DNA from: Chthonomonadales bacterium
GTDB taxonomy: Bacteria > Armatimonadota > Chthonomonadetes > Chthonomonadales > CAJBBX01
DNA: 64,000 nt
NCBI GenBank assembly: GCA_027459625.1
Contig: DAIDHP010000011.1
Coordinates: 1-64,000 of the forward strand
Reading direction: 5' to 3'
Shown here: in pieces, positions 1 to 64,000 of the stretch
Layout of the letters: each line of letters starts with the position of its first letter
How positions within the stretch are numbered: the stretch's first letter is position 1
Position numbers and translations under genes: made by a program
Notes under the pieces: generated by a model
Databases searched by the model: none
Seen by the model: the letters and a program-made list of their open reading frames with translations, nothing else
What the model was told of the DNA's origin: nothing

Positions 1-50
1 ATTCGATAATTTCAGGGTCGCAGTCTTGTTTTTTCTGGGAAAGCTTGATC

Positions 51-1397
51 TCAGTCCACAAACTTCCCCATAGAGCCATTTTTTGAATCACTTGGGATAA
101 TGCGAAAATAAAACTTATTATGCTTCTCTCTTAGTTCATTCGTTATGTTTATTAAGTTACAATCTATGCATATTCTCTCTTTTGCACCACATTCTATGGT
201 AAAATAGTCAGTTAAAGGTTCTCGTGAATAAACTGAGTTAAGTGAGATATCTGGCTTTAGTACCTTTAATTGTGCAAGTATGTTTTTTCGATATTCCTCA
301 TTATTTATTGCTTCATATCTATTAAATGTTATAATACGATTCACATAAGGACATAATGTATAAATATCTTCCGCCCGATCCTGACATAATACTGTTATTT
401 CCGCATCACCGTAATATTTTCGTAGATGCTCCAATTCCGTCGAAGCCAATAAATTATCGCCAATGGCATCTGTACGCACCCAGAGAACCTTGTTGATATT
501 ATCCGATCGTACCTTCTTGAACAACTCTATTTCACTTTTTCGCAAGGATGAGCAGATATCCGTATCCTCTTCATGAAAAACACATATATCCCAATATTTA
601 TCACTCTTTCGACCAACTTGATATTGATGCAAATCTTCCAGCATTGCATCATTACATATATCAACCATTGCGAAATAATCACCATTATTGTCATAAAACA
701 AGGCATTTCGATAACCATACCCGCGAAGTATCTCAAATATTTCGATATCGATATTTCCGGATAGCTTGAGAAAATATGGATCGTACTCGAAATGTATAAC
801 GGGATAAAAATTCCTTAACGATGATAATCCTTGTTGGATTAATGAAGTGTCATGTCCATCCGTATCAATTTTCCATAGCTTCGAATGCTTGAATTCTGGG
901 TATTTTGTAAAAATCGCATCAAACGATATTAAATTTGTAATTTTATTTTTATTCGATTTTGTTATTCTGGCTGTACCCTTTTCAACTATTTCAGCATACG
1001 TATCTTGCGACGTCGTGTTTCCTACATAACTCTCTTCGATATCTATGTTCGTAAATTGACTGGTATTATCTTTCAAAAAATTAATATACTCGCTACATCC
1101 CTCAATACATAATATAGGGGATGAACAATAGGAACGTATAATTACTGCAGAATCACCGACATTTGCGCCAATGTCTATTATATGCAATTCAGAATATTTT
1201 TTATTCACCTCTTTGGCAATTCTTCCCACATTCGAACTATATAATGGATATATGTTCCTGATGGCAGGTAATGCATGATTCAATGGCAAAATAATGTCAT
1301 ATTTTTCCAAATGATATTTAACTGTCGGCTCACCCATATTTGCATCCTTTATTTCAAATCTATTCGAATCGCCGTTATGCTTTACATTCGTGCTCAT
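51..1397 (-). CDS. FkbM methyltransferase / glycosyltransferase-9 fusion, probably truncated
   Basis: Two domains are visible in 448 residues. The N-terminal half is an FkbM-family SAM-dependent methyltransferase: the SAM loop DIGANVG is at residues 75-81, followed by CIEG and the conserved IDTDGHD segment. From about residue 304 the sequence reads as the start of a GT9 (heptosyltransferase-like) domain, VLWVRTDAIGDNLLAS. Only about 145 residues of GT9 are present, under half of the usual domain, before a TGA at 51-53. Another frame stays open from there to the window edge and reads plausibly as GT9 tail (TEIKLSQ), so a frameshift is possible. The gene is clearly more AT-rich than everything after it, which suggests recent transfer, as is common in O-antigen or glycan clusters. 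Likely role: glycan assembly and methylation. Start chosen at the first ATG; no strong ribosome binding site was seen. Confidence 0.75.
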   Translation of the reverse strand: MSTNVKHNGDSNRFEIKDANMGEPTVKYHLEKYDIILPLNHALPAIRNIYPLYSSNVGRIAKEVNKKYSELHIIDIGANVGDSAVIIRSYCSSPILCIEGCSEYINFLKDNTSQFTNIDIEESYVGNTTSQDTYAEIVEKGTARITKSNKNKITNLISFDAIFTKYPEFKHSKLWKIDTDGHDTSLIQQGLSSLRNFYPVIHFEYDPYFLKLSGNIDIEIFEILRGYGYRNALFYDNNGDYFAMVDICNDAMLEDLHQYQVGRKSDKYWDICVFHEEDTDICSSLRKSEIELFKKVRSDNINKVLWVRTDAIGDNLLASTELEHLRKYYGDAEITVLCQDRAEDIYTLCPYVNRIITFNRYEAINNEEYRKNILAQLKVLKPDISLNSVYSREPLTDYFTIECGAKERICIDCNLINITNELREKHNKFYFRIIPSDSKNGSMGKFVD

Positions 1398-1584
1398 TAT
1401 CGGATGAGGATAGCTTAAACTTTAGGTTAAATTTGACTCGTTACATGGAATAATAGAATTTCATTTGGGCGGGATTCACTTGTCGATGCACGCGACATAC
1501 GATTCCACGCCCTCGCAATTCGGCGGATCCATATAGCTCGTTTTGTTCTCTTGAAATGCGCGTGCTTGCATCAACGAGATGCGC

Positions 1585-3213
1585 CTACCGCAATTCACCT
1601 CCTTGCCCCCCCAAATTCCTTCTCATCAACCCAACCATCTGGTCCGCCGTGATCACACGGGTGTTCGAGGGAAGCTGGGCGATGGTTCTACGCACCGCCT
1701 CAAGGGGGCCGCCCATCTCCGCCCACGACCACGCATGCACCGCCACGAGGGCGTAGCTGTATTCATCACGAAACGGATCCGTCGGCATGCCCCCGATGGC
1801 TTGCGCGAGTTCCTGCGGGTTCATGTCGCCCTCGCCGTTCCCCTCCCAAAGCATGAACTTGAAACTGACGCACGGTTTGCCTCGGCGCCAGTAATCCTTC
1901 CCCCCATGACGATTGTAGGGAGAGTAATCCTGATAGAGAACCCCCTCCGCAAAGGGAATATCCATCAACGGGGCGGCCTCCGCCAAGTCGCCCTCGTTCG
2001 TGTTAATCACGCTCAGCACAGGCATATCCGCCTTGCGCAGTTTGGGCTCCGAGTACCGCGCAAGGGATCGCGGGTCCGGTTGAAGATGAAGAAAGCTGCA
2101 TCCAGGCTCGCCCGGACCGGTGATGAACCCCTCCTCCTTCCTGGCGGTGGCGTATAGGTATTCCAGCACCCTTGGCGCCACCACTGCAAGCATGGGGGAG
2201 AGCCCCCAGGTGAAGGGGAATTGACCGCGCAACGGGCTTGACCAAAACCGCGCATCCCCGACAAAACCGCCGCATAACCATTGGACGTTGTCGCCGTCGG
2301 TCATCACGAACGCGACATACCGCACATGGTCCTCCCGCGAAACCTCCGGACCCCTAGGGCGAATCAGCCGCTTCGCCGGGAGTTTTTCCAGCGCGGAGAG
2401 GTTCGAACTCCAGTCGGTCGCCACTCCGGAGCCGTTTCCGCGACTCAGTGCGCAGAACCACGGGTACTCCCCAAGCCCGGAGGGGAGAGCGCCCGACCCG
2501 TATTCCGACGTATTCGGACCGAACGCCTTCACCACCTCCGTGCAGAATTGCTCATCGGTGGTGAAATAAGTGAAGGCGTTGTGCGCCACAGCGAAATCCC
2601 GAACACAGCCGATTCGTGCGCCCTCGGGGGTCTGCTGCACCGTCACGCCGCGCCCAAGCCGATCGCGATACTCGTTGAAAACTTTCCGGTCGTCCCAACC
2701 CCGAACATCCATCAAAACGGGCAGGTGCAACTCCTCAGCAAGGGGCGCTAGGCTCTCGTCCAGCGCGACCGCCTCGCGCAATCCGCATAACGAAGTGGCG
2801 GCGTTAAGGCTCGGCGTGTTGATTCGACAGAGAATCGCCCCCTTCGCATGGCTCCGAAATCGGCTCAGAAGCTCCTTCGCGGTGTTCACGGGGCGGATGC
2901 GAACCCCTTCCCGCTCCAATTGATCCAGAACCGTCTGATACGCGCTCCCCTCCCGCATCCAAATCCGGGGTGCCCGCCTGTTAACAAGTCCCTGCAGGGT
3001 GACGGAAACGACTTGATCCGCAAGCGAAAGCGATTCCCGTGGCAAAACCCACATCTCCCTCGCATTGGATGCCATTCCGACCGCAGGATCGCGTCCCGCA
3101 AACCCCAGCAACGCGGCAAGCGTCAGCCGCATAAACTCCCGACGATTGGGGTGCGCCGCATTGAGATCCCGTACGATAGCCCGCAGCCCCCTCAATGAAC
3201 CGTTCACAGCCAT
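1585..3213 (-). CDS. GxGYxYP-family putative glycoside hydrolase with Tat signal
   Basis: A protein of 542 residues starting MAVNGSLRG. This start is preferred over an upstream in-frame one because AAGGGGGACC lies about 9 nt ahead of it. Residues about 24-40 hold a twin-arginine type signal, NRREFMRLTLAALLGFAG, so export by Tat is likely. The C-terminal part carries the conserved segment FVMTDGDNVQWL seen in the GxGYxYP family, a putative glycoside hydrolase group of unknown substrate. The motif that names the family is degenerate here: ITGPGEPGCSF stands where a GxGYxYP-like string is expected. The gene lies alone and diverges from mnmG. Family call is from recognition of motifs, not an alignment; substrate unknown. 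Confidence 0.65.
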   Translation of the reverse strand: MAVNGSLRGLRAIVRDLNAAHPNRREFMRLTLAALLGFAGRDPAVGMASNAREMWVLPRESLSLADQVVSVTLQGLVNRRAPRIWMREGSAYQTVLDQLEREGVRIRPVNTAKELLSRFRSHAKGAILCRINTPSLNAATSLCGLREAVALDESLAPLAEELHLPVLMDVRGWDDRKVFNEYRDRLGRGVTVQQTPEGARIGCVRDFAVAHNAFTYFTTDEQFCTEVVKAFGPNTSEYGSGALPSGLGEYPWFCALSRGNGSGVATDWSSNLSALEKLPAKRLIRPRGPEVSREDHVRYVAFVMTDGDNVQWLCGGFVGDARFWSSPLRGQFPFTWGLSPMLAVVAPRVLEYLYATARKEEGFITGPGEPGCSFLHLQPDPRSLARYSEPKLRKADMPVLSVINTNEGDLAEAAPLMDIPFAEGVLYQDYSPYNRHGGKDYWRRGKPCVSFKFMLWEGNGEGDMNPQELAQAIGGMPTDPFRDEYSYALVAVHAWSWAEMGGPLEAVRRTIAQLPSNTRVITADQMVGLMRRNLGGQGGELR

Positions 3214-3484
3214 TCCCCGGTCCCCCTTCGCAAATAATAACTCCCTGTACCAATGATATCCCTTTTTACGCGCAAAACACATCCCCAGCATATGCAAAAA
3301 TCCTTTGAAAACAAAAAGGTTGGCGTCGCGATTCAGGAGCGTCGCGGTGGGTATTACGGAGATGGTTGGAACCATTGACGCCAAATGCGTCCATAAAAGG
3401 CTCATTGTCCATCGCGATCGGCTTCAATGCGGAAGTGAAATCCGTTTGCGGGGCGGATGGCGGGCTTCATGCGCCCTCCTATGA

Positions 3485-3490
3485 TATAAT
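3485..3490 (+). promoter_or_regulatory. -10 box of leaderless mnmG promoter
   Basis: TATAAT, in an extended TGA-TATAAT context, ends 7 nt before the mnmG ATG at 3498. A transcript starting the usual 6-8 nt downstream would begin at or next to the start codon. No good -35 box was found. Confidence 0.55.
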
Positions 3491-3497
3491 AGTGCAC

Positions 3498-5399
3498 ATG
3501 AACGAATCGAACTATGATGTCATCGTGATCGGGGCAGGGCATGCGGGTTGTGAGGCGGCTCTCGCGTCCGCAAGAATGGGTCGTAAGACGCTCCTGGTCA
3601 CTCTCAATACGGATCGCATTTCGCACATGCCGTGCAACTGCTCCATAGGAGGCCCCGCCAAGGGGCACCTCGCACGGGAGATCGACGCGCTGGCGGGCGA
3701 AATGGGCGTCACCACGGATTTAACTCTCACCCACATCCGATTCGTCGGAACCGGCAAGGGTCCCGCGATCCAAACCCTCCGAGCGCACGCCGACAAGACA
3801 CTATATCCGCTCAGAATGCGCGAGGTGGTCGAAAATCAGGAGAATCTCACGCTCCTTCAGGGCTCCGCCGAGGAGATTCTATCGACGGACGCGGCACGAA
3901 AACGGGTCAAGGGAATCCGCCTCGGGGATGGAAGGATATTTCATTCCAAGGCGGTTGTCGTCACAACCGGCACCTTCCTGAACGGATTGATGCATTGCGG
4001 CGAAAAGCGAACCGTCGGTGGGAGGCACGGCGAGGTTGCGGCGGAGGGGCTCTCCCATTCCCTCGCGGATTTGGGAATCCGACTTGGACGGTTCAAGACC
4101 GGCACCACCCCTCGCGTGGACAAGAAGACAATAAACTGGGATCGCGTGGAGCCGATACCCTCCGAGGACTGCCCCCCGTTCTCGTTTATCCACGAGAAAC
4201 TGAACCCTCCAAAGCCGTTGCTGCCCTGCTGGTACACGCACACCACTCTGGAGACACATCGCATCATCAAGGAGAACCTGCACCTCTCGGCGCTGTACGG
4301 TGGGCGCATCAAGGGGGTGGGACCGCGTTACTGCCCCAGCATAGAGGACAAGATCGTGCGGTTCGCCTCAAAGGATTCGCACCCTGTGTTTCTGGAGCAG
4401 GAGGAGTGGGATTCCGACTGGCTCTACGTGCAAGGAATGAGCACAAGTCTGCCGGAGGATGTCCAGATCGCGTTCCTCCATAGCCTTCCGGGGTTGGAGA
4501 ATGTGCGCATGTTCCGCGCCGGATATGCGGTGGAGTACGACATGGCTTACCCCGACCTATTGCATCTCACACTGGAGAGCAAATTGGCGGAGGGGCTCTT
4601 CCTCGCGGGACAGATCAATGGAACCTCGGGCTATGAGGAAGCGGGAGCGCAGGGACTGGTGGCGGGGGTGAATGCCGCGTTGCTTGCGGGTGGGGAGGAA
4701 CCCGTCACGTTCAACCGCAAGGACAGCTACACCGGTGTAATGATCGATGATCTCGTGACCAAAGGGGTTCAGGACCCATACCGCATGCTCACATCGAGGG
4801 CGGAATACAGGTTATCGCTTCGCCATGACAACGCGGATATGCGCCTCACCCCGCTCGCGCATAAACTCGGATTGGCGAGCGAAGAGCGCTGGAGCATCTT
4901 CACCCTCAAACGGGATGCGATTGAAAGCGAAATGGACAGATTGGCGAACACCTTCCTCACCCCGCGAGACAATGCGATACTGCGAGGCGCAGGAACGGAC
5001 CCAGTGGGCACGAAAGTGAGTCTGCGGGAGATTTTGAGGCGACCGGATATCAATTACCAGTGGATCCGCGACCACTTCCCGGCGGATGCTCCGATCCCGC
5101 GGGATGTGGCGGATCAAGTGGAGATTCAAACCAAGTACGAAGGGTACATTGATCGTCAAAAGGCGCAAATCCAGGATTTCAGCAAGATGGAGAGCATTTT
5201 AATTCCGCAGGAGATGGAATACAAAAGCATACGCACTATCTCGATGGAGGGACGAGAACAACTCACGCGCGTCAAGCCGATAAGCATCGGGCAGGCGTCG
5301 CGCATTCCGGGGGTCACTCCCGCCGACTTGCAGATGCTCCTCATCTGGATGAAGCGACGTTCCTGCGATGCGGGTGAGGAGGAGGCGCTTGACTCCTGA
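3498..5399 (+). CDS. mnmG: tRNA uridine-5-carboxymethylaminomethyl modification enzyme MnmG (GidA)
   Basis: This 633-residue protein is the FAD-binding half of the MnmE-MnmG complex, which installs cmnm5 on the wobble uridine of certain tRNAs. The N-terminal FAD loop IGAGHAGCE is at residues 11-19. The diagnostic CNCSIGGPAKGHLAREIDA stretch follows at about 46-64, and the second family signature GTSGYEEAGAQG is present. Length matches the family (about 620-640). An in-frame ATG lies upstream, but MNESNYDVIVIGAG at 3498 is where homology begins and where the -10 box predicts a leaderless start. No mnmE or parA/parB neighbours are visible, unlike the arrangement in many bacteria. Call is firm. 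Confidence 0.97.
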   Translation: MNESNYDVIVIGAGHAGCEAALASARMGRKTLLVTLNTDRISHMPCNCSIGGPAKGHLAREIDALAGEMGVTTDLTLTHIRFVGTGKGPAIQTLRAHADKTLYPLRMREVVENQENLTLLQGSAEEILSTDAARKRVKGIRLGDGRIFHSKAVVVTTGTFLNGLMHCGEKRTVGGRHGEVAAEGLSHSLADLGIRLGRFKTGTTPRVDKKTINWDRVEPIPSEDCPPFSFIHEKLNPPKPLLPCWYTHTTLETHRIIKENLHLSALYGGRIKGVGPRYCPSIEDKIVRFASKDSHPVFLEQEEWDSDWLYVQGMSTSLPEDVQIAFLHSLPGLENVRMFRAGYAVEYDMAYPDLLHLTLESKLAEGLFLAGQINGTSGYEEAGAQGLVAGVNAALLAGGEEPVTFNRKDSYTGVMIDDLVTKGVQDPYRMLTSRAEYRLSLRHDNADMRLTPLAHKLGLASEERWSIFTLKRDAIESEMDRLANTFLTPRDNAILRGAGTDPVGTKVSLREILRRPDINYQWIRDHFPADAPIPRDVADQVEIQTKYEGYIDRQKAQIQDFSKMESILIPQEMEYKSIRTISMEGREQLTRVKPISIGQASRIPGVTPADLQMLLIWMKRRSCDAGEEEALDS

Positions 5400-5521
5400 A
5401 ACGCACATGCGTTATTATTCCGTATCCATACTTGCCTGGTGTTTACTATCATGCGAACACAGGATGAACTTATTAATATTCGACGCTTCGAAAGAGTAGG
5501 CATCGAGGAGGAAAAAATAGG

Positions 5522-5884
5522 ATGTCCAAAGGTTTTCTGCTGGGAATACTAATGGTGTTGGGCGTGTTGTTATACATCATATCCTCGGTAATTCGCATGT
5601 CCACGAACCCTCCCAAGCAACAGCAGCAACAACAAGCATCTCAAACTACCGGCAAACCCGCCGAGGGCCCTACCAAGCAGGAGATGGCGGACATGAAGAA
5701 GGAGGCGCTCGCGGCGCGCAAGGCGGAAGCGAAAGCGAAGGCGGCGGCGAAAAAGGCGCCCGCGCCCGGGAAAACCCCCAGCTACGTTATCATGCCTTCC
5801 GACCAGTGGTTCAAGAATGGACTGGACGGGGAGACCGGATTAAAAGCGAAGCAGACTAATTCCAACTCCAACGATTGGCAGTGA
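5522..5884 (+). CDS. Small single-pass membrane protein with Gln-rich and Ala/Lys-rich tail
   Basis: A 120-residue protein with a strong ribosome binding site (GAGGAGG, 9 nt before ATG). Residues 5-25 form one hydrophobic helix. A six-glutamine run (38-43) and a low-complexity Ala/Lys/Glu stretch (about 55-85) that should be a charged helix follow, then a polar tail. The likely topology is an N-terminal anchor with a cytoplasmic tail, because the charged helix is strongly basic. It superficially resembles TatA or SecG in size and shape, but lacks the amphipathic FG-type helix of TatA and the second helix of SecG. Function unknown. It is followed directly by a strong terminator, so it ends its transcript. 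Confidence 0.7.
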   Translation: MSKGFLLGILMVLGVLLYIISSVIRMSTNPPKQQQQQQASQTTGKPAEGPTKQEMADMKKEALAARKAEAKAKAAAKKAPAPGKTPSYVIMPSDQWFKNGLDGETGLKAKQTNSNSNDWQ

Positions 5885-5893
5885 TCCATTCCT

Positions 5894-5930
5894 TAAGACG
5901 CCCGCGCAGGGCGTCTTATTTTTCTTTTTT
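5894..5930 (+). terminator. Rho-independent terminator
   Basis: A perfect 10-bp stem, TAAGACGCCC and GGGCGTCTTA, around a 5-nt loop is followed by a T-rich tract. It closes the small membrane protein gene. Confidence 0.93.
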
Positions 5931-5943
5931 CCGTTCTTTGGGT

Positions 5944-5949
5944 TATAAT
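5944..5949 (+). promoter_or_regulatory. -10 box of leaderless acyltransferase promoter
   Basis: TATAAT with exactly 6 nt to the ATG at 5956, just after the terminator. It fits a leaderless transcript of the same design as mutS2 and the glycyl-radical activase. Confidence 0.6.
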
Positions 5950-5955
5950 GGCGGT

Positions 5956-7080
5956 ATGAACCGCACACACTATGATATAACCGTCCACCACCAAGCCGAC
6001 ACGATTGAAAAACTTAAAGAGGAATGGACTCGCTTGGTTGAGGAGTGCCCCACCGCGACACTCTATCAGACGTGGGAATGGAACGAAGCGTGGTGGCGCA
6101 TCTTTCACAAGGGGAAAAGCCTCTATTTAATCGCGGTGCGATCCGAAGGGGAGTTGGTTGCGCTGGCTCCCTTTTATATCAGCAGACATCTTGGAACGCC
6201 ATTGCGCCGTTTGGCTTTTCTTGGAACCGGAATTTCCGATTTTCTTGATCTCATCATCCGACGGGGCGAGGAGGCGGAATCCGTCCGCGTGATCACGGAT
6301 CATCTTCTCCACTCGAAAAGGTTCGATCTCGCTGATCTGCAGCAGCTTCGTCCATGCTCCAGTCTTCTGGAAGAGGGTACGCAATCCTCCCCGCCTAACG
6401 CGGCAGTGAGAATACGGCAGGAACCGTGTCCTTATCTTTCCTTACCACCCACATGGGAGAATTACACGAAGACGCTTGGCAAAAAGATGCGATCGAATAT
6501 CTCTTATTACGAGCGATTGCTTCCCCGCACCTATGAGAATTGCGAATTTCACATGGTGGAGGCGAACGAACTGGATGAGGGGCTGGCGGAACTATTTAAT
6601 CTGCATCAGCGAAGATGGAAGGCGCGCATGCTTCCGGGGGTGCTCGGCGGTGGTGCGATACAATCGTTCCACAGGCTCGTGGCGAAGAGATGTCATGATG
6701 CGGGATGGCTTCGCCTTCACCGGTTACGCGTGGATGGCGAAACAGTGGCGGCGTTGTATTGCTTTCACTACGGATTGAAATACTATTATTACCTTGGAGG
6801 GTTCGAACCGAGGCTTGCCAAATACAGCCTCGGCACCATTCTTACCGCGCACGCTATCCGCAACGCGATCAGCGAGGGCTGCGAGGAGTTCGACTTCCTG
6901 CGCGGGGACGAACCGTATAAGTATCGTTGGTCCCCCCTCGAAAGATTCAATCACAGGTTGCTGATAAGCCGCCCTCAAAGCTTCCGTAGCGGATTGATGC
7001 TGCGACTGAACCGTTTGGAGCGATACGTGGAACACAAGGCGAAAACATTCGCGGAACATCGAGGAAGGAGAAAGCCCTGA
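5956..7080 (+). CDS. FemAB/CelD-like GNAT acyltransferase (BioF2-like domain)
   Basis: This protein of 374 residues resembles the GNAT 'BioF2-like' or CelD/BcsL group, which contains acyl or aminoacyl transferases acting on envelope polymers. Visible cues are the N-terminal LYQTWEWNEAWW segment, the central KKMRSNISYYERLL basic region, and the C-terminal YYYYLGGFEPRLAKYSLGT followed by FDFLRGDEPYKYRWS, which is typical of these proteins. No signal peptide or membrane helix is seen, so it is cytoplasmic. The start at 5956 is set by the -10 box 6 nt upstream and by where homology begins. The next gene starts at the nucleotide after its stop, so the two are translationally coupled. Substrate cannot be told from sequence. 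Confidence 0.8.
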   Translation: MNRTHYDITVHHQADTIEKLKEEWTRLVEECPTATLYQTWEWNEAWWRIFHKGKSLYLIAVRSEGELVALAPFYISRHLGTPLRRLAFLGTGISDFLDLIIRRGEEAESVRVITDHLLHSKRFDLADLQQLRPCSSLLEEGTQSSPPNAAVRIRQEPCPYLSLPPTWENYTKTLGKKMRSNISYYERLLPRTYENCEFHMVEANELDEGLAELFNLHQRRWKARMLPGVLGGGAIQSFHRLVAKRCHDAGWLRLHRLRVDGETVAALYCFHYGLKYYYYLGGFEPRLAKYSLGTILTAHAIRNAISEGCEEFDFLRGDEPYKYRWSPLERFNHRLLISRPQSFRSGLMLRLNRLERYVEHKAKTFAEHRGRRKP

Positions 7081-7476
7081 ATGAAAGTGCTGATTGCAAT
7101 TCTTTTGTTGGCTGTGATCCTCCTTCAGGAATGGAACAACTCTCGAATCAACCGACTGCAGCAACAGATCAACGTTTTGCAGGCGAGATTAAACGTGGAG
7201 GAGACGAAGACCAACAAACCTTCTGAGATCACGCCGGACATCGCCATCAAGGCTGCGCGAAGCGCGTTGAATCAAGCGCAAACCGAACTGCAAAACACCA
7301 ATATAGCACAGGCGAAGCGAAATCTGGACATCGCGGCGGATCACCTTGACGAAGCGATGCAATACGCCGGCAAGAGTGCGGGGCCCGCCTTGGATTGGTT
7401 GAAGCTGCGATTGAAGGAGTTGAATGGTCAGCTTGCCAGCCAGCTTAAGCCAAACAAACCGAGTGTGGTAAAATAA
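7081..7476 (+). CDS. Small membrane-anchored coiled-coil protein
   Basis: A 131-residue protein beginning directly after the preceding stop codon. An N-terminal hydrophobic helix (residues 2-16) is followed by helical, Gln/Leu/Ala-rich sequence with heptad character (NRLQQQINVLQARLNVEE and a second helix at about 57-105), then a lysine/proline tail. It is probably anchored in the inner membrane with a periplasmic coiled coil. No family was recognised. Coupling to the acyltransferase upstream hints at a shared envelope role, which is inference. Confidence 0.7.
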   Translation: MKVLIAILLLAVILLQEWNNSRINRLQQQINVLQARLNVEETKTNKPSEITPDIAIKAARSALNQAQTELQNTNIAQAKRNLDIAADHLDEAMQYAGKSAGPALDWLKLRLKELNGQLASQLKPNKPSVVK

Positions 7477-7523
7477 TTCTGCATATTTATTTTCGCCATT
7501 GCGGAAAAGACGGAGGTGCTCGC

Positions 7524-8273
7524 ATGAAAACAATGGCAAGAATGTACCGAATTGGATGGAAGGTATTGCCAGCGCTGGCTCTATTGAGCTTTGCATTCCT
7601 ATCCGGTTGCAAAAACGCAGATTTTCTGAGCACGCAGCAAGAAGTGCAAATCGGACGCCAGGCGGCGGCCGACATTGCGAAGCAGTACAAGGTGGATGAC
7701 ACTTCTCCCGAAGCGTTAAGGGTGAAGAGAATTGGCATGCGTCTGTTGGAGCACATAAACAAACGCCCCGGCGTGCCGTACAGTTTCCACGTTCTCGACA
7801 GCAATGTTATCAACGCAGAGTCCTTGCCGGGCGGTCCCGTTTACGTTTTCAAAGGATTGCTCAAGGTTGTGGGGAACAACGACGACGCGCTTGCATGCAT
7901 TATAGGGCATGAGCTGGGGCATATCAACGCTCGTCACTCCGCGAAAAAGATCAGTGAACAGATACAAACCAACGCAGCCATCGCTATTCTGGTAAAAGGC
8001 AACGCAGCGCAGCAGATAGCGGGGCTTGGCGCAAATCTGCTTAATTTGCAATATAGCAGGGCTGATGAATACGAAGCAGATAAAAGAGGGTTGTCCTACG
8101 CTTACAAAGCGGGATATGACCCTCAGGGTATGATTTGGTTCTTCAAAAAGCTGGAGGAGTTGAATAAGAGCGGGAACACACCGGAGTTTTTACGGGACCA
8201 TCCTCTCACCAAGGATCGCATAGCCAGAGCGGAAAAAATCATTGAAACGCACGACTACCCATATGGACATTAA
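7524..8273 (+). CDS. M48-family zinc metalloprotease lipoprotein
   Basis: A 249-residue protein. The signal peptide ends in a lipobox, LSGC, with Cys29 as the likely lipidated residue, so the enzyme is tethered outside the inner membrane. The zinc site is IIGHELGHINARH (His129, Glu130, His133), and the downstream third-ligand segment DEYEADKRG is present, as in BepA/YfgC- and Oma1-type M48 peptidases. No TPR domain follows, so it is the short, catalytic-domain-only form. The family degrades or helps fold misassembled envelope proteins. A ribosome binding site GGAGG precedes the ATG. Confidence 0.9.
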   Translation: MKTMARMYRIGWKVLPALALLSFAFLSGCKNADFLSTQQEVQIGRQAAADIAKQYKVDDTSPEALRVKRIGMRLLEHINKRPGVPYSFHVLDSNVINAESLPGGPVYVFKGLLKVVGNNDDALACIIGHELGHINARHSAKKISEQIQTNAAIAILVKGNAAQQIAGLGANLLNLQYSRADEYEADKRGLSYAYKAGYDPQGMIWFFKKLEELNKSGNTPEFLRDHPLTKDRIARAEKIIETHDYPYGH

Positions 8274-8305
8274 GTGCGAATAAAGTATAAGGGAGATCAC
8301 CGATA

Positions 8306-9103
8306 GTGAAAATCGCCGCGATATTGCCCGCCTATAACGAAGCGGCTCGTGTACGGGATGTAATACGCACCGTTAAGAAATCATTTTCGGTGGATGAAAT
8401 CCTTGTGGTGAATGACGGATCCACGGATGACACCGCCAAAGTGGTCAAATCCATATCAGGAGTAAAACTGATCAATCTTGAGTTCAATAAAGGCAAAGGT
8501 GGTGCGATGATGGCGGGCGTAGCCGCCACAAACGCGGATGTACTGCTGTTCCTTGACGCGGATTTGATAGGATTGAATCCGGAGCATGTGGAAAGCCTTG
8601 TGGCTCCGGTGAAAATAGGCAAGGTGAAGATGGCGGTGGGTATGTTTCGCGGGGGTCGCAAACTGACGGACTGGTCGCAGAAACTCGTGCCTAGCATCTC
8701 CGGGCAAAGGGCGATCAGGCGAGAGATATTCGAACAGATACCGTATCTTGGCAAATCGCGATATGGCGTCGAGATGGCGATCACGCGCTTCTGCCACCAC
8801 TACCGAGTGCCGACCGAAATCGTTCTTTTGCCGGGCGTGACCCACCCAATGAAAGAGGAGAAGCTTGGCATAATTCGAGGTTGCATTTCACGCGGCCGAA
8901 TGTACTACGAAATAATCAAGATCATGATCAATCCCCGCGCTCCGCGCAGAGTTCATCGCACACGCAGTACGCTCCCTAGGATACTGCGGCGTTTCGCGGC
9001 GAATGATCGGAGAACCGGCAACGCCGACGGCACATACCTTTGGCTATACAAGAAGGAGAGAACCTGGAGGCGCAGAAAAGCTGCCAGGAGAAACTGGGAA
9101 TAA
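8306..9103 (+). CDS. Family 2 glycosyltransferase
   Basis: This 265-residue protein opens with a classical GT2 fold: ILPAYNEAARVRDVI, then VVNDGSTDDT, and a DxD-type metal/nucleotide site in FLDADLIG. A GTG start is used at 8306, with GGGAG about 10 nt upstream. No transmembrane helices are evident and the C-terminus is strongly basic (RRVHRTRS and later KKERTWRRRKAARR), which could hold it at the membrane surface. Acceptor unknown; dolichyl/undecaprenyl-phosphate sugar transfer or another envelope glycan step are options. Confidence 0.85.
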   Translation: MKIAAILPAYNEAARVRDVIRTVKKSFSVDEILVVNDGSTDDTAKVVKSISGVKLINLEFNKGKGGAMMAGVAATNADVLLFLDADLIGLNPEHVESLVAPVKIGKVKMAVGMFRGGRKLTDWSQKLVPSISGQRAIRREIFEQIPYLGKSRYGVEMAITRFCHHYRVPTEIVLLPGVTHPMKEEKLGIIRGCISRGRMYYEIIKIMINPRAPRRVHRTRSTLPRILRRFAANDRRTGNADGTYLWLYKKERTWRRRKAARRNWE

Positions 9104-9112
9104 CATATCTCA

Positions 9113-9613
9113 ATGAGCCACACCGGTTTAATACTCTTTTCTCACGGCTCCCTTCTTTGCGGAGCGGATTCCACGCTTTACCTGCACGCCGATCGCATCC
9201 GCGTTAAACAGCTTTTTCGCCATGTTGAAGTCGGGTTTCTGAACTATAACAGCCCCACCATTTCGGAAGCGGTGGAAAATCATCTGCAGGCGGGTTGCAC
9301 CCACATTATCGTCGTCCCCTTCTTTTTGGTACCCGGAAGGTTCGTTACACGCGACCTCCCCGAAGCGCTCCGCAAGGTGGAGGAGAGACATCCGAATATA
9401 ACGATCACCATCGCGGATCCGATCGGCTATGATGAAAGGCTTGCGGACGCCGTGAGCGATCTGACCTCCTCAGCAGTGGATATCGATGACTGGAACCAAT
9501 TGACGGAAAAAGCCCGGATGGCGTGCAAAGGGGATCCTCTATGCCCTCTGTATGGGGTGAAGGGATGCCCCGTCAGAGAGGGTGTAAAAGACGAGGAGAG
9601 ACCAGCCGTATGA
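9113..9613 (+). CDS. CbiX/SirB-like chelatase, copy 1 (second active-site His lost)
   Basis: A 166-residue member of the sirohydrochlorin chelatase superfamily, which inserts Co or Fe into sirohydrochlorin. The first metal-binding histidine lies in FSHGS (His11). The segment that should carry the second, FFLxxGxH, reads FFLVPGRF, with Phe77 where histidine is expected. The C-terminus has three cysteines in CKGDPLCPLYGVKGC, a possible metal or Fe-S site. Its stop overlaps the start of a second chelatase gene in ATGA. Loss of one histidine makes this resemble the non-catalytic half of the long two-domain CbiX, with the next gene as the active half. Role in siroheme or cobalamin synthesis is inferred from the family; no other cbi or hem genes are near. 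Confidence 0.8.
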   Translation: MSHTGLILFSHGSLLCGADSTLYLHADRIRVKQLFRHVEVGFLNYNSPTISEAVENHLQAGCTHIIVVPFFLVPGRFVTRDLPEALRKVEERHPNITITIADPIGYDERLADAVSDLTSSAVDIDDWNQLTEKARMACKGDPLCPLYGVKGCPVREGVKDEERPAV

Positions 9614-9996
9614 AATCCGCCCTGCTGCTCCTGGCTCATGGCAGCCCGAGACCAACGGCGAATCGCCCGATTGAGAGAATCGCGGAGGATTTGCGGGCGA
9701 GAGGGAAATGGGATATCGTGACGATCGGTTACTTGGATTGCAATGAACCGGATATTCCCACCGCCATTGAAAACTGCGTTGCCGGGGGTGCCGGGGAAAT
9801 TGTGGTGACTCCGTGCTTTCTTCATGCGGGGAACCACGTTGCGAACGATCTCCCTCGGATTTTAAAAGAGGCGAAAATAAAACACCCTCGTCTTCGCATC
9901 GTCATGAGCGATTATCTGGGCTCCGCACCCCAGATCACGGAGATTCTGCTTCAACGAGCCTTATCCATACTTGAATCCAAGAAGGCTGACAATTAA
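9610..9996 (+). CDS. CbiX/SirB-like chelatase, copy 2 (both His present)
   Basis: A 128-residue protein, the size of archaeal short CbiX enzymes. Both expected histidines are present: LAHGS (His10) and FLHAGNHVANDLP (His76). The start overlaps the upstream stop by 4 nt, so translation is coupled and the two proteins are expected in similar amounts, consistent with a heterodimer. An in-frame ATG further upstream lies inside the previous gene and is unlikely. Predicted reaction: metal insertion into sirohydrochlorin (cobalt or iron). Its end overlaps the end of clpS on the other strand by 4 nt. Confidence 0.85.
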   Translation: MKSALLLLAHGSPRPTANRPIERIAEDLRARGKWDIVTIGYLDCNEPDIPTAIENCVAGGAGEIVVTPCFLHAGNHVANDLPRILKEAKIKHPRLRIVMSDYLGSAPQITEILLQRALSILESKKADN

Positions 9997-10286
9997 TCCT
10001 CTCTCACATCCACTTGGATTCCGATCGTGCGAATAATCACCGCAACATTCTCGCACTCCTCCTGACTGGAGTGGTGCACCACGGACTTTCCAAGGTGATC
10101 TATCTCCCATGTCTCCATTTGTGCCTCTTCAAGAGAACAGCCGGTGGCACGCATCAGGATTCCGATAACCTCGGAATAGGTGTTATGTTCATTGTTGAAG
10201 ACGATGACGATATAATCGCCCCCCCCAAGTCCGGGACCTCGCTCCCCGAGTTCCGGTATCTCCTGGATCGTAGTGGTTAACGCCAT
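9993..10286 (-). CDS. clpS: ATP-dependent Clp protease adaptor ClpS
   Basis: A 97-residue ClpS, the adaptor that hands N-degron substrates to ClpA/ClpC. The family core is visible: YIVIVFNNEHNTYSEVIGIL (binding pocket Asn-Glu-His in place of the usual NDD), then CSLEEAQMETWEIDHLGKSV and an Glu-rich helix. The start at 10286 follows GAGGAAG by a few nt; a longer reading frame upstream is part of the hpnI end. The start overlaps the hpnI stop by 10 nt, so it may be the last cistron of the hpnI operon. No clpA or clpC is in the window. Confidence 0.88.
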   Translation of the reverse strand: MALTTTIQEIPELGERGPGLGGGDYIVIVFNNEHNTYSEVIGILMRATGCSLEEAQMETWEIDHLGKSVVHHSSQEECENVAVIIRTIGIQVDVRED

Positions 10287-11467
10287 GATCTTCCTCGCGC
10301 GGATTTTCCTTGGTTGGTCAATTCGCCACCAGGCGTCACATTCATCCTGATCCCTCTCCACTCCACGGTGTTGCCTAGGAAGCTGGCAATCCAGAGAGAG
10401 AAATCAAGGCAGTCGCTGATCGGCAGCATGTACCAATATCTTATAATATTATAGTCCGATGTCGCATTTGTCGCTACATAAAAAGCGGTTAAATATCGAT
10501 AGAGCAGCATCAAAAGCGCCACCGTCCAGCCGAGAGAATGGAACCCGTTGACGATCAGGAAGAGGATGGCAAGCGGAACGCCATGCGTGATTCCAGAACC
10601 CGCCCATCCTACCGTTCGCATCGCTTTCATGGTGCGCGCCCATCGCAGCCTTCTGCCCCACATATCCGCGAAGCTTTCCCTTCCCAGTGCGTCATCCACC
10701 ACATAATCGGAGAGCGCGACGTCATATCCCGCTTTTTTCACCTTATTTCCCAGAAGATAATCGTCCGCCAAAGCATTGACGATACACTCCAATCCCCCGA
10801 TCTCCTCCAGAACATCCCGGCGTATCACGATGGTGGATCCGAATGCGAAACTTATCCCCTCAAGCAGATAAGCCGCAAAAACACTGGGGGCGAAACTCGC
10901 CCCAATTCCCATACCCTCCAAAATCGAGGCGATGCCTTGGGGATGGTATCCGCGATAGAGACAGGTGACCAGCCCGACCTTGGGACTTTTGAACGGTGCG
11001 ATGATTCTCCGAAGGTAATCCGACTCCACGTGCATATCGCTATCCGCAAGAACCAAAAGGTCGTGGCGAGTGAATTTCATCATCTCAATCAGACTGCAAA
11101 TCTTATAATTCATCCCGATAGGAGCGGCGCCGCTAACGATGGAGATATCGCTGCCGGGGTTTTCATCCAGAAGACGACGGGCGGTATCCAACCCTTTGTC
11201 CTCCGAATCCATCGCCCCGAAAACCAGTTGATACGAGGGATAGTCTTGCGAGAGAAAGGATTGAAAATTCTCATATTGCAGAGGATCTTCGCCACGAAGA
11301 GGCTTCAATATCGATACGGGTGGAGAGAAATCCTCCTTGGATGAAAAACTCTCGCAATCTCGCAGCCATTTGCGGGATCCTATCACGCAAAGCGTAAAGT
11401 AGACAATGGAGCCCATCATCGCGCCGCCAAGGGCGACTTGAATTGCCAAACGGACCGTATAAATCAA
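10277..11467 (-). CDS. hpnI: HpnI-like / ceramide glucosyltransferase-type GT (GT21)
   Basis: A 396-residue membrane glycosyltransferase. An N-terminal helix is followed by the GT-A core: PVSILKPLRGED, LADSDMH (D2), ALADDYLLG (D3) and the RRLRW form of the (Q/R)xxRW motif, then C-terminal membrane helices. This pattern is shared by ceramide glucosyltransferases and bacterial HpnI, which transfers N-acetylglucosamine to bacteriohopanetetrol. No squalene-hopene cyclase or other hpn gene is in view, so the lipid acceptor is uncertain. Stop and start overlap in ATGA with the small transporter upstream, which suggests a functional pair that makes and moves a glycolipid. Confidence 0.82.
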   Translation of the reverse strand: MIYTVRLAIQVALGGAMMGSIVYFTLCVIGSRKWLRDCESFSSKEDFSPPVSILKPLRGEDPLQYENFQSFLSQDYPSYQLVFGAMDSEDKGLDTARRLLDENPGSDISIVSGAAPIGMNYKICSLIEMMKFTRHDLLVLADSDMHVESDYLRRIIAPFKSPKVGLVTCLYRGYHPQGIASILEGMGIGASFAPSVFAAYLLEGISFAFGSTIVIRRDVLEEIGGLECIVNALADDYLLGNKVKKAGYDVALSDYVVDDALGRESFADMWGRRLRWARTMKAMRTVGWAGSGITHGVPLAILFLIVNGFHSLGWTVALLMLLYRYLTAFYVATNATSDYNIIRYWYMLPISDCLDFSLWIASFLGNTVEWRGIRMNVTPGGELTNQGKSARGRSWR

Positions 11468-11919
11468 TGTTTTTCACCCAATCCGACCACGATAACACCC
11501 AAAACGATGATAAAAGCTCCGATCCAGCGTGTGAGGGTGACATGCTCGTGAAGGAAGTACTGGGCGAATATCGCCACTAGGAGATAGCTAAGCGCAGTGA
11601 AGGGCAGAACGAAGCTGATATCAGCCATGGAGAGACATAATGCATACAGCCCGAAATAACACGCCATCAACGACGTGCCGCATAAAACCTTCCAATTTGT
11701 GATCGTAACCAGGATATAACCGGCATCGTGCGCATTTGCATGATGCACCTCCTTCATCCCGGCGCTGAGCATCGTCTCCCCCGCAGCAACGCAGAGGGTG
11801 GCGAAGAGTATGATCCAAATCACCAGCAATTTGTTAACGTATCTCCTTTTGGTCTCAGGGTTCGGCTCCGATATCGGAACCTGTTCCGCGGATTTGCGTT
11901 CCATTCCCTCTTCATCCAT
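11464..11919 (-). CDS. Small EamA/SMR-family (DMT) transporter
   Basis: A 151-residue protein with four predicted membrane helices (about 30-50, 68-86, 93-113, 122-147) behind a charged cytoplasmic N-terminus of about 27 residues. One half-EamA unit of four helices resembles ArnE/ArnF-type flippase subunits and small multidrug resistance proteins. It overlaps hpnI by 4 nt, and pairing with a glycolipid glycosyltransferase favours a lipid-sugar flippase role over drug export, which is inference. It probably works as a dimer. Confidence 0.75.
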   Translation of the reverse strand: MDEEGMERKSAEQVPISEPNPETKRRYVNKLLVIWIILFATLCVAAGETMLSAGMKEVHHANAHDAGYILVTITNWKVLCGTSLMACYFGLYALCLSMADISFVLPFTALSYLLVAIFAQYFLHEHVTLTRWIGAFIIVLGVIVVGLGEKH

Positions 11920-12461
11920 CGCCGATTAACCTCTTCCCCCTGTATGCAATAGTATGACATATCCACCGATTTTGCGCCGATGGTTTCAGTGGTTTCAGGT
12001 GATGGATCCTTTTTCTCAAATCGTCGTTGGTCATCATGCCGACATATATTGAAATGATGATAGTAACATCGTTCCAGATGAAAAGTTATTCAAGCAAGAA
12101 AGCGGTTTCCAGTAATGGTTTCAGGTTTTCAATACTGGTATGCATTTGAAATGTCGCTTGACAAGCCAAAAATAGTTTTTTACAATTCGTATTGCAATGA
12201 TTGCTTGCTCAAGAAGGTCAAGTGATGATAACCCATACCAGCATATCGAGCTTTGATGTCGTAATATCCTTCCCGTACCCACCTTCACAGGAGGGGGCGT
12301 AAAGCGATGCCCGCCCTTTCCTCACGCCCTCCTCTCGAGATCGCGTCATTGCGAAATGGGTCGATTTATGTTCCCGCGCAAGCGAGAACATAAACTCGGC
12401 TTTTGTTTTTTCCTATCGAGAAATCAATGAAAAAGTCCAACCTTACGAGAGAAGAAAGACA
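11920..12461 (+). other. Intergenic region with terminator-like hairpin at 12365-12410
   Basis: There is no convincing gene in 542 bp. Near its end a 13-bp stem with one mismatch (TTTATGTTC...GAACATAAA) closes a GCAA tetraloop and runs into a T-rich tract. It sits about 50 nt before the gene at 12462, so it may be a terminator of an unseen upstream transcript or an attenuator in the leader. An imperfect GC-rich inverted repeat lies at about 12288-12345. Confidence 0.5.
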
Positions 12462-12941
12462 ATGACGCGATTTTACAGGAATGGATGCGCTCGCCGATTT
12501 GGGCTTGCCGTCTTCGAGACCATTCTTCTGATTTGCGGGGCGAGGCTCGCCGTCGTGCAGACCCCCATCGCTTCCCACCGCCCCGAGTCTCGCCGCTACA
12601 CAAGTCCCACGGCGTATATGAAGTTGCAGGATATTATAACCTCGCTCACCGGACGCGATCCAACTCCCGTTCTCACGGCGAGAGCAAGCGGCCCGATGAG
12701 CGTTCCCGTACAAGTGCTGAACTCGCAGGGGCGGGTCGCCAGCCAGGGGGCAAGCGTTTGGCAGGGGGACGGAAGATATGCATTTTCCGCCTGCTATCAT
12801 GCACCGGAGAACTACAAGATGAAGGCCTATCTGGCGACGAGCGGCGGGATATGGTCCGGAAGCGCACCTGTGACGGTTCAAAAGGGGATATTGCAGGAGG
12901 TTTCGTTGCCAATTGAATTCGCGCCGGTCGGACATCCATAG
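12462..12941 (+). CDS. Predicted exported small beta-sandwich protein
   Basis: A 159-residue hypothetical protein. The N-terminus has basic residues followed by a hydrophobic stretch (FGLAVFETILLICGARLAV), read as a signal peptide. The C-terminal 90 residues (PVQVLNSQGRVASQGASVW, then DGRYAFSACYHAPENYKMKA and SGSAPVTVQKG) have the alternating pattern of a carboxypeptidase-regulatory-like or Ig-like beta sandwich. A purine-rich GAGAAGAAAG precedes the start. A terminator-like hairpin follows. Reading frames on the opposite strand look like shadows. Function unknown. Confidence 0.55.
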   Translation: MTRFYRNGCARRFGLAVFETILLICGARLAVVQTPIASHRPESRRYTSPTAYMKLQDIITSLTGRDPTPVLTARASGPMSVPVQVLNSQGRVASQGASVWQGDGRYAFSACYHAPENYKMKAYLATSGGIWSGSAPVTVQKGILQEVSLPIEFAPVGHP

Positions 12942-12957
12942 GAAAATGGAACCATGG

Positions 12958-12997
12958 AAGCGCCGCCATACGAGCCGTATTCGATCGCGGCGCTTTT
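12958..12997 (+). terminator. Probable terminator hairpin
   Basis: Perfect 9-bp arms AAGCGCCGC and GCGGCGCTT with a nested ATACG/CGTAT hairpin between, followed by TTTT. The U-tract is short, so efficiency is uncertain. Confidence 0.6.
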
Positions 12998-13362
12998 CAT
13001 ACGCGAATGGCAAAGGATGTCCTGATCCAGGATATCGATCGATAGGCGTCAGTTGTTAGCTTATTTAACAATCCATGCTTCAAAATTAGACGGTTTATTA
13101 ATCAGCAAAAAGTAAATATCAGAGGATTGGGAGATCGAACGATCCGAAACATGATCGACGAAGAAACATGCCCGGATCGAAGCAGAAATAGGAAAAACCT
13201 GAGGCAAATTGCTGAGATAAAGTATAGATATCCATAATCGCCACGCATTTTTTTGAATCCCATTTGCGCATTCATTCTCTTCGTTCAGAAGGTAACATGA
13301 AAGGGTATCTATTTTAATCCTACATCCCGGAATGATCGGGGTGCACTTCTCGGAGAGAGCAT
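12998..13362. other. Intergenic region, nothing recognised
   Basis: About 365 bp of AT-leaning sequence without a credible gene, RNA or repeat copy. Presumably holds the promoter of the DUF4380 gene, but no good -35/-10 pair was found. Confidence 0.5.
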
Positions 13363-14274
13363 ATGGAAAAAATCAACTTTTTCAACCAACCCAATTGTTA
13401 TAAAATGAGCAACGGAGATGCGGAGGTGATCGTCACCACGGATATCGGACCGAGAATCATACGATACGCATTTCCAGGCGGAGACAATATCCTGGCGGAG
13501 TTGCACGAGGGAGGCGACACCACCGAGTTCGGTGTGTGGCACCCTTACGGTGGTCATAGGCTCTGGCATGCACCGGAAGTAAAACCACGCACTTATGTGC
13601 CCGACAACACCCCAATCCCCTTTGAGATACTTAATGACAACAGCATTCGCCTCTCTCCGGAGACGGAAGCGCAGACAGGCATCAAAAAGGAGATGACGGT
13701 CACCCTGGACAGCTCCGGCACCGGTGTGACCGTACACATGAAGTTGACGAACAAAGGACAGTGGGGCGTTAAACTTGCGGCGTGGGGGCTCACCATCATG
13801 AATGGCGGGGGCACGGCGATTTTCCCGCATGAGCCATTCAAGGCGCATTCGGATTACCTCCTGCCTGCGAGGTCCTTCGTGCTTTGGCATTACACCGATC
13901 TCAGCGACAGTCGTTGGAAGCTTGGGAAAAAATACATCTGCCTCAGCACGGACGACAATAAACAGAACCCCCAGAAAGCGGGCATCATGAACAAACAGGG
14001 GTGGGCGGGATACGCTCGCAAATGCGATCTATTCATCAAACAGTTTGCCTACGTTGACGGAGCCGAATACGCGGATTACGGGTGCAATAATGAAACCTTC
14101 ACCATGAGGAGCTTCATGGAGGTGGAGACGCTCGCACCCATGGTGACATTGGAACCCGGAGAGAGCACGGAGCACGTCGAAAAGTGGCATCTCTTCTCCA
14201 ATTTCAACCCAGGCAACTCGGATGAGGAGTTGGATAAAGCCATCGCTCCGCTGATTGCCAAAATAAAGAGATAA
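13363..14274 (+). CDS. DUF4380 / galactose-mutarotase-like protein
   Basis: A 303-residue soluble protein without signal peptide. The opening INFFNQPNCYKMSNGDAEVIVTTDIGPRI segment, a beta-rich layout, and repeated aromatic/Gly motifs (GVWHPYGGHRLWHAPE) fit DUF4380, a mutarotase-like beta-supersandwich group. Mutarotases interconvert sugar anomers; members of this DUF have no proven substrate. The start ATG follows GGAGAG by 7 nt. It stands alone; the next gene is about 200 bp away with a possible gene remnant between. Confidence 0.75.
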   Translation: MEKINFFNQPNCYKMSNGDAEVIVTTDIGPRIIRYAFPGGDNILAELHEGGDTTEFGVWHPYGGHRLWHAPEVKPRTYVPDNTPIPFEILNDNSIRLSPETEAQTGIKKEMTVTLDSSGTGVTVHMKLTNKGQWGVKLAAWGLTIMNGGGTAIFPHEPFKAHSDYLLPARSFVLWHYTDLSDSRWKLGKKYICLSTDDNKQNPQKAGIMNKQGWAGYARKCDLFIKQFAYVDGAEYADYGCNNETFTMRSFMEVETLAPMVTLEPGESTEHVEKWHLFSNFNPGNSDEELDKAIAPLIAKIKR

Positions 14275-14460
14275 CGAACCTATCCAGCGATAGTCGAACA
14301 CCGGATACCAACCTTTAACCGAAGGATCGGTGCGATCGGTATATCGTTTGACGCCTCTCCAAAGTCGGGCGCAATCCCATCCGCACTCCGGGGAGGCGAT
14401 CTCATATTTATCAGCCGTTAAAACGCAAAAACCTTTGGCATCACCTAAAATCATCATTCC
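14275..14460 (-). pseudogene. Possible gene remnant
   Basis: On the minus strand, a reading frame beginning about 14457 has protein-like composition and ordinary codon use (KYEIASPECGWDCARLW, then TDRTDPSVKGWYPVFDYRW) for about 60 residues. It then runs on into the antisense of DUF4380. It has no clear ribosome binding site and no recognised family. It may be the remains of a gene whose end was lost. Confidence 0.25.
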
Positions 14461-14475
14461 CGAGGTTTGAAGAAA

Positions 14476-15642
14476 ATGATTGAAATCAGAAGAGTTGAAT
14501 TGGAGGACTTGCATCAATTCACGTATTTGATGGCTCAGGCGTTCCAACGGGGATCGAAAGAGGGCATCGGGGAACCCTCGGACTGGCCTCAAGCGACTAT
14601 CTGGGGCGCGTGGGACGGAGGGAAACTTCGCTCCGCAGTCACCATAGAACATTATCAGGTCTATCTGGGTGACAAGGTTGTCGCCCCGATGGGAGGGATT
14701 GCGGGAGTGGCATGTCTGCCCGCTGATCGCGGACGGGGATACGCAAAGACGCTTCTGATCCGTTCCCTAGAGACGATGCGGGAAAACGGGCAATACGTCT
14801 CAGCCTTGTTTCCCTTCAGTTGGGATTATTATCGTCAGTTCGGTTGGGAATGGGTTGGAGTGAAAAAGGAATACACCATCCCCACATCCGTACTTCAAAT
14901 CGCCCCTGATACGGTAATGGTTCGCGCCGCATCCGAAGAGGATTTTCCGGCGATCCGCAATATCTACGAGCAATTCTCAAAGCGTTACAGGGGAATGGTG
15001 CAGCGTGATGACAGAATGTGGAAAAGCGTGCTGCAAAGCAGGGATAACAAATACACTTACAGCTATATCCTCGAAGATGAAACACAACCGGGAGGCTACC
15101 TAGTCTATCGGCACGAAGACGGTGACACCACGTCCCTAAGAGAGTTTATCGCATTGACGCCCCAAGCCATGAAAGCGCAATTGGGGCTCCTCCATAGGCT
15201 TGCGATGCAGATACCCAACGTAAGAATCAAAGCCGCTAGCGATGACACCCTTTGGATGCATAGGATGCATTGGGATATTCAAACCAAACTTAGCCCTGTG
15301 ACTATGGGCAGAGTGACGGATGTGAAGGTGGCTTTCCAATCCTGGACTCCGAATCCCAGCTACTCCGGCAGAGTGACTTTCCTGGTGAGGGATGTGCATG
15401 CGCCATGGAATGACGGGGTATGGCAAGCGCAATACGAGAACGGCGAATGCGTCATTGAAAAATCCGCCGAGACGCCCGACGTGGAGATGGATATCCAAAC
15501 GCTATCCCAAATGTATTGGGGCGCTCCGACAGCGCCGGAATTGCGAAGCGGGGGGAGGATCGTTGTGAACAACGAAAAAGGTTTCAGGGCGTTGGAGGAA
15601 CTGACGCAAGGACCGCCCATGTGCTTATTCGATTCCTTTTAA
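14476..15642 (+). CDS. Eis-like GNAT N-acetyltransferase
   Basis: This 388-residue protein has the three-part layout of Eis enzymes: an N-terminal GNAT domain with the acetyl-CoA loop VACLPADRGRGYAKTLL (about 78-94), a second degenerate GNAT domain, and a C-terminal SCP2-like domain. It ends in a free aromatic carboxylate (CLFDSF), which in Eis serves as the catalytic base. Eis proteins acetylate amines, including aminoglycosides in mycobacteria; in other bacteria the substrate is unknown. The ATG at 14476 is chosen because GAGG lies 10 nt before it, while an in-frame TTG at 14467 is too close to that site. Confidence 0.88.
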   Translation: MIEIRRVELEDLHQFTYLMAQAFQRGSKEGIGEPSDWPQATIWGAWDGGKLRSAVTIEHYQVYLGDKVVAPMGGIAGVACLPADRGRGYAKTLLIRSLETMRENGQYVSALFPFSWDYYRQFGWEWVGVKKEYTIPTSVLQIAPDTVMVRAASEEDFPAIRNIYEQFSKRYRGMVQRDDRMWKSVLQSRDNKYTYSYILEDETQPGGYLVYRHEDGDTTSLREFIALTPQAMKAQLGLLHRLAMQIPNVRIKAASDDTLWMHRMHWDIQTKLSPVTMGRVTDVKVAFQSWTPNPSYSGRVTFLVRDVHAPWNDGVWQAQYENGECVIEKSAETPDVEMDIQTLSQMYWGAPTAPELRSGGRIVVNNEKGFRALEELTQGPPMCLFDSF

Positions 15643-15681
15643 GTGACTAATAATGAAAACTGAAACAGGAACAACCGAGGC

Positions 15682-15710
15682 TTGACTTATCGCGCCTCAA
15701 TGACTATACT
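15682..15710 (+). promoter_or_regulatory. Sigma-70 promoter upstream of glmU
   Basis: TTGACT (15682-15687) and TATACT (15705-15710) with a 17-nt spacer. The predicted start of transcription is near 15717. This is the best -35/-10 pair seen in the window. Confidence 0.75.
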
Positions 15711-15727
15711 TTTAAAGGAGGAACGCC

Positions 15728-15755
15728 TTATCCTCACCTTTTAGGAGGAGGATAA
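15728..15755 (+). promoter_or_regulatory. Hairpin that can hide the ribosome binding site of the 36-codon ORF
   Basis: TTATCCTC (15728-15735) is a perfect complement of GAGGATAA (15748-15755), which includes part of the AGGAGG ribosome binding site and the A of the ATG. The 5' end of the transcript, AAAGGAGG (15714-15721), can pair with CCTC and CCTTT in the same region, with a small bulge, and compete. Sequence supports the pairings; regulation is inference. Confidence 0.45.
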
Positions 15756-15865
15756 TGTTTTTTTGCGTGTCATATCGGGTCAGCAAAATGGACCGTGAAT
15801 ATCCACCCAGTCTGAGACGCAGGGATACATCCACTAACATTTTTCCTCTCGAGGTGACTGCGTAA
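15755..15865 (+). CDS. Short ORF (36 codons) with strong ribosome binding site
   Basis: The ORF begins MFFCVSYRVSKMDREY and ends before a TAA at 15863-15865. It has AGGAGGAGG just upstream at ideal spacing, directly downstream of the sigma-70 promoter. No family was recognised. It could be a leader peptide controlling glmU-prs or an independent small protein; a good ribosome binding site alone does not prove translation. Confidence 0.4.
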   Translation: MFFCVSYRVSKMDREYPPSLRRRDTSTNIFPLEVTA

Positions 15866-16013
15866 TTTGAAATAAAAAGGTTAACATCGCTCTTTTTCAC
15901 GATCCAAGATCGAGGAGAAAAGCTCATTGTGCAATCACCTTTCCATGCCATGAACGATCCATATTTCAATATTAACTTCTGAAATCACAAATCCGGGGGA
16001 ATCATCCTTCATC

Positions 16014-17441
16014 ATGAATAATACAAAATCATCCGAACCCAATCCGAACACGTCAGCCTCCTGCATCGCCATCATCCTAGCGGGGGGTAAATCCACTCGG
16101 ATGCGTTCCAATATTCCCAAGCCTCTCCACCCAATTTGCGGCAGACCGTTATCGCGACATGTCATCGACACCTGCAGGGAAGCAGGAGTGGATCGAACCG
16201 TGCTTATCGTTGGTTATCAAGCCGATGCGGTTCGCAGTGGAATCGGCGAGGATGTGGAGTACGTATTGCAAACGGAGCAGAAAGGATCCGGCGACGCCGC
16301 CCGTTCCGCCGAAGTGTTACTCAAGGATTACAAAGGGGATGTGCTTGTGATAGCCGGGGACGTGCCTCTCATCACGGGTAAGACTTTGCGCAGATTAATC
16401 GATTATCACCGCAAATCCCGGGCGGCGGCGACAATGGTGACCATGGTTTTGCCGGACCCAACTAATTACGGAAGAATCATTCGAGATTCAAAAAAGCAGA
16501 TTACCGGAATCGTGGAACAGAAAGATGGCACACCGGAACAGTTGAGCATTTGCGAATGTAATCCTTCCATCTATTGTTTTCATTCCCCAAAGCTGTTTGA
16601 AGCGTTGGGTGAGATTCAACCTAATAACAATCAGGGAGAATACTATATCACCGATGTTATCGGCGTGTTGGTGCGCAAAGGGGATATCGTGGAGACCATA
16701 CAAACCGATGATATCGTCGAGATCATGAATGTGAATAACCGCGTGGAGTTGGCGGAAGCAGGCAGACTTCTGCGTGAAAGAATACTCCGCCGGCATATGC
16801 TGGATGGCGTGACAATCGTGGATCCCCCCACAACATTCATCGACAAAGACGTTAAGATCGGGCAGGACACCGTCATCGAACCCGGATCCATGATCTTGGG
16901 ATGCAGTGTCGTGGGGGAAAAATGCACCATCGGCCCCAACACGAAGATAGTGGATAGTTCCATCGGGGATGAATGCCTTATCCATTACTCCCTGGTGTCA
17001 AGTTCCAAAATCCATAATCACGTTAAAATCGGTCCTTTCTCCAATATTCGCCCCAACTGCGAACTAATGGATAATGTGAAAGTGGGAGATTACGTGGAGA
17101 TCAAGAATTCCACCTTGCATGAATTCGTTTCGGCATCTCATCTAACCTATCTAGGTGATTCGGAGATTGGCGAGGCGACGAACATCGGAGCTGGAACGGT
17201 GACATGCAACTACGACGGGGTGAGGAAGCACCGAACAGTCATAGGGGATCATTGTTTCATTGGAACGCACTCCACTCTGATCGCACCCATTACGATCGGT
17301 CCGGGAGCATTCATCGCCGCAGCTAGCCCTGTGAATGAGGACATACCAGAGGACGCCATGGCAATAGCCAGATGCCGTCCGGTGGTTAAGCGGGACTGGG
17401 CGAAAAAACGTCGTGAGATATATTTCAAAAACAAGCCGTAA
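16014..17441 (+). CDS. glmU: Bifunctional GlmU (UDP-GlcNAc synthesis)
   Basis: A 475-residue enzyme that acetylates glucosamine-1-phosphate and then uridylylates it to UDP-GlcNAc, the precursor of peptidoglycan and other envelope glycans. The uridyltransferase loop is IILAGGKSTRMRSNIPKPLH, with a Ser in place of the usual second Gly. The C-terminal half is a left-handed beta helix of hexapeptide repeats, with the acetyltransferase segment GAGTVTCNYDG. A 14-residue polar N-terminal extension precedes the homology. It is followed by prs, as in many Gram-positive genomes, with a repeat element in the gap. Confidence 0.96.
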   Translation: MNNTKSSEPNPNTSASCIAIILAGGKSTRMRSNIPKPLHPICGRPLSRHVIDTCREAGVDRTVLIVGYQADAVRSGIGEDVEYVLQTEQKGSGDAARSAEVLLKDYKGDVLVIAGDVPLITGKTLRRLIDYHRKSRAAATMVTMVLPDPTNYGRIIRDSKKQITGIVEQKDGTPEQLSICECNPSIYCFHSPKLFEALGEIQPNNNQGEYYITDVIGVLVRKGDIVETIQTDDIVEIMNVNNRVELAEAGRLLRERILRRHMLDGVTIVDPPTTFIDKDVKIGQDTVIEPGSMILGCSVVGEKCTIGPNTKIVDSSIGDECLIHYSLVSSSKIHNHVKIGPFSNIRPNCELMDNVKVGDYVEIKNSTLHEFVSASHLTYLGDSEIGEATNIGAGTVTCNYDGVRKHRTVIGDHCFIGTHSTLIAPITIGPGAFIAAASPVNEDIPEDAMAIARCRPVVKRDWAKKRREIYFKNKP

Positions 17442-17470
17442 TCGAATGGTTCGTTAATGCATGCTATCTG

Positions 17471-17557
17471 AATTAATTGCAAAATTCAGGATATGAAACG
17501 CATATCGCTTGTCTCACTCATGGCGTGACACCTGAAAAAACAAGTTTGCAATCACCT
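17471..17557 (+). repeat. 87-bp inverted-repeat element, copy 1 (glmU-prs gap)
   Basis: It shares TTGCAAAATTCAG, ATATCGCT and ACCTGAAAA with the copy at 52993 in the same orientation and length. The terminal inverted repeat is partly decayed (AATTAATTGC at the left, GCAATCACCT at the right). Confidence 0.8.
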
Positions 17558-17593
17558 GCATCCATAAAGTTTCATCTGAGAAGGAGTCACCTG

Positions 17594-18559
17594 ATGCTGG
17601 AATCAAACAATCTCCGCCTTTTTTCCGGAAATGCGAATCCCGCCTTGGCCCAAAAAATAGCGGAGGAGCTTGGCAGACCGCTAGGCATGTGTACTTCACG
17701 CAAATTTTCCGATGGGGAAATATGTGTAAAGATCGAGGAGAGCGTAAGAGGATTGGATGTCTTTGTCGTTCAACCCACTTGTCATCCAGTGAATGACAAC
17801 TTAATTGAACTCCTCATTCTTATTGACGCTTTCAGACGAGCCTCCGCCCGGCGTATCACCGTTGTTTTGCCCTATTACGGTTACGCCAGACAGGACAAGA
17901 AAGTGAAACCAAGAGAACCCGTCACCGCCAGGCTCGTTGCGAATCTTATTTCGAATGCAGGGGCTAGCAGAGTGTTATGCGTCGACCTGCATGCAGGTCA
18001 AATTCAAGGTTTCTTTGACATCCCTGTGGATCATCTTTACGCGGGTCCGTTGATCGCGGATGAAATGAAAAAATTGAATCTCCAAATAAACAATACGGTG
18101 GTGGTTTCACCTGATGTGGGGGGAGTCCCTCGTGCGCGAGCTTTGGCGGAAAACCTTGGAACCCCTATCGCAATCATCGCCAAGCGTCGCCCGGAAGCGA
18201 ACAAAGTGGAGATCATGGAGATCATCGGTGATGTGTCCGGCAAAGTATGTATCATGGTTGACGATCTGATTGACACGGGTGGCTCCATTGTGCAGGGGGC
18301 GCAGGCATTGGTGGATCGCGGGGCGAAGGAAGTCCTAGCCTGCTGCACCCACGGGGTGCTTTCAGGAGACGCTATTAAGAGAGTGGAGGAATCGGTGCTT
18401 AGCGCACTGCTCATCACCGACACCATTCCTCTTCCAACTGAAAAATGCAACTCCAAGATCAAAGTGATATCTGTGGCGCCATTGTTAGCGGACGCCATTC
18501 ACCGTATTCACGACGACAGTTCCATCAGTGAGCTGTTTCAGGATTACGCCGAGCATTGA
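17594..18559 (+). CDS. prs: Ribose-phosphate pyrophosphokinase
   Basis: This 321-residue PRPP synthase transfers pyrophosphate from ATP to ribose-5-phosphate for nucleotide, His and Trp synthesis. Seen directly: LRLFSGNANPALAQKIAEEL at the N-terminus, the PYYGYARQDKK ATP-site region, the DLHAGQIQGFF metal site and the PRPP loop VDDLIDTGGS. The start at 17594 has AAGGAG 7 nt upstream; an earlier in-frame start would translate a repeat element and is rejected. It is probably co-transcribed with glmU. A strong hairpin follows. Confidence 0.97.
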   Translation: MLESNNLRLFSGNANPALAQKIAEELGRPLGMCTSRKFSDGEICVKIEESVRGLDVFVVQPTCHPVNDNLIELLILIDAFRRASARRITVVLPYYGYARQDKKVKPREPVTARLVANLISNAGASRVLCVDLHAGQIQGFFDIPVDHLYAGPLIADEMKKLNLQINNTVVVSPDVGGVPRARALAENLGTPIAIIAKRRPEANKVEIMEIIGDVSGKVCIMVDDLIDTGGSIVQGAQALVDRGAKEVLACCTHGVLSGDAIKRVEESVLSALLITDTIPLPTEKCNSKIKVISVAPLLADAIHRIHDDSSISELFQDYAEH

Positions 18560-18571
18560 TTCCCGATGCCT

Positions 18572-18619
18572 CCGCCATTCCCTCTCTTACATTCCAAACT
18601 GAAAGCGTCGGAATGGCGG
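18572..18619 (+). terminator. Hairpin downstream of prs
   Basis: Perfect 10-bp arms CCGCCATTCC and GGAATGGCGG with a 28-nt loop, then GCGCCCTTTC. It probably ends the glmU-prs transcript, though the T-tract is poor. Confidence 0.5.
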
Positions 18620-18680
18620 CGCCCTTTCATGAGATGATGTATTGTTTCATCAAATTCCACTTGCGCGAAAGGATAACCCA

Positions 18681-20822
18681 GTGTCCATCGAACAAAATCA
18701 CCCCGCTTATCTAAACCCTTCCCTTTCTCCAAAGGAGCGTGCAGCGGATATTGTTAGCCGAATGACGCTTGAAGAGAAGGTGTCTCAGATGGTTAACTCA
18801 GCGGATTCGATTCCTCGATTGGGAGTTCCAGCCTATGATTGGTGGAATGAATGTCTGCATGGGGTGGGACGAGCGGGAATCGCCACCGTTTTCCCGCAAG
18901 CGATCGGTTTAGCCGCCACTTGGGACATCAAACTTCACAATCGGATAGCGGTGGCGATTAGTGACGAAGCGCGCGCAAAGCATCACGAATATGCGCGAAA
19001 TCATAACGGTGACTCCGATATATATCACGGCCTCACCTTTTGGTCTCCGAATATCAACATCTTCCGGGACCCCCGATGGGGCAGAGGTCAGGAGACATAC
19101 GGAGAGGATCCGTATCTCACAGCAAGATTTGGGGTTGCGTTTGTGAAGGGGTTGCAAGGAGACGATCCTCGCTATTTGAAGCTCGTAGCAACACCCAAAC
19201 ATTTCGCAGTGCATAGCGGGCCTGAAAAGAAGCGACATGGATTTGATGCAAAGGTTAGCTCCCGGGATTTGCGGGAAACCTATCTTCCGGCATTCGAAGC
19301 TACTGTAATAGAGGCGAAGGCGGCATCGGTTATGCCTGCGTATAACCGAACCAACGGAGAAGCGTGCGCCGCCAGTGATACTCTGCTCCGAAGAATTCTT
19401 CGTGAGGAATGGGGTTTCCAAGGATATGTGGTATCCGATTGCGGGGCGATTGACGATATCTATCAGCATCATGGCATTGCCTCATCCAAGGCTGAGGCGG
19501 CGGCGTTGGCTGTGAGGAAAGGATGTGATTTGAACTGCGGAGGCACCTACTGCTCCCTGTCCGACGCCGTGGTGATGGGCTTAATTGACGAGGAAACGCT
19601 GGATCAAGCGCTGACTCGCCTATTTGAAGCGCGGATGAAATTAGGGATGTTCGATCCGCCCGAAGAGGTTACATACTCTAAAATACCCATGTCAATAGTG
19701 GATTCCCCGGAACATCGAGAGTTGGCTTTGAAAGCCGCGCTGGAAAGTATCGTTTTGCTGAAGAACGAGGACAACATTCTTCCGCTGTGTGACGAGATCA
19801 AGTCCGTGGCGTTGATAGGACCTAACGCCGATAACGCGGAGATGCTTCTGGGAAATTACAATGGCGTTCCGTCTCACGCAGTCACCCCGTTGCAGGGAGT
19901 ACGCCTTCGCGCGGGCGGAAAGATAGAGGTGCGCTATTCCAGAGGCTGCGAGTTGATTGGAGAGGATCGCAGTGGTTTCGCGGACGCATTGGCGACGGCT
20001 CAAAAGGCGGATGTGACGCTTCTTTTTCTCGGTCTGTCCCCAAGGCTTGAGGGCGAAGAGGGGGAGGAGGGGTTGATAGATAAAGGGGGGGACCGAATGG
20101 ACATCAGCCTGCCTAAAATCCAGGAGGAACTCCTCCGCGCCATCTGTGAAACGGGTAAGTCTGTGATATTGGTTGTGCAAAGCGGAAGCGCGGTCACGGT
20201 TCCATACGCCGCCGAGAACGCAAAGGCTATTCTTTACGCTTGGTATGGCGGAGAGGAGGCGGGAACCGCTCTGGCGCAAACGCTTTGGGGGGATTACAAT
20301 CCTGCGGGACGATTGCCGGTAACGGTGTATGCGTCCTTGGAACAGGTTCCACCGTTCGAGGATTACAGCATGCGTAATCGCACATACCGATACATGCCAG
20401 CAAAACCTCTGTACCGCTTTGGCGAAGGGATGGGCTATTCCGAATTCTCCTACCGTGATCTCAATATCATGCCGGAAACACCCAAAACTGGCGACACGTT
20501 GACGGTGAGTGCAAAGGTGAAAAACACCGGGGATCGCGAGGGGGACGAGGTGATACAACTCTATGTGAAAGATACTGAAGCCTCCTTTCCAACGCCCATT
20601 CGCCATTTGGAGGGTTTCAAGCGAATCCATTTCTGTCCAGGCGAGGAGAGACAGGTGGAGTTCATTCTTAATCCAAGGCAATTGGCGTGTTACACGGATG
20701 ATGGGCGCCCAATCGTGGAGCCTGGAGATTTTATCCTTTCTCTCGGTGGGGGGCAGCCTGATACAGGCGCTCCTTGCGTTGAAAGAATCATTCATCTTGA
20801 TGGCTCCCCTATTAGGCTATAA
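18681..20822 (+). CDS. Family 3 glycoside hydrolase (beta-xylosidase/beta-glucosidase)
   Basis: This 713-residue GH3 enzyme has the order N-terminal TIM barrel, alpha/beta sandwich and C-terminal fibronectin-III-like domain. The nucleophile is in VVSDCGAIDD (Asp253). KHFAVHSGPE at about 173-182 is the His-containing substrate loop and resembles the xylosidase branch. The C-terminal FnIII region has GDTLTVSAKVKNTGDREG and EVIQLYVKD. No signal peptide is seen, so it works in the cytoplasm on imported oligosaccharides. A GTG at 18681 with AAAGGA 7 nt upstream is taken as start; an upstream TTG is less likely. An FGGY sugar kinase starts 10 bp after its stop, forming a degradation pair. Confidence 0.93.
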   Translation: MSIEQNHPAYLNPSLSPKERAADIVSRMTLEEKVSQMVNSADSIPRLGVPAYDWWNECLHGVGRAGIATVFPQAIGLAATWDIKLHNRIAVAISDEARAKHHEYARNHNGDSDIYHGLTFWSPNINIFRDPRWGRGQETYGEDPYLTARFGVAFVKGLQGDDPRYLKLVATPKHFAVHSGPEKKRHGFDAKVSSRDLRETYLPAFEATVIEAKAASVMPAYNRTNGEACAASDTLLRRILREEWGFQGYVVSDCGAIDDIYQHHGIASSKAEAAALAVRKGCDLNCGGTYCSLSDAVVMGLIDEETLDQALTRLFEARMKLGMFDPPEEVTYSKIPMSIVDSPEHRELALKAALESIVLLKNEDNILPLCDEIKSVALIGPNADNAEMLLGNYNGVPSHAVTPLQGVRLRAGGKIEVRYSRGCELIGEDRSGFADALATAQKADVTLLFLGLSPRLEGEEGEEGLIDKGGDRMDISLPKIQEELLRAICETGKSVILVVQSGSAVTVPYAAENAKAILYAWYGGEEAGTALAQTLWGDYNPAGRLPVTVYASLEQVPPFEDYSMRNRTYRYMPAKPLYRFGEGMGYSEFSYRDLNIMPETPKTGDTLTVSAKVKNTGDREGDEVIQLYVKDTEASFPTPIRHLEGFKRIHFCPGEERQVEFILNPRQLACYTDDGRPIVEPGDFILSLGGGQPDTGAPCVERIIHLDGSPIRL

Positions 20823-20831
20823 GGGATCACC

Positions 20832-22256
20832 ATGAACTGCGCGGGAGCATATTCTCTCGATTCAAGCACCCTGGCGATTGACATCGGAACCACTCACATC
20901 AAGAGCATGCTCGTCAATTCCGAGGGACGCCCGATCGTTAACAGCCTCACGTCGCGGTTAACCCCTTTGATCACGGATTCATCCGGAAAATCCGTGATGG
21001 AGCCTGACGAACTTTTGAAACAGGTGGCAAGGTGCGTCAAGGAAACTCTAAAATACGTTTCAAACGAGAGCTACCATGTCACTTCCGTGGGAGTATGCTC
21101 CTTTTGGCATAGTTGCATGGGACTGGATGGACAAGGAAATATCGTATTTCCCATCATCACGTGGGGTGACACCCGAGCCGAAGCGGTCGCAGCCGGATTA
21201 AAATCCGAGTGGAGCCATTCGGAGATTCACAGGCGCACGGGATGCCCTATCCATTCCAGCTACTATCCGGCAAGATTGATTTGGCTCCGAGAAACATACC
21301 CCGATGCTTTCCGCCAAGTGCACATGTGGCTTTCCCCTGCGGATTATCTGATATTCAAACTCCTTGGACATTGCGTCACTTCGCACAGCATGGCATCCGC
21401 AACCGGTCTGTATGATCAGGACGGGATGTGTTGGGATGAAAATATGCTCGAATTGTGTGGTATTACCTCAGAGTCCCTGCCGATGATATCGGACGAACCC
21501 ATCCACACCGAATCAAAAATCATGTTTCGATCAACGTCATTCGAGGGATTGAGCGAAGCTCTTTGGTGCCCCGGAATCGGTGACGGGGCTGCGTCGAACA
21601 TTGGATGTGGATCTGTGCGCATGGGAGAGGCCGCCATCAACATTGGAACCTCAGGAGCCATCCGCACCGTGTGGCGAGGGGAAAATTTTCCTGCAACGGC
21701 GGAGCTATGGAGATACCGACTGAACGCCTCGACGCCACTGTACGGAGCGGCGTTCAGTGATGGAGGGGCAGATATCTTATGGGCTGAAAAAACACTGAGA
21801 CTCCCCAAAGATGTCGATACGAGGATGATAGCGGAGAACAGCATGGCGAAGCGTGGATTGATCTTCGCACCCTATCTTTCCGGTGAAAGAAGCCCGCATT
21901 GGAGATCGGGTGCGAAAGGCTCCATCATAGGGCTCACGCTGCACACAACACCGGAGGAAATATACGGGGCGATTTTGGAAGGAGTGGCGATGCAATTTAA
22001 ATATGCAATGGATATAATAGAATCGTCTCTTGTGAAAATGGATCAAATAACGGTCGCAGGAGGCGCGGTGGAATTAAGACCGCACCTTGCTTATCTATTG
22101 GCGCACGTTCTGGAGAGACCTCTGCATTATCCGCTTAATAAGGAGGTGACCTGTCAAGGTGTTGGAATTTATACAATGCATTTGACAGGTGCAATATCTT
22201 CACTGAATGATGTTATAATAGATAAGAGGATCATCGAACCCGACGCGCGTCCCTAA
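20832..22256 (+). CDS. FGGY-family carbohydrate kinase (gluconate/xylulose type)
   Basis: A 474-residue sugar kinase of the FGGY fold. The N-terminal phosphate loop is AIDIGTTHIKSMLV, the mid-protein sugar-binding region includes ITWGDTRAEAVA, the adenosine region includes NIGTSGAIR, and GLIFAPYLSGERSPHW and TVAGGAVELRP are in the C-terminal lobe. SMASATGLYDQ is more like gluconate kinases than xylulokinases. It is probably co-transcribed with the GH3 gene and would phosphorylate the sugar released or a derivative. Exact substrate cannot be told. Confidence 0.9.
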   Translation: MNCAGAYSLDSSTLAIDIGTTHIKSMLVNSEGRPIVNSLTSRLTPLITDSSGKSVMEPDELLKQVARCVKETLKYVSNESYHVTSVGVCSFWHSCMGLDGQGNIVFPIITWGDTRAEAVAAGLKSEWSHSEIHRRTGCPIHSSYYPARLIWLRETYPDAFRQVHMWLSPADYLIFKLLGHCVTSHSMASATGLYDQDGMCWDENMLELCGITSESLPMISDEPIHTESKIMFRSTSFEGLSEALWCPGIGDGAASNIGCGSVRMGEAAINIGTSGAIRTVWRGENFPATAELWRYRLNASTPLYGAAFSDGGADILWAEKTLRLPKDVDTRMIAENSMAKRGLIFAPYLSGERSPHWRSGAKGSIIGLTLHTTPEEIYGAILEGVAMQFKYAMDIIESSLVKMDQITVAGGAVELRPHLAYLLAHVLERPLHYPLNKEVTCQGVGIYTMHLTGAISSLNDVIIDKRIIEPDARP

Positions 22257-22324
22257 ATTTGCTAACTTGTCGACACTATTCGGGTGAGAAAGATTCCGCA
22301 TATGGGACGTATATTATCATCAGG

Positions 22325-22401
22325 AGGTAGTTGTATAATAAACCGGTATTCAATGCGGCTTCGGCTAAATGAATACATGAAAATCAAATTTTCAATTACC
22401 C
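22325..22401 (+). repeat. Inverted-repeat element, copy 2 (shortened, about 77 bp)
   Basis: The right half resembles the other copies (AATACATGAAAATC, AATTTTCAATTACC). The left end is AGGTAGTTG. It is about 10 bp shorter and the most diverged copy. It contains TATAAT at about 22334-22339, which might act as the -10 box for the KGG gene 25 bp after its right end. Confidence 0.6.
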
Positions 22402-22425
22402 CCCACTATACCAAAGGAGAGAACG

Positions 22426-22716
22426 ATGGCCGAGATGCATCCATCAAACCAATCGCCTATCCCGACAAGAGAGACGAACAAACCGACCAAGTCCGGTAAA
22501 GGCTGGCATGGCAATTCAGAAGGCCACGCGCAAGCAGGCAGAAAAGGCGGCAGAGCCGCGCATGAGTTGGGTAGAGCGCACAGATTTTCTTCCGAAGAGG
22601 CACGTGAGGCGGGAAGAAAAGGCGGTCGCGTCGCCCATGAAAGAGGAAAAGCGCACGAATTCACTTCTGAAGAGGCGCGAGATGCGGGAAGAAAAGGAAC
22701 CAGAAAGTCCGCTTAA
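22426..22716 (+). CDS. KGG-repeat stress protein (GsiB/ConB-like)
   Basis: A 96-residue, very hydrophilic protein. It holds three copies of the KGG motif: AQAGRKGGRAAHE, EAREAGRKGGRVAHE and EARDAGRKGT, separated by HxFSSEEA-type linkers. This is the 'stress-induced bacterial acidophilic repeat' family, seen in B. subtilis GsiB, E. coli YciG and fungal Con-10, and linked to desiccation or general stress. It is expected to be cytoplasmic and disordered. AAAGGAGAG precedes the ATG and a perfect terminator follows, so it is a single-gene unit. Confidence 0.93.
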   Translation: MAEMHPSNQSPIPTRETNKPTKSGKGWHGNSEGHAQAGRKGGRAAHELGRAHRFSSEEAREAGRKGGRVAHERGKAHEFTSEEARDAGRKGTRKSA

Positions 22717-22752
22717 GTGATGGAAACATCCTATTGATTTGTTTTGTTTGCG

Positions 22753-22790
22753 AAACGCCTGGCGAGTTCCGTTATCGCCAGGCGTTTGTT
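22753..22790 (+). terminator. Rho-independent terminator
   Basis: A perfect 13-bp stem (AAACGCCTGGCGA with TCGCCAGGCGTTT) and 9-nt loop, followed by GTT. It ends the KGG gene transcript. Confidence 0.88.
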
Positions 22791-23112
22791 CCTGCTGTCA
22801 ATTAATTTACCTATTGTTTATAATGTATTAGAGATTATCTATTTTCATTAATAACGCTCCTGGTAACGATGTATTCCTACGGGCGTACAAACACATCGCA
22901 GATTCATCTGCAAGCATGAATATCCAATTTAAAGCGATAATTGTAAACTTCTTATTTCTGGTATCACGTTCGCACGATAGCAACGATCACAGGTTCATAT
23001 CCTGTTTTTTTTACAGTCACCTTGATAATAATTAATGTGAATTAAACGGTACCGGAATCATACGACTCATTGGCTCGTTTGTTATTCCGCTTCGTTTGGT
23101 TAACTCTATGGG
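22791..23112. other. Intergenic region before nth, nothing recognised
   Basis: About 320 bp of AT-rich sequence with no credible gene or repeat copy. A promoter for nth must lie here but was not identified. Confidence 0.5.
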
Positions 23113-23841
23113 ATGAACCATTTGATGAATACAATCGAAACTAAATCCAACCTGAATATACGCGATGTGGTAACCAAACTTGAAAAAATGCATGGCAAGG
23201 CGGAGTGGGCGTTTCGACATGATCCCATGGACGAACTCATTGCTTGCATCCTATCGCAACACACTTCAGACTCTAATTCCCTCCGTGCATTCGACAAATT
23301 AAAACGCACGTATCCGCATTGGGAGCAGGTCGCCGAAGCACCCGTAAATCAATTGGCGGATGTAATTCGCAACGGAGGTTTAGCGGACAGCAAAGCCCCG
23401 AGAATACAACAAGCGTTAAAAGAGATAAAGGAACGCGAGGGGGCGTACGACCTATCCGTATTATCCGCCATGAGCGACGAGGAGGCACGCACCTATTTGA
23501 TGAGCCTTCCCGGTGTGGGACCGAAAACTGCCGCTATTGTACTTTGCTTCTCGCTGAACCGTCCCGTCATTCCCGTGGACACCCATATTTTCCGCGTTGC
23601 TTGGAGATTGGGTTTCGTTGAAAAAAAGCAAGGGGAGGCGAAGGCGCACGATACGCTTCAAGCGTTAATCCCCAAAGACATCATTTTTAGGTTTCACATG
23701 GTGTTAATTCGGCACGGTAGAGAGGTGTGCAAGGCGCAGCGACCGCGATGCCTTGAATGTCCTTTGACAAACCAATGCGAGTATTACACTCAAATGTTGA
23801 CAACTGAAATCCCAACTAACGGAAAGGCGACGGAATCATGA
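23113..23841 (+). CDS. nth: Endonuclease III (base-excision DNA glycosylase)
   Basis: A 242-residue protein that removes oxidised pyrimidines and nicks the abasic site. The helix-hairpin-helix is LPGVGPKTAAIV with the catalytic Lys, PVDTHIFRVAWRLG carries the catalytic Asp, and the [4Fe-4S] loop is CKAQRPRCLECPLTNQC in the standard C-x6-C-x2-C-x5-C spacing. Two ATGs, 23113 and 23125, are possible and neither has a good ribosome binding site. The stop overlaps the next start in ATGA, coupling a repair enzyme to an acyl-CoA ligase, an odd pairing that probably reflects chance operon fusion. Confidence 0.94.
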   Translation: MNHLMNTIETKSNLNIRDVVTKLEKMHGKAEWAFRHDPMDELIACILSQHTSDSNSLRAFDKLKRTYPHWEQVAEAPVNQLADVIRNGGLADSKAPRIQQALKEIKEREGAYDLSVLSAMSDEEARTYLMSLPGVGPKTAAIVLCFSLNRPVIPVDTHIFRVAWRLGFVEKKQGEAKAHDTLQALIPKDIIFRFHMVLIRHGREVCKAQRPRCLECPLTNQCEYYTQMLTTEIPTNGKATES

Positions 23842-25382
23842 CACTTTACGATCTATTGGCAACAGGGGCGCGCAATCACCCGAATCGCATGGTGATACAC
23901 GCAAAGTCACGCGAATACACCTATCTTCAACTTTTTAGAATGGTCAACCGTGTCGCATCCGCCCTTGCAGCCGACGGCATATCCAAAGGGGACAGAATTG
24001 CCCTGCTTTTACCAAACATACCGGAATTCACGGTTTGCTATTACGCCTCCATCACGTTGGGGGGGGTGTGCGTGCCCGCGAATCCTCTCCTGAAGCCTGC
24101 TGAATTGAAGTACATCTGGAGCGATTCCGATATCAAAGCCGTGGTCACGTTGCCGTCATTGTTGAGCAACGCCATGGAGGCTACGAAGGACTTCGCCGTG
24201 ACGCCTAGGATGATCTGCGTTAGCGATCGGCAATCGGTGCCGACCGGAATTGCCGTTTTGGAAGAGTTGTTGGACGTTGGTTCGGACAAACCGATATCGA
24301 TGCCGGAATTATCCGAAAATGACGCAGCGGTATGCATTTACACTTCCGGCACCGAAGGAAAACCAAAGGGGGCTCTTCTCTCTCATCGAAACCTGATAAG
24401 AAATTGCGCCCAGTTCACCCAGGTCATCTATTTCAAGCCTGAGGATAATCTTTTGTGCGTATTACCGCTGTTTCACTCCTTCGCCGCAACCGTTTGTCAA
24501 AACGCCTCGATATTCTGCGGATGCAGTTTCACAATGCTTGAGATGTTCCATCCGGGACGAGTGTTCGAGGCGATCGAAAAGTACAAGGTGACAATCTTTC
24601 CGGGAGTCCCCTCCATGTACGCCGCCATTGCTCATCACACCCCAGATCGAGAATACGAGCTATCGTCGTTGCAGCTTTGCGTCTCCGGCGGGGCGCCCAT
24701 GCCCGTGGCTTTGATGCGTGATGTGGAGAGCAAATACGGTGTGATCATCATCGAAGGGGACGGACCAACGGAATGTTCTCCTGTAACATCCGCCAACCCC
24801 CCAAACGGGGTGCGCAAGCCCGGCAGCATCGGTTTGCCGCTGCCGGAGATGGAGATGCAAATATGGGATGACAACGACCACGAGTTGCCCGACGGAGAGA
24901 TCGGGGAACTGGTTGTTCGCGGCGATAATGTCATGCTGGGATATCACAACCAGCCGAAAGCCACAGCTGAAGCCATGCGACATGGGTGGTACCATACCGG
25001 AGACCTTGGATATCGCGATTCGGACGGATATTTTTACATAGTGGATCGCAAAAAGGATATGATTATCATGGGCGGCATCAATATCTACCCTAGGGAAATC
25101 GAGGAGGTGCTGTATTCGCATCCAATGATATTGGCCGCTGCGGTGATAGGCATTCCCCATGAAGTGCGAGGCGAGGATATCGTGGCGGTGATTCAATTAA
25201 AAGAAGGTGCGGAAATAACCTCCAGGGAGATCATCTCCTATTGCAGGGAAAGATTGGCGAATTTCAAGGTGCCCCGCAAGGTTTTTATACGATCATCCCT
25301 TCCCCATGGGGGCACGGGCAAGGTATTGAAACGATTGCTGAAAAAAGAGTTGGAGATGGAGATGACTCTCCACGAGGGGTAA
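23838..25382 (+). CDS. Acyl-CoA synthetase (AMP-forming, FadD-like)
   Basis: A 514-residue member of the ANL adenylate-forming family. Motifs in order: the P-loop-like YTSGTEGKPKGALLSHRNL at about 170-188, the GDGPTECSPV region, YHTGDLGYRDSDGYFYIVDR, and near the C-terminus the catalytic Lys in GGTGKVLKR. Overall length and motif wording match medium/long-chain fatty-acid CoA ligases. No membrane helix. Its start overlaps the nth stop. The chain length preferred cannot be read from sequence. Confidence 0.9.
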   Translation: MTLYDLLATGARNHPNRMVIHAKSREYTYLQLFRMVNRVASALAADGISKGDRIALLLPNIPEFTVCYYASITLGGVCVPANPLLKPAELKYIWSDSDIKAVVTLPSLLSNAMEATKDFAVTPRMICVSDRQSVPTGIAVLEELLDVGSDKPISMPELSENDAAVCIYTSGTEGKPKGALLSHRNLIRNCAQFTQVIYFKPEDNLLCVLPLFHSFAATVCQNASIFCGCSFTMLEMFHPGRVFEAIEKYKVTIFPGVPSMYAAIAHHTPDREYELSSLQLCVSGGAPMPVALMRDVESKYGVIIIEGDGPTECSPVTSANPPNGVRKPGSIGLPLPEMEMQIWDDNDHELPDGEIGELVVRGDNVMLGYHNQPKATAEAMRHGWYHTGDLGYRDSDGYFYIVDRKKDMIIMGGINIYPREIEEVLYSHPMILAAAVIGIPHEVRGEDIVAVIQLKEGAEITSREIISYCRERLANFKVPRKVFIRSSLPHGGTGKVLKRLLKKELEMEMTLHEG

Positions 25383-25542
25383 GCTGACATGTTGAAATCC
25401 CTTATTCGAATCTATTTCGGTTACCATATGCACACACTTTAAATCGCACTTCCTCTTAATATTTGGTCTTCGATATAAGGATAAAATATGCAGGCTTTTC
25501 TTAATGAATCACGAATGTGGAACATAGCTTTAGGAGGAGCGT

Positions 25543-26250
25543 ATGTATCGAAAACATGAGATCAATAACGCTATGCGGGTGGTTATTGCGATGGCTATTC
25601 TTATCATACTCACTTCCCGTATTTTCGCCAAATCCATTTCACTTCCATCTCGTCCGCCGAGAAACGCGATTGTTTTATTTGACGGAACAAACACTTCGCA
25701 ATGGGAACAACTACGTCATGACACTCCATGCAGATGGAAATTAAAAGACGGGTACTTGGAGGTGGTTCCAAGGGAGGGGGACTTAAGAACATGCAAGGAG
25801 TTCAGGGATTTTCGATTACATGTGGAATTCAATATTCCCTACATGCCGGGTAAGCACGGACAAGCGCGAGGAAACAGCGGCGTCATCCTTCAAAACCTTT
25901 ATGAGATACAGGTTCTGGATTCTTACGGAATCAAACATCCGAAAAAGAATGATTGCGGTGCGATATATGGGCAAAAGGCGCCCTTGGTAAATGCATGCAA
26001 GCCGCCCGACACTTGGCAGAGCTATGATATCTTCTTCCGGACGGCACGGTTGGATGCCAACGGCAAAATGATACAAAAACCGGTTGTGACCGTTTATCAA
26101 AACGGCGTGGAGATTCAAAAGAACCAGACAATCAATGGCCCCACGGGAATTCGGAGACGCATGAAGATAAAAACCGAAGGACCGATAGTGCTCCAAGCTC
26201 ATGGATGCAAGGTTCAGTACTGCAATATTTGGATAGAGCCTAAGCCCTGA
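25543..26250 (+). CDS. Secreted DUF1080 (3-keto-disaccharide hydrolase-like) protein, copy 1
   Basis: A 235-residue protein with a signal peptide around residues 11-30 (VVIAMAILIILTSRIFA). The DUF1080 concanavalin-like fold shows AIVLFDGTNTSQWEQ near the start of the mature protein, GNSGVILQNLYEIQVLDSYG in the middle and GPIVLQAHGCKVQYCNIWIE at the end. Some members hydrolyse 3-keto glycosides; many have no proven activity. AGGAGG sits 5 nt before the ATG. It is clearly paralogous to the gene at 26511, with one repeat element between them. Confidence 0.9.
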   Translation: MYRKHEINNAMRVVIAMAILIILTSRIFAKSISLPSRPPRNAIVLFDGTNTSQWEQLRHDTPCRWKLKDGYLEVVPREGDLRTCKEFRDFRLHVEFNIPYMPGKHGQARGNSGVILQNLYEIQVLDSYGIKHPKKNDCGAIYGQKAPLVNACKPPDTWQSYDIFFRTARLDANGKMIQKPVVTVYQNGVEIQKNQTINGPTGIRRRMKIKTEGPIVLQAHGCKVQYCNIWIEPKP

Positions 26251-26261
26251 AAAATTCTCTC

Positions 26262-26348
26262 GGGTAATTACAATATTCGCATTTCAGGCATTATATCGTG
26301 CGGGAAACAAGCGATATCAGCCTCATTTTATGAATTTTGCAATTACCC
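26262..26348 (-). repeat. 87-bp inverted-repeat element, copy 3 (between DUF1080 paralogues)
   Basis: Read on the minus strand it nearly matches the copy at 52993: GGTAATTGCAAAATTCA, AAAATGAGGCT, ATATCGCT and CCTGAAA all recur at the same positions and the length is equal. Confidence 0.88.
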
Positions 26349-26510
26349 CATGAGAGAACGATAATCGATACGGATCACAGGCTATGAAAAAGCAATCCGA
26401 ATCCGGTACTATCCATGTATCCTCGTAAAGACCGGATAAAGCGTAACATGAGCGATATCCGATCCAAACCCTGTCCTTCAATTAACTCATCATAGGAAAG
26501 GAGTACTAAT

Positions 26511-27230
26511 ATGAAAAGTGTATGCGCATACACTAAAATCCGATGGATGTGGGTTCTCTGCGTACTGAGCGTTATCCCCGTTATCGCAAATGCGGACCAG
26601 CAATTAAAACCGATCAAGGAAGTAAAACCTCCGAAAGGCGCCATTGTGCTTTTTAACGGAAAAAACACCGACGCTTGGGAGCAATTGAACACCAAAGGAC
26701 CTTGCCAATGGTTGATTTCCGATGGAGACCTTAAGGTGAACGTGGGCACAGGCAATATTATCACCAAGCGGTTGTTCAAGGATTACCACCTCCATTTGGA
26801 GTTCATGGAGCCCTACATGCCCAACCAGACAAGTCAGGCGAGAGGGAATAGCGGCGTGTACAATCTGGGTCAGTATGAGATTCAAGTTCTGGACAGTTAT
26901 AATAATCCGACCTATAAATGCGGTAGCTGCGGGTCCATCTACGGTTTCAAGGAGCCGGATAAAAACATGTCTCGGCCGCCGCTGCAATGGCAATCCTATG
27001 ACATCTTTTTCCACGCCCCGCGACTGGACGATTCGGGAAAAGTGGTAAAATACCCAACAGTGACGGTGATTTGGAACGGTGTGAAAGTGCATGACAACGT
27101 TGAGATCACCTGTGGTCCCACGACAGCGAGCATGGGCGGTCCGATATTGGCGGAGGGGCCGATCATGCTTCAGGATCATGGATGTCCGGTAACGTATCGC
27201 AATATCTGGATTGTGGAACTGAAGAAATAA
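26511..27230 (+). CDS. Secreted DUF1080 protein, copy 2
   Basis: A 239-residue paralogue of the gene at 25543, with a signal peptide ending near residue 28 (VIPVIANA). Shared landmarks: AIVLFNGKNTDAWEQ, ARGNSGVYNLGQYEIQVLDSY, WQSYDIFFHAPRLD and GPIMLQDHGCPVTYRNIWI. AAAGGAG precedes the ATG. The paired motif wording makes a local duplication likely. Expected in the periplasm or outside the cell, acting on plant-derived or keto-glycosides. Confidence 0.9.
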   Translation: MKSVCAYTKIRWMWVLCVLSVIPVIANADQQLKPIKEVKPPKGAIVLFNGKNTDAWEQLNTKGPCQWLISDGDLKVNVGTGNIITKRLFKDYHLHLEFMEPYMPNQTSQARGNSGVYNLGQYEIQVLDSYNNPTYKCGSCGSIYGFKEPDKNMSRPPLQWQSYDIFFHAPRLDDSGKVVKYPTVTVIWNGVKVHDNVEITCGPTTASMGGPILAEGPIMLQDHGCPVTYRNIWIVELKK

Positions 27231-27348
27231 CTCTCACACGCTCCATTATCGAATAGCAAGAGATGGATGCTGTTGACTCAAGAATACGGCGATGGTCATG
27301 AGTCGGCCATTTCAGTTTTCATCACAAAAAACATAAGAGGAGACGATC

Positions 27349-27885
27349 ATGCAGCTTGAAGGATCAAAGACGCTCGCCAATCTCCTGGCGGCGTTCGCCG
27401 GGGAATCCCAGGCGAGAAACAAATACACCTATTTCTCATCGAAGGCGAAAAAAGAGGGATATGAACAAATCGCCGAGATATTCCTTGTGACTGCGGAAAA
27501 TGAACGAGAGCATGCCAAGTTGTTTTTGCAGAATGCAGGAGGATTGGCAGGCGACACGCTTGCAAATCTCACCGCCGCTGCCGAAGGGGAGCATGCGGAA
27601 TGGTCCTCAATGTACCCGGATTTCGCGCGTATCGCCCGAGAGGAGGGTTTCATGGAAATCGCCAAGCTGTTCGAAAGCGTGGCGAAAATCGAGTCGCACC
27701 ATGAAGAGAGATATCGCACCCTGTTGGAACAGGTTAAAAACGACACCGTATTTGCCAAATCCGGAAACGTACGATGGATATGCCGAAATTGCGGGCATAT
27801 CCATGAAGGTCCGGAGGCGCCGGAAATCTGCCCAACCTGCAAGCACCCTCAGGCTTACTTCGAACTTTTATCGGAAACCTACTAA
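27349..27885 (+). CDS. rbr: Rubrerythrin
   Basis: A 178-residue protein. The N-terminal ferritin-like domain carries the diiron-ligand helices (ESQARNKYTYF, ENEREHAKLF, EGEHAEW, IESHHEERY). The C-terminal rubredoxin-like domain has CRNCGHIHEG and CPTCKHPQ. It reduces hydrogen peroxide in anaerobes and microaerophiles using rubredoxin-type electron supply. GAGGAG precedes the ATG. Its presence supports an oxygen-sensitive life style, along with the Ech hydrogenase and the glycyl-radical enzyme. Confidence 0.97.
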   Translation: MQLEGSKTLANLLAAFAGESQARNKYTYFSSKAKKEGYEQIAEIFLVTAENEREHAKLFLQNAGGLAGDTLANLTAAAEGEHAEWSSMYPDFARIAREEGFMEIAKLFESVAKIESHHEERYRTLLEQVKNDTVFAKSGNVRWICRNCGHIHEGPEAPEICPTCKHPQAYFELLSETY

Positions 27886-27887
27886 AC

Positions 27888-27909
27888 AGGAGGCGCTCCG
27901 GCGCCTCCT
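27888..27909. terminator. Bidirectional hairpin between convergent genes
   Basis: A perfect 9-bp stem, AGGAGGCGC with GCGCCTCCT, and a TCCG tetraloop. It lies in the 27-bp gap between rbr and the PIG-L-like gene on the other strand. No T-tract. Confidence 0.65.
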
Positions 27910-27912
27910 CCA

Positions 27913-28746
27913 CTATGAATCGGTGCTGTGATTCCCGTAAATTGCGGTGAAATCATCGATTCCGGCACACGATCCGTATTCGCTTATCTGATACCATTCC
28001 ACAAATATCAGCGGATATGGATTATCCTGCCCATTGTCGAATGCCCGATTGCGTTTACTCTGTTCCTCTTCCAAAAGACTTCTCACAAACGCGATTCGCC
28101 CCACATCGTCCTCGGGGATGGTCTCCGGCAGACCTTTGATCCATGGAATCCATTCAAATACGACGGAATCAAATGACGCGATCATCTCGCATTTCTTATC
28201 GATAACTGGCGTGATATCAATTCGCACATCCGGTCGAAAAGCCCCTCCTTGCACATAATCATCCCCCCAATAAGCAAGAATGGGAAGGCGTTCCAGATAG
28301 GGGGTATCCGCGCACATGGAGGCTACGCGCAACATGGAAAAGGCGTCGTGGACAAGCTGACTGCAGTAACGTTGATCCCTATCCCCCACGCCAAGACGGC
28401 TAGTCACAACGATATCAGGTCCCTTTCCCTCGGGACCGGTATTGCGGAGAAGGCGAATCATTTCCTCGGAATTCGCAAGGTTAACGAAAACCTCACCCTC
28501 CGGAAGCCCCATCAATTCATACTCCGCGTCTATTATCTCGGAGGAGGTCTTAGCTTCGTGATAACGCCTGCGCGCCAAGGCGTCGGGATCTTGTACATAC
28601 TTGCGTTCGTAATGGCTTTTGCTTCCATCCGTTACGGAAACGAAATAGACGCTGGCATTGCCCTCACGGCATAAAGCGGCAAAACCAGCCGCGTTCCACT
28701 CAATTTCCCCCGGCTTGGAACCAATGAACAGTACGGTGGACGTCAT
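27913..28746 (-). CDS. PIG-L/LmbE-like protein lacking zinc-site residues
   Basis: This 277-residue protein aligns by eye along its whole length with the PIG-L deacetylases common in this kind of genome (VSVTDGSKSHYE, LVHDAFSMLRV, FRPDVRIDITPVIDKK, FEWIPWIKGL). However, the N-terminal AHPDD catalytic motif is replaced by GSKPGE, and the second zinc motif, HPDHR in relatives, reads DRDQRYCSQLV. All expected histidine ligands and the catalytic Asp are gone. The reading frame is intact and has GGAGAAT before the ATG, so it is probably a working non-enzymatic protein, for example a binding or regulatory subunit. It lies 20 bp after the propeller protein on the same strand and is likely co-transcribed with it. 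Confidence 0.8.
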   Translation of the reverse strand: MTSTVLFIGSKPGEIEWNAAGFAALCREGNASVYFVSVTDGSKSHYERKYVQDPDALARRRYHEAKTSSEIIDAEYELMGLPEGEVFVNLANSEEMIRLLRNTGPEGKGPDIVVTSRLGVGDRDQRYCSQLVHDAFSMLRVASMCADTPYLERLPILAYWGDDYVQGGAFRPDVRIDITPVIDKKCEMIASFDSVVFEWIPWIKGLPETIPEDDVGRIAFVRSLLEEEQSKRNRAFDNGQDNPYPLIFVEWYQISEYGSCAGIDDFTAIYGNHSTDS

Positions 28747-28766
28747 CTTATTCTCCTAAAGCTCCA

Positions 28767-30431
28767 TCAGCCATCAATAATGTGATGATACCTTCCGAAC
28801 CAGTAAGGCAATAACCAGAATGAACCATCCAGCTCGAAAACCCCTCCGCTGCCGCCATCAAGTGCGTAGGGATTCGAGTTCCATTTGTGGATCGCTCGTT
28901 CACTAATGGGAAGAACATGATTTGTTTGCAATTCACCCAAACGACCGCGGTAGGTGGCTATAACCACATCCTTGCGGTGGCTGTTCAACATTGTCCAATC
29001 CACCAAATCCAACGGCATGTCCTTTAACCACTCCACCGCAACCTCGGCGTCGCACTTATTGCCTGTCAGCGCACCGTAGAGAAAATTATAAAACGGAGAT
29101 TTCTGCGGTTTCAACATGCTCCAAGTCTTCTCAAGACTTAATAGATATATCTTGATTAGTTCAGGGTCTTGTTCCAACTGAAGTAATGGATAGTAGGCGC
29201 ACCATGCTAGTTCATCATCCGAGTGGTTGTCGGGTCCCACGGGGGGAAGCATTTTTTGATTGATCAGGTTAATCGCATAACCGTGGTCATGGATTAAATC
29301 CCTGTAAGCCTTTTCGTACTTGTCATCCTGACAGATATGATGCGCCACCTTTAAATGCGATAGTATCTCCAGCGAATTCAAACCTCTCTCGTCCAACCAT
29401 TCGGGATCCTGGTTTAGTCTTTCGGGAGCCCACACTCCCCATGAGGTTGGCTTTCCATTACGTCCCACCAAATAATAACCGTGTTCGATGATGTGATCCG
29501 TCACATCCCTGCAGGCGCTGCGTATGATCTCCTTTTGCTCTTCGGAAGCCACCATTTCGTAACATAGGTACCAAGCCATGTAGTGACCATCCACCTCGTC
29601 GGAGGATGGGTCATCTCTCCATATATAGTTGGCATAGGGACCCTCCCCCTTGCACCAATCGCCATTCTTATCCTCGCATCCCAAACATCTCTCGGTCACT
29701 TCCACTATGGAGCGCGCCATAAACCCCTTTACGCCTGTGACATACACGAGACGAAGGAGCGCCATCAGACTTTTAATAGCGTTCTCCTTGGCGATCGGAG
29801 ACTTGGTGATACCATATCGAAAACATTGGGAGGCGATATATAGCGATGTCCAAAGCCCATCGTTCGGAGTGACTACAGGTATGATCTCAGAAGTGTCGCC
29901 TGCGTTGAGCAAGGAGCATTCAGCCACAAACCCGTCACGGACATGGCGTTTCTCCGTGATTGTCTGGTAAATCTCCGATTTTTCCTGCAGAGTCATCGGG
30001 GCGAAATGAATCCATGACACCCCCTTCTCCGTTCCCACCCAAGCGTTGCCTTTGGCGTCCACGGCAATCGAGTGAACATAGTTGTGCGGGAGCCATCTTC
30101 GCCCGGAAAAATAGGTCCAGGAGCCATGCAAATATCTCGCGGCGCCGGACGCCCCGCCTATCCAAATAGAGGAATCCGGACCGAATGCCGAGCATACGAT
30201 ATCCTCGAAGGGGGGAGTGGATAGCGCGTGCAGAGAGGCTCTTGGTTCGGGGGGTACTGGCAGTGAAACGCTCCGCCATTCGGAGCCATCCCACATGGCT
30301 TGCTCGTTTTCCGTCTTGGCGACAACGCCCTGATCCGTTATCCAAATGCGACGCACGGAGGAGGACAAACCATTCAATGAATGAAATTGTCGACATTTTT
30401 TCTGAACAAAAGTGTCAACTTTAAGAGGCAT
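28767..30431 (-). CDS. Propeller-repeat plus helical-toroid protein of unknown function
   Basis: A 554-residue protein. Residues about 1-145 hold two-component-regulator-type propeller repeats (IWITDQGVVAKT, SIWIGGASGAARYL, NAWVGTEKGVSWI). The rest is mainly helical, with NDGLWTSLYIASQCFRYG, GHYMAWYLCYEM and GPDNHSDDELAWCAYYPL, in the style of an (alpha/alpha)6 toroid found in polysaccharide lyases and glycosidases. It ends with GGSGGVFELDGSFWLLPYW. No signal peptide is seen at the annotated ATG, which has only a weak ribosome binding site. No known enzyme family could be assigned. Followed by the PIG-L-like gene. Confidence 0.7.
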   Translation of the reverse strand: MPLKVDTFVQKKCRQFHSLNGLSSSVRRIWITDQGVVAKTENEQAMWDGSEWRSVSLPVPPEPRASLHALSTPPFEDIVCSAFGPDSSIWIGGASGAARYLHGSWTYFSGRRWLPHNYVHSIAVDAKGNAWVGTEKGVSWIHFAPMTLQEKSEIYQTITEKRHVRDGFVAECSLLNAGDTSEIIPVVTPNDGLWTSLYIASQCFRYGITKSPIAKENAIKSLMALLRLVYVTGVKGFMARSIVEVTERCLGCEDKNGDWCKGEGPYANYIWRDDPSSDEVDGHYMAWYLCYEMVASEEQKEIIRSACRDVTDHIIEHGYYLVGRNGKPTSWGVWAPERLNQDPEWLDERGLNSLEILSHLKVAHHICQDDKYEKAYRDLIHDHGYAINLINQKMLPPVGPDNHSDDELAWCAYYPLLQLEQDPELIKIYLLSLEKTWSMLKPQKSPFYNFLYGALTGNKCDAEVAVEWLKDMPLDLVDWTMLNSHRKDVVIATYRGRLGELQTNHVLPISERAIHKWNSNPYALDGGSGGVFELDGSFWLLPYWFGRYHHIIDG

Positions 30432-30462
30432 TCAAAATCCACTATCCAAATGATCTAATGTA

Positions 30463-30549
30463 GAGGTAATGGCGATCTCAAGACAAGAAGGTTGCATCTC
30501 ACTATTCACGCTTGATGAATTACCTGAAAAGTGAATTTTGCAATTACCC
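30463..30549 (+). repeat. 87-bp inverted-repeat element, copy 4
   Basis: The right half ACCTGAAAAGTG and GAATTTTGCAATTACCC is nearly identical to the 52993 copy; the left end keeps AGGTAAT but is otherwise diverged. Lies upstream of the propeller gene, which is transcribed away from it. Confidence 0.8.
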
Positions 30550-30690
30550 ATAGAGCGTAACTTCAGTTTTCGAAAATCTCGGCTTCGCATAATTCTGAAA
30601 ATAAACGGTAACGGTGCGGATAGCTATCGCTTTAAATCATACATGATAGTATATCCCAATTTACGCTGGAATGGGTATGAGAGGGGCGCT

Positions 30691-30727
30691 AAAAAGAAAG
30701 ACCCACCATGCGATGAATATGGCGGGT
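30691..30727 (-). terminator. Rho-independent terminator of the TPR gene
   Basis: On the minus strand a 9-bp stem (ACCCGCCAT with ATGGTGGGT, one G-U pair) with 9-nt loop is followed by CTTTCTTTTT. Confidence 0.88.
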
Positions 30728-30754
30728 GTCTGATTTGCACCTATACGGGTATGT

Positions 30755-32230
30755 TTATCTTTTAAACCTATCCAAATTTCTCTGGGCATCGGCATACTTG
30801 GGATTAATTTCCAAAGCCTTGCGATAACATTCCTTGGCTTTGCTGATATTGCCCTTCTTCTCGTAACACACCCCGAGATTGTTGTAGGCGTATTCATATC
30901 TGGGATTCGCCTCAATCGCCTTTTGATAGTACACTATGGCGCTGTCCAGATCCCCTCGCTTGTCTTTGATCAATCCCAATCCATTTAGAGCCTCCGCGTT
31001 TTTCGGATCAATCTTCAGAGACAGTTGGTATTCCTTTTGTGATTTGTCCAATTCTCCTTTTGAGAGATAATAGCCTCCGAGCCATCGGAGAACATCCGCA
31101 CGATTGGGATTTCGCTTCAGGGCGTTCTCCCACGCAGCGGCTGCCTCCTCGGCATTCCCTTTTCTGGAATATGCCGTGCCTAGGTTAACCCAAGCGAGGG
31201 CGTCCTGCGGAGAAACCTGCGTAAGACGTTGGAATATGCGAATCGCGTCATCCCATTGCGCCAGCTTGTAATACACCAAACCGAGTGCGTTCAAAGTTTC
31301 CACGCTGTTTGGGTTGATCTGCAAAGCCTTGTTATAGGCGTCAACCGCCTTGGATACTGCACCGGTCTTAGCATACAACACGCCCAAATTATAGGCGACA
31401 GTGAAATCGTTGGGTTTCAGTTGCTCCGCTTTTTGAAATTGCACGATAGCAATGGAATATTTGTTGAGTTTGGCGTAAGCCTCCGCCAAGGAGACTCGCG
31501 TGGAGTAACTGGTGGGATCCAGTTGAATGGCGTATGACAAGGCGGTTTTAGCCTTCTCGTACTGCTGGGTGCTTAGATATGCCAAACCGAGATTAAGCCA
31601 GAAAGAACCGTTTTTAGGAGCGAGCTTCACCGCCTTTTCGTAAGCGGGTATGGCTAGCTTTACTTTTCCGGCTTCCTGTAACGAAACCCCGAGGTTGTTC
31701 AGGATGAAAGGATCTTTCGGATTAATTTGCGCCGCCCGCTTGAACTCCGCGATTGCGGAATTCGGCTTGTTCATTTTACTATAGACGTTTCCAAGGTTGT
31801 AATGAGCGTTCGCGGCGTTTATGGAAGTTGGGTCGATCTCTATCACCCTCTTGAAAGCTCTGATCGCGTCATCCAAACGCCCCACATTAAGATATGCGTT
31901 TCCGAGGTTGGTGAACGCCTCCGCTCTTTTAGGAGTCAGTTTAACAGCCTGCTCCAGAGCAGTGACGGCGTCTGGATATTTCCCCAAGCGCAGGTCTATG
32001 AAGCCCATCCAGTTGTAAATCAAGCCATCCTTGGGGGAAAGTGCGTTCGCCTTTTGGAATTGAGCCAGGGCATCCTCCAATTTCCCTTCATTGTAAAGGG
32101 AAACCGCCTTGTTAAACATTGATGAGGCTTCATCGGAGGAAGCCGCCCTCGCAGTGCCGCATAAGCTTAGGGGATTCAAAACAATAGCTATCATTACCGA
32201 TAAAATAATTCTGATAGGGCGTGAGTACAT
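30755..32230 (-). CDS. Exported TPR-repeat protein
   Basis: This 491-residue protein has a signal peptide (residues about 4-30, ending near CGTARAA). Roughly twelve or thirteen 34-residue TPR units then run without a break to the C-terminus, each recognisable by its AxxLNPKxxxAxxNLGxxY-type wording. TPR arrays are protein-binding scaffolds; no enzyme domain is attached. The start MYSRP is chosen because GAGGAGG lies 6 nt before it; five residues further upstream is another in-frame start without such a site. It is a monocistronic gene with its own terminator. Partner unknown. Confidence 0.92.
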   Translation of the reverse strand: MYSRPIRIILSVMIAIVLNPLSLCGTARAASSDEASSMFNKAVSLYNEGKLEDALAQFQKANALSPKDGLIYNWMGFIDLRLGKYPDAVTALEQAVKLTPKRAEAFTNLGNAYLNVGRLDDAIRAFKRVIEIDPTSINAANAHYNLGNVYSKMNKPNSAIAEFKRAAQINPKDPFILNNLGVSLQEAGKVKLAIPAYEKAVKLAPKNGSFWLNLGLAYLSTQQYEKAKTALSYAIQLDPTSYSTRVSLAEAYAKLNKYSIAIVQFQKAEQLKPNDFTVAYNLGVLYAKTGAVSKAVDAYNKALQINPNSVETLNALGLVYYKLAQWDDAIRIFQRLTQVSPQDALAWVNLGTAYSRKGNAEEAAAAWENALKRNPNRADVLRWLGGYYLSKGELDKSQKEYQLSLKIDPKNAEALNGLGLIKDKRGDLDSAIVYYQKAIEANPRYEYAYNNLGVCYEKKGNISKAKECYRKALEINPKYADAQRNLDRFKR

Positions 32231-32394
32231 CCCCGACCTCCTCAAAGTTCTAACCTGGCAATCGCCATAATCGCAACCGGAGCCATTATCATTTCGTAAT
32301 CATCCATATCGATGCGGGTCGCATCCCACCAATCAGACTATAATCCGGAACGTATACCAACAAAAGGACATCGAAATCTTGTTTGGGTATTATA

Positions 32395-32433
32395 GCAGAA
32401 AAGCCGCCACCTCGTCATGAAGATGGACGGCTC
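32395..32433 (-). terminator. Probable terminator downstream of acs
   Basis: On the minus strand AGCCGTCCATC pairs imperfectly with GAGGTGGCGGCT and is followed by TTTTCTGC. Imperfect stem, so moderate support. Confidence 0.5.
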
Positions 32434-32462
32434 GGATTATTAACATGGTTATGTACAGGGTT

Positions 32463-34421
32463 TCAGCTCTCTCCATCCGCGTAACGCTTTTTCAAGGTCG
32501 CCACCACAGTGGGATCAGCCAATGTCGTGGTGTCCCCCAACATTCTCCCCTCGGCGATATCCCTTAAAAGCCTTCTCATGATCTTGCCGCTGCGGGTTTT
32601 CGGAAGTTCCGCGCTAAACAGAACCTCTTCCGGTTTGCATATCGCACCCAGCTTTTTACCAACATACGCTTTCAGTTCCTCGGCAAGTTCCGGCGTAGCG
32701 CGGACACCTTCACAAACGGTGACAAACGCCACCGGGGCCTGCCCCTTGATGGAGTCATGCCTCCCAATCACCGCCGCTTCCGCCACCGCGTCATGCTCCA
32801 CCAGGACGCTCTCCATTTCCATTGCGCTCAGGTTATGCCCTGCAACAAGCATGACATCATCCACTCTTCCAAGCAACCAAAAATAGCCATCGTTATCCAC
32901 CCTGGCGCCATCCCCCGTGAAATAGAGATTGGGAAATCGGCTCCAATACACCTGTCGATAGCGGTTATCATCCCCCCAAAGTGTTCGCAGCATGCCGGGC
33001 CAGGGGGACTTGATAACCAAGTAACCGCCGGAACCGAGAGGCACCTCCTCTCCGTTGTCATTGACTACAGCCGCGTCGATGCCGGGAAGAGGACGTGTGG
33101 CGGCCCCGGGTTTGGTGGGAGTAATACCGGGCAATGGGGCTATCATGATATGTCCCGTTTCCGTTTGCCACCAAGTATCCACCACTGGACATCTTTCCTT
33201 TCCAATGTATTTGTGATACCAAATCCATGCCTCGGGATTGATAGGTTCCCCAACAGAGCCCAGCAAACGAAGGGAATCCAGATTGCATCCCTCCGGCAGG
33301 CTCTCCCCCCAGCGCATGAAGGTGCGTATCGCTGTGGGCGCTGTATAGAACACCGTGACTTTCCATTTCTCGATGATTTTCCAAAAACGATCCTTCGATG
33401 GCGTGTCCGGGGAACCTTCGTACATCACACAGGTCGCGCCATTTGCCATTGGACCGTAAACGATGTAGGAATGCCCGGTAACCCAGCCGATATCCGCCGT
33501 ACACCAATAGATATCCTCATCCTTCAAGTCAAAAACCCATTTTGAAGTGATATTCACCCCTGTGAGATATCCGCCCGTGGTATGATAGATTCCTTTGGGT
33601 TTTCCGGTGGATCCCGAAGTGTAGAGGATAAAAAGAGGATCTTCGGAATCCATTGGTTCGGGCGCACAGGATTCGTTTGAGTCGCGCATCAGGTCATGCC
33701 ACCATACATCGCGCCCCTCATGCATGGAGATCGGTGCAAGCTCCCCTATTCGACGCACGACCACTACCGACTGAATGGAGGGGGTGTTTGATATGGCTTC
33801 ATCCGCCGCAGCCTTAAGAGGTATGACCTGTCCTCTCCTCCACCCGCCATCGGCGGTGATGAGAAGTTTAGCCCCGCAGTCATTGATTCTCTCACGAAGT
33901 GAATCCGCCGAGAACCCGCCGAAAATGACGGAATGCACCGCTCCAATTCTGGCGCACGAGAGAAGAGCGATAGCCAACTCAGGGATCATTGGCATGTATA
34001 TGGCGACACGATCCCCTTTGACGATTCCGAGCTTGCGCATTGCGTTTCCGAACCGCTCGACTTGCTCCAGAAGCTGCGAATAGGTAAGTGTGACGGCGTC
34101 TCCCGGCTCCCCCTCCCAAAGGATGGCGGGTTTGTCGCCCTTTCCTGCGATCACGTGCCTGTCGACGCAATTATAGCTCGCGTTAATTTTCCCGCCGACG
34201 AACCACTTGGCAAACGGCGGGTTCCATTCTAGCGTTTTGTCCCATTTCCGAACCCAATGAAGATCCGAAGCGCATTGAGCCCAGAAAGATTCAGGATCTT
34301 TCCGGGCTCTTGCGTAGATATCGGGATCGGAAATATTCGCCTGTTCCGTGAATTTAGAATCAGGCGCAAATACGCGATACTCAGCCAACAGCGCATCTAT
34401 CGCCGTGTTTTGATCGGCCAT
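32463..34421 (-). CDS. acs: Acetyl-CoA synthetase
   Basis: A 652-residue AMP-forming acetyl-CoA synthetase that activates acetate. The length is exactly that of the family. Motifs: [33 protein letters not shown] (P-loop), [14 protein letters not shown], and the C-terminal acetylation/catalytic Lys in [26 protein letters not shown] sits a few nt before the ATG. It lies 197 bp downstream of the XRE-TPR regulator on the same strand; no clear terminator was seen between, so read-through is possible. Acetate recycling fits a fermentative metabolism. Confidence 0.97.
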
Positions 34422-34618
34422 AATTCCCCTCCATCCTTTTCAAGTCTCTTCAACGATAACTTTATCAACGAGAAATTTCATTTTCTTACGTATTAATTGG
34501 ATGGGCTGTTCCCATGATGCGCTTATTTCCCTTGATTAGGGGCAAATTCAGTGCCCCCCCACCCCTCGCCAGCCTCTTTGGGGTTTGAAAACCAGCCTGA
34601 ATTCCGCATTCGCAGATT

Positions 34619-36532
34619 TCACACTTCCGGACCAATGATACCGTATCGATACGCTTTGACCAATCTCTCCTGGGAGGCGCTATCCATTGCACCTGCGACA
34701 AGCGCTTTATAATCCTTAAAGGCGTCCTCTAACTCCGGATGAGCGATTAGATAAACGTCAGAGTCTTTCGGCGCTAGGCGGCGCAGAATATCGAAGAGCG
34801 GCTCGGACGCTTTGTTAAGATGTTCGACCAAGTCCTCGGCGGATGCGCCTTTTTGCTTGAGAAGTTGATAGATTAAGAGGTGCACTCTCCATCGGATCTC
34901 CGGAAGGTTCAGCTTGGTGTTGTTCATTAACTCGACAAGGCTCATGAGCGGTTCGCGAAGCATCATCGGAAGATCGGCTTTCTTGCCCGTCAACGCCGAT
35001 TCCATTTGGATCGCCCCGTTATCCAGGATCTCCAGCGCGGCAAACGCCTCTTTTTCCGCAGCATCAAGATTCCCGATACGAACAAGACATTCCGCGAGGT
35101 TCATCCTGCTGATCAGTATCTCGAACGGGGAACCGTTTCTTTGCGCGGCGTCAAGGATGTTGACCGCTTCATTGAAGCTTTGTCCATCCACCTCTTGGGA
35201 CTTGCTCGCCTGCAATCGCATCATCGTTTGATTGCGAACAATCCTCGCAGGGATGATGACGCAATTGATTCGCCATCTTTGCGCATCCCGAATGGTTTGA
35301 TCGGCAAGCGAAATGGCATCCTCGAACTGCTGATCCTCCAAATGCGCCTTGGCGAGTGCCAAATAACCGATCAAGGGACCGTATTGCTCCGAATTCTCTC
35401 CTGAGGAAAGCATTGCGGTGCGCGCCTCGGATTTGGCGTCAGCGGATCTGCCAATGCCCGCATACGCGGCGGAGAGCATATTTAAGGCGATAATGCATTT
35501 GGACTTGATATCCGGATAGAAGCGCGACAGGGTGATAATCTTCTCCAGATTATCTATCGCTTCGCCATACATCCCTTGAACCACTTGGATCTGCGAGAGA
35601 TGTAACAAAACGCCGACATATGAAATGATGTCGTTGTCCAGCATGTAGTCCTGAGCATCCATTCGACATAACGCCAAAGCGGCATCATAGTGACCGTACT
35701 CGTTAAGAATCGCGGCAAGATTCGTGCGGATGCCATGCCGAGTCTCGACAGTATCCTCGTTATTTTTTTCAATGATTTCCGCAGTCTGAATCGTCGCCTT
35801 AAGGGCTTCGCTTGTTTTCCTGCGTTTGATATGAAGTTGAGCAAGCAAAAGACTTGCCCTGATCTGATGCTCCACGGTTCCGCGCTTGGCAATCTGATCG
35901 CAGTAATCCATCGCGGCGTTCACAGCGCCAACCTCGGACAAACATCGGGCGAAACTGAGTTGTGCCGCATGCAGTCTCTGAGTAAGACCGAGGTCCTGGA
36001 AAACATCGCAAGCCATATCCAGATAGGTCCTTGCCTCCTCGAAATTCCCCACCTTCGAGAGAAAATCGCCCAAGGACAAAAGATGCTCCCCCTCCGCGGT
36101 GCGATCATTTCGAGTGCGAGCATCGGAAAGTTTTTGCTGCAAAACGTCCATGAACCCTCGAACATTGCGCTGAGGTTCGGCATAAGCGGCGGAGAGTTTA
36201 TCGAGGTACTGATTAGATAACGCGAATGTATCAGCCCTCATTCGAAGAGTGTCGGGGTGAACCGTGGCTTCATAAAAACTACTCCTTGGGTCCAGTTCAG
36301 GATCGAAAAACTCTATGTTCAGCTTGGTTGTTGCCGCCACGGATTCAATGACCTCCGGCGGAACATTGGTTATGCCACGGACATACTGATACATTAATGA
36401 CACCGGCAGATTGATTCCTTCCGCTAACTCCTTGAGCGTCATGCCGGCGCTCATGGCAGACATCTTTATTCTTTCACCAATTCTTGCTCTCTTCTCCGGT
36501 GACGATATTTTCACTGAAGCTTTCCTACGCAT
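34619..36532 (-). CDS. XRE-type HTH regulator with large TPR domain (RRNPP-like architecture)
   Basis: A 637-residue protein. Residues about 14-75 form an XRE/Cro helix-turn-helix (RIGERIKMSAMSAGMTLKEL, then LPVSLMYQYVRG). The remaining 550 residues are TPR-like helix pairs (EHLLSLGDFLSKVGNFEEAR, NLAAILNEYGHYDAALALC, IDNLEKIITLSRFYP). The HTH-plus-TPR plan is that of RRNPP peptide-sensing regulators, but this protein is about twice their length and no candidate peptide gene was found, so the ligand may be a protein or none. GAGAGGGGG precedes the ATG. The 1 kb upstream has no gene. Confidence 0.82.
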   Translation of the reverse strand: MRRKASVKISSPEKRARIGERIKMSAMSAGMTLKELAEGINLPVSLMYQYVRGITNVPPEVIESVAATTKLNIEFFDPELDPRSSFYEATVHPDTLRMRADTFALSNQYLDKLSAAYAEPQRNVRGFMDVLQQKLSDARTRNDRTAEGEHLLSLGDFLSKVGNFEEARTYLDMACDVFQDLGLTQRLHAAQLSFARCLSEVGAVNAAMDYCDQIAKRGTVEHQIRASLLLAQLHIKRRKTSEALKATIQTAEIIEKNNEDTVETRHGIRTNLAAILNEYGHYDAALALCRMDAQDYMLDNDIISYVGVLLHLSQIQVVQGMYGEAIDNLEKIITLSRFYPDIKSKCIIALNMLSAAYAGIGRSADAKSEARTAMLSSGENSEQYGPLIGYLALAKAHLEDQQFEDAISLADQTIRDAQRWRINCVIIPARIVRNQTMMRLQASKSQEVDGQSFNEAVNILDAAQRNGSPFEILISRMNLAECLVRIGNLDAAEKEAFAALEILDNGAIQMESALTGKKADLPMMLREPLMSLVELMNNTKLNLPEIRWRVHLLIYQLLKQKGASAEDLVEHLNKASEPLFDILRRLAPKDSDVYLIAHPELEDAFKDYKALVAGAMDSASQERLVKAYRYGIIGPEV

Positions 36533-37570
36533 TTCATTTCCCCCTCTCTTGTTCCCATTGCGGAAACGATGATTAAAACGGTATTAGTTTAGGATAAGTC
36601 TGATTCCGGACTTACTTCACGCACACCCAGCGAATGCATCCTTAAAACATGCCGATGACGTCCCAAGGCGATCCCCCATCCAGAGCATATAGAGTAATAC
36701 GATAAATTTCATGATAATGTTCATTTAAAAATTACAGCTTGACGAAAACGAAACTTGTCTTCTGATAACAAAATGTTTGATCAACTGGGAGGATAAATCA
36801 CCTAAAAAGGAAAAACATATCTCAAAAGAGTGATACGCTGACGATGCATACATTAACGAATTTTCACATACGTGTTTTACCGTAAATAGAATACACTAAA
36901 TCAATGTAAATTTGTCTGTTTTTGATGAAATCACATACATATTTTTCGCATGCGGTCGTTCATTGCCATCACAACCCCTTATAGGACGGGGATAAGCGAA
37001 AGTAGGAGTGCGTCAGATCATCGAAGGAAACGGATAAAGGCGCCATGGCGAATGGATCGACTCATTGTCGAAGGTCATAAAGAACGCAAGTTGAAATGAA
37101 GTGCGTTCAATAAGCGTTTTCACCAATCACGTCGGAAACAATGACTGCCCAATTTCCGGGGGAGAGAGTAACATCATGGATGGAAGGAGAATCACGCGAA
37201 ACAAACGCGCGTTCCGGCGGATCGGGATGACCATGACATAGAGATATCATCAACTGTTGTGGGCAATGAAAATACAGATGTCATTCGAACCGTTCTCGCT
37301 TCATTGGACCCCATAATATTGCACCCGTGCAAAACAGAACACCATGTGATTGAGGAGACAATTCTTGGAAGACTCCGCCAAATGCGAAAAAACCGCAGGA
37401 CTTCCAACAGAATTGATTTTACACGCCAACGAAAGTCGAAAGTACGAATGAACGGTTCCCCCTTGTCGGCGGGTGATTTTCGTCACCAACAGGAAGCGAT
37501 TTGCTCCGTAATCGGCTTTGAGGGGGGATCAAAGTCGATTACGCTGAAAAATGCCGCTCAGTAAACAGCC
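36533..37570. other. 1-kb region without a recognisable gene
   Basis: AT-rich near the regulator and more balanced toward 37570. An inverted repeat GAACGCA...TGCGTTC (37082-37108, 13-nt loop) is the only clear structure. Reading frames of up to about 100 codons exist but lack ribosome binding sites and familiar composition. It may hold regulator-binding sites, a small RNA or decayed sequence; none can be asserted. Confidence 0.4.
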
Positions 37571-38239
37571 TTATACCACAGCAATCTTGGAGGCGGCAAG
37601 GGTTTTCTTTCGCTTGAATGGTTTACGCAACACGATCTTGCTTGAATCCAAGCCAGCCGCAGTCAACGCCTTGTCCCATGAATCAAAACGTCTGCGTGCG
37701 GCGGTAATCAGCGTTATATCAAACTCCTCCATGCTCTTGGCGTTCAAATCCACCCCTTTGGAGTATAAATCCTTCAGTCGTTTAATAACCGTATCCTTAT
37801 CCCATTCCTGATACTTGCGAATATCCGAATAATCCAATCCCGCAGCTTGAATGGCGTTCTTCCACGAACCAAAATGCTTTCTTTTCGTAGCGGCGGCTGC
37901 AAGCTGCGGATCCACCTGGGTGCTGATGTGCCTCCAGGAGAGATCCACGCCCTTTTCATGCAACTCACGGATACGCTCAAGTATCAGATCGCGATTCCAA
38001 GTCTTATATCTTCGGATATCGTCGTAATTCAACCCCGAATACTCCACGGCGTCACGCCAAGAGCCGAAATAACGCGTGGCTGCACGAAGCAAAGCGACAT
38101 GATTTTGGGAAATTGCGGAGTAGTTCAAGTCATCTCCGGCATGATACATACGATTTATTTCAGAGCCAATAGACTCACGATTCCATTTGCGCACAGGCTG
38201 ACCTTCCTCATTTTTTCCAAACAGCCTCCTAATCGCCAC
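37571..38239 (-). CDS. Orphan protein of three homing-endonuclease-associated repeats
   Basis: A 222-residue basic protein. Three tandem units of about 60 residues share W-x-R/K-D..I..RI..L...GVDL...I......L..AA.R.FGSW..A...AGLDY.DIR: examples are YFGSWRDAVEYSGLNYDDIR, HFGSWKNAIQAAGLDYSDIR and RRFDSWDKALTAAGLDSSKI. This matches the short helical DNA-binding repeat that often accompanies HNH or LAGLIDADG nucleases, but no nuclease domain is present. The N-terminal (AIRRLFG) and C-terminal (RKPFKRKKT) ends are strongly basic, fitting a DNA-binding protein. GTG start at 38239 lacks a clear ribosome binding site; an internal start is possible. Confidence 0.7.
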   Translation of the reverse strand: MAIRRLFGKNEEGQPVRKWNRESIGSEINRMYHAGDDLNYSAISQNHVALLRAATRYFGSWRDAVEYSGLNYDDIRRYKTWNRDLILERIRELHEKGVDLSWRHISTQVDPQLAAAATKRKHFGSWKNAIQAAGLDYSDIRKYQEWDKDTVIKRLKDLYSKGVDLNAKSMEEFDITLITAARRRFDSWDKALTAAGLDSSKIVLRKPFKRKKTLAASKIAVV

Positions 38240-38598
38240 ACAAGCAATTTTGCGGAGATAGGGATAACACTTCTCCCATCTTCAAACAACGGCCACAACA
38301 TGATGGCGCAAGAGCGTTTTCCAATTGTTCAGACTGCTTGATTATCATAACATTTTAGGCTTATTTGGCTGATAAAGTCAAGATCGAACGTATCCCTTTG
38401 GCTATATTTGAGATACAATCTCTCATACGCGCCATGAACCTCAATCCGATGAATTCCATCAGTTTTTCTTGGAATGGTTCTATTGCAGACTTGGCGAGTT
38501 ATGTCGCGCAAGCCGTTTTCACAAACTCGCGCGAGCAAGTTTGTGCATGCGCCTTCGATGCAGTCTTAATTCCAAATTCCTAATGCTACAATAGATTT
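38240..38598. other. Divergent intergenic region before mutS2
   Basis: 359 bp between two divergent genes. Apart from the mutS2 -10 box nothing definite is seen. A 72-codon TTG-initiated frame (38365-38583) has no ribosome binding site and no family. Confidence 0.4.
38587..38592 (+). promoter_or_regulatory. -10 box of leaderless mutS2 promoter
   Basis: TGC-TACAAT (extended -10) ends exactly 6 nt before the ATG at 38599, the same geometry as 5944 and 57430. Confidence 0.55.
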
Positions 38599-40956
38599 AT
38601 GAACGAGCACACACTACAACTTTTGGATTACCATGAGATACTCAGCCGTATCAAGACGCATCTATCCACCGCGATGTCGATGGAATCGCTTCTTGAACTC
38701 GCCCCAAGCATGCATTCGGAGGTGATTCTTCTCAGGCATCAGGAGACTCGGGAGGCGCGGCTTTTGTTGGAATTAGACTCCGGAATGCCTTTGGGCGGCG
38801 TAAGAGATATCCGGGGTCCGATTGAAAACGCCGTTAAATTCATCCAATTGACGCCTCGGGAGCTCCGGGATGTCTCTCAAACGATCCATTCATCCCGCCG
38901 CTTAAAAACCTATTTATTGAAACAGGCGGAAAGATGCCCCTTGCTCGCCGATATATCGCGCAATATCCCCCCTCTCACCAACCTGGACACACGTATTGAC
39001 GATGCGATCTCGGAAAACTGCGAAGTGAGGGATAACGCCTCGGCGGAGCTATCATCCATTCGTAGCCGACAACGTTCCTTGCATGCACGCCTGATGGAAA
39101 AGCTCAATTCGGTGCTCGCATCCGATAACCGCCGCTCATTGATACAGGAGCCAATCATCACCCTGCGTGAGGGCAGATATTGCATACCGGTCAAATCGGA
39201 ATGCAAAGGACAGTTTGGGGGAATCATCCATGATGCAAGCGCGAGCGGCGCCACGGTGTTCATCGAACCAGGCGGTTGCGTGGACCTCGGCAACGATTTA
39301 AAGGAACTCGCATTGAAGGAGGAGCGGGAGGTATTCCGCATCCTGGACCAACTTACCAGCCTCGTGAGGGAGCGAGCGGATGATCTGAAACGATTATGCG
39401 CAATAGTGGTGAATTTGGATATGGCGAACGCGAGAGCGATTTACGCCTTGGAAATCGACGCCGTCGAGCCCAAGTTCAACAGGAATGGATCGATACGCAT
39501 TCGAGCTGCGCGCCATCCGCTGCTGCAAGCCGATGTGGTCCCCATAGATATCGAATTCGGTGTCAAATGTAAAACCTTGCTTCTCACCGGACCAAACACC
39601 GGAGGAAAAACCGTCTCGTTGAAAACCGTGGGGTTATTGACACTCATGGCGCAATCGGGCATGCAGGTGCCGTGCGCTCCGGATTCGGAACTGGCCATTT
39701 TCGATCAAGTCTTCGCGGATATAGGGGACGAGCAGGATATCCGGCAATCGCTCTCCACGTTCTCCGCCCATCTTAGTCATATCGCGAAGATCATAGAAAC
39801 AATCGGAGACAACGCATTGGTGTTGCTCGACGAAATTGGAGCGGGCACGGATCCGGCGGAGGGGGCGGCTCTTGCGAAGGCGATTCTGGATGAGTTGATG
39901 GGAGGGAACGCGAGGGTTATGGCGACCACCCATTACGGAGAGTTGAAGGAGTACGCCTATACGCACCCTCTGGTGGAAAACGCCGCAGTGGAGTTTGACA
40001 GAGAGACCTTGCAGCCCACCTACCACATCCTTCAGGGAACCCCGGGAAGCTCTCACGCTTTTTACATATCGGAACGTCTGGGCCTTCCCCGCCGCATTGT
40101 CGACGATGCGAAAAAGCATTTATCCAATCGTGACAGGGATAGCGCCGAGCTTTTACAAAGGATCGAGCAGAGCCGCAAAGCCGCGCGCGAAGCCGAGGAT
40201 TGCGCAAAACGGGAATGGTGCGTAGCGCAAAAGGCGAAAGAGGAGTATCAGGAGCGTTTGAATGAGATAACCGAGATTCAAAGATCCATCCGCAAGAACG
40301 CCTCCGAAGAGGCGCGTCTCATTCTAAGCCGCACATCCGAGAAGGCGGAGGCGATCCTTGCCGATCTGCGAAAAATGAACAAGGGGGCACGAAAGGGTCC
40401 CTCCACTCGCAAAAAGATAGTCGCTCTGCAAGAGGAGGCGACGGAAAACCTGAAGGCTCCCGAACCTCCCATGGAGGAACTGGCTCCGGTGGATCACGTT
40501 TACTCCATGGGAGATCGGGTACGGGTGACCACGCTAAACATGGAAGGGGTGATCCTCGAACTTCCAAACGACTTTGAGGCGAAAGTGCGTATCGGTTCCA
40601 TGCATACCACATTGCCACTCGACATATTGCGTCCCGTAGTCACCAAAAAAGACGAAATGCCGAAGAAATCCGATGGTTCCGATTTATCCCTGCAAAAAGC
40701 GATAGAGATATCCCCAGAACTATCCTTGAGAGCCATGCATCTGGAGGAGGCTGAACCCATTCTCAGCAAATACTTGGATGACGCTTACGCCGCCGGTCTG
40801 AAGCAGGCGAGAATCATTCATGGAAAAGGGACTGGCGTGTTGCGGCGCTTCGTAAATGAGTATCTGAAAAACCATCCGGTCATTCTTTCCCTTCGAGCGG
40901 GGGACTCGGACGAAGGCGGCCAAGGTGTGACGATTGTGACATTCAAGGAGAACTAA
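38599..40956 (+). CDS. mutS2: MutS2 DNA-binding ATPase / ribosome-rescue factor
   Basis: A 785-residue MutS2. The layout is the N-terminal lever/clamp region, the ABC ATPase with Walker A GPNTGGKTVSLKT and Walker B VLLDEIGAGTDPAEGAA, ATTHYGELKEYAY, a long coiled coil (about 510-620), a KOW-like segment (MGDRVRVTTLNMEGVILE) and a C-terminal Smr nuclease domain. In the Smr domain IHGKGTGVLRR is intact, but the usual LDLRG is LSLRA (Asp and Gly changed), so nuclease activity may be reduced. MutS2 suppresses recombination and, in Bacillus, splits collided ribosomes. Cytidine deaminase follows 14 bp later. Confidence 0.96.
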   Translation: MNEHTLQLLDYHEILSRIKTHLSTAMSMESLLELAPSMHSEVILLRHQETREARLLLELDSGMPLGGVRDIRGPIENAVKFIQLTPRELRDVSQTIHSSRRLKTYLLKQAERCPLLADISRNIPPLTNLDTRIDDAISENCEVRDNASAELSSIRSRQRSLHARLMEKLNSVLASDNRRSLIQEPIITLREGRYCIPVKSECKGQFGGIIHDASASGATVFIEPGGCVDLGNDLKELALKEEREVFRILDQLTSLVRERADDLKRLCAIVVNLDMANARAIYALEIDAVEPKFNRNGSIRIRAARHPLLQADVVPIDIEFGVKCKTLLLTGPNTGGKTVSLKTVGLLTLMAQSGMQVPCAPDSELAIFDQVFADIGDEQDIRQSLSTFSAHLSHIAKIIETIGDNALVLLDEIGAGTDPAEGAALAKAILDELMGGNARVMATTHYGELKEYAYTHPLVENAAVEFDRETLQPTYHILQGTPGSSHAFYISERLGLPRRIVDDAKKHLSNRDRDSAELLQRIEQSRKAAREAEDCAKREWCVAQKAKEEYQERLNEITEIQRSIRKNASEEARLILSRTSEKAEAILADLRKMNKGARKGPSTRKKIVALQEEATENLKAPEPPMEELAPVDHVYSMGDRVRVTTLNMEGVILELPNDFEAKVRIGSMHTTLPLDILRPVVTKKDEMPKKSDGSDLSLQKAIEISPELSLRAMHLEEAEPILSKYLDDAYAAGLKQARIIHGKGTGVLRRFVNEYLKNHPVILSLRAGDSDEGGQGVTIVTFKEN

Positions 40957-40970
40957 CGCGGAGAGGAAAT

Positions 40971-41369
40971 ATGCTAAGTGATATTCAAATCGCCGTCCTG
41001 CTCATGCATGCGGTTCGCGTAAGGGAAAACGCATACGCCCCATACAGCGGATTTAAGGTCGGCGCGATCGTCATTGACGAGCAAGATAGAGTTTTCCCCG
41101 GTTGCAACGTGGAAAACGGCTCCTACGGCTTATCTCTATGCGCCGAACGAACAGCCATTTCCATGGCGATAGCTCACGGTGCGAAGAGCTTGCAAGCCAT
41201 TCTGCTTGCGTCCCAATCGACCCCCCCGGCAACCCCCTGCGGCGCCTGCCTGCAATGGATGTCGGAGTTGGCATCTCCTGATATGGAGATTATCACCGCC
41301 GCTCCGTCCGGGGAATTCAGGCGATATCGCTTAAGGGATATGCTTGGACATCCGTTTCATCTGAGATGA
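40971..41369 (+). CDS. cdd: Cytidine deaminase
   Basis: A 132-residue homotetrameric-type enzyme that converts cytidine or deoxycytidine to uridine forms in pyrimidine salvage. AYAPYSGFKVGA, the catalytic CAERTA (Cys and Glu) and PCGACLQWMSE, which gives the other two zinc cysteines, are all present. GGAGAGG precedes the ATG; it is likely co-transcribed with mutS2. Confidence 0.96.
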   Translation: MLSDIQIAVLLMHAVRVRENAYAPYSGFKVGAIVIDEQDRVFPGCNVENGSYGLSLCAERTAISMAIAHGAKSLQAILLASQSTPPATPCGACLQWMSELASPDMEIITAAPSGEFRRYRLRDMLGHPFHLR

Positions 41370-41841
41370 TGTGGCATACGATCCGGCAAATCACGGGATT
41401 GTGGGTTACGAAGATAGAGGAAGGATCGACCATGGCATATTTCGCGTTTCAAGTTTTTCATCAATCCTCTAACTCTCGAAGAGACTTCATGCGCTGAATT
41501 ATTGTCAATATCCTAAAACACATTAATAATATATTACTTTTAATTATTATATAATATCCGTCTCATTCTCTCGAAAATCCGAATACGGGTTTATATGATT
41601 TCGGTATATTTCAATTCCGATTCGATATATTTTATGGTAATATACTGATGTGTTTCAATTTGGAAGGAATCGCCTCCAATGCGTTCGGCGTCCGCCGAAT
41701 GTTCATATAGCGAAAACAACAAAATAACCGATCCCGATCCTTCCCATGCGGAGACCTGACCGGCGCATGGTTTATTTTTTGCATGAGACCATTGCGTCTT
41801 ACGCGACACCTCCCGCATGCCTGTAATTTTCGGATAAGACC
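41370..41841 (+). other. Ech operon upstream region with weak sigma-54-like site
   Basis: 472 bp, very AT-rich around 41515-41560. At 41768-41783 TGG and TTGCA are spaced as in a -24/-12 promoter (GG-N10-GC), about 58 nt before echA, but the CAC part of the -24 element is missing. No gene was found here. Confidence 0.35.
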
Positions 41842-43806
41842 ATGAGCAATTTCATATATTACGTTCCGCTCTCGATTATCTTAGTCGCTTTGATTCTTGC
41901 GCCTCTTGTATTCGCTTTTGTGATATCCATTGTTCGTTCCGACTACCTTTGTTCCCTGATTATCATCGTGATAGCTGCGGTTTTGGCGATTTCCTCCCTT
42001 ATCCTTTTCGCGCGTGTGACGATCACGCACCAGATCATTCACTACGCACCGGGATTGATCGACTGGAACCTTCTCGTAACGATTGCGGATTTCGGCTTGA
42101 TGGCGATGTTTATTCGGATGGGCGTTCGACGCAAAAGCGTGCTCATACTTGTATTCGCCGTCATTCAGACCATCATACTCGCATGGGTGGAGTTTGGTCC
42201 GAAGCACACGGAGATGGCGTATCCGCCGATTTTCATCGACTGGCTTTCCATCGTGATGACGCTTATCGTATCGATAGTGGGGTCCATTGTCGCCATTTAT
42301 TCGCTGCCCTATATGCGCGAACACGAACGGCATCAAAACCTGACGGTCAGCAAGCAACCTCAATTTTTCCGCACGCTCCTGCTATTTCTGGGAGCCATGA
42401 ATGGGATGGTTTTATCAGGCAATCTCCTATGGATCTATTTTTTCTGGGAGATAACCACATTATGCAGCTTTTGCCTCATCAGTCATGACGAAACCGAGGA
42501 GTCGCTGCGTTACGCCACCCGCGCTTTGTGGATGAACATGGTGGGAGGTGTGGGGTTTATCACCGGTATCGCCCTGATACAGTTAAAAAATCTGCCGATG
42601 GACGCCAGTCGTCTCTTGCAGCTTGTGCATACGGGTAATGAGGCGCATCTTGTCGCCCTCCTGATGCTCCCGATGGCGTGTTTATGCTTTGCGGGTTTCA
42701 CCAAGGCGGCTCAAATGCCCTTCCAATCCTGGCTGCTTGGAGCGATGGTGGCGCCCACGCCGGTATCCGCACTTCTTCACTCCAGCACCATGGTGAAAGC
42801 GGGCGTCTATTTAATCATCCGTTTCGCGCCGATTTTCCGTCACACCGGCCTGAGCGAGATGGTGGCGATCGTGGGAGCCTTCTCCTTTATCACCGGTGCG
42901 ATGCTCGCCATTGGTCAGTCCAACGCCAAAAAGGTCCTCGCCTATTCCACGATCTCCAATCTGGGCTTGATTATCGCATGCGCCGGATTGAACACGCCCC
43001 TCGCCTTGGCGGCGGCGGTGATGCTCATCATCTTTCACGCGGTCTCCAAGGGGCTGCTGTTCATGGCTACGGGCGTGGTGGATCAATCCATCCACAGCAA
43101 GGATATCGAGGACATGCAGGGCTTATGGGCAAGCATGCCTTTAACATCTCTGATCATGGTGATTGGGATCCTCTCCATGCTCCTGCCGCCGTTCGGAGTG
43201 CTGATCGCCAAACTCGCCGCGATAGAATCCTCCATCCAAAATCCTCTGGTGATGGCCATGCTTGTGATCGGCAGCACGCTCACCGTTGTATTCTGGACGA
43301 AGTGGATGGGGAGAATGCTGGCGACGAATCCCCGAGCGGACGGACGCAAGAGGGAGAGTCTTCCCGCGCTGTATGCCGGCACATTAGCCGTCCTTGCAAG
43401 CGGAGCCGTTATTTTGAGCCTTTTTGTCAAGCCGATTCTGGAAAACCTTGTGCTTCCCGCAGTGGCGAATTATTATAACGTCGCCGGCATGGAAATGACC
43501 CCCACGGTTCTAAGCGCACCGTGGTTAATGATATTCCTTGTTATTGCGCTCTCCGTTTTGGCCCCGACTTTCTTCAACCATCTTCGATCCAGCCAAATCA
43601 AGCCGGCGTATTTATGCGGAGAGCAGATCGCCTCCCATTCCACAACGGCTCAGTTTTTGACCGTTGCGGATAGCGCCGCGGAGATGACGGTGCGGGGTTA
43701 CTATTTTGAAAAGGTTACGGACGAGTCCGTTCATGTGAAATGGGTGACGATAGTTGCCACTCTATTGATAGTCATTCTATTTGGAGCAGTCTATCTGTGG
43801 AAATAA
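41842..43806 (+). CDS. echA: Ech hydrogenase subunit A (NuoL-like ion-translocating subunit)
   Basis: A 654-residue protein with many membrane helices (about 16). The family core is clear: YFFWEITTLCSFCLISHDE, the conserved FTKAAQMPFQSWLLGAMVAPTP region and LHSSTMVKAGVYLI, then IGQSNAKKVLAYSTISNLG, all typical of antiporter-like subunits of complex I and energy-converting hydrogenases. It would pump ions as electrons pass from ferredoxin to protons. First gene of a six-gene run in the exact order of Methanosarcina echABCDEF. Its end overlaps echB by 10 nt. Confidence 0.93.
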   Translation: MSNFIYYVPLSIILVALILAPLVFAFVISIVRSDYLCSLIIIVIAAVLAISSLILFARVTITHQIIHYAPGLIDWNLLVTIADFGLMAMFIRMGVRRKSVLILVFAVIQTIILAWVEFGPKHTEMAYPPIFIDWLSIVMTLIVSIVGSIVAIYSLPYMREHERHQNLTVSKQPQFFRTLLLFLGAMNGMVLSGNLLWIYFFWEITTLCSFCLISHDETEESLRYATRALWMNMVGGVGFITGIALIQLKNLPMDASRLLQLVHTGNEAHLVALLMLPMACLCFAGFTKAAQMPFQSWLLGAMVAPTPVSALLHSSTMVKAGVYLIIRFAPIFRHTGLSEMVAIVGAFSFITGAMLAIGQSNAKKVLAYSTISNLGLIIACAGLNTPLALAAAVMLIIFHAVSKGLLFMATGVVDQSIHSKDIEDMQGLWASMPLTSLIMVIGILSMLLPPFGVLIAKLAAIESSIQNPLVMAMLVIGSTLTVVFWTKWMGRMLATNPRADGRKRESLPALYAGTLAVLASGAVILSLFVKPILENLVLPAVANYYNVAGMEMTPTVLSAPWLMIFLVIALSVLAPTFFNHLRSSQIKPAYLCGEQIASHSTTAQFLTVADSAAEMTVRGYYFEKVTDESVHVKWVTIVATLLIVILFGAVYLWK

Positions 43807-44648
43807 TTAACATATTCTTTGTTGTTGTGATCGCCCCGGTCATTGGCGGGTTGCTGTTTGGATTGGATCGAAAATTGACCGCGAGGCTGCAGAAACGGAT
43901 GGGCCCGCCGATATTGCAGCCTTTTTACGACCTGATTAAGCTTTTCGGAAAAGGCAGGATAGCGGCGAATCAATTTCAGTTGATCAGCGTATCCGTTTAC
44001 ATAGCCTGCACGATCCTCTCTTTGATATTGCTGGCTACGGGGCAGGATCTGCTCGTGCTGCTATTCGTACTGGCTCTGGGTCATATCATGCTGATACTTG
44101 GGGGGTTCAGCGTCCGTTCCCCCTACAGCCAGATAGGGAGCCAGAGGGAGATACTGCAGTTGATGGCGTATGAGCCATTGCTGGTATTTATGGTGATAGG
44201 AACCTACCTGAAGACGGGCAGCTTTTTGGTATCCAACCTGATGACCGGTTCATACAAGCCTCTCTTGATCTCCCTTCCGGCGTTTCTACTGACCCAGATA
44301 ATCGTTATGGCGATCAAACTGCACAAATCCCCTTTCGATATCTCCGCATCGCACCACGCACATCAGGAGCTTGTGAAAGGGATATACACCGAGTTCTCCG
44401 GGGCGCAACTCGCCTTGATCGAAATGGCGCACTGGTACGAACTCATTCTTTTAATGGGCTTTATCGCCCTTCTTTGGCAGACGAACCTCATTATCGGCGG
44501 ATTAATCGCCTTCGCCTGCTTCCTGGCGGTGATTCTTTTGGATAACATCTCCGCCAGATTAACTTGGAAATGGATGATCCGGTTCGCATGGACGTTCGGT
44601 GTTGGGATATCGGTGGCGAACCTTACTGCGATTTATATATTAAGGTGA
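43797..44648 (+). CDS. echB: Ech hydrogenase subunit B (NuoH-like)
   Basis: A 283-residue membrane protein with about eight helices that anchors the hydrogenase module to the ion-pumping module. RKLTARLQKRMGPPILQPFYDLIKLF is the NuoH-type signature spanning the quinone-side loop, and HKSPFDISASHHAHQELVKG is the second conserved loop. GTG at 43797 is chosen: GGAG is 11 nt upstream and the homology begins with the first helix; longer in-frame versions would translate the echA C-terminus out of frame. 99 bp separate it from echC. Confidence 0.92.
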   Translation: MEIINIFFVVVIAPVIGGLLFGLDRKLTARLQKRMGPPILQPFYDLIKLFGKGRIAANQFQLISVSVYIACTILSLILLATGQDLLVLLFVLALGHIMLILGGFSVRSPYSQIGSQREILQLMAYEPLLVFMVIGTYLKTGSFLVSNLMTGSYKPLLISLPAFLLTQIIVMAIKLHKSPFDISASHHAHQELVKGIYTEFSGAQLALIEMAHWYELILLMGFIALLWQTNLIIGGLIAFACFLAVILLDNISARLTWKWMIRFAWTFGVGISVANLTAIYILR

Positions 44649-44747
44649 TTGTAAAATGCGCTCGGCATTCTTCAATAAATGCGTTAAACACCGCCAAATG
44701 CACTTTGGGAGGATTTTGCAGTCACCGTTATTGGAAGGCTTTGCGAG

Positions 44748-45170
44748 ATGAACATACTGCAAAAATCCCGCGCCAAGTCCCCTTGGATACTGCATTACGA
44801 CGCCGGGGCTTGCAACGGCTGCGACATAGAGATACTGGCGTGTCTGACTCCGGTGTATGATATCGAGCGGTTCGGGATGGTCAATGTGGGAAACCCGAAG
44901 CATGCGGACGTGCTGCTTGTGACGGGAACATGCAACAAGCGTAGTGCGCGGGTGTTGAAAAACCTCTATGACCAGATGCCCGACCCCAAGGTTGTAGTCG
45001 CCGTGGGGGCGTGCGCTCTCTCCGGGGGAATCTTTCACGAATGTTACAACGTATTGCAAGGCGTTGACGGCACGGTACCCGTGGATGTTTACGTTCCCGG
45101 GTGCGCCGCGCGCCCGGAGGCGATTATGGAAGGGGTTATGATGGCCCTGGAAAAGATGAACCAAAGATGA
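44748..45170 (+). CDS. echC: Ech hydrogenase small subunit C (NuoB-like)
   Basis: A 140-residue subunit that carries the proximal [4Fe-4S] cluster. Four ligand cysteines are visible: Cys22 and Cys25 in GACNGCDIE, one in GACALSGGIF and one in VPGCAARPE. There is no N-terminal extension or Tat signal, so the hydrogenase faces the cytoplasm. Overlaps echD in ATGA. Confidence 0.95.
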   Translation: MNILQKSRAKSPWILHYDAGACNGCDIEILACLTPVYDIERFGMVNVGNPKHADVLLVTGTCNKRSARVLKNLYDQMPDPKVVVAVGACALSGGIFHECYNVLQGVDGTVPVDVYVPGCAARPEAIMEGVMMALEKMNQR

Positions 45171-45562
45171 TGGAAACCATGGAGATCAAACCTCAGGAAA
45201 TTATTGACATTCCGAATATCCGCGACGTGGATGTTTCCGAATTGCTGGACAGGGTCAAAAAAGCTGCGGACGAAAAGAGACGATTTGTGACGATGACCGC
45301 TCTGGATCGCGGGGATCATTTCGAGGTCCTTTATCATTTTGATCGGGACCTCCATTTGGAGCACCTGCGAGTAAGAGTCCCAAAGGGGCAGACACTTCCC
45401 AGCATCAGTTCCGTGTACTTAGCCGCCTTCCTGGTGGAAAACGAAATCAAGGAGCTATTCGGACTCGAAATAACCGATATCGCCATTGATTATCAAAACC
45501 ACCTCTATCTCATCGAGGGAGTTGAACCGGCGCCGATGGCAAAGGATAAGCCGCTTGAATAG
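45167..45562 (+). CDS. echD: Ech hydrogenase subunit D (NuoC-like)
   Basis: A 131-residue NuoC-like subunit: the conserved FEVLYHFDRDLHLEHLRVRV strand region, then ISSVYLAAFLVENEIKELFGL. Three ATGs are close together (45167, 45170, 45179); the first overlaps the echC stop and is preferred. Structural subunit that bridges the small and large subunits. Confidence 0.9.
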   Translation: MMETMEIKPQEIIDIPNIRDVDVSELLDRVKKAADEKRRFVTMTALDRGDHFEVLYHFDRDLHLEHLRVRVPKGQTLPSISSVYLAAFLVENEIKELFGLEITDIAIDYQNHLYLIEGVEPAPMAKDKPLE

Positions 45563-45584
45563 GATGAATCGCTAGGAAAAAAGA

Positions 45585-46664
45585 ATGTCAAACAGAACAG
45601 TAATACCTTTCGGCCCTCAGCACCCCGTCCTTCCCGAGCCGATTCAATTGAAATTGGAGTTGCAGGATGAGACCGTGGTGAGCGCCATTCCCCATATCGG
45701 CTATGTGCATCGAGGAATCGAGAAAGCTGCGGAGCGCATGGAATACACTCAGAACGTATTTCTAGTGGAGCGCGTTTGCGGCATCTGCAGCTTTATTCAC
45801 GCCCTCTGTTATTGCCAAGCGATCGAGCAGTTGCAAAACATCGAAGCTTCTCCTCGCGCAAAATATCTGCGGGTGATTTGGAGCGAATTGCATCGTCTTC
45901 ACAGCCACCACCTGTGGCTAGGACTTTTCGCGGACGCCTTCGGCTACGAGAGCCTCTTCATGCAATTTTGGCGCAACCGCGAGATGCTGATGGATATCTT
46001 CGACAAGACCGCGGGCAGCCGGGTGATCATCTCCACCTGCGCCATCGGCGGCACAAGGAGGGATATCAGCGATGTCCATCTCCAGGAGATACTGGATACG
46101 CTCGACGAAGTGGAAAAACAACTCGACAAGACACTCCCCGTCATCCTTAATGATTATACGGTCAAAAAACGCACTGTCGGAATTGGAAAGATAACCCGGG
46201 AACAGGCTCTGGAACTTGGAGCGGCAGGACCGGTGTTGCGCGCCAACGGGGTGGCGCAGGATATGCGACAACTGGGTTACGCCGCCTACGGGGAGCTTGG
46301 CTTTGAACCTGTGACGGAAAACGACGGCGACTGCTACGCCAGAGCGAAAGTGCGCGCCAGAGAGTGCTACCAAAGCGTGGAGTTGGTGCGAAAAGCCATT
46401 CGGCAGTTGCCAGACGGGGAGATTCTAACCAAACCCAAGGGGAGGCCGAAAGGTCAGGTTATCTCCCGGGTGGAGCAGCCGCGAGGAGAATTGCTCTACT
46501 TTCTATCGGCGGACGGAACGAACCGGTTGGACCGGCTGCGTATTCGCACCCCCACCTTCGCAAATGTGCCCCCATTGGTGGCGATGCTCCCAGGATGCGA
46601 GCTGGCGGATGTTCCAGTAATCGTGCTCTCCATAGACCCATGCATCAGCTGCACGGAGAGATGA
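45585..46664 (+). CDS. echE: Ech hydrogenase large subunit E with NiFe site
   Basis: This 359-residue catalytic subunit retains both CxxC pairs that bind the NiFe centre: RVCGICSFIH (Cys65, Cys68) and DPCISCTER at the C-terminus (Cys353, Cys356). This separates it from NuoD of complex I, which has lost them. The protein ends three residues after the last Cys, so there is no C-terminal extension to be cleaved by a maturation protease, as is known for other Ech large subunits. Likely reaction: reversible H2 formation with ferredoxin. No hyp maturation genes are in the window. Confidence 0.95.
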   Translation: MSNRTVIPFGPQHPVLPEPIQLKLELQDETVVSAIPHIGYVHRGIEKAAERMEYTQNVFLVERVCGICSFIHALCYCQAIEQLQNIEASPRAKYLRVIWSELHRLHSHHLWLGLFADAFGYESLFMQFWRNREMLMDIFDKTAGSRVIISTCAIGGTRRDISDVHLQEILDTLDEVEKQLDKTLPVILNDYTVKKRTVGIGKITREQALELGAAGPVLRANGVAQDMRQLGYAAYGELGFEPVTENDGDCYARAKVRARECYQSVELVRKAIRQLPDGEILTKPKGRPKGQVISRVEQPRGELLYFLSADGTNRLDRLRIRTPTFANVPPLVAMLPGCELADVPVIVLSIDPCISCTER

Positions 46665-46688
46665 ATGAAAGAAACCGGAGGACACTCC

Positions 46689-47042
46689 ATGATAAATAAC
46701 GTGCTTTCCAACCTGTTTTCCAAACCGGCGACGCGAGACTTCCCGGCGAAAATGCGCGAAATCGCCGAGAACGTGCGTGGCTCGGTGGAGTTCAACACAG
46801 AAAACTGCGTGTATTGCGGCGCGTGCGCATTAAAATGTCCCGCAAACGCCATCGAGGTGGATCGACCCGCCAAGAAAGTCACCTTCGATCTGTACAAATG
46901 CGTGGCGTGCGCCTGTTGCGCGGAGGCTTGCCGCAAAGGGTGCATCCAGATGGCGAAGCAATACGCGCATCCCTCCTACCGAAAGATGGATGTCGTATTC
47001 CAAGGCGAGCCTCTTTTAACGGATGCAAACGGCGATTCTTAA
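46689..47042 (+). CDS. echF: Ech hydrogenase ferredoxin subunit F (NuoI-like)
   Basis: A 117-residue protein with two [4Fe-4S] motifs: CVYCGACALKC (Cys40, 43, 46, 50) and CVACACCAEAC (71, 74, 77, 81), with an extra Cys at 76. It takes electrons from soluble ferredoxin. The start at 46689 has GGAGG 7 nt upstream; an in-frame ATG directly after echE is less likely. No terminator hairpin is visible after it; a sigma-54 promoter begins 55 bp on. Confidence 0.93.
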   Translation: MINNVLSNLFSKPATRDFPAKMREIAENVRGSVEFNTENCVYCGACALKCPANAIEVDRPAKKVTFDLYKCVACACCAEACRKGCIQMAKQYAHPSYRKMDVVFQGEPLLTDANGDS

Positions 47043-47096
47043 GCCATGTAAATTTTTTTTAATATTCACCACGGAAACGGACTGATGAGCGTTCTT

Positions 47097-47112
47097 TGGC
47101 ATGCCTTTTGCA
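47097..47112 (+). promoter_or_regulatory. Sigma-54 promoter P1
   Basis: TGGCATGCCTTTTGCA: GG and GC are separated by 10 nt, matching the -24/-12 consensus. About 145 bp upstream of P2; what it transcribes is not clear. Confidence 0.7.
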
Positions 47113-47240
47113 GTATGTATATGTGTGTGCGTTTGCTACGCTGATCCGACGATGGATTTGACCAGCCTTATGAGCCGTAGAAAAGCCGCTTTTTGGCTTT
47201 CCCTGATAATTTTTCTTGTTTTTTCGGGTAATCGGGGATT

Positions 47241-47257
47241 TTGGCACGCTACTTGCA
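47241..47257 (+). promoter_or_regulatory. Sigma-54 promoter P2 of first PEP-CTERM gene
   Basis: TTGGCACGCTACTTGCA is an essentially perfect -24/-12 element (TGGCAC-N5-TTGCA, GG-N10-GC). It would start transcription about 118 nt before the ATG at 47387. Confidence 0.88.
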
Positions 47258-47386
47258 CTATACTCATATGGGAGTAAACCGAGAAGGCGAATTCGCAGTG
47301 ACGATCCGTTCAGGCTTTCTCTATACATTTTTGTGGGGGACACCCCCTCACGCCACAGAGGACACTCACAGGAAGGAGAGTTATAA

Positions 47387-48076
47387 ATGATGCAAAGTTT
47401 TAAGAAATTGATTATCGGGCTTGCAGCCCTTTTGTTGTTGACGGTAGGACATTCAGCAAATGCAGTGACGTTGGACACACTTTTAAGTGGAGGAACCATT
47501 ACATCGGGGAACTTGACTTTTGGTAACTTCTCTTATACTGATAGTGCAAACTTGTCCGTCCCAGCCTCGACAATAAATGTAATTCCAATACAACAGCCTT
47601 TTTCTAAGACATATGGATTGGAATTTAGCGGCTCTTGGGTTACAAGTACGACCCCGGTCACTGCTGATTATACTATTTCCTATACTGTAACCGCACCCAC
47701 CGCAACTATTGATGATTACGAACTGAATATGACGGGAGCTATAATAGGTACTCCACCAACAGGACAAATAACAATCGCTGAGAACGCCATAGATCAAAAT
47801 AATAACGGATTGGCATCTATCGGTACAGCATTAGCCTATAATGGTTCATATACACCAACATTGTCTATATTAAGTGCCAAAGGGTATTTTCCCTTGCAGT
47901 CAAAGCTTTTAATAAATAAAAACATCAATATTTCAAATGGTGCAGGCACTATTACACACCTATCGGTTGTAGATCAAAACTTCTCACAAGTTCCGGAGCC
48001 GAGCGCTTTGATGATGCTCTTCGGATCGGGCATCTGCGGAAGCCTGTTCTTCCTGCGAAAGAGGAGCGTCGCCTAA
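47387..48076 (+). CDS. PEP-CTERM protein, copy 1
   Basis: A 229-residue exported protein. The signal peptide covers residues 5-26 (LIIGLAALLLLTVGHSANA). The mature part begins VTLDTLLSGGTITSGNLTFG, a motif shared with the next gene, and is Thr/Ser/Asn-rich and beta in character. The C-terminus has the sorting signal VPEPSALMMLFG, a hydrophobic helix and the basic tail FLRKRSVA, as recognised by exosortase, so it is processed at the membrane and probably goes to the cell surface or exopolysaccharide matrix. AAGGAG precedes two adjacent ATGs. No exosortase gene is in the window. Confidence 0.93.
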   Translation: MMQSFKKLIIGLAALLLLTVGHSANAVTLDTLLSGGTITSGNLTFGNFSYTDSANLSVPASTINVIPIQQPFSKTYGLEFSGSWVTSTTPVTADYTISYTVTAPTATIDDYELNMTGAIIGTPPTGQITIAENAIDQNNNGLASIGTALAYNGSYTPTLSILSAKGYFPLQSKLLINKNINISNGAGTITHLSVVDQNFSQVPEPSALMMLFGSGICGSLFFLRKRSVA

Positions 48077-48119
48077 TTCGGACGGACACCAAGGATTTAT
48101 ACGCCTTCTCCCCTAAACT

Positions 48120-48150
48120 CTCCCGCCTTCTCTGTGGCGGGAGTTTTTTT
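48120..48150 (+). terminator. Rho-independent terminator
   Basis: A perfect 8-bp stem, CTCCCGCC with GGCGGGAG, an 8-nt loop and seven T. Nearly identical to the terminator of the second PEP-CTERM gene. Confidence 0.95.
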
Positions 48151-48409
48151 GCGCGGGTAAGAGGGAAATGGACATGCAATATTCCCCGGTTACCTTCTCC
48201 AAGCGATCCGCACCTCACCATCGTATTATTGCCTGATTTTCAAATATTGCCGTTTTGACAACTTTATGGCATGCATTTTGCTCTATTCATTATTAGGATG
48301 TGTTCCGAGGAAGACCCCCGCCAACAACCTGACCGGAAGGGGCGCCCCTTGGATTTCACCAAAATCGCGAGGATCGCCGAAGGATGATCCAAATAAGGAG
48401 TACGCGCAA
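48151..48409 (+). other. Leader region of second PEP-CTERM gene
   Basis: It contains sigma-54 promoter P3 and a palindrome AAGGGGCGCCCCTT (48337-48350) within the predicted 117-nt leader. Together with the terminator the gene-free gap is 333 bp; nothing else is recognised. Confidence 0.55.
48267..48282 (+). promoter_or_regulatory. Sigma-54 promoter P3 of second PEP-CTERM gene
   Basis: TGGCATGCATTTTGCT: GG-N10-GC, the same spacing and similar wording as P1. Predicted leader of about 117 nt, equal to that from P2 to the first gene. Confidence 0.82.
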
Positions 48410-49150
48410 ATGCGAAAAACATGCTTGTTGACAATCGGTTTGGCTACGGTCATGATGCTATCGGTCGGGTTGACCGCTAATGCGGCTTCATTGACCTTAT
48501 ATGACCTGTTAACCCCTGGCTCAACCATCACATCGGGGAATTTAACGTTCTCCAACTTCAATTTCTCCGGGGGTTCTCTGCCCGACTACATCACTGATGC
48601 GGATGTGGAGAACAACATAACGGTATCTCCCTATGCGAACCAAACTGGCTCGGGGTTGGATTTCAACATGATGCCACAATCCAACATGTTTTGGTTCTTA
48701 TCGAATTTGGCGTATAACAATGCCAACATATCCTGGGGGTATGATGTTTCATCCGATCGAATACTCTCCAACGCTTTGACCTACAATTGGATTTTGTTCG
48801 GGGCTTCAGGCGGATCGAATGGTACGGGGAGCGTCGATTTGACGGAAACCGCTACCAACAACAATAACACTCTCTCAGACTTGTCGCTGTCAACCACAGT
48901 TTCGTCGACGGTTGGCATCAACGGGACATCCATCACTGCATCTTCCCCGAATATACCAGCCCCCGCCAATTACTCGCCGTATTCCATGTTGCATGTGGAT
49001 AACAACCTCGCATTCACATCCAATAATGCGGCTATCACATTAGGCCATATAGATGAAACCTTCGTACCGGAGCCGAACTCCCTGACAATGCTGCTTGGAT
49101 TGGCTGTTTGTGTCAGCCTGGTCTTCCCGAGGAAGAGGAGCGTCGCCTAA
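48410..49150 (+). CDS. PEP-CTERM protein, copy 2
   Basis: A 246-residue paralogue of the gene at 47387. Its signal peptide covers residues 4-24 and its mature start SLTLYDLLTPGSTITSGNLT is related to copy 1. The body is Asn/Ser/Thr-rich. The C-terminus is VPEPNSLTMLLGLAVCVSL, then PRKRSVA. The first ATG of the longer frame overlaps the promoter; the start at 48410 has AAGGAG 9 nt before it. Its own sigma-54 promoter and terminator make it a separate unit of the same design. Confidence 0.92.
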   Translation: MRKTCLLTIGLATVMMLSVGLTANAASLTLYDLLTPGSTITSGNLTFSNFNFSGGSLPDYITDADVENNITVSPYANQTGSGLDFNMMPQSNMFWFLSNLAYNNANISWGYDVSSDRILSNALTYNWILFGASGGSNGTGSVDLTETATNNNNTLSDLSLSTTVSSTVGINGTSITASSPNIPAPANYSPYSMLHVDNNLAFTSNNAAITLGHIDETFVPEPNSLTMLLGLAVCVSLVFPRKRSVA

Positions 49151-49192
49151 GCCGCGCGAGCTCCCTGGGATTTTACACGCCTTATCCTTTCA

Positions 49193-49225
49193 CTCTCCCG
49201 CCTACTCCGTGGCGGGAGAGTTTTT
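49193..49225 (+). terminator. Rho-independent terminator
   Basis: A perfect 10-bp stem, CTCTCCCGCC with GGCGGGAGAG, an 8-nt loop and five T. It faces the convergent pfkB gene. Confidence 0.93.
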
Positions 49226-49232
49226 GGATTGT

Positions 49233-50126
49233 CTAATCCGCCTGATCGGAGAGGAAAGCCATGGTTTGCGCGTAGCTTGGGATACCGGTTCTGCCGCCCA
49301 TATGCGTGCATTTCAAAGCGGCGACGGCGCCGGAGAACCTGCAGCACATCTCAATCCCCCACCCGTTCGCCATGGCGAACGCAAATGCGCCGTGAAAGAC
49401 ATCCCCCGCCCCCGTGGTGTCCGCCTCCTTCACGGAGAAAGCCTCCCCTTTTCCCACCCCCTCAGGCGATGAATATATCCACCCCTTCTCTCCGAGAGTG
49501 ATCACGGCGACGGAGGGGCCGTATGCGTGAATGGCGTCCAATGCGTATCGAAAATCCCCTTTCGAACCGACTTTCTCCATAAAAAAACGAGGGACGATAA
49601 GCACATCCACTAGCTTTAGCAGCGATGTATTACGGGGGGAAGGCATAAGGTCCGCCACGACGGGGTTTCCTCGCTCATGAGCGGCGGACGCCACAGCCAT
49701 GGAGAGATCCGGCATCGTGTCATCCACGAGCACGGCGTCCGAACATAGCGCGTCCTCAAGATCCGGAGGAGAACTGGGTTGCGGGGTAATTCGCATGGAT
49801 CGAAAGAAGATGGTGCGCTCCTTGGTGATCTCATCCACGTGAATGAAGCTGAAGGGGCTGGAGGCATTCGGAAAAAGCTGTATGTTTCTTACGCCCACCC
49901 CCTCCTCCCGAAATTCCCTTAGGATACTCTCTCCCACCTCATCCATGCCTAACCGTGTGTAGAGCGAGGTTTGGGAACCCAAACGAGCGCAAGCGACAAG
50001 AGCGGTGCCGATCAACCCTCCCCCTTGAATCAGGAAATCGCTGACGGGCGCCGATCCGCCGCGCGGAGTCTCCGGTGCGGTGAAAAGATAATCCTGACAA
50101 GCTATTCCCGCACCGGATATGAGCAT
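49233..50126 (-). CDS. PfkB/ribokinase-family sugar kinase
   Basis: A 297-residue kinase. FLIQGGGLIGTALVACARLG near the N-terminus and the C-terminal anion-hole motif ADTTGAGDVFHGAFAFAMA, with catalytic Asp, identify the family. Between them the ATP region has VAVITLGEKGWIY. The substrate could be ribose, adenosine, 2-keto-3-deoxygluconate or fructose-type sugars. The start MLISGAG is chosen: GAGGGG is just upstream, and the stop of the previous gene is one nt away, so the two are co-translated. Confidence 0.9.
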   Translation of the reverse strand: MLISGAGIACQDYLFTAPETPRGGSAPVSDFLIQGGGLIGTALVACARLGSQTSLYTRLGMDEVGESILREFREEGVGVRNIQLFPNASSPFSFIHVDEITKERTIFFRSMRITPQPSSPPDLEDALCSDAVLVDDTMPDLSMAVASAAHERGNPVVADLMPSPRNTSLLKLVDVLIVPRFFMEKVGSKGDFRYALDAIHAYGPSVAVITLGEKGWIYSSPEGVGKGEAFSVKEADTTGAGDVFHGAFAFAMANGWGIEMCCRFSGAVAALKCTHMGGRTGIPSYAQTMAFLSDQAD

Positions 50127-50127
50127 C

Positions 50128-50553
50128 TCACCCCTCGCTCTTCCCCATATGGCGCAGCAACTCCCGCTCCTCCGCCTTTTCGATATCCGTAAGAGTCTTA
50201 CGAGCCTGGGAAGCCTCCGTGCCAGGCATTTCAAGGTCGTCGGGGTTCACAAGCAGTGCGTAATGGAGAACAAAATCCTTCTCTCGCTCCGTCAAACGAC
50301 TTCTGCCCTCCTCGGAGAGCCCCTCCAACCATTTAGTCTTCATCTGATCACGAATATCATCGTGTCTTTTACGGATGTCCTTGGGAAGACTCTCCGGTTC
50401 AACATCCACGACGGATTCCTTTTCGTTGTATACTTTTTGCACCACACCGGTGAGCCCGGCGAAATACGGGAAATAGTTGCAGTTCTTCGCATCCTCCGAA
50501 GTCTGCGCTCTGGCGCGAATTCGCACCCTATCCCCTTCCTTCCAATTGGCCAT
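50128..50553 (-). CDS. Conserved hypothetical with SH3-like N-terminus
   Basis: A 141-residue acidic/basic mixed soluble protein. MANWKEGDRVRIRAR at the start, then AGLTGVVQKVYN, looks like a small KOW/SH3-type beta barrel; the rest is helical and charged (KDIRKRHDDIRDQMKTKW, LTEREKDFVLHYALLVN). The start at 50553 has GGAG 7 nt upstream. Function not recognised; the coupling to a PfkB kinase gives little clue. Confidence 0.7.
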   Translation of the reverse strand: MANWKEGDRVRIRARAQTSEDAKNCNYFPYFAGLTGVVQKVYNEKESVVDVEPESLPKDIRKRHDDIRDQMKTKWLEGLSEEGRSRLTEREKDFVLHYALLVNPDDLEMPGTEASQARKTLTDIEKAEERELLRHMGKSEG

Positions 50554-50667
50554 TCCTAACTCCTTCATGAGTATATATTTCAAACGCAGGCTACTGTGAA
50601 ATTGTACATTCGATGCGCCGTCCTCACATTATGATATGCTTGAACGCGATTTTCGCAATGGATACTA

Positions 50668-51774
50668 TCAACTATTATGGCAAGTCAATCTGACCGAGAG
50701 CCAATCCATCAGCAGCGGAACGCTCACATTCCTATCCAAACTTCTCCTTGCTTTGAGGATAAAATCCAGCGATTCCCGCCAGCCTTCCGGCGATCTTCCG
50801 CTGGACAACCGCAGAATTTCATCCCGATGATTGATAAAGATAAGCTCCGCGTCCTCCCCTAGGATTGAAGCCGCCATGAAGTCGCGATAACAAAGCGCCA
50901 TCAACTCCAAAAGCGTCCCAATCTGCGTTCGTCCGACCTTCTCCTTGCTCGAAGGTTCATCCGTTTCATCCTCGGCGCCATCCCCCTCCTGTGAAATCAG
51001 AGCTTTGGACGTCGCCGCCTTTTTTCGTATCTGTTCCGCGTATTTAAACGCCTCCAAAGGCGGAAGTTGCGCGGACTGAAAGGTGAATCGCGCCAAATCA
51101 TCCATCGCCTCAAAGGCATTGGGGTTTGACGCCAGCCGAAAAGCGGTTCCGACCCGCCCTTCCGCATAGGCGGCAAAGAGCCTAGCCTGCTCCATGGTGA
51201 TATTCAACTCCCGTTGAAGGTATTCCGCCAGTTCCCGCAATGGCGCAGGCGTCAGACGCAAAATCATGGATCTGGAGAGAATCGTCGGCAACATGCGCGC
51301 GGGATGCGTCGCGAGAAGCAGGAAAACCGCATATGACGGCGGCTCCTCCAACACCTTTAAAAGGCTATTCGCCGCCGGGATGGTTAACGTCTCAGCCTTT
51401 TCGATGATGAACACCCTTTTTCTCCCGATTACAGGGGAATGAATCAGTGTGTTTTCGAGCTTGCCTCCCGGTTTGCCATCTCTGTCCCAAAACTGCCAAA
51501 TCTGAGTCTGATCCCCGGCAGGCGGGATTAACACTATTTCCGGCTGCGAAGCTGACGCAACCCTACGGCATGATTCGCACACTCCGCACGCGTCAAATGG
51601 GGATCGGATGGGGTTGAGGCATGCCGCTGCCTTGGCGAACGCCAAAGCGAGCGTGGTTTTCCCCACCCCCTCGGGTCCCGTGAAAAGATAGGTTCCGGCG
51701 ATTTGATCGGCATCCAAGGCGTGCTGCAACGCTCTTACGGCGCTAGCGTGCCCCATTATTTTGGACAGGGTCAC
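50668..51774 (-). CDS. holB: DNA polymerase III delta-prime-like subunit
   Basis: A 368-residue clamp-loader AAA+ protein. It has an intact Walker A (GPEGVGKTT, residues 33-41), a Cys-rich zinc knuckle CGVCESCR, the sensor region FIIEKAETLT and the SRC-like LLATHPARMLPTILSRS (Ser-Arg instead of SRC). An acidic linker of about 25 residues (EGDGAEDETDEPSSKEK) interrupts the C-terminal domain. GTG start with GGGAGGG 7 nt upstream. Distinguished from DnaX by length and the lack of a tau extension. Confidence 0.9.
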   Translation of the reverse strand: MTLSKIMGHASAVRALQHALDADQIAGTYLFTGPEGVGKTTLALAFAKAAACLNPIRSPFDACGVCESCRRVASASQPEIVLIPPAGDQTQIWQFWDRDGKPGGKLENTLIHSPVIGRKRVFIIEKAETLTIPAANSLLKVLEEPPSYAVFLLLATHPARMLPTILSRSMILRLTPAPLRELAEYLQRELNITMEQARLFAAYAEGRVGTAFRLASNPNAFEAMDDLARFTFQSAQLPPLEAFKYAEQIRKKAATSKALISQEGDGAEDETDEPSSKEKVGRTQIGTLLELMALCYRDFMAASILGEDAELIFINHRDEILRLSSGRSPEGWRESLDFILKARRSLDRNVSVPLLMDWLSVRLTCHNS

Positions 51775-51831
51775 CTAACAACCCTCCCTTCGTGATAAGA
51801 GGAGACTATGGGGATTTCACCTCGACACCGC

Positions 51832-52827
51832 TCACCACTCCTCATGCACGCCTGCATCCTCCGCAGCGAGAAACCTCTCAGCCTGAATAGCCGACATGCA
51901 GCCTGACCCTGCGGCGCTGATCGCCTGCCGATACTCCGAATCCTGTACGTCCCCGCAAGCGTATACGCCAATTTTCGTGGTGCGGACGTCATGATGCGTG
52001 CGAATATAACCAACCTCATCCATATCTATCTGACCGAAGAAAAGCTCGCTATTGGGTTTATGACCGATCGCCATAAAAACACCGGCTATCTCTTTCTCCG
52101 AGAGTTGGCCCGTGACGGTATCCTTCAAGGTGACGCCCGTGACCTGCTTCTTCTCCGGATCGTGTATTTTCCGTATCACTTTGTTCCACAAGACGGTAAT
52201 TTTCGGGTGATTCAGGATGCGCTGCTGCATAACCATGGAGGCGCGCAATTGGTCGCGTCGATGAACTATGTAGACCCGACTGGCATAATAGGTGAGGTAA
52301 AGAGCCTCCTCCGCCGAAGTATCCCCGCCTCCCACAACGATGAGTTCTTTGTTGCGAAATGCCGGCATCGCGCCATCACACGTGGCGCACGCCGAAACGC
52401 CCGCTCCGCCCAGCCCTCCCTCCCAAACGGGTTTCTCCTCATCAAGCCCCAGCCACCTCGCGGATGCACCGGTGGCGATGATCAAGGCGCGTGAGGTGTA
52501 GAGATCATCATTCACCCACACTTTGAAGGGACGCTCGGATAGGTCCACCTTCGTCGCCATCTCCTCCACAAAACGCACGCCAAAACGGGCAACCTGTTCG
52601 CGCATTCGAGTCATCAACTCGGGTCCCATAATCCCTTCCGGAAACCCGGGGAAGTTCTCCACCTCTGTGGTTATGGTGAGCTGTCCGCCTTGTCCTTGCA
52701 TCCCCTGCCCCATTCCGACCCCACCGTCAATAAGGAGCGGGTTCAAATTGGCGCGGGCTGCGTAGAGCGCGGCGGTATAGCCTGCCGGACCGCTACCCAG
52801 TATAATGATGCTATTCTCCGATGACAT
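51832..52827 (-). CDS. trxB: Thioredoxin reductase
   Basis: A 331-residue flavoenzyme that reduces thioredoxin with NADPH. FAD loop ILGSGPAGYTAA (9-20), redox-active CATC at 147-150, NADPH loop VVGGGDTSAEEA and C-terminal YACGDVQDSEYRQA. An internal Gly/Gln/Met run (GMGQGMQGQGG, 38-48) near the FAD site is longer than usual. The product supports thiol homeostasis in a peroxide-sensitive organism. Confidence 0.96.
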   Translation of the reverse strand: MSSENSIIILGSGPAGYTAALYAARANLNPLLIDGGVGMGQGMQGQGGQLTITTEVENFPGFPEGIMGPELMTRMREQVARFGVRFVEEMATKVDLSERPFKVWVNDDLYTSRALIIATGASARWLGLDEEKPVWEGGLGGAGVSACATCDGAMPAFRNKELIVVGGGDTSAEEALYLTYYASRVYIVHRRDQLRASMVMQQRILNHPKITVLWNKVIRKIHDPEKKQVTGVTLKDTVTGQLSEKEIAGVFMAIGHKPNSELFFGQIDMDEVGYIRTHHDVRTTKIGVYACGDVQDSEYRQAISAAGSGCMSAIQAERFLAAEDAGVHEEW

Positions 52828-53252
52828 TATCCGCTGATCTCCATAATCTTTCGAAATTACAATTTATCAAACGCCATGGAAAACACTCGATGGCTTACTA
52901 ATAGGATACCGAAAAAAACGGCTTGATTTCACTCTGAAGGCGGAAACGGAATCTCTTAACACTCCATCAACCGAAACAATCCTTTATATAAGAGGTAATT
53001 GCAAAATTCAGAAAATGAGGCTAATATCGCTCATTTCATGCTCGGCGAAATACCTGAAAAGCGAATTTTGCAATTACCTGTATAATCCAACATTTTTCCA
53101 CTCGGTTTGAAAATCGTGAAGGAATTTCCCGAATAATGGTGAAATGTGACTACTGGGTTTAAGAAAGTGACGACACGCTTACATAATAACAGCTTTATTC
53201 CAATTTCGCCAATTTGGATCACTTGAAACCAAAAACAACAAAGGAGAAAAAC
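52828..53252. other. Divergent region between trxB and the prepilin-like gene
   Basis: 425 bp holding the best-preserved repeat element (52993-53079). A TATAAT follows its right end at 53081-53086, without a good -35 box. No gene is seen. Confidence 0.5.
52993..53079 (+). repeat. 87-bp inverted-repeat element, copy 5 (best preserved)
   Basis: Perfect 17-bp terminal inverted repeats, AGGTAATTGCAAAATTC and GAATTTTGCAATTACCT, with an inner inverted repeat AAATGAG...CTCATTT. TATAA is found on both sides (one and two nt out) as a possible target-site duplication. No reading frame inside. Confidence 0.92.
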
Positions 53253-54104
53253 ATGTACTGTCGATCATGCGGAGCGCAAAATCCCGAAGGCGCTGCCATC
53301 TGCGCGGTTTGCAGCAAGCCGATCAGCGGTCAACCGGCAACGTCACCTCAACCCATCGCTCACGGAGGCCCATACATCGTCCAGCCAAAAAAGACCAGCA
53401 CGCTGGCGATCGTCTCGCTTGTTCTTGGGATACTGGCTTTTTTCTGCTTTGGCATCACCTCCTTGTTTGGAGTTATTTGCGGCGTTATCGCCCTTAATCA
53501 GATCAACCGAGATGAAAAGTACGAAGGAAAAGGCATTGCGATTGCTGGAACGATCCTGTCAGGCGTTTCCTTTGCGTTTTTATCCATCTTACTCGCCATC
53601 CTTTTCCCCGTCTTTGCGCAAGCCAGAGAGAAGGCGAAAGAGGAGAGTTGCATGACCAATCAAAGGTATCTCTCGCGCGCTATGTTAATGTACGCCCAAG
53701 ATCATAACGAATCCCTGCCTCCCAATAAAGATTGGTGCGATCTCATCACGCCCTACATCACGGACAAAAAGATTTTTCAATGCCCTTCCGCCGATTCCAA
53801 TACCAATAATGTCGGTAAATCAACCACTTACGCCTATAACTCACATTGCAATCATTTGAATATCCTAAAGGTCAACATGCCAAGCATAACACCTATGACC
53901 TTCGACGCGAAAAACTCCAAGTGGAATCAATCCGGCGGTGATGAGCTTGTGGCATGCAGACACGTCAATAAAACCGTTATGTCGTTCCTTGACGGGCACG
54001 TGGAAAGCAAAACCCCTGAGGAGGCGCGGGAGACCATTTGGGACCCCATGGGCTTTTGGCATCCGGATCCAAGCAGGATAAGGATGATACCCACAGGGAA
54101 ATAA
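53253..54104 (+). CDS. Zinc-ribbon / DUF4190 / prepilin-type H-X9-DG protein
   Basis: This 283-residue protein shows an unusual domain order. An N-terminal zinc ribbon (MYCRSCGAQNPEGAAICAVC) is followed by two membrane helices of DUF4190 type (LAIVSLVLGILAFFCFG and IAIAGTILSGVSFAFLS). Then comes FPVFAQAREKAKEESCMTNQ, MYAQDHNESLPP and finally HVNKTVMSFLDGHVE, which is the H-X9-DG motif of DUF1559-type pseudopilins. The FPVFAQAREKA wording is common in Armatimonadota prepilins. AAGGAG precedes the ATG at 53253. It is not a normal type-IV prepilin, as no leader cleavage site is at the N-terminus. Confidence 0.85.
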   Translation: MYCRSCGAQNPEGAAICAVCSKPISGQPATSPQPIAHGGPYIVQPKKTSTLAIVSLVLGILAFFCFGITSLFGVICGVIALNQINRDEKYEGKGIAIAGTILSGVSFAFLSILLAILFPVFAQAREKAKEESCMTNQRYLSRAMLMYAQDHNESLPPNKDWCDLITPYITDKKIFQCPSADSNTNNVGKSTTYAYNSHCNHLNILKVNMPSITPMTFDAKNSKWNQSGGDELVACRHVNKTVMSFLDGHVESKTPEEARETIWDPMGFWHPDPSRIRMIPTGK

Positions 54105-54142
54105 GCTCGAAGTGGTGCTTTTGGGAAAGCGAAACGCGCTCA

Positions 54143-56509
54143 CTATACGCTTTCATGCTCGGTGCGTGCGATGATCTCGTTCTGCAAACTGATACCGAGA
54201 TCGCGAAAATAGTCGCTATACCCAGCCACACGCACAATGAGATCACGATGCGCTTCGGGATTCCTTTGCGCCTCACGCAACGTCTCCGCCGTAACCACAT
54301 TGAACTGAATATGATGCCCGTTCATGCGGAAATAGGTGCGTATGATGGAGGCGAGACGCTCCACTCCGCTCTCCCCTTCCAACGCTTGCGGGGAGAGTTT
54401 CATATTTAACAGAGTTCCTCCGGTGCGAAGATGGTCCATCTTACCTGCGGATTTCAGCATGCCTGTGGGTCCAAGACGATCCGCCCCCTGCACAGGCGAA
54501 ATCCCCTCCGAGACGGGTGTTTTGGCTCTCCGGCCGTCAGGCGTGGCGCCGGTGACGCTTCCGAAATAGACATGGCATGTGGTGGGAAGCATATCGATAT
54601 GATAAACGCCTCCTCGCGTGTTCGGTCTTCCCTCGACCGCCTCGTAATAGGCTTCAAAGCAGTCTCTCATAAACCGATCCGCAGTCTCGTCATCGTTGCC
54701 GAATTTGGGAGCCTTGTTCAACAATAGCTGACGTATGCGCTCCTTGCCGTCGAAATCCGCATCCAGAGCCTCAAGCAACTCCGTCATCGACATCGTATTT
54801 TCCTCGAAAACCAGTTTATTGAGGGCAGCGAAGCAATCCGTAAGAGTCCCGATGCCAACGCCCTGAATGTAAGAGGTGTTGTAGCGCGCCCCGCCGGCAT
54901 TGTAGTCCTTGCCGTTGGCAATGCAGTCATCAATTAAAATCGAAAGGAACGGTGCGGGGGCGTACAAGGCGTACATCCTCTCGATAATCTGACTGCCTCT
55001 CACCTTGATATCCACGAAATGGCGAACCTGACGCTCCCATGCGTCCTGTAATTCCCGAATGGATTGAAAACCTCTCGGATCTCCCGTGCGCAATCCAATG
55101 AGTTTTCCCGTGGCGGGATTCACTCCGTCATGAAGAGTGATTTCCAATATCTTGACAAGGTTGAAGTAGCCCGTGAGGATGTACGCCTCTTTGCCGAAAG
55201 CCCCCGTCTCCACGCAGCCGCTCGTGCCCCCCTGCCGGGCGTCTTCAAGGCTCTTTCCCTGTCGCAATAGTTCCTGCACAACCGAATCCGCGTTGAAAAC
55301 CGACGGAAACCCGTAACCTTTCCGAATGACCCGGCATGCGGCGCGAAGAAAATGGTCTGAGTTTTGCCGGGATAGCTGGATATTGTTACCTGGCTGCAGG
55401 ATATGCATCTCATCTATCACTTCCAAAAGCAGATAGGAGAGATCGTTCACACCGTCTTTGCCATCCGGGGATATGCCGCCAATGTTGATGTTGGCGAAAT
55501 CCGTGTATGTGCCGCTCTCCGCAGCGGTCACCCCCACCTTTGGTGGCGCGGGATGGTTGTTAAATTTGACCCAAAAGCACTCCAGCAACTCCTTGGCGGA
55601 ATCCCTTGTAAGAGAGCCTTCCGCCACACCCTTCTCATAGAACGGCAATAGATGCTGATCCAGATGCCCGGGATTGAAGGAATCCCATCCGTTCAACTCC
55701 GTTATGACAGCGAGATGACAGAACCAGTACATTTGCAACGCTTCATGGAAATCCCTTGGGGCGTGCGCAGGCACCCAGTCGCAAACATCGGCGATTTTCT
55801 CCAACTCCATGCGCCTCGCTTCGTCGCTCACATCCTTCGCCATGCTCCGCGCCAATTCGGCGTGGCGATGAGCGAAAAGGATACAGGCGTCCCCGGCGAT
55901 ATCCATCGCCTTCAACTGCTCTCGTTTGACGTAGGCATCCGGATCATTGGCGAAATCCAACGATTCGATGGCGCGACGGATATCCTCCTGAAAATCCTCA
56001 AGCCCTTTCCGGAATATCTTTCCATCCGCGACGGTATGTCCCGGAGCGCGCTGCTCCATGAACTCCGTGAAGATTCCAGCCTCGTACGCCGCCTTCCATT
56101 CCTCGCTCATCTCGTTAAAGATGCGTTCGCGCATGGAACTCCCCGTCCAGTAAGGTACCACGGTGGATTCATAAATACGCATCGCCTCATCGTCCACCAT
56201 ATAGGAGGTCTTCTCGCGGCTGTTGAGGATTTGGAGGTCCTGGAGGGAATGACAGGTTAGTTCGGGAAATGTAGGCGTGACCTTTGGCGCGGGTCCCCGT
56301 TCCCCCACGATGAGTTCCTCATCGCCGATAAGGATGGTCTTATTCTCACATAGATGAAAAAAGGCTCTGGCGCGCATAACCGGCGTGGAATATTTGCCTT
56401 CGTTCTCCCGATAAAACTCCGTCATCAGCAAGGCTCGTTCCGCCGATATTGCAGGGATCGCCATTTGGCTTCGTTCGCGTAAATAATTCACTCTTTCCGT
56501 CATTTTCAT
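54143..56509 (-). CDS. hypD: Trans-4-hydroxy-L-proline dehydratase (glycyl radical enzyme)
   Basis: A 788-residue PFL-like enzyme. It has the thiyl cysteine in GGTSGCVETG (Cys432, with Glu434) and the glycyl radical loop RVAGYSDYF (Gly763). From memory of the Clostridioides HypD structure, the active-site residues Phe152, His160, Asp278, Ser334, Asp339, Cys434, Glu436, Tyr450 and Gly765 all recur here with a constant shift of two (150, 158, 276, 332, 337, 432, 434, 448, 763). That strongly supports dehydration of hydroxyproline to pyrroline-5-carboxylate. It is unrelated to hydrogenase-maturation HypD. No pyrroline-5-carboxylate reductase is adjacent. Its start overlaps the activase stop by one nt (TGATG). 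Confidence 0.9.
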   Translation of the reverse strand: MKMTERVNYLRERSQMAIPAISAERALLMTEFYRENEGKYSTPVMRARAFFHLCENKTILIGDEELIVGERGPAPKVTPTFPELTCHSLQDLQILNSREKTSYMVDDEAMRIYESTVVPYWTGSSMRERIFNEMSEEWKAAYEAGIFTEFMEQRAPGHTVADGKIFRKGLEDFQEDIRRAIESLDFANDPDAYVKREQLKAMDIAGDACILFAHRHAELARSMAKDVSDEARRMELEKIADVCDWVPAHAPRDFHEALQMYWFCHLAVITELNGWDSFNPGHLDQHLLPFYEKGVAEGSLTRDSAKELLECFWVKFNNHPAPPKVGVTAAESGTYTDFANINIGGISPDGKDGVNDLSYLLLEVIDEMHILQPGNNIQLSRQNSDHFLRAACRVIRKGYGFPSVFNADSVVQELLRQGKSLEDARQGGTSGCVETGAFGKEAYILTGYFNLVKILEITLHDGVNPATGKLIGLRTGDPRGFQSIRELQDAWERQVRHFVDIKVRGSQIIERMYALYAPAPFLSILIDDCIANGKDYNAGGARYNTSYIQGVGIGTLTDCFAALNKLVFEENTMSMTELLEALDADFDGKERIRQLLLNKAPKFGNDDETADRFMRDCFEAYYEAVEGRPNTRGGVYHIDMLPTTCHVYFGSVTGATPDGRRAKTPVSEGISPVQGADRLGPTGMLKSAGKMDHLRTGGTLLNMKLSPQALEGESGVERLASIIRTYFRMNGHHIQFNVVTAETLREAQRNPEAHRDLIVRVAGYSDYFRDLGISLQNEIIARTEHESV

Positions 56510-57423
56510 CAGCCTCCAATACCCGCTTCCAATCCTCTTTGTCGGAATAAACCCGTCAACTCCTCCATCCTCTCGATAGATGGCGTCGCTCTGGACGTCA
56601 GAGGGGAGCTACGCCCCAACCGCTCATACTTGCCCTCCGCCATGGCATGGTAAGGCAAAAGCCGCACTGCTAGTATGCGCGGCAGGGAGAGCAAAAAATC
56701 AGCCATGGCGTTCAGGTTCTCCTCCGCATCCGTGATTCCCGGCACCACGGGCACGCGTATCTGAACATCGGAACCGGTCGCCACAAGCAATCTCAGATTG
56801 TCCAAAATCAGTTTGTTTGACACGCCTGTGTATAACCGATGCGCATCCTCATCCATTAATTTTATATCATAAAGAAAGATATCCGCATATTGGGCGACCT
56901 TCATCAGCGTGGGCGGCGCGCAATAACCGGAAGTATCCACGGCGGTGTGAAAACCGACATCATGGCACGCTTTCAAACAGCATATTAGAAACTCGGACTG
57001 AATGAGAGGCTCCCCGCCGGAGAATGTCACTCCACCGCCCGACTCCTCGTAGAACGCCCGATCTTTCCGCGCCTCAAGGAGGATTCGAGGAACATCCATT
57101 GTTTCGCCTAGAAGGTTTCGCGCCTCGGTTGGGCAGTTTTCCACGCACGCCCCGCAACGGATGCATCTCTCACCGTTCGGAAAATTATCCCCAGGGCATA
57201 CCGCGGCGCACGCCCCGCAGTGAATGCAGCGATTCGCCTGATAGGATATCTCCCGCGCACCCGATTGGCTCTCCGGATTATGACACCAGGAGCATCTCAG
57301 CGGACACCCTTTCAGGAAGAAGGTCGTGCGGATGCCGGGGCCATCATGCAGGCAGAACCGCTGGATGTTGAAAACCACTCCAGTTGTGGCGGATAGCTCT
57401 TTTGACTGGGTAAGAACGCTCAT
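56509..57423 (-). CDS. Glycyl-radical-enzyme activating radical SAM protein
   Basis: A 304-residue radical SAM enzyme that installs the glycyl radical on the dehydratase. The SAM cluster motif is CPLRCSWC (C-x3-C-x2-C). Inserted after it is a two-cluster ferredoxin-like domain (CIHCGACAAVCP and CIRCGACVENCP), typical of activases of PFL-like dehydratases but not of PFL itself. GGGVTFSGGEPLIQ follows. Start set at 57423 by the -10 box 6 nt upstream; a longer in-frame start would place the promoter inside the gene. It shares an operon with the dehydratase. Confidence 0.93.
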   Translation of the reverse strand: MSVLTQSKELSATTGVVFNIQRFCLHDGPGIRTTFFLKGCPLRCSWCHNPESQSGAREISYQANRCIHCGACAAVCPGDNFPNGERCIRCGACVENCPTEARNLLGETMDVPRILLEARKDRAFYEESGGGVTFSGGEPLIQSEFLICCLKACHDVGFHTAVDTSGYCAPPTLMKVAQYADIFLYDIKLMDEDAHRLYTGVSNKLILDNLRLLVATGSDVQIRVPVVPGITDAEENLNAMADFLLSLPRILAVRLLPYHAMAEGKYERLGRSSPLTSRATPSIERMEELTGLFRQRGLEAGIGG

Positions 57424-57737
57424 GCATCTATTATACCGGAAGGCGATGTCCCGCGCAGAAAGAGGGTTCTTTATTTTCCTGCTAACCAGGAACAATTCTT
57501 TTTTCCGAATTATGACGAAACGATTCCGGTCCTAACGAGGAACCATACGACATATAACCCCATGCGCCATGAATGGCATTGGGGTCGCCCGCATCATAGG
57601 ATTCATGAAATACGCTATGAGGATCGATTTGGCAATATTTCTCCAGCGTGTTACAATTCCCATCAAGAGGGTGTAATATCTTAGGCAATCGTTAATTCCG
57701 CCAATATATCCCATCGTTTCGTTATCGGAGACGCCAA
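57424..57737. other. Divergent region between activase and large secreted protein
   Basis: 314 bp with the activase -10 box and an imperfect palindrome (CCCCA-GCCAT...ATGGC-TGGGG, 57558-57584) of operator size. Nothing else is recognised. Confidence 0.45.
57430..57435 (-). promoter_or_regulatory. -10 box of leaderless activase promoter
   Basis: On the minus strand TATAAT ends 6 nt before the ATG at 57423, the same geometry as 5944 and 38587. No good -35 box was seen. Confidence 0.6.
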
Positions 57738-60700
57738 ATGAAACACTTTCCAGTCATCCTTTTCCCCCTTTTGGCAATTCTAATCATCGGGTTCCAAAGT
57801 AACTCATCCGCCGCCGCTCCAATCACCATCACGCTCTTCTCCACCGCCCCCTCCATGCAACTGCCACTCAATGCAAAAGAGTGGGGAAACGCGGCTCAAT
57901 TTGATGGATTCGCATGGAACGGGAAGTTGGAGCGTCGAAAAGCGAGCGCATGGATCGGCGCCACAAAGGATGCCATATATATCGCTGTGTCGTCACAACT
58001 CCCCATCAAAGGGAATCTCACCACCGAGGTGATGAGAGGCACGGTGCGATTGGTGTTCGACGATTCCGTGGAGATATGGATTGACCCGACGCCCGGTACG
58101 GAAGCCGGAGAGACATACCAAATGCTCGCAAACTCCGCAGGAAAGCAGGCTTGGGTGATGCATCCTCGCGGAGGAGCGCCGGAGAACCCCGTTTGGAGGG
58201 GCGATTGGAATATGGTCTCCGGAATGGAGAATGGATGGTGGCAATGCATCTTTCGCATCCCTGCAGCGGGCATTGCTCCGGGACGAACCACGGACCAAGG
58301 GATGTGGGGCATCAATGTGTGCCGAAACTGGAAAAACCCGTGGATGTTCTCTTCTCTCGGAGGAGGACCGTACCCGCCTTCAATGACATTCCGATTCACG
58401 GATCAACCGACGTTGGCGATTAGGCAATCGTTGCTTTCGGACCCCTTCACGGGAAACGTGGACGCCCTTCTCGGCTTTTTCAATCCCTCATCCAAACCAA
58501 TCACCGTCACCGGATCGCTTCTTCTCACTCGTGACCGAATGCCGGATGCGAATGAACGACAAATCCTCACGATTGCTCCTGACGCGACGCAATCGGTGGA
58601 ATTGAAGGTGACTGATAACATCTCCCATAACTTTCAACTCAGCATGCTGGCGTCGGGAGAGGACGGCGCCCCGGTTTTTCAGAGAGATATCGCATGGCAA
58701 GCCGCACCTCCATGGCAATGGATTACGGTGCAACAAACGCCACCGCCCATCGACATGCAGTTCGCCTATTACCCCTATAAGAACCTGCTGCGCGTGCACG
58801 TGGACGCCACGGGAATCCCCGCCAATGCGACTCTCAAGGAGATAAGGTTATCCGTCAGAAAAGCGGGTGATGTGAATCCGCTGAAAACGGTTCTCCTGAA
58901 GGATATCGTAAACAAGAAGGTCTCCGCCAGATTCACACTACCGGAACTGGATGGCGAATATCAACTTGCTGCAGTTCCAATCGGAACGGGGCTGCCGAAG
59001 GGCGATATAATCAAAACCTTTGTGCGAAAACATTTTCCTTGGGAGCATAATAAACTTGGCGTCACCGATAAGGTCTATCCCCCCTTCACGCCGTTGGTGG
59101 TGAAGCGGGACGAGGTGTTTTCCGTGTTAAGAAAGCACCGGATGAATGGGGAGGGGTTATGGAGCCAAGTTTGGTCCAAAGGCGTCCCGCTTCTTGCCTC
59201 CCACATGAGTTACGAGGCGATAGAGGACGGGAAATCCGTTCCAGTGAAAGCCGGCCCATTACGGTTCACACACGTTGCGGGAAACAAAGTGATCGCGAGT
59301 TCCAACCTATTTCTGGGCTCTCTCAAGGCGAAAAGCGTGGAGACATGGGATTACGACGGTACGATGCGCGTGGATTTGACTCTTCTGGGTTCGAAGAGGG
59401 ATACCGTGAACGATCTCACATTTGACATTCCCCTGTCTGACCGAGAGGCATATCTAATGCACGCCATGGGGGACGGCATACGAAACACCGTCAGCGGCGC
59501 CATCCCAAAAGGCGAGGGCGTGGTTTGGACCAGTTCGGAAGTGCAGGACGTGGAGATGCCCCCCAATTTCTGCACCTACATCTTTCTTGGAAACCCGAAC
59601 CGGGGGCTTTGCTGGTTCACGGAGAACAACAAAGGTTGGAGTTGGGATCCTCAAAAGCCCAATTTGGATCTCTACCGGGAAAACGGTGTCATTCACTTGA
59701 GAGTGCACTTGATAGACGAACCCACGGTGATAGCCTCTCCTCGCACCATCACCTTCGGTTTGCTCGCCGCTCCCGTGAAACCGCGGATAAAGCCATGGCG
59801 TTTCGAGTGGGTCAGAGGCAAATACACTCTGCTTGGCACGGACATTAACTGGCTGGCCCTTGGAGATTGCGGCTCGGTTTACCCCGCTGGGAAAGACATG
59901 CGCTTATGGCAAATGATCATACTCGGAAACCGCGAACATCTCACCGATGAGCAAATTCAGAACACCTTCAATATAGGGAAAAAGTACTTCGAGCCCTATG
60001 GACAGGATTTGGTGAACGAGTTCCACGCCCAAGTCAATTACAACCTCAGATCAAGATATGGCATGAAAATGGTGTTCTATTACAACCGCTCCAGTTATCA
60101 GGCGGCGGATGAGTTCCAAACCTTTCAAGACGAATGGAACTTAACGGATTACAGGTCGGTGGGACCCGGCGACAGCCGAAACGAGATCCCTATCGTCCCC
60201 AGCGAATCCTACGATGATATGGCGGAATACTGGTACGGGAAATCTTTTGACATAGGCGGAAATCAGGGGGTTTATTGGGACAACTGGTTCTTCAATCCCT
60301 CATCAAACACCGAAATGACATCCGCATTCAAGGATAAGAGCGGGACAATCGTGCCTTCCACGGGTGTATGGGAGTTGCGCGAGTTGGCGAAACGCTCTTT
60401 CCAATACATGAACCAGCGGGGCATGAAGCCTATAACCATGGCTCACATGACCTCCACATCCATCCTACCGATGCTCTCCTTCACAACACTGCAATATGAT
60501 TGGGAGTGGAAATACTCGGAAGGGGATTTCCAGGATAGGTTTACGAGAGATTACATTCTTCTGGTCACTGACGGGGAGTTGGCGGGAACGTGGCCTGTCG
60601 TCTTGGGGGACCATGGGCCTTTGGAAAATGACATCCACACGCAAAGAACCATGGCGGGTGTATGTCTCGTTCATGAGATCGATCCAAGTGGATGGATGGA

Positions 60701-61094
60701 CAAAGTGTGGAGTCCTCTCTTCGCTCCGATCTTCGAAATCCTGAACCAAACGAAACATAAGGTGTGGACCTATTGGGCGGACGGGAAAAGACTGGTTCAA
60801 AGCGGGGTGAACACTCCATGGATCGTCTATTCATCACCAGGCAAGGAGGCGGTTCTGGTTGTCACAAGCTACATGAAAGAGGATGCGGTGGCGAAGGTGG
60901 ACATCAATCTGGAGATGCTTGGTTTGGGCGATCATGCAACGATTACGAATGTTGAAACCGGCGCTTCCAGCGATTTGCAGGCGGTAAAAGATGGCGTCGC
61001 CGATTTTAGCTTCGCGTTGCCGAAACATGATGTTCGAGAGTTTCGCATCATACCTGCGGGGGCAACGCAGCCAAGCGGGCACGGAGGCAAATAG
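57738..61094 (+). CDS. Large secreted CBM9-like / DUF6067-type putative glycosidase
   Basis: A 1118-residue exported protein. The signal peptide covers residues 1-26. Residues about 30-215 resemble a CBM9/DOMON-like module (SAWIGATKDAIYIAVSSQL, then DDSVEIWIDPTPGT and WWQCIFRIPAAGI). The middle is beta-rich (about 220-420). The C-terminal 600 residues match the layout of DUF6067-type glycoside-hydrolase-like domains (GLCWFTENNKGWSWD, MKMVFYYNRSS, GNQGVYWDNWFF) and end in a beta domain. Probably degrades or binds polysaccharide outside the cell. The next gene begins two nt after its stop. Exact activity unknown. Confidence 0.75.
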   Translation: MKHFPVILFPLLAILIIGFQSNSSAAAPITITLFSTAPSMQLPLNAKEWGNAAQFDGFAWNGKLERRKASAWIGATKDAIYIAVSSQLPIKGNLTTEVMRGTVRLVFDDSVEIWIDPTPGTEAGETYQMLANSAGKQAWVMHPRGGAPENPVWRGDWNMVSGMENGWWQCIFRIPAAGIAPGRTTDQGMWGINVCRNWKNPWMFSSLGGGPYPPSMTFRFTDQPTLAIRQSLLSDPFTGNVDALLGFFNPSSKPITVTGSLLLTRDRMPDANERQILTIAPDATQSVELKVTDNISHNFQLSMLASGEDGAPVFQRDIAWQAAPPWQWITVQQTPPPIDMQFAYYPYKNLLRVHVDATGIPANATLKEIRLSVRKAGDVNPLKTVLLKDIVNKKVSARFTLPELDGEYQLAAVPIGTGLPKGDIIKTFVRKHFPWEHNKLGVTDKVYPPFTPLVVKRDEVFSVLRKHRMNGEGLWSQVWSKGVPLLASHMSYEAIEDGKSVPVKAGPLRFTHVAGNKVIASSNLFLGSLKAKSVETWDYDGTMRVDLTLLGSKRDTVNDLTFDIPLSDREAYLMHAMGDGIRNTVSGAIPKGEGVVWTSSEVQDVEMPPNFCTYIFLGNPNRGLCWFTENNKGWSWDPQKPNLDLYRENGVIHLRVHLIDEPTVIASPRTITFGLLAAPVKPRIKPWRFEWVRGKYTLLGTDINWLALGDCGSVYPAGKDMRLWQMIILGNREHLTDEQIQNTFNIGKKYFEPYGQDLVNEFHAQVNYNLRSRYGMKMVFYYNRSSYQAADEFQTFQDEWNLTDYRSVGPGDSRNEIPIVPSESYDDMAEYWYGKSFDIGGNQGVYWDNWFFNPSSNTEMTSAFKDKSGTIVPSTGVWELRELAKRSFQYMNQRGMKPITMAHMTSTSILPMLSFTTLQYDWEWKYSEGDFQDRFTRDYILLVTDGELAGTWPVVLGDHGPLENDIHTQRTMAGVCLVHEIDPSGWMDKVWSPLFAPIFEILNQTKHKVWTYWADGKRLVQSGVNTPWIVYSSPGKEAVLVVTSYMKEDAVAKVDINLEMLGLGDHATITNVETGASSDLQAVKDGVADFSFALPKHDVREFRIIPAGATQPSGHGGK

Positions 61095-61095
61095 T

Positions 61096-61947
61096 ATGAG
61101 GCACACCTCGATCGTCAACGAAATACAACATGCACTTATCCGTTCACATATAGTCATAGCTTTCCTCTTCACATTCGCATGCCTCTTAGGAGCGGCGGGA
61201 TTTAGTCGGGCGCAAGGGACTCCGAATGGTACGAACGCCATGGCATTGGATGAGGCCAACATCCCGCCCTCATGGGACAATCGGTTGATTTACTATCAGA
61301 ACTTTGAGAACCCGAACGGAACTCCCGCATACAACTCCGCCAATCTGCGCGCCTCCGGGGTGATCTCAACCATGAAAGGCGGTCTTTTTGGCGAATGTGG
61401 CAAGATAGGCGAAGCGATCAATCTTCAAGGCGAGGCGTTATCACCGAACCACCCGTTGACAATATCCTTTTGGTGGTCGCTTAACTCTCTTCCCAATAAT
61501 CAATCCGGTTTCAATCTTATCTCCTTGACGGGGCAGGGATTGATCTCTAATTTCGTGCGTTCCGGCCCATGGTGCGGTCTTACCCAGCCTGCCGCGGTTT
61601 GCCAGGTTTACTACTTCAAAGGGATCAAGGACGTAAACGGCCTATACAACACCACGATATTGGAGAGCCTCGATTTGAAACCAGGGGTTTGGCATCACAC
61701 CTTGATGATGATAACCGCAGCTTCGAAGGTGGAGGTATGGACGGATGGATCGAAGGTGTTTGAAACGCGAACGGTCGGCAGGGATTTTAGGGATACCGAC
61801 CATGTGATGAACCTGCAAATCGGCGACAACGGGCCGCTTGGCATGTCCTTGGCAGAGGTCGTCATTCTTAACCGTCCGCTCGCTCCTGAGGAGATCACGG
61901 ATTATTACAACGCGGTGCGTCAGATGACGGAGGCGCATGAAAGATAA
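61096..61947 (+). CDS. Secreted LamG-like (concanavalin-type) protein
   Basis: A 283-residue protein with a long N-terminal signal (about 40 residues, ending near GFSRAQG). It is a LamG/concanavalin A-like fold: LIYYQNFENPNGT, NHPLTISFWWSLNSL, KPGVWHHTLMMITAASKVEVWTDG and NLQIGDNGPLG, then the closing EVVILNRPLAPEEI. The start has GGAGG 8 nt upstream, at the end of the preceding gene, so translation is coupled. It likely acts with the large protein upstream as a carbohydrate-binding partner. A terminator follows. Confidence 0.82.
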   Translation: MRHTSIVNEIQHALIRSHIVIAFLFTFACLLGAAGFSRAQGTPNGTNAMALDEANIPPSWDNRLIYYQNFENPNGTPAYNSANLRASGVISTMKGGLFGECGKIGEAINLQGEALSPNHPLTISFWWSLNSLPNNQSGFNLISLTGQGLISNFVRSGPWCGLTQPAAVCQVYYFKGIKDVNGLYNTTILESLDLKPGVWHHTLMMITAASKVEVWTDGSKVFETRTVGRDFRDTDHVMNLQIGDNGPLGMSLAEVVILNRPLAPEEITDYYNAVRQMTEAHER

Positions 61948-62012
61948 GCTCCTTTCCCCTCTTAATGGAACGAATAAGAGAGATGCATGGTACTGATTGA
62001 GTAAGTCTGCAT

Positions 62013-62048
62013 TCCGCGAGGCTTCATCCTCGTCTCGCGGATTTATTT
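62013..62048 (+). terminator. Rho-independent terminator
   Basis: An 8-bp stem, TCCGCGAG with CTCGCGGA, a 13-nt loop, then TTTATTT. It ends the secreted-protein pair. Confidence 0.75.
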
Positions 62049-62067
62049 AACCCGGATACATTCAGGG

Positions 62068-62073
62068 TATAAT
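62068..62073 (+). promoter_or_regulatory. Candidate -10 box upstream of pdhA
   Basis: TATAAT in the gap after the terminator, implying a leader of about 120 nt. No good -35 box at the usual distance, so low support. Confidence 0.35.
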
Positions 62074-62202
62074 TTAAAACGGTTTTCGGAACCCTATTTC
62101 ACGCTTCCGAGATCATGGAACAATTAAAAGATGCGTATTTAAGCTTAACAAGGCGGTTTTAACACCGCCCTTTATTACGACACGCTCGCAGGAATATTTA
62201 GA

Positions 62203-63207
62203 ATGACAAAATCCGCTGTGGAAGCAAATCAAAAGGAGATGTTATCAAAGGAGGAGATGCTGTCGCTCTATCGCCTGATGTTGCTCATACGTCGATTTGA
62301 GGAATCCACATATCGCAAATATCGCGAAGGCAAAATCGGGGGTTATCTCCATCGCTATGATGGTCAGGAGGCGTTGGTGGCGGGGATCATCCCTCAGTTA
62401 CGCAAGGATGATTATATCCTCTGCACCTACCGAGATCATGCTCATGCATTGGCGTGCGGCACGGACCCGCGACAAATCATGGCGGAGCTAATGGGACGAG
62501 CGACCGGGTGCGCTTATGGCAAGGGAGGGTCGATGCACCTCATTGACCCGGATAACGGCTTTTACGGAGGGGACGGCATCGTCGGCGGGCCCGTGCCCAT
62601 CGCCTTGGGGGTTGGATACGCCATCAAATATCGAGGCGGCGATCAGGTGTGCGTCTGTTATTTCGGGGATGGAGCTTTCAACCAAGGAGGCGTGCATGAA
62701 TCGTTAAACATGTCCGCACTCTATGGCATCCCGGTGCTCTTCATCCTGGAAAACAATAAATACGCTATGGGAACCGGCGTGGAGAGATCCACCCATCAAC
62801 CCGATTTCCTGTTGAAAGCTCGCGCTTACGGCATCGAGGCTGAGAGGATGGACGGAATGGATATCCTTGAAATTCACTCCAGAACGCAGGCGATCATCTC
62901 TAACATACGTCGTGAGAGCAAGCCCTATTTCATCGAAATGAATGCTTACCGATTCCTAGGGCACGGCGTTGCGGATAACCCTCAACAGCAAAAGTTTTAT
63001 CGCTCCGAATCGGAAATCGAGGAGTGGAAAAACCGCGACCCCATTCATCTCTTAGGGCGAAAGCTGGAAAAAATGGGATGGCTGGACGATTCAGAGAAGG
63101 AGCGAATTGAGGAGAGCGTGAAGCTTGAGGTGGAGGAGGCGATCTCTTACGCGGAGCGCAGTCCGGAGCCTGCCATCGAGGCTCTTTACGAACATGTATT
63201 CGGTTGA
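62203..63207 (+). CDS. pdhA: Pyruvate (or acetoin) dehydrogenase E1 alpha subunit
   Basis: A 334-residue thiamine-diphosphate-dependent E1 alpha. The family landmarks are YRDHAHALACGTDP, the cofactor-binding GDGAFNQGGVHESLNMSALY and LENNKYAMGTGVERST, with the phosphorylation-loop-like YRFLGHGVADNP. Together with E1 beta it decarboxylates a 2-oxo acid and passes the acyl group to lipoyl E2. Acetoin dehydrogenase alpha has the same motifs, so substrate is not certain. AGGA lies before the ATG. A repeat element lies in the 225-bp gap to pdhB. Confidence 0.9.
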   Translation: MTKSAVEANQKEMLSKEEMLSLYRLMLLIRRFEESTYRKYREGKIGGYLHRYDGQEALVAGIIPQLRKDDYILCTYRDHAHALACGTDPRQIMAELMGRATGCAYGKGGSMHLIDPDNGFYGGDGIVGGPVPIALGVGYAIKYRGGDQVCVCYFGDGAFNQGGVHESLNMSALYGIPVLFILENNKYAMGTGVERSTHQPDFLLKARAYGIEAERMDGMDILEIHSRTQAIISNIRRESKPYFIEMNAYRFLGHGVADNPQQQKFYRSESEIEEWKNRDPIHLLGRKLEKMGWLDDSEKERIEESVKLEVEEAISYAERSPEPAIEALYEHVFG

Positions 63208-63221
63208 TATCCAAACAACGA

Positions 63222-63307
63222 AGGTAATTGCAAAAAAGAGTTTCAAACGTTTCATTATGCGTCAAAAACGTGTTTCGAGCCTCACATTCCGAATTTTACA
63301 GTTACCT
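63222..63307 (-). repeat. 86-bp inverted-repeat element, copy 6 (pdhA-pdhB gap)
   Basis: Ends AGGTAATTGCAAAA and TTTTACAGTTACCT form the terminal inverted repeat. On the minus strand GTGAGGCT matches the inner part of the other copies. More diverged in the middle. Confidence 0.78.
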
Positions 63308-63432
63308 CTTGTGATTGAAAGATTTTCATCAAGCCAGGCAAGCGCAAAATTAGCAGGAACGGTCATCAATGATCGTGAGTGCGCATCAGGTTTATTATAT
63401 GTAATTTTGCCGATGCCTTTTCGGAGATAATG

Positions 63433-64000
63433 ATGTCGGTTATGAGATACGCTGAAGCGTTGCGTCTCGCCATGACGGAGGAGATGGAGCGCGATGATAG
63501 GGTTTTCATATGCGGGGAGGAAGTGGGGCAATACCAGGGAACCTTCCGGGTGACCGAAGGACTTTTGGAGCGTTTTGGAGCGCGAAGGGTTGTTGACACC
63601 CCTATAAGCGAAACAGGCATATCCGGACTTGCCACAGGCTCCGCGATGGCGGGACTTCGCCCCATTGCGGAGTTCATGACGTGGTCATTCGCCTTGGAGG
63701 CGATGGATGTACTGGTGAATCACGCCGCAAAGATTACCTATATGAGCGGCGGAAGGGTGAAGTGTCCGGCGGTATTTCGCGGGCCTGCGGGAACGGGAAA
63801 TCAGCTATCAGCGCAGCATTCCCAGAGTCTCGAAGCATGGTACGCGCACATCCCAGGTTTCAAAATCGCCATGCCTGCGACTCCGGAGGATGCCAAAGGA
63901 CTCCTTAAAACCGCCGTTCGAGATGATGGACCGGTGATCTTCATGGAACACGCAGGACTCTACGCTCAACGGGGCGAAGTGCCGGAGGATCCTGAATTCA
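63433..64000 (+). CDS. pdhB: Pyruvate (or acetoin) dehydrogenase E1 beta subunit, 5' part
   Basis: It is open to the window edge, with 189 residues visible. [52 protein letters not shown] and [18 protein letters not shown] are the family signatures; the last two include residues that contact thiamine diphosphate and the alpha subunit. Two adjacent ATGs (63430, 63433); GGAG is 6 nt before the second, which is chosen. E2 and E3 genes presumably follow outside the window. Confidence 0.92.

Follow-up and report, generated by a model that had tools for sequence, protein, structure and literature searches.

The three -24/-12 elements that precede two tandem PEP-CTERM genes in the window (the whole 64,000-nucleotide stretch of DNA analyzed) are likely sigma-54 promoters that belong to an extracellular-matrix regulon extending across the genome; its activator appears, from its sequence, to work without an enhancer. 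The evidence comes from the locus itself, from the distribution of the same promoter across the genome, from the architecture of the activator, and from the joint presence or absence of these components in relatives.

Promoters and genes at the locus

The pattern TGGCAY-N5-TTGCW is matched exactly on the forward strand at 47097..47112 (P1, TGGCATGCCTTTTGCA), 47242..47257 (P2, TGGCACGCTACTTGCA), and 48267..48282 (P3, TGGCATGCATTTTGCT), always with GG-N10-GC spacing, and these are its sole exact matches on either strand of the 64 kb window. The original prediction of three sigma-54-type motifs before tandem PEP-CTERM genes is therefore borne out; its positions for P1 and P3 were correct, while P2 begins at 47242 rather than 47241. 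When the +1 is set 12 nt past the GC of each element, transcription is predicted to start near 47123, 47268, and 48293. P2, the proximal promoter of gene 1, would give a leader of 119 nt to the ATG at 47387 (about 118 nt had been proposed), and P3 would give one of 117 nt to the ATG at 48410, as proposed; from P1, the distal promoter of gene 1, the leader would be 264 nt. The probability of at least three exact sites in 1186 bp is approximately 2e-9, with the rate taken from the genome-wide reversed-pattern control. Given this value and the lack of any other exact match in 64 kb, a chance origin of the three locus sites was rejected. A version of the pattern with a 4-base spacer, which has the wrong spacing and zero exact matches in the window, was dropped. 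P1 and P2 are both retained at the orthologous locus of G001, a genome of the same genus, in a comparison whose sites were partly chosen for the motif itself; the conserved P1 block there adjoins sequence that aligns at only ~40%, as does the stretch between P1 and P2. No strong sigma-70-like site was found upstream of gene 1 or gene 2. Judged by their sequence, P1, P2, and P3 are very probably RpoN promoters.

Gene 1 (47387..48076, forward strand) encodes a 229-aa protein with a signal peptide, a variable extracellular part, and a PEP-CTERM tail (VPEPSALMMLFGSGICGSLFFLRKRSVA). It scored 27.8 bits against PF07589 in a Pfam profile search (cut-off 20.7) and weakly resembles the floc protein PepA model NF033554 (30.3 bits, cut-off 80). 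Gene 2 (48410..49150, forward strand; 246 aa, tail VPEPNSLTMLLGLAVCVSLVFPRKRSVA) is its tandem paralogue, with 37% identity between the proteins, and is borderline for PF07589, at 20.4 bits alone and 20.8 bits with its frame neighbours against the same cut-off of 20.7. Both have the PEP-CTERM architecture of a signal peptide (assigned by eye) and a C-terminal PEP, hydrophobic stretch, and basic tail. Both genes come with a separate RBS and a separate intrinsic terminator on the forward strand, with an 8-pair stem and T tract at 48120..48152 for gene 1 and an 11-pair stem and T tract at 49192..49225 for gene 2, and so each would form a single-gene unit. An Rfam search of the region returned nothing near any gathering score, which argues against a known riboswitch in the leaders; leader folding z-scores ranged from -0.59 to -0.78, and no leader hairpin common to the whole regulon was found.

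The G001 orthologue of gene 1 (L253:82-795) is 52% identical in sequence. Its promoter, leader, signal peptide, and PEP-CTERM tail have scarcely changed between the two genomes, whose activators share 97% identity. The sequence comparison thus suggests a surface protein that evolves rapidly within an otherwise constant framework. A predicted structure for gene 1, computed from an input of two sequences, was discarded at a mean pLDDT of 37. Directly upstream of P1, at 41842-47042, lies an operon resembling an energy-converting membrane hydrogenase, with complex I-like subunits, a small and a large subunit with CxxC pairs, and a ferredoxin.

There is an appreciable, if minority, chance that only P2 and P3 drive genes and that P1 is a relic or the source of a short RNA ending before P2. 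P1 sits 145 nt upstream, and in G001 a hairpin followed by a T tract (CGGATT..AATCCG, then ATTTTTT, at L253 ~940-1000) lies between P1 and P2, so that a short RNA might be transcribed from P1 by way of sigma-54. However, the P1 core is retained in G001 beside sequence of ~40% identity, and the window, which has only an imperfect version of the hairpin, lacks a canonical terminator between P1 and P2. P1 is kept here as the putative distal promoter of gene 1.

A promoter shared across the genome

The promoter is not confined to this locus. TGGCATN5WTGCA has 31 matches in the genome versus 2 for the reversed control, and a further motif count gave 37 versus 2; the looser TGGCAYN5TTGCW has 22 matches in the 4.55 Mb genome versus 9 for the reversed pattern. 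Thirty aligned sites read T-T-T-G-G-C-A-T-G, N, an A/T-rich stretch, W-T-G-C-A, and then TATT, an alignment in which only the core formed part of the selection, so that the T ahead of it, the G behind it, and the A/T run farther on emerged independently of that choice. The approximately 30 sites, with the consensus TTTGGCATG-N4-WTGCA, lie upstream of some 17 PEP-CTERM genes plus other targets. The same promoter precedes other PEP-CTERM genes: a genome search with PF07589, run without reference to promoters, returned 14 matches, and 11 of them have the exact motif upstream where ~0.1 would be expected by chance (hypergeometric ~1e-22, for a gene count estimated at 3500-4300). A twelfth (C2:168585) has a site with one mismatch, and no promoter was found upstream of the other two (C16:27352 and C25:26071).

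Other targets, assigned from simple ORF calls with predicted starts on selected genome stretches, include an EPS-priming-family sugar transferase (TIGR03025 over cut-off) at the start of a stretch of polysaccharide genes on contig C19, another such stretch at C19:55179, and a glycosyltransferase on C48. Outside the PEP-CTERM and EPS genes, the promoter precedes two prepilin-type genes (C16 and C12) and a REC-PilZ gene. The prepilin motif FPVFAxAREKA points to Armatimonadota as the probable phylum. Two sigma-70-type sigma factor genes, one RpoD-type and one ECF-type (L251:6361-7452 and L065:5716-6357), also lie behind sigma-54 promoters, an arrangement that suggests a sigma cascade. The exosortase genes that were to be sought are present in three copies (PF09721 over cut-off), and typing of one of them assigned it to no subtype. 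With an intact rpoN, these exosortases, and a common promoter ahead of most PEP-CTERM genes and also of exopolysaccharide genes, the surface or matrix programme first proposed for this locus is well supported at the level of sequence. It is plausible that all promoters of the regulon answer the same signal, which would fit a single programme.

Some sites do not fit this picture so readily. Motif matches within coding sequence on C5, C17, C35, C52, and C65 are probably due to chance. A perfect sigma-54 site at C7:56714 of the window's genome (G000), matched in G001, has no same-strand gene start for ~1.7 kb downstream. Two PEP-CTERM genes with sigma-54 promoters in front of them, at L060:13856-14716 and L056:14939-15708, are broken up into several reading frames and would be pseudogenes or assembly errors.

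The activator and its proposed mode of action

A genome devoid of rpoN would have refuted the original prediction, but one intact rpoN gene is present: a single, complete copy of 479 aa, with region I present and the RpoN box ARRTIVKYRE. PF00158 has one strong match in the genome, the activator (E 3e-73); the six remaining matches are weak, as AAA+ proteins of other kinds would give. The activator consists of REC, Sigma54_activat, and AAA lid domains and ends there, with no C-terminal HTH. Read from the sequence, its loop is NAFTGA in place of GAFTGA, and its Walker A and B motifs are GESGTGKE and GTLFLDEV. Validated activators with N at this position, the only ones in their organisms, are on record from Paracoccus and Ruegeria (PMC3162934). 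A GAF-GAF-PAS-HisKA-HATPase kinase is encoded directly upstream of the activator, and behind it lies a REC-PilZ gene with its own sigma-54 promoter, whose product also lacks an HTH. Twenty loci were selected for the activator gene and independently of the motif; in 12 of them a sigma-54 motif follows the activator's stop codon at a distance of 20-112 nt. Where there is enough sequence, the following gene is of REC type, PilZ-like in most. Most kinases upstream of the activator (L058:11167-13866; L282-L289) carry, beyond a linker, a short terminal tail of the hydrophobic-P-D type, on which the activator might dock.

The short activator is not a broken gene, as the same short tail occurs in 18 genomes, which belong to the window's order and two other families of the phylum. 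From GNVREL on, the tail measures 35-42 residues in these HTH-less activators versus ~130 in HTH-bearing ones of the same phylum. They form one clade (support 0.857), so that a single loss of the HTH is the simplest reading, and 16 of the 18 have NAFTGA instead of GAFTGA. Among named genomes, the closest activator is that of the MAG 'bacterium isolate MAS4.bin79' (97% identical); the next matches, from Bdellovibrio and Rokubacteria, are HTH-bearing.

Activators with this architecture have precedents. The sequence has the features of type Ic, namely REC and AAA+ without a DNA-binding domain, a GAFTGA-type loop, and Walker motifs, and FlgR of Helicobacter and CtcC of Chlamydia either act without such a DNA-binding domain or lack it in their architecture (PMC3162934, PMC7482065). 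Like these type Ic proteins (Francke 2011, PMC3162934), the activator ends after the AAA+ lid, is apparently the sole one in its genome, and would serve a regulon defined by the promoter. Unlike them, it has a NAFTGA loop, lost its HTH separately within this phylum, and would target matrix proteins and polysaccharide, not flagella or developmental genes. The survey by Francke 2011 (PMC3162934) described sigma-54 as a controller of the bacterial exterior, with exopolysaccharide and surface targets as here, but PEP-CTERM and exosortase are not mentioned there.

A de novo k-mer search upstream of the promoters found no enriched element beyond mildly enriched A/T runs, an absence of enhancers judged by simple k-mer tests. 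Together with the missing DNA-binding domain and the FlgR and CtcC precedent, the lack of a common upstream site points to enhancer-independent action. The GAF-GAF-PAS kinase would sense a signal and phosphorylate the REC-AAA+ activator, which would act from solution on all RpoN holoenzymes poised in closed complexes; if so, the -24/-12 element alone would set membership of the regulon. The products would then be exported, sorted by exosortase, and laid down with polysaccharide, and the REC-PilZ gene behind the activator probably ties the programme to c-di-GMP. It is also conceivable, though rather improbable, that the promoters are of the sigma-54 type but that the activator relies for DNA binding on a partner protein or on weak, lineage-specific enhancers. 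The absence of a common k-mer leaves room for degenerate or DNA-shape-based sites, and the A/T runs upstream could be read in this way. However, the loss of the HTH is old and clade-wide, the REC-PilZ partner has no HTH either, and both FlgR and CtcC manage without a DNA-binding domain. Enhancer-independent activation is thus the reading we prefer.

In Proteobacteria, and in that group only, Haft 2006 (PMC1569441) found PEP-CTERM genes preceded by sigma-54 sites and, farther upstream, by a motif 1, in company with PrsK, PrsR, and PrsT; motif 1, which ends in TTTACA, lies 32-92 nt upstream of motif 2 (PMC1569441). RpoN dependence has been experimentally shown for the PEP-CTERM gene pepA of Aquincola (PMC9850573). 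The original prediction extended the PrsK/PrsR logic to this lineage, and that part found no support. With 387 bits, the activator falls short of the cut-off of 502.6 for the PrsR model (TIGR02915); it has no Fis-type HTH and is matched better by the AtoC, NtrC, ZraR, and NifA models. The best PrsK score (TIGR02916) is 92.5 versus a cut-off of 300, in another gene and for the kinase end only, while the kinase upstream of the activator matches the model by its catalytic end only, far under the cut-off. PrsT (TIGR02917) reaches at best 195.8 bits versus 312.2. TTTACA, the end of motif 1 and the only part of it that was tested, occurs upstream of 1 of the 30 sites where 0.84 would be expected.

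That the proteobacterial PrsK/PrsR/PrsT system itself is present, by descent or transfer, is accordingly very improbable, even though its output is the one described by Haft 2006 (PMC1569441): -24/-12 promoters before single-gene PEP-CTERM units, a kinase and a sigma-54 activator in tandem, and a link to exopolysaccharide and exosortase. Beyond the sub-threshold scores, the absent HTH, and the missing motif 1, the regulon here differs in that EPS, prepilin, and sigma-factor genes use the same promoter. The output is conserved relative to Proteobacteria, whereas the activator and enhancer, on their sequences, are not. Among the papers searched, nothing relevant linked PEP-CTERM with Armatimonadota, and no case outside Proteobacteria appeared in the titles and abstracts listed for PEP-CTERM with sigma-54.

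Distribution among relatives and meaning

Across 41 relatives, rpoN and the activator are found together in 25 and both absent in 15; the activator never occurs alone, and the one relative with rpoN only is a 64%-complete genome. Within the order, at a completeness of at least 90%, a motif excess is seen in 12 of 14 genomes with rpoN versus 1 of 11 without it (p = 2e-4, a value that is indicative, as the genomes are related), or 11/1 versus 0/5 when collapsed by genus. Six genomes from three genera of family f1, as well as G018, have neither rpoN nor the activator, and likewise show no PEP-CTERM genes and no motif excess. G022 is discordant: at 95% completeness it yielded 70 motifs and 30 PEP-CTERM genes, yet neither rpoN nor an activator was found. 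Since both are present in G025, of the same genus, an assembly gap is the likely cause, and because the two genes are close together in several relatives, one gap could remove both. G040 has 14 PEP-CTERM genes and no rpoN. In G032 the PEP-CTERM genes number 33, the activators are HTH-bearing, and the motif shows no excess; the association of sigma-54 with PEP-CTERM genes is therefore not a phylum-wide rule.

Single 16-bp patterns do arise randomly, as the 9 reversed matches for the looser pattern illustrate, but it is extremely improbable that the motifs arose by chance and that the genes are read from promoters of the sigma-70 type, given the excess of 31 over 2, the placement of sites before PEP-CTERM genes, the loss of this excess in relatives without rpoN, and the lack of a strong sigma-70-like site upstream of either gene.

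With the sites taken as sigma-54 promoters, the reading we moderately favour is that RpoN in this lineage has become single-purpose, serving a single kinase and a single activator whose DNA-binding domain was lost in one event, with an extended -24/-12 code alone defining an extracellular-matrix regulon. The joint loss of rpoN, activator, promoters, and PEP-CTERM genes in several genera would follow if nothing else depends on rpoN. If this is true, the link between PEP-CTERM and sigma-54 arose or was rewired independently of PrsK/PrsR. The output and the sigma factor agree with Haft 2006, whereas the activator, kinase, PrsT, and enhancer differ. The same output under a different activator and a different promoter choice, in an uncultured lineage, suggests that sigma-54 control of exosortase cargo has been reached by different regulatory routes. 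In such a compact regulon, the promoter element alone would predict matrix genes, and the intact and co-lost genomes form a natural series for testing it.
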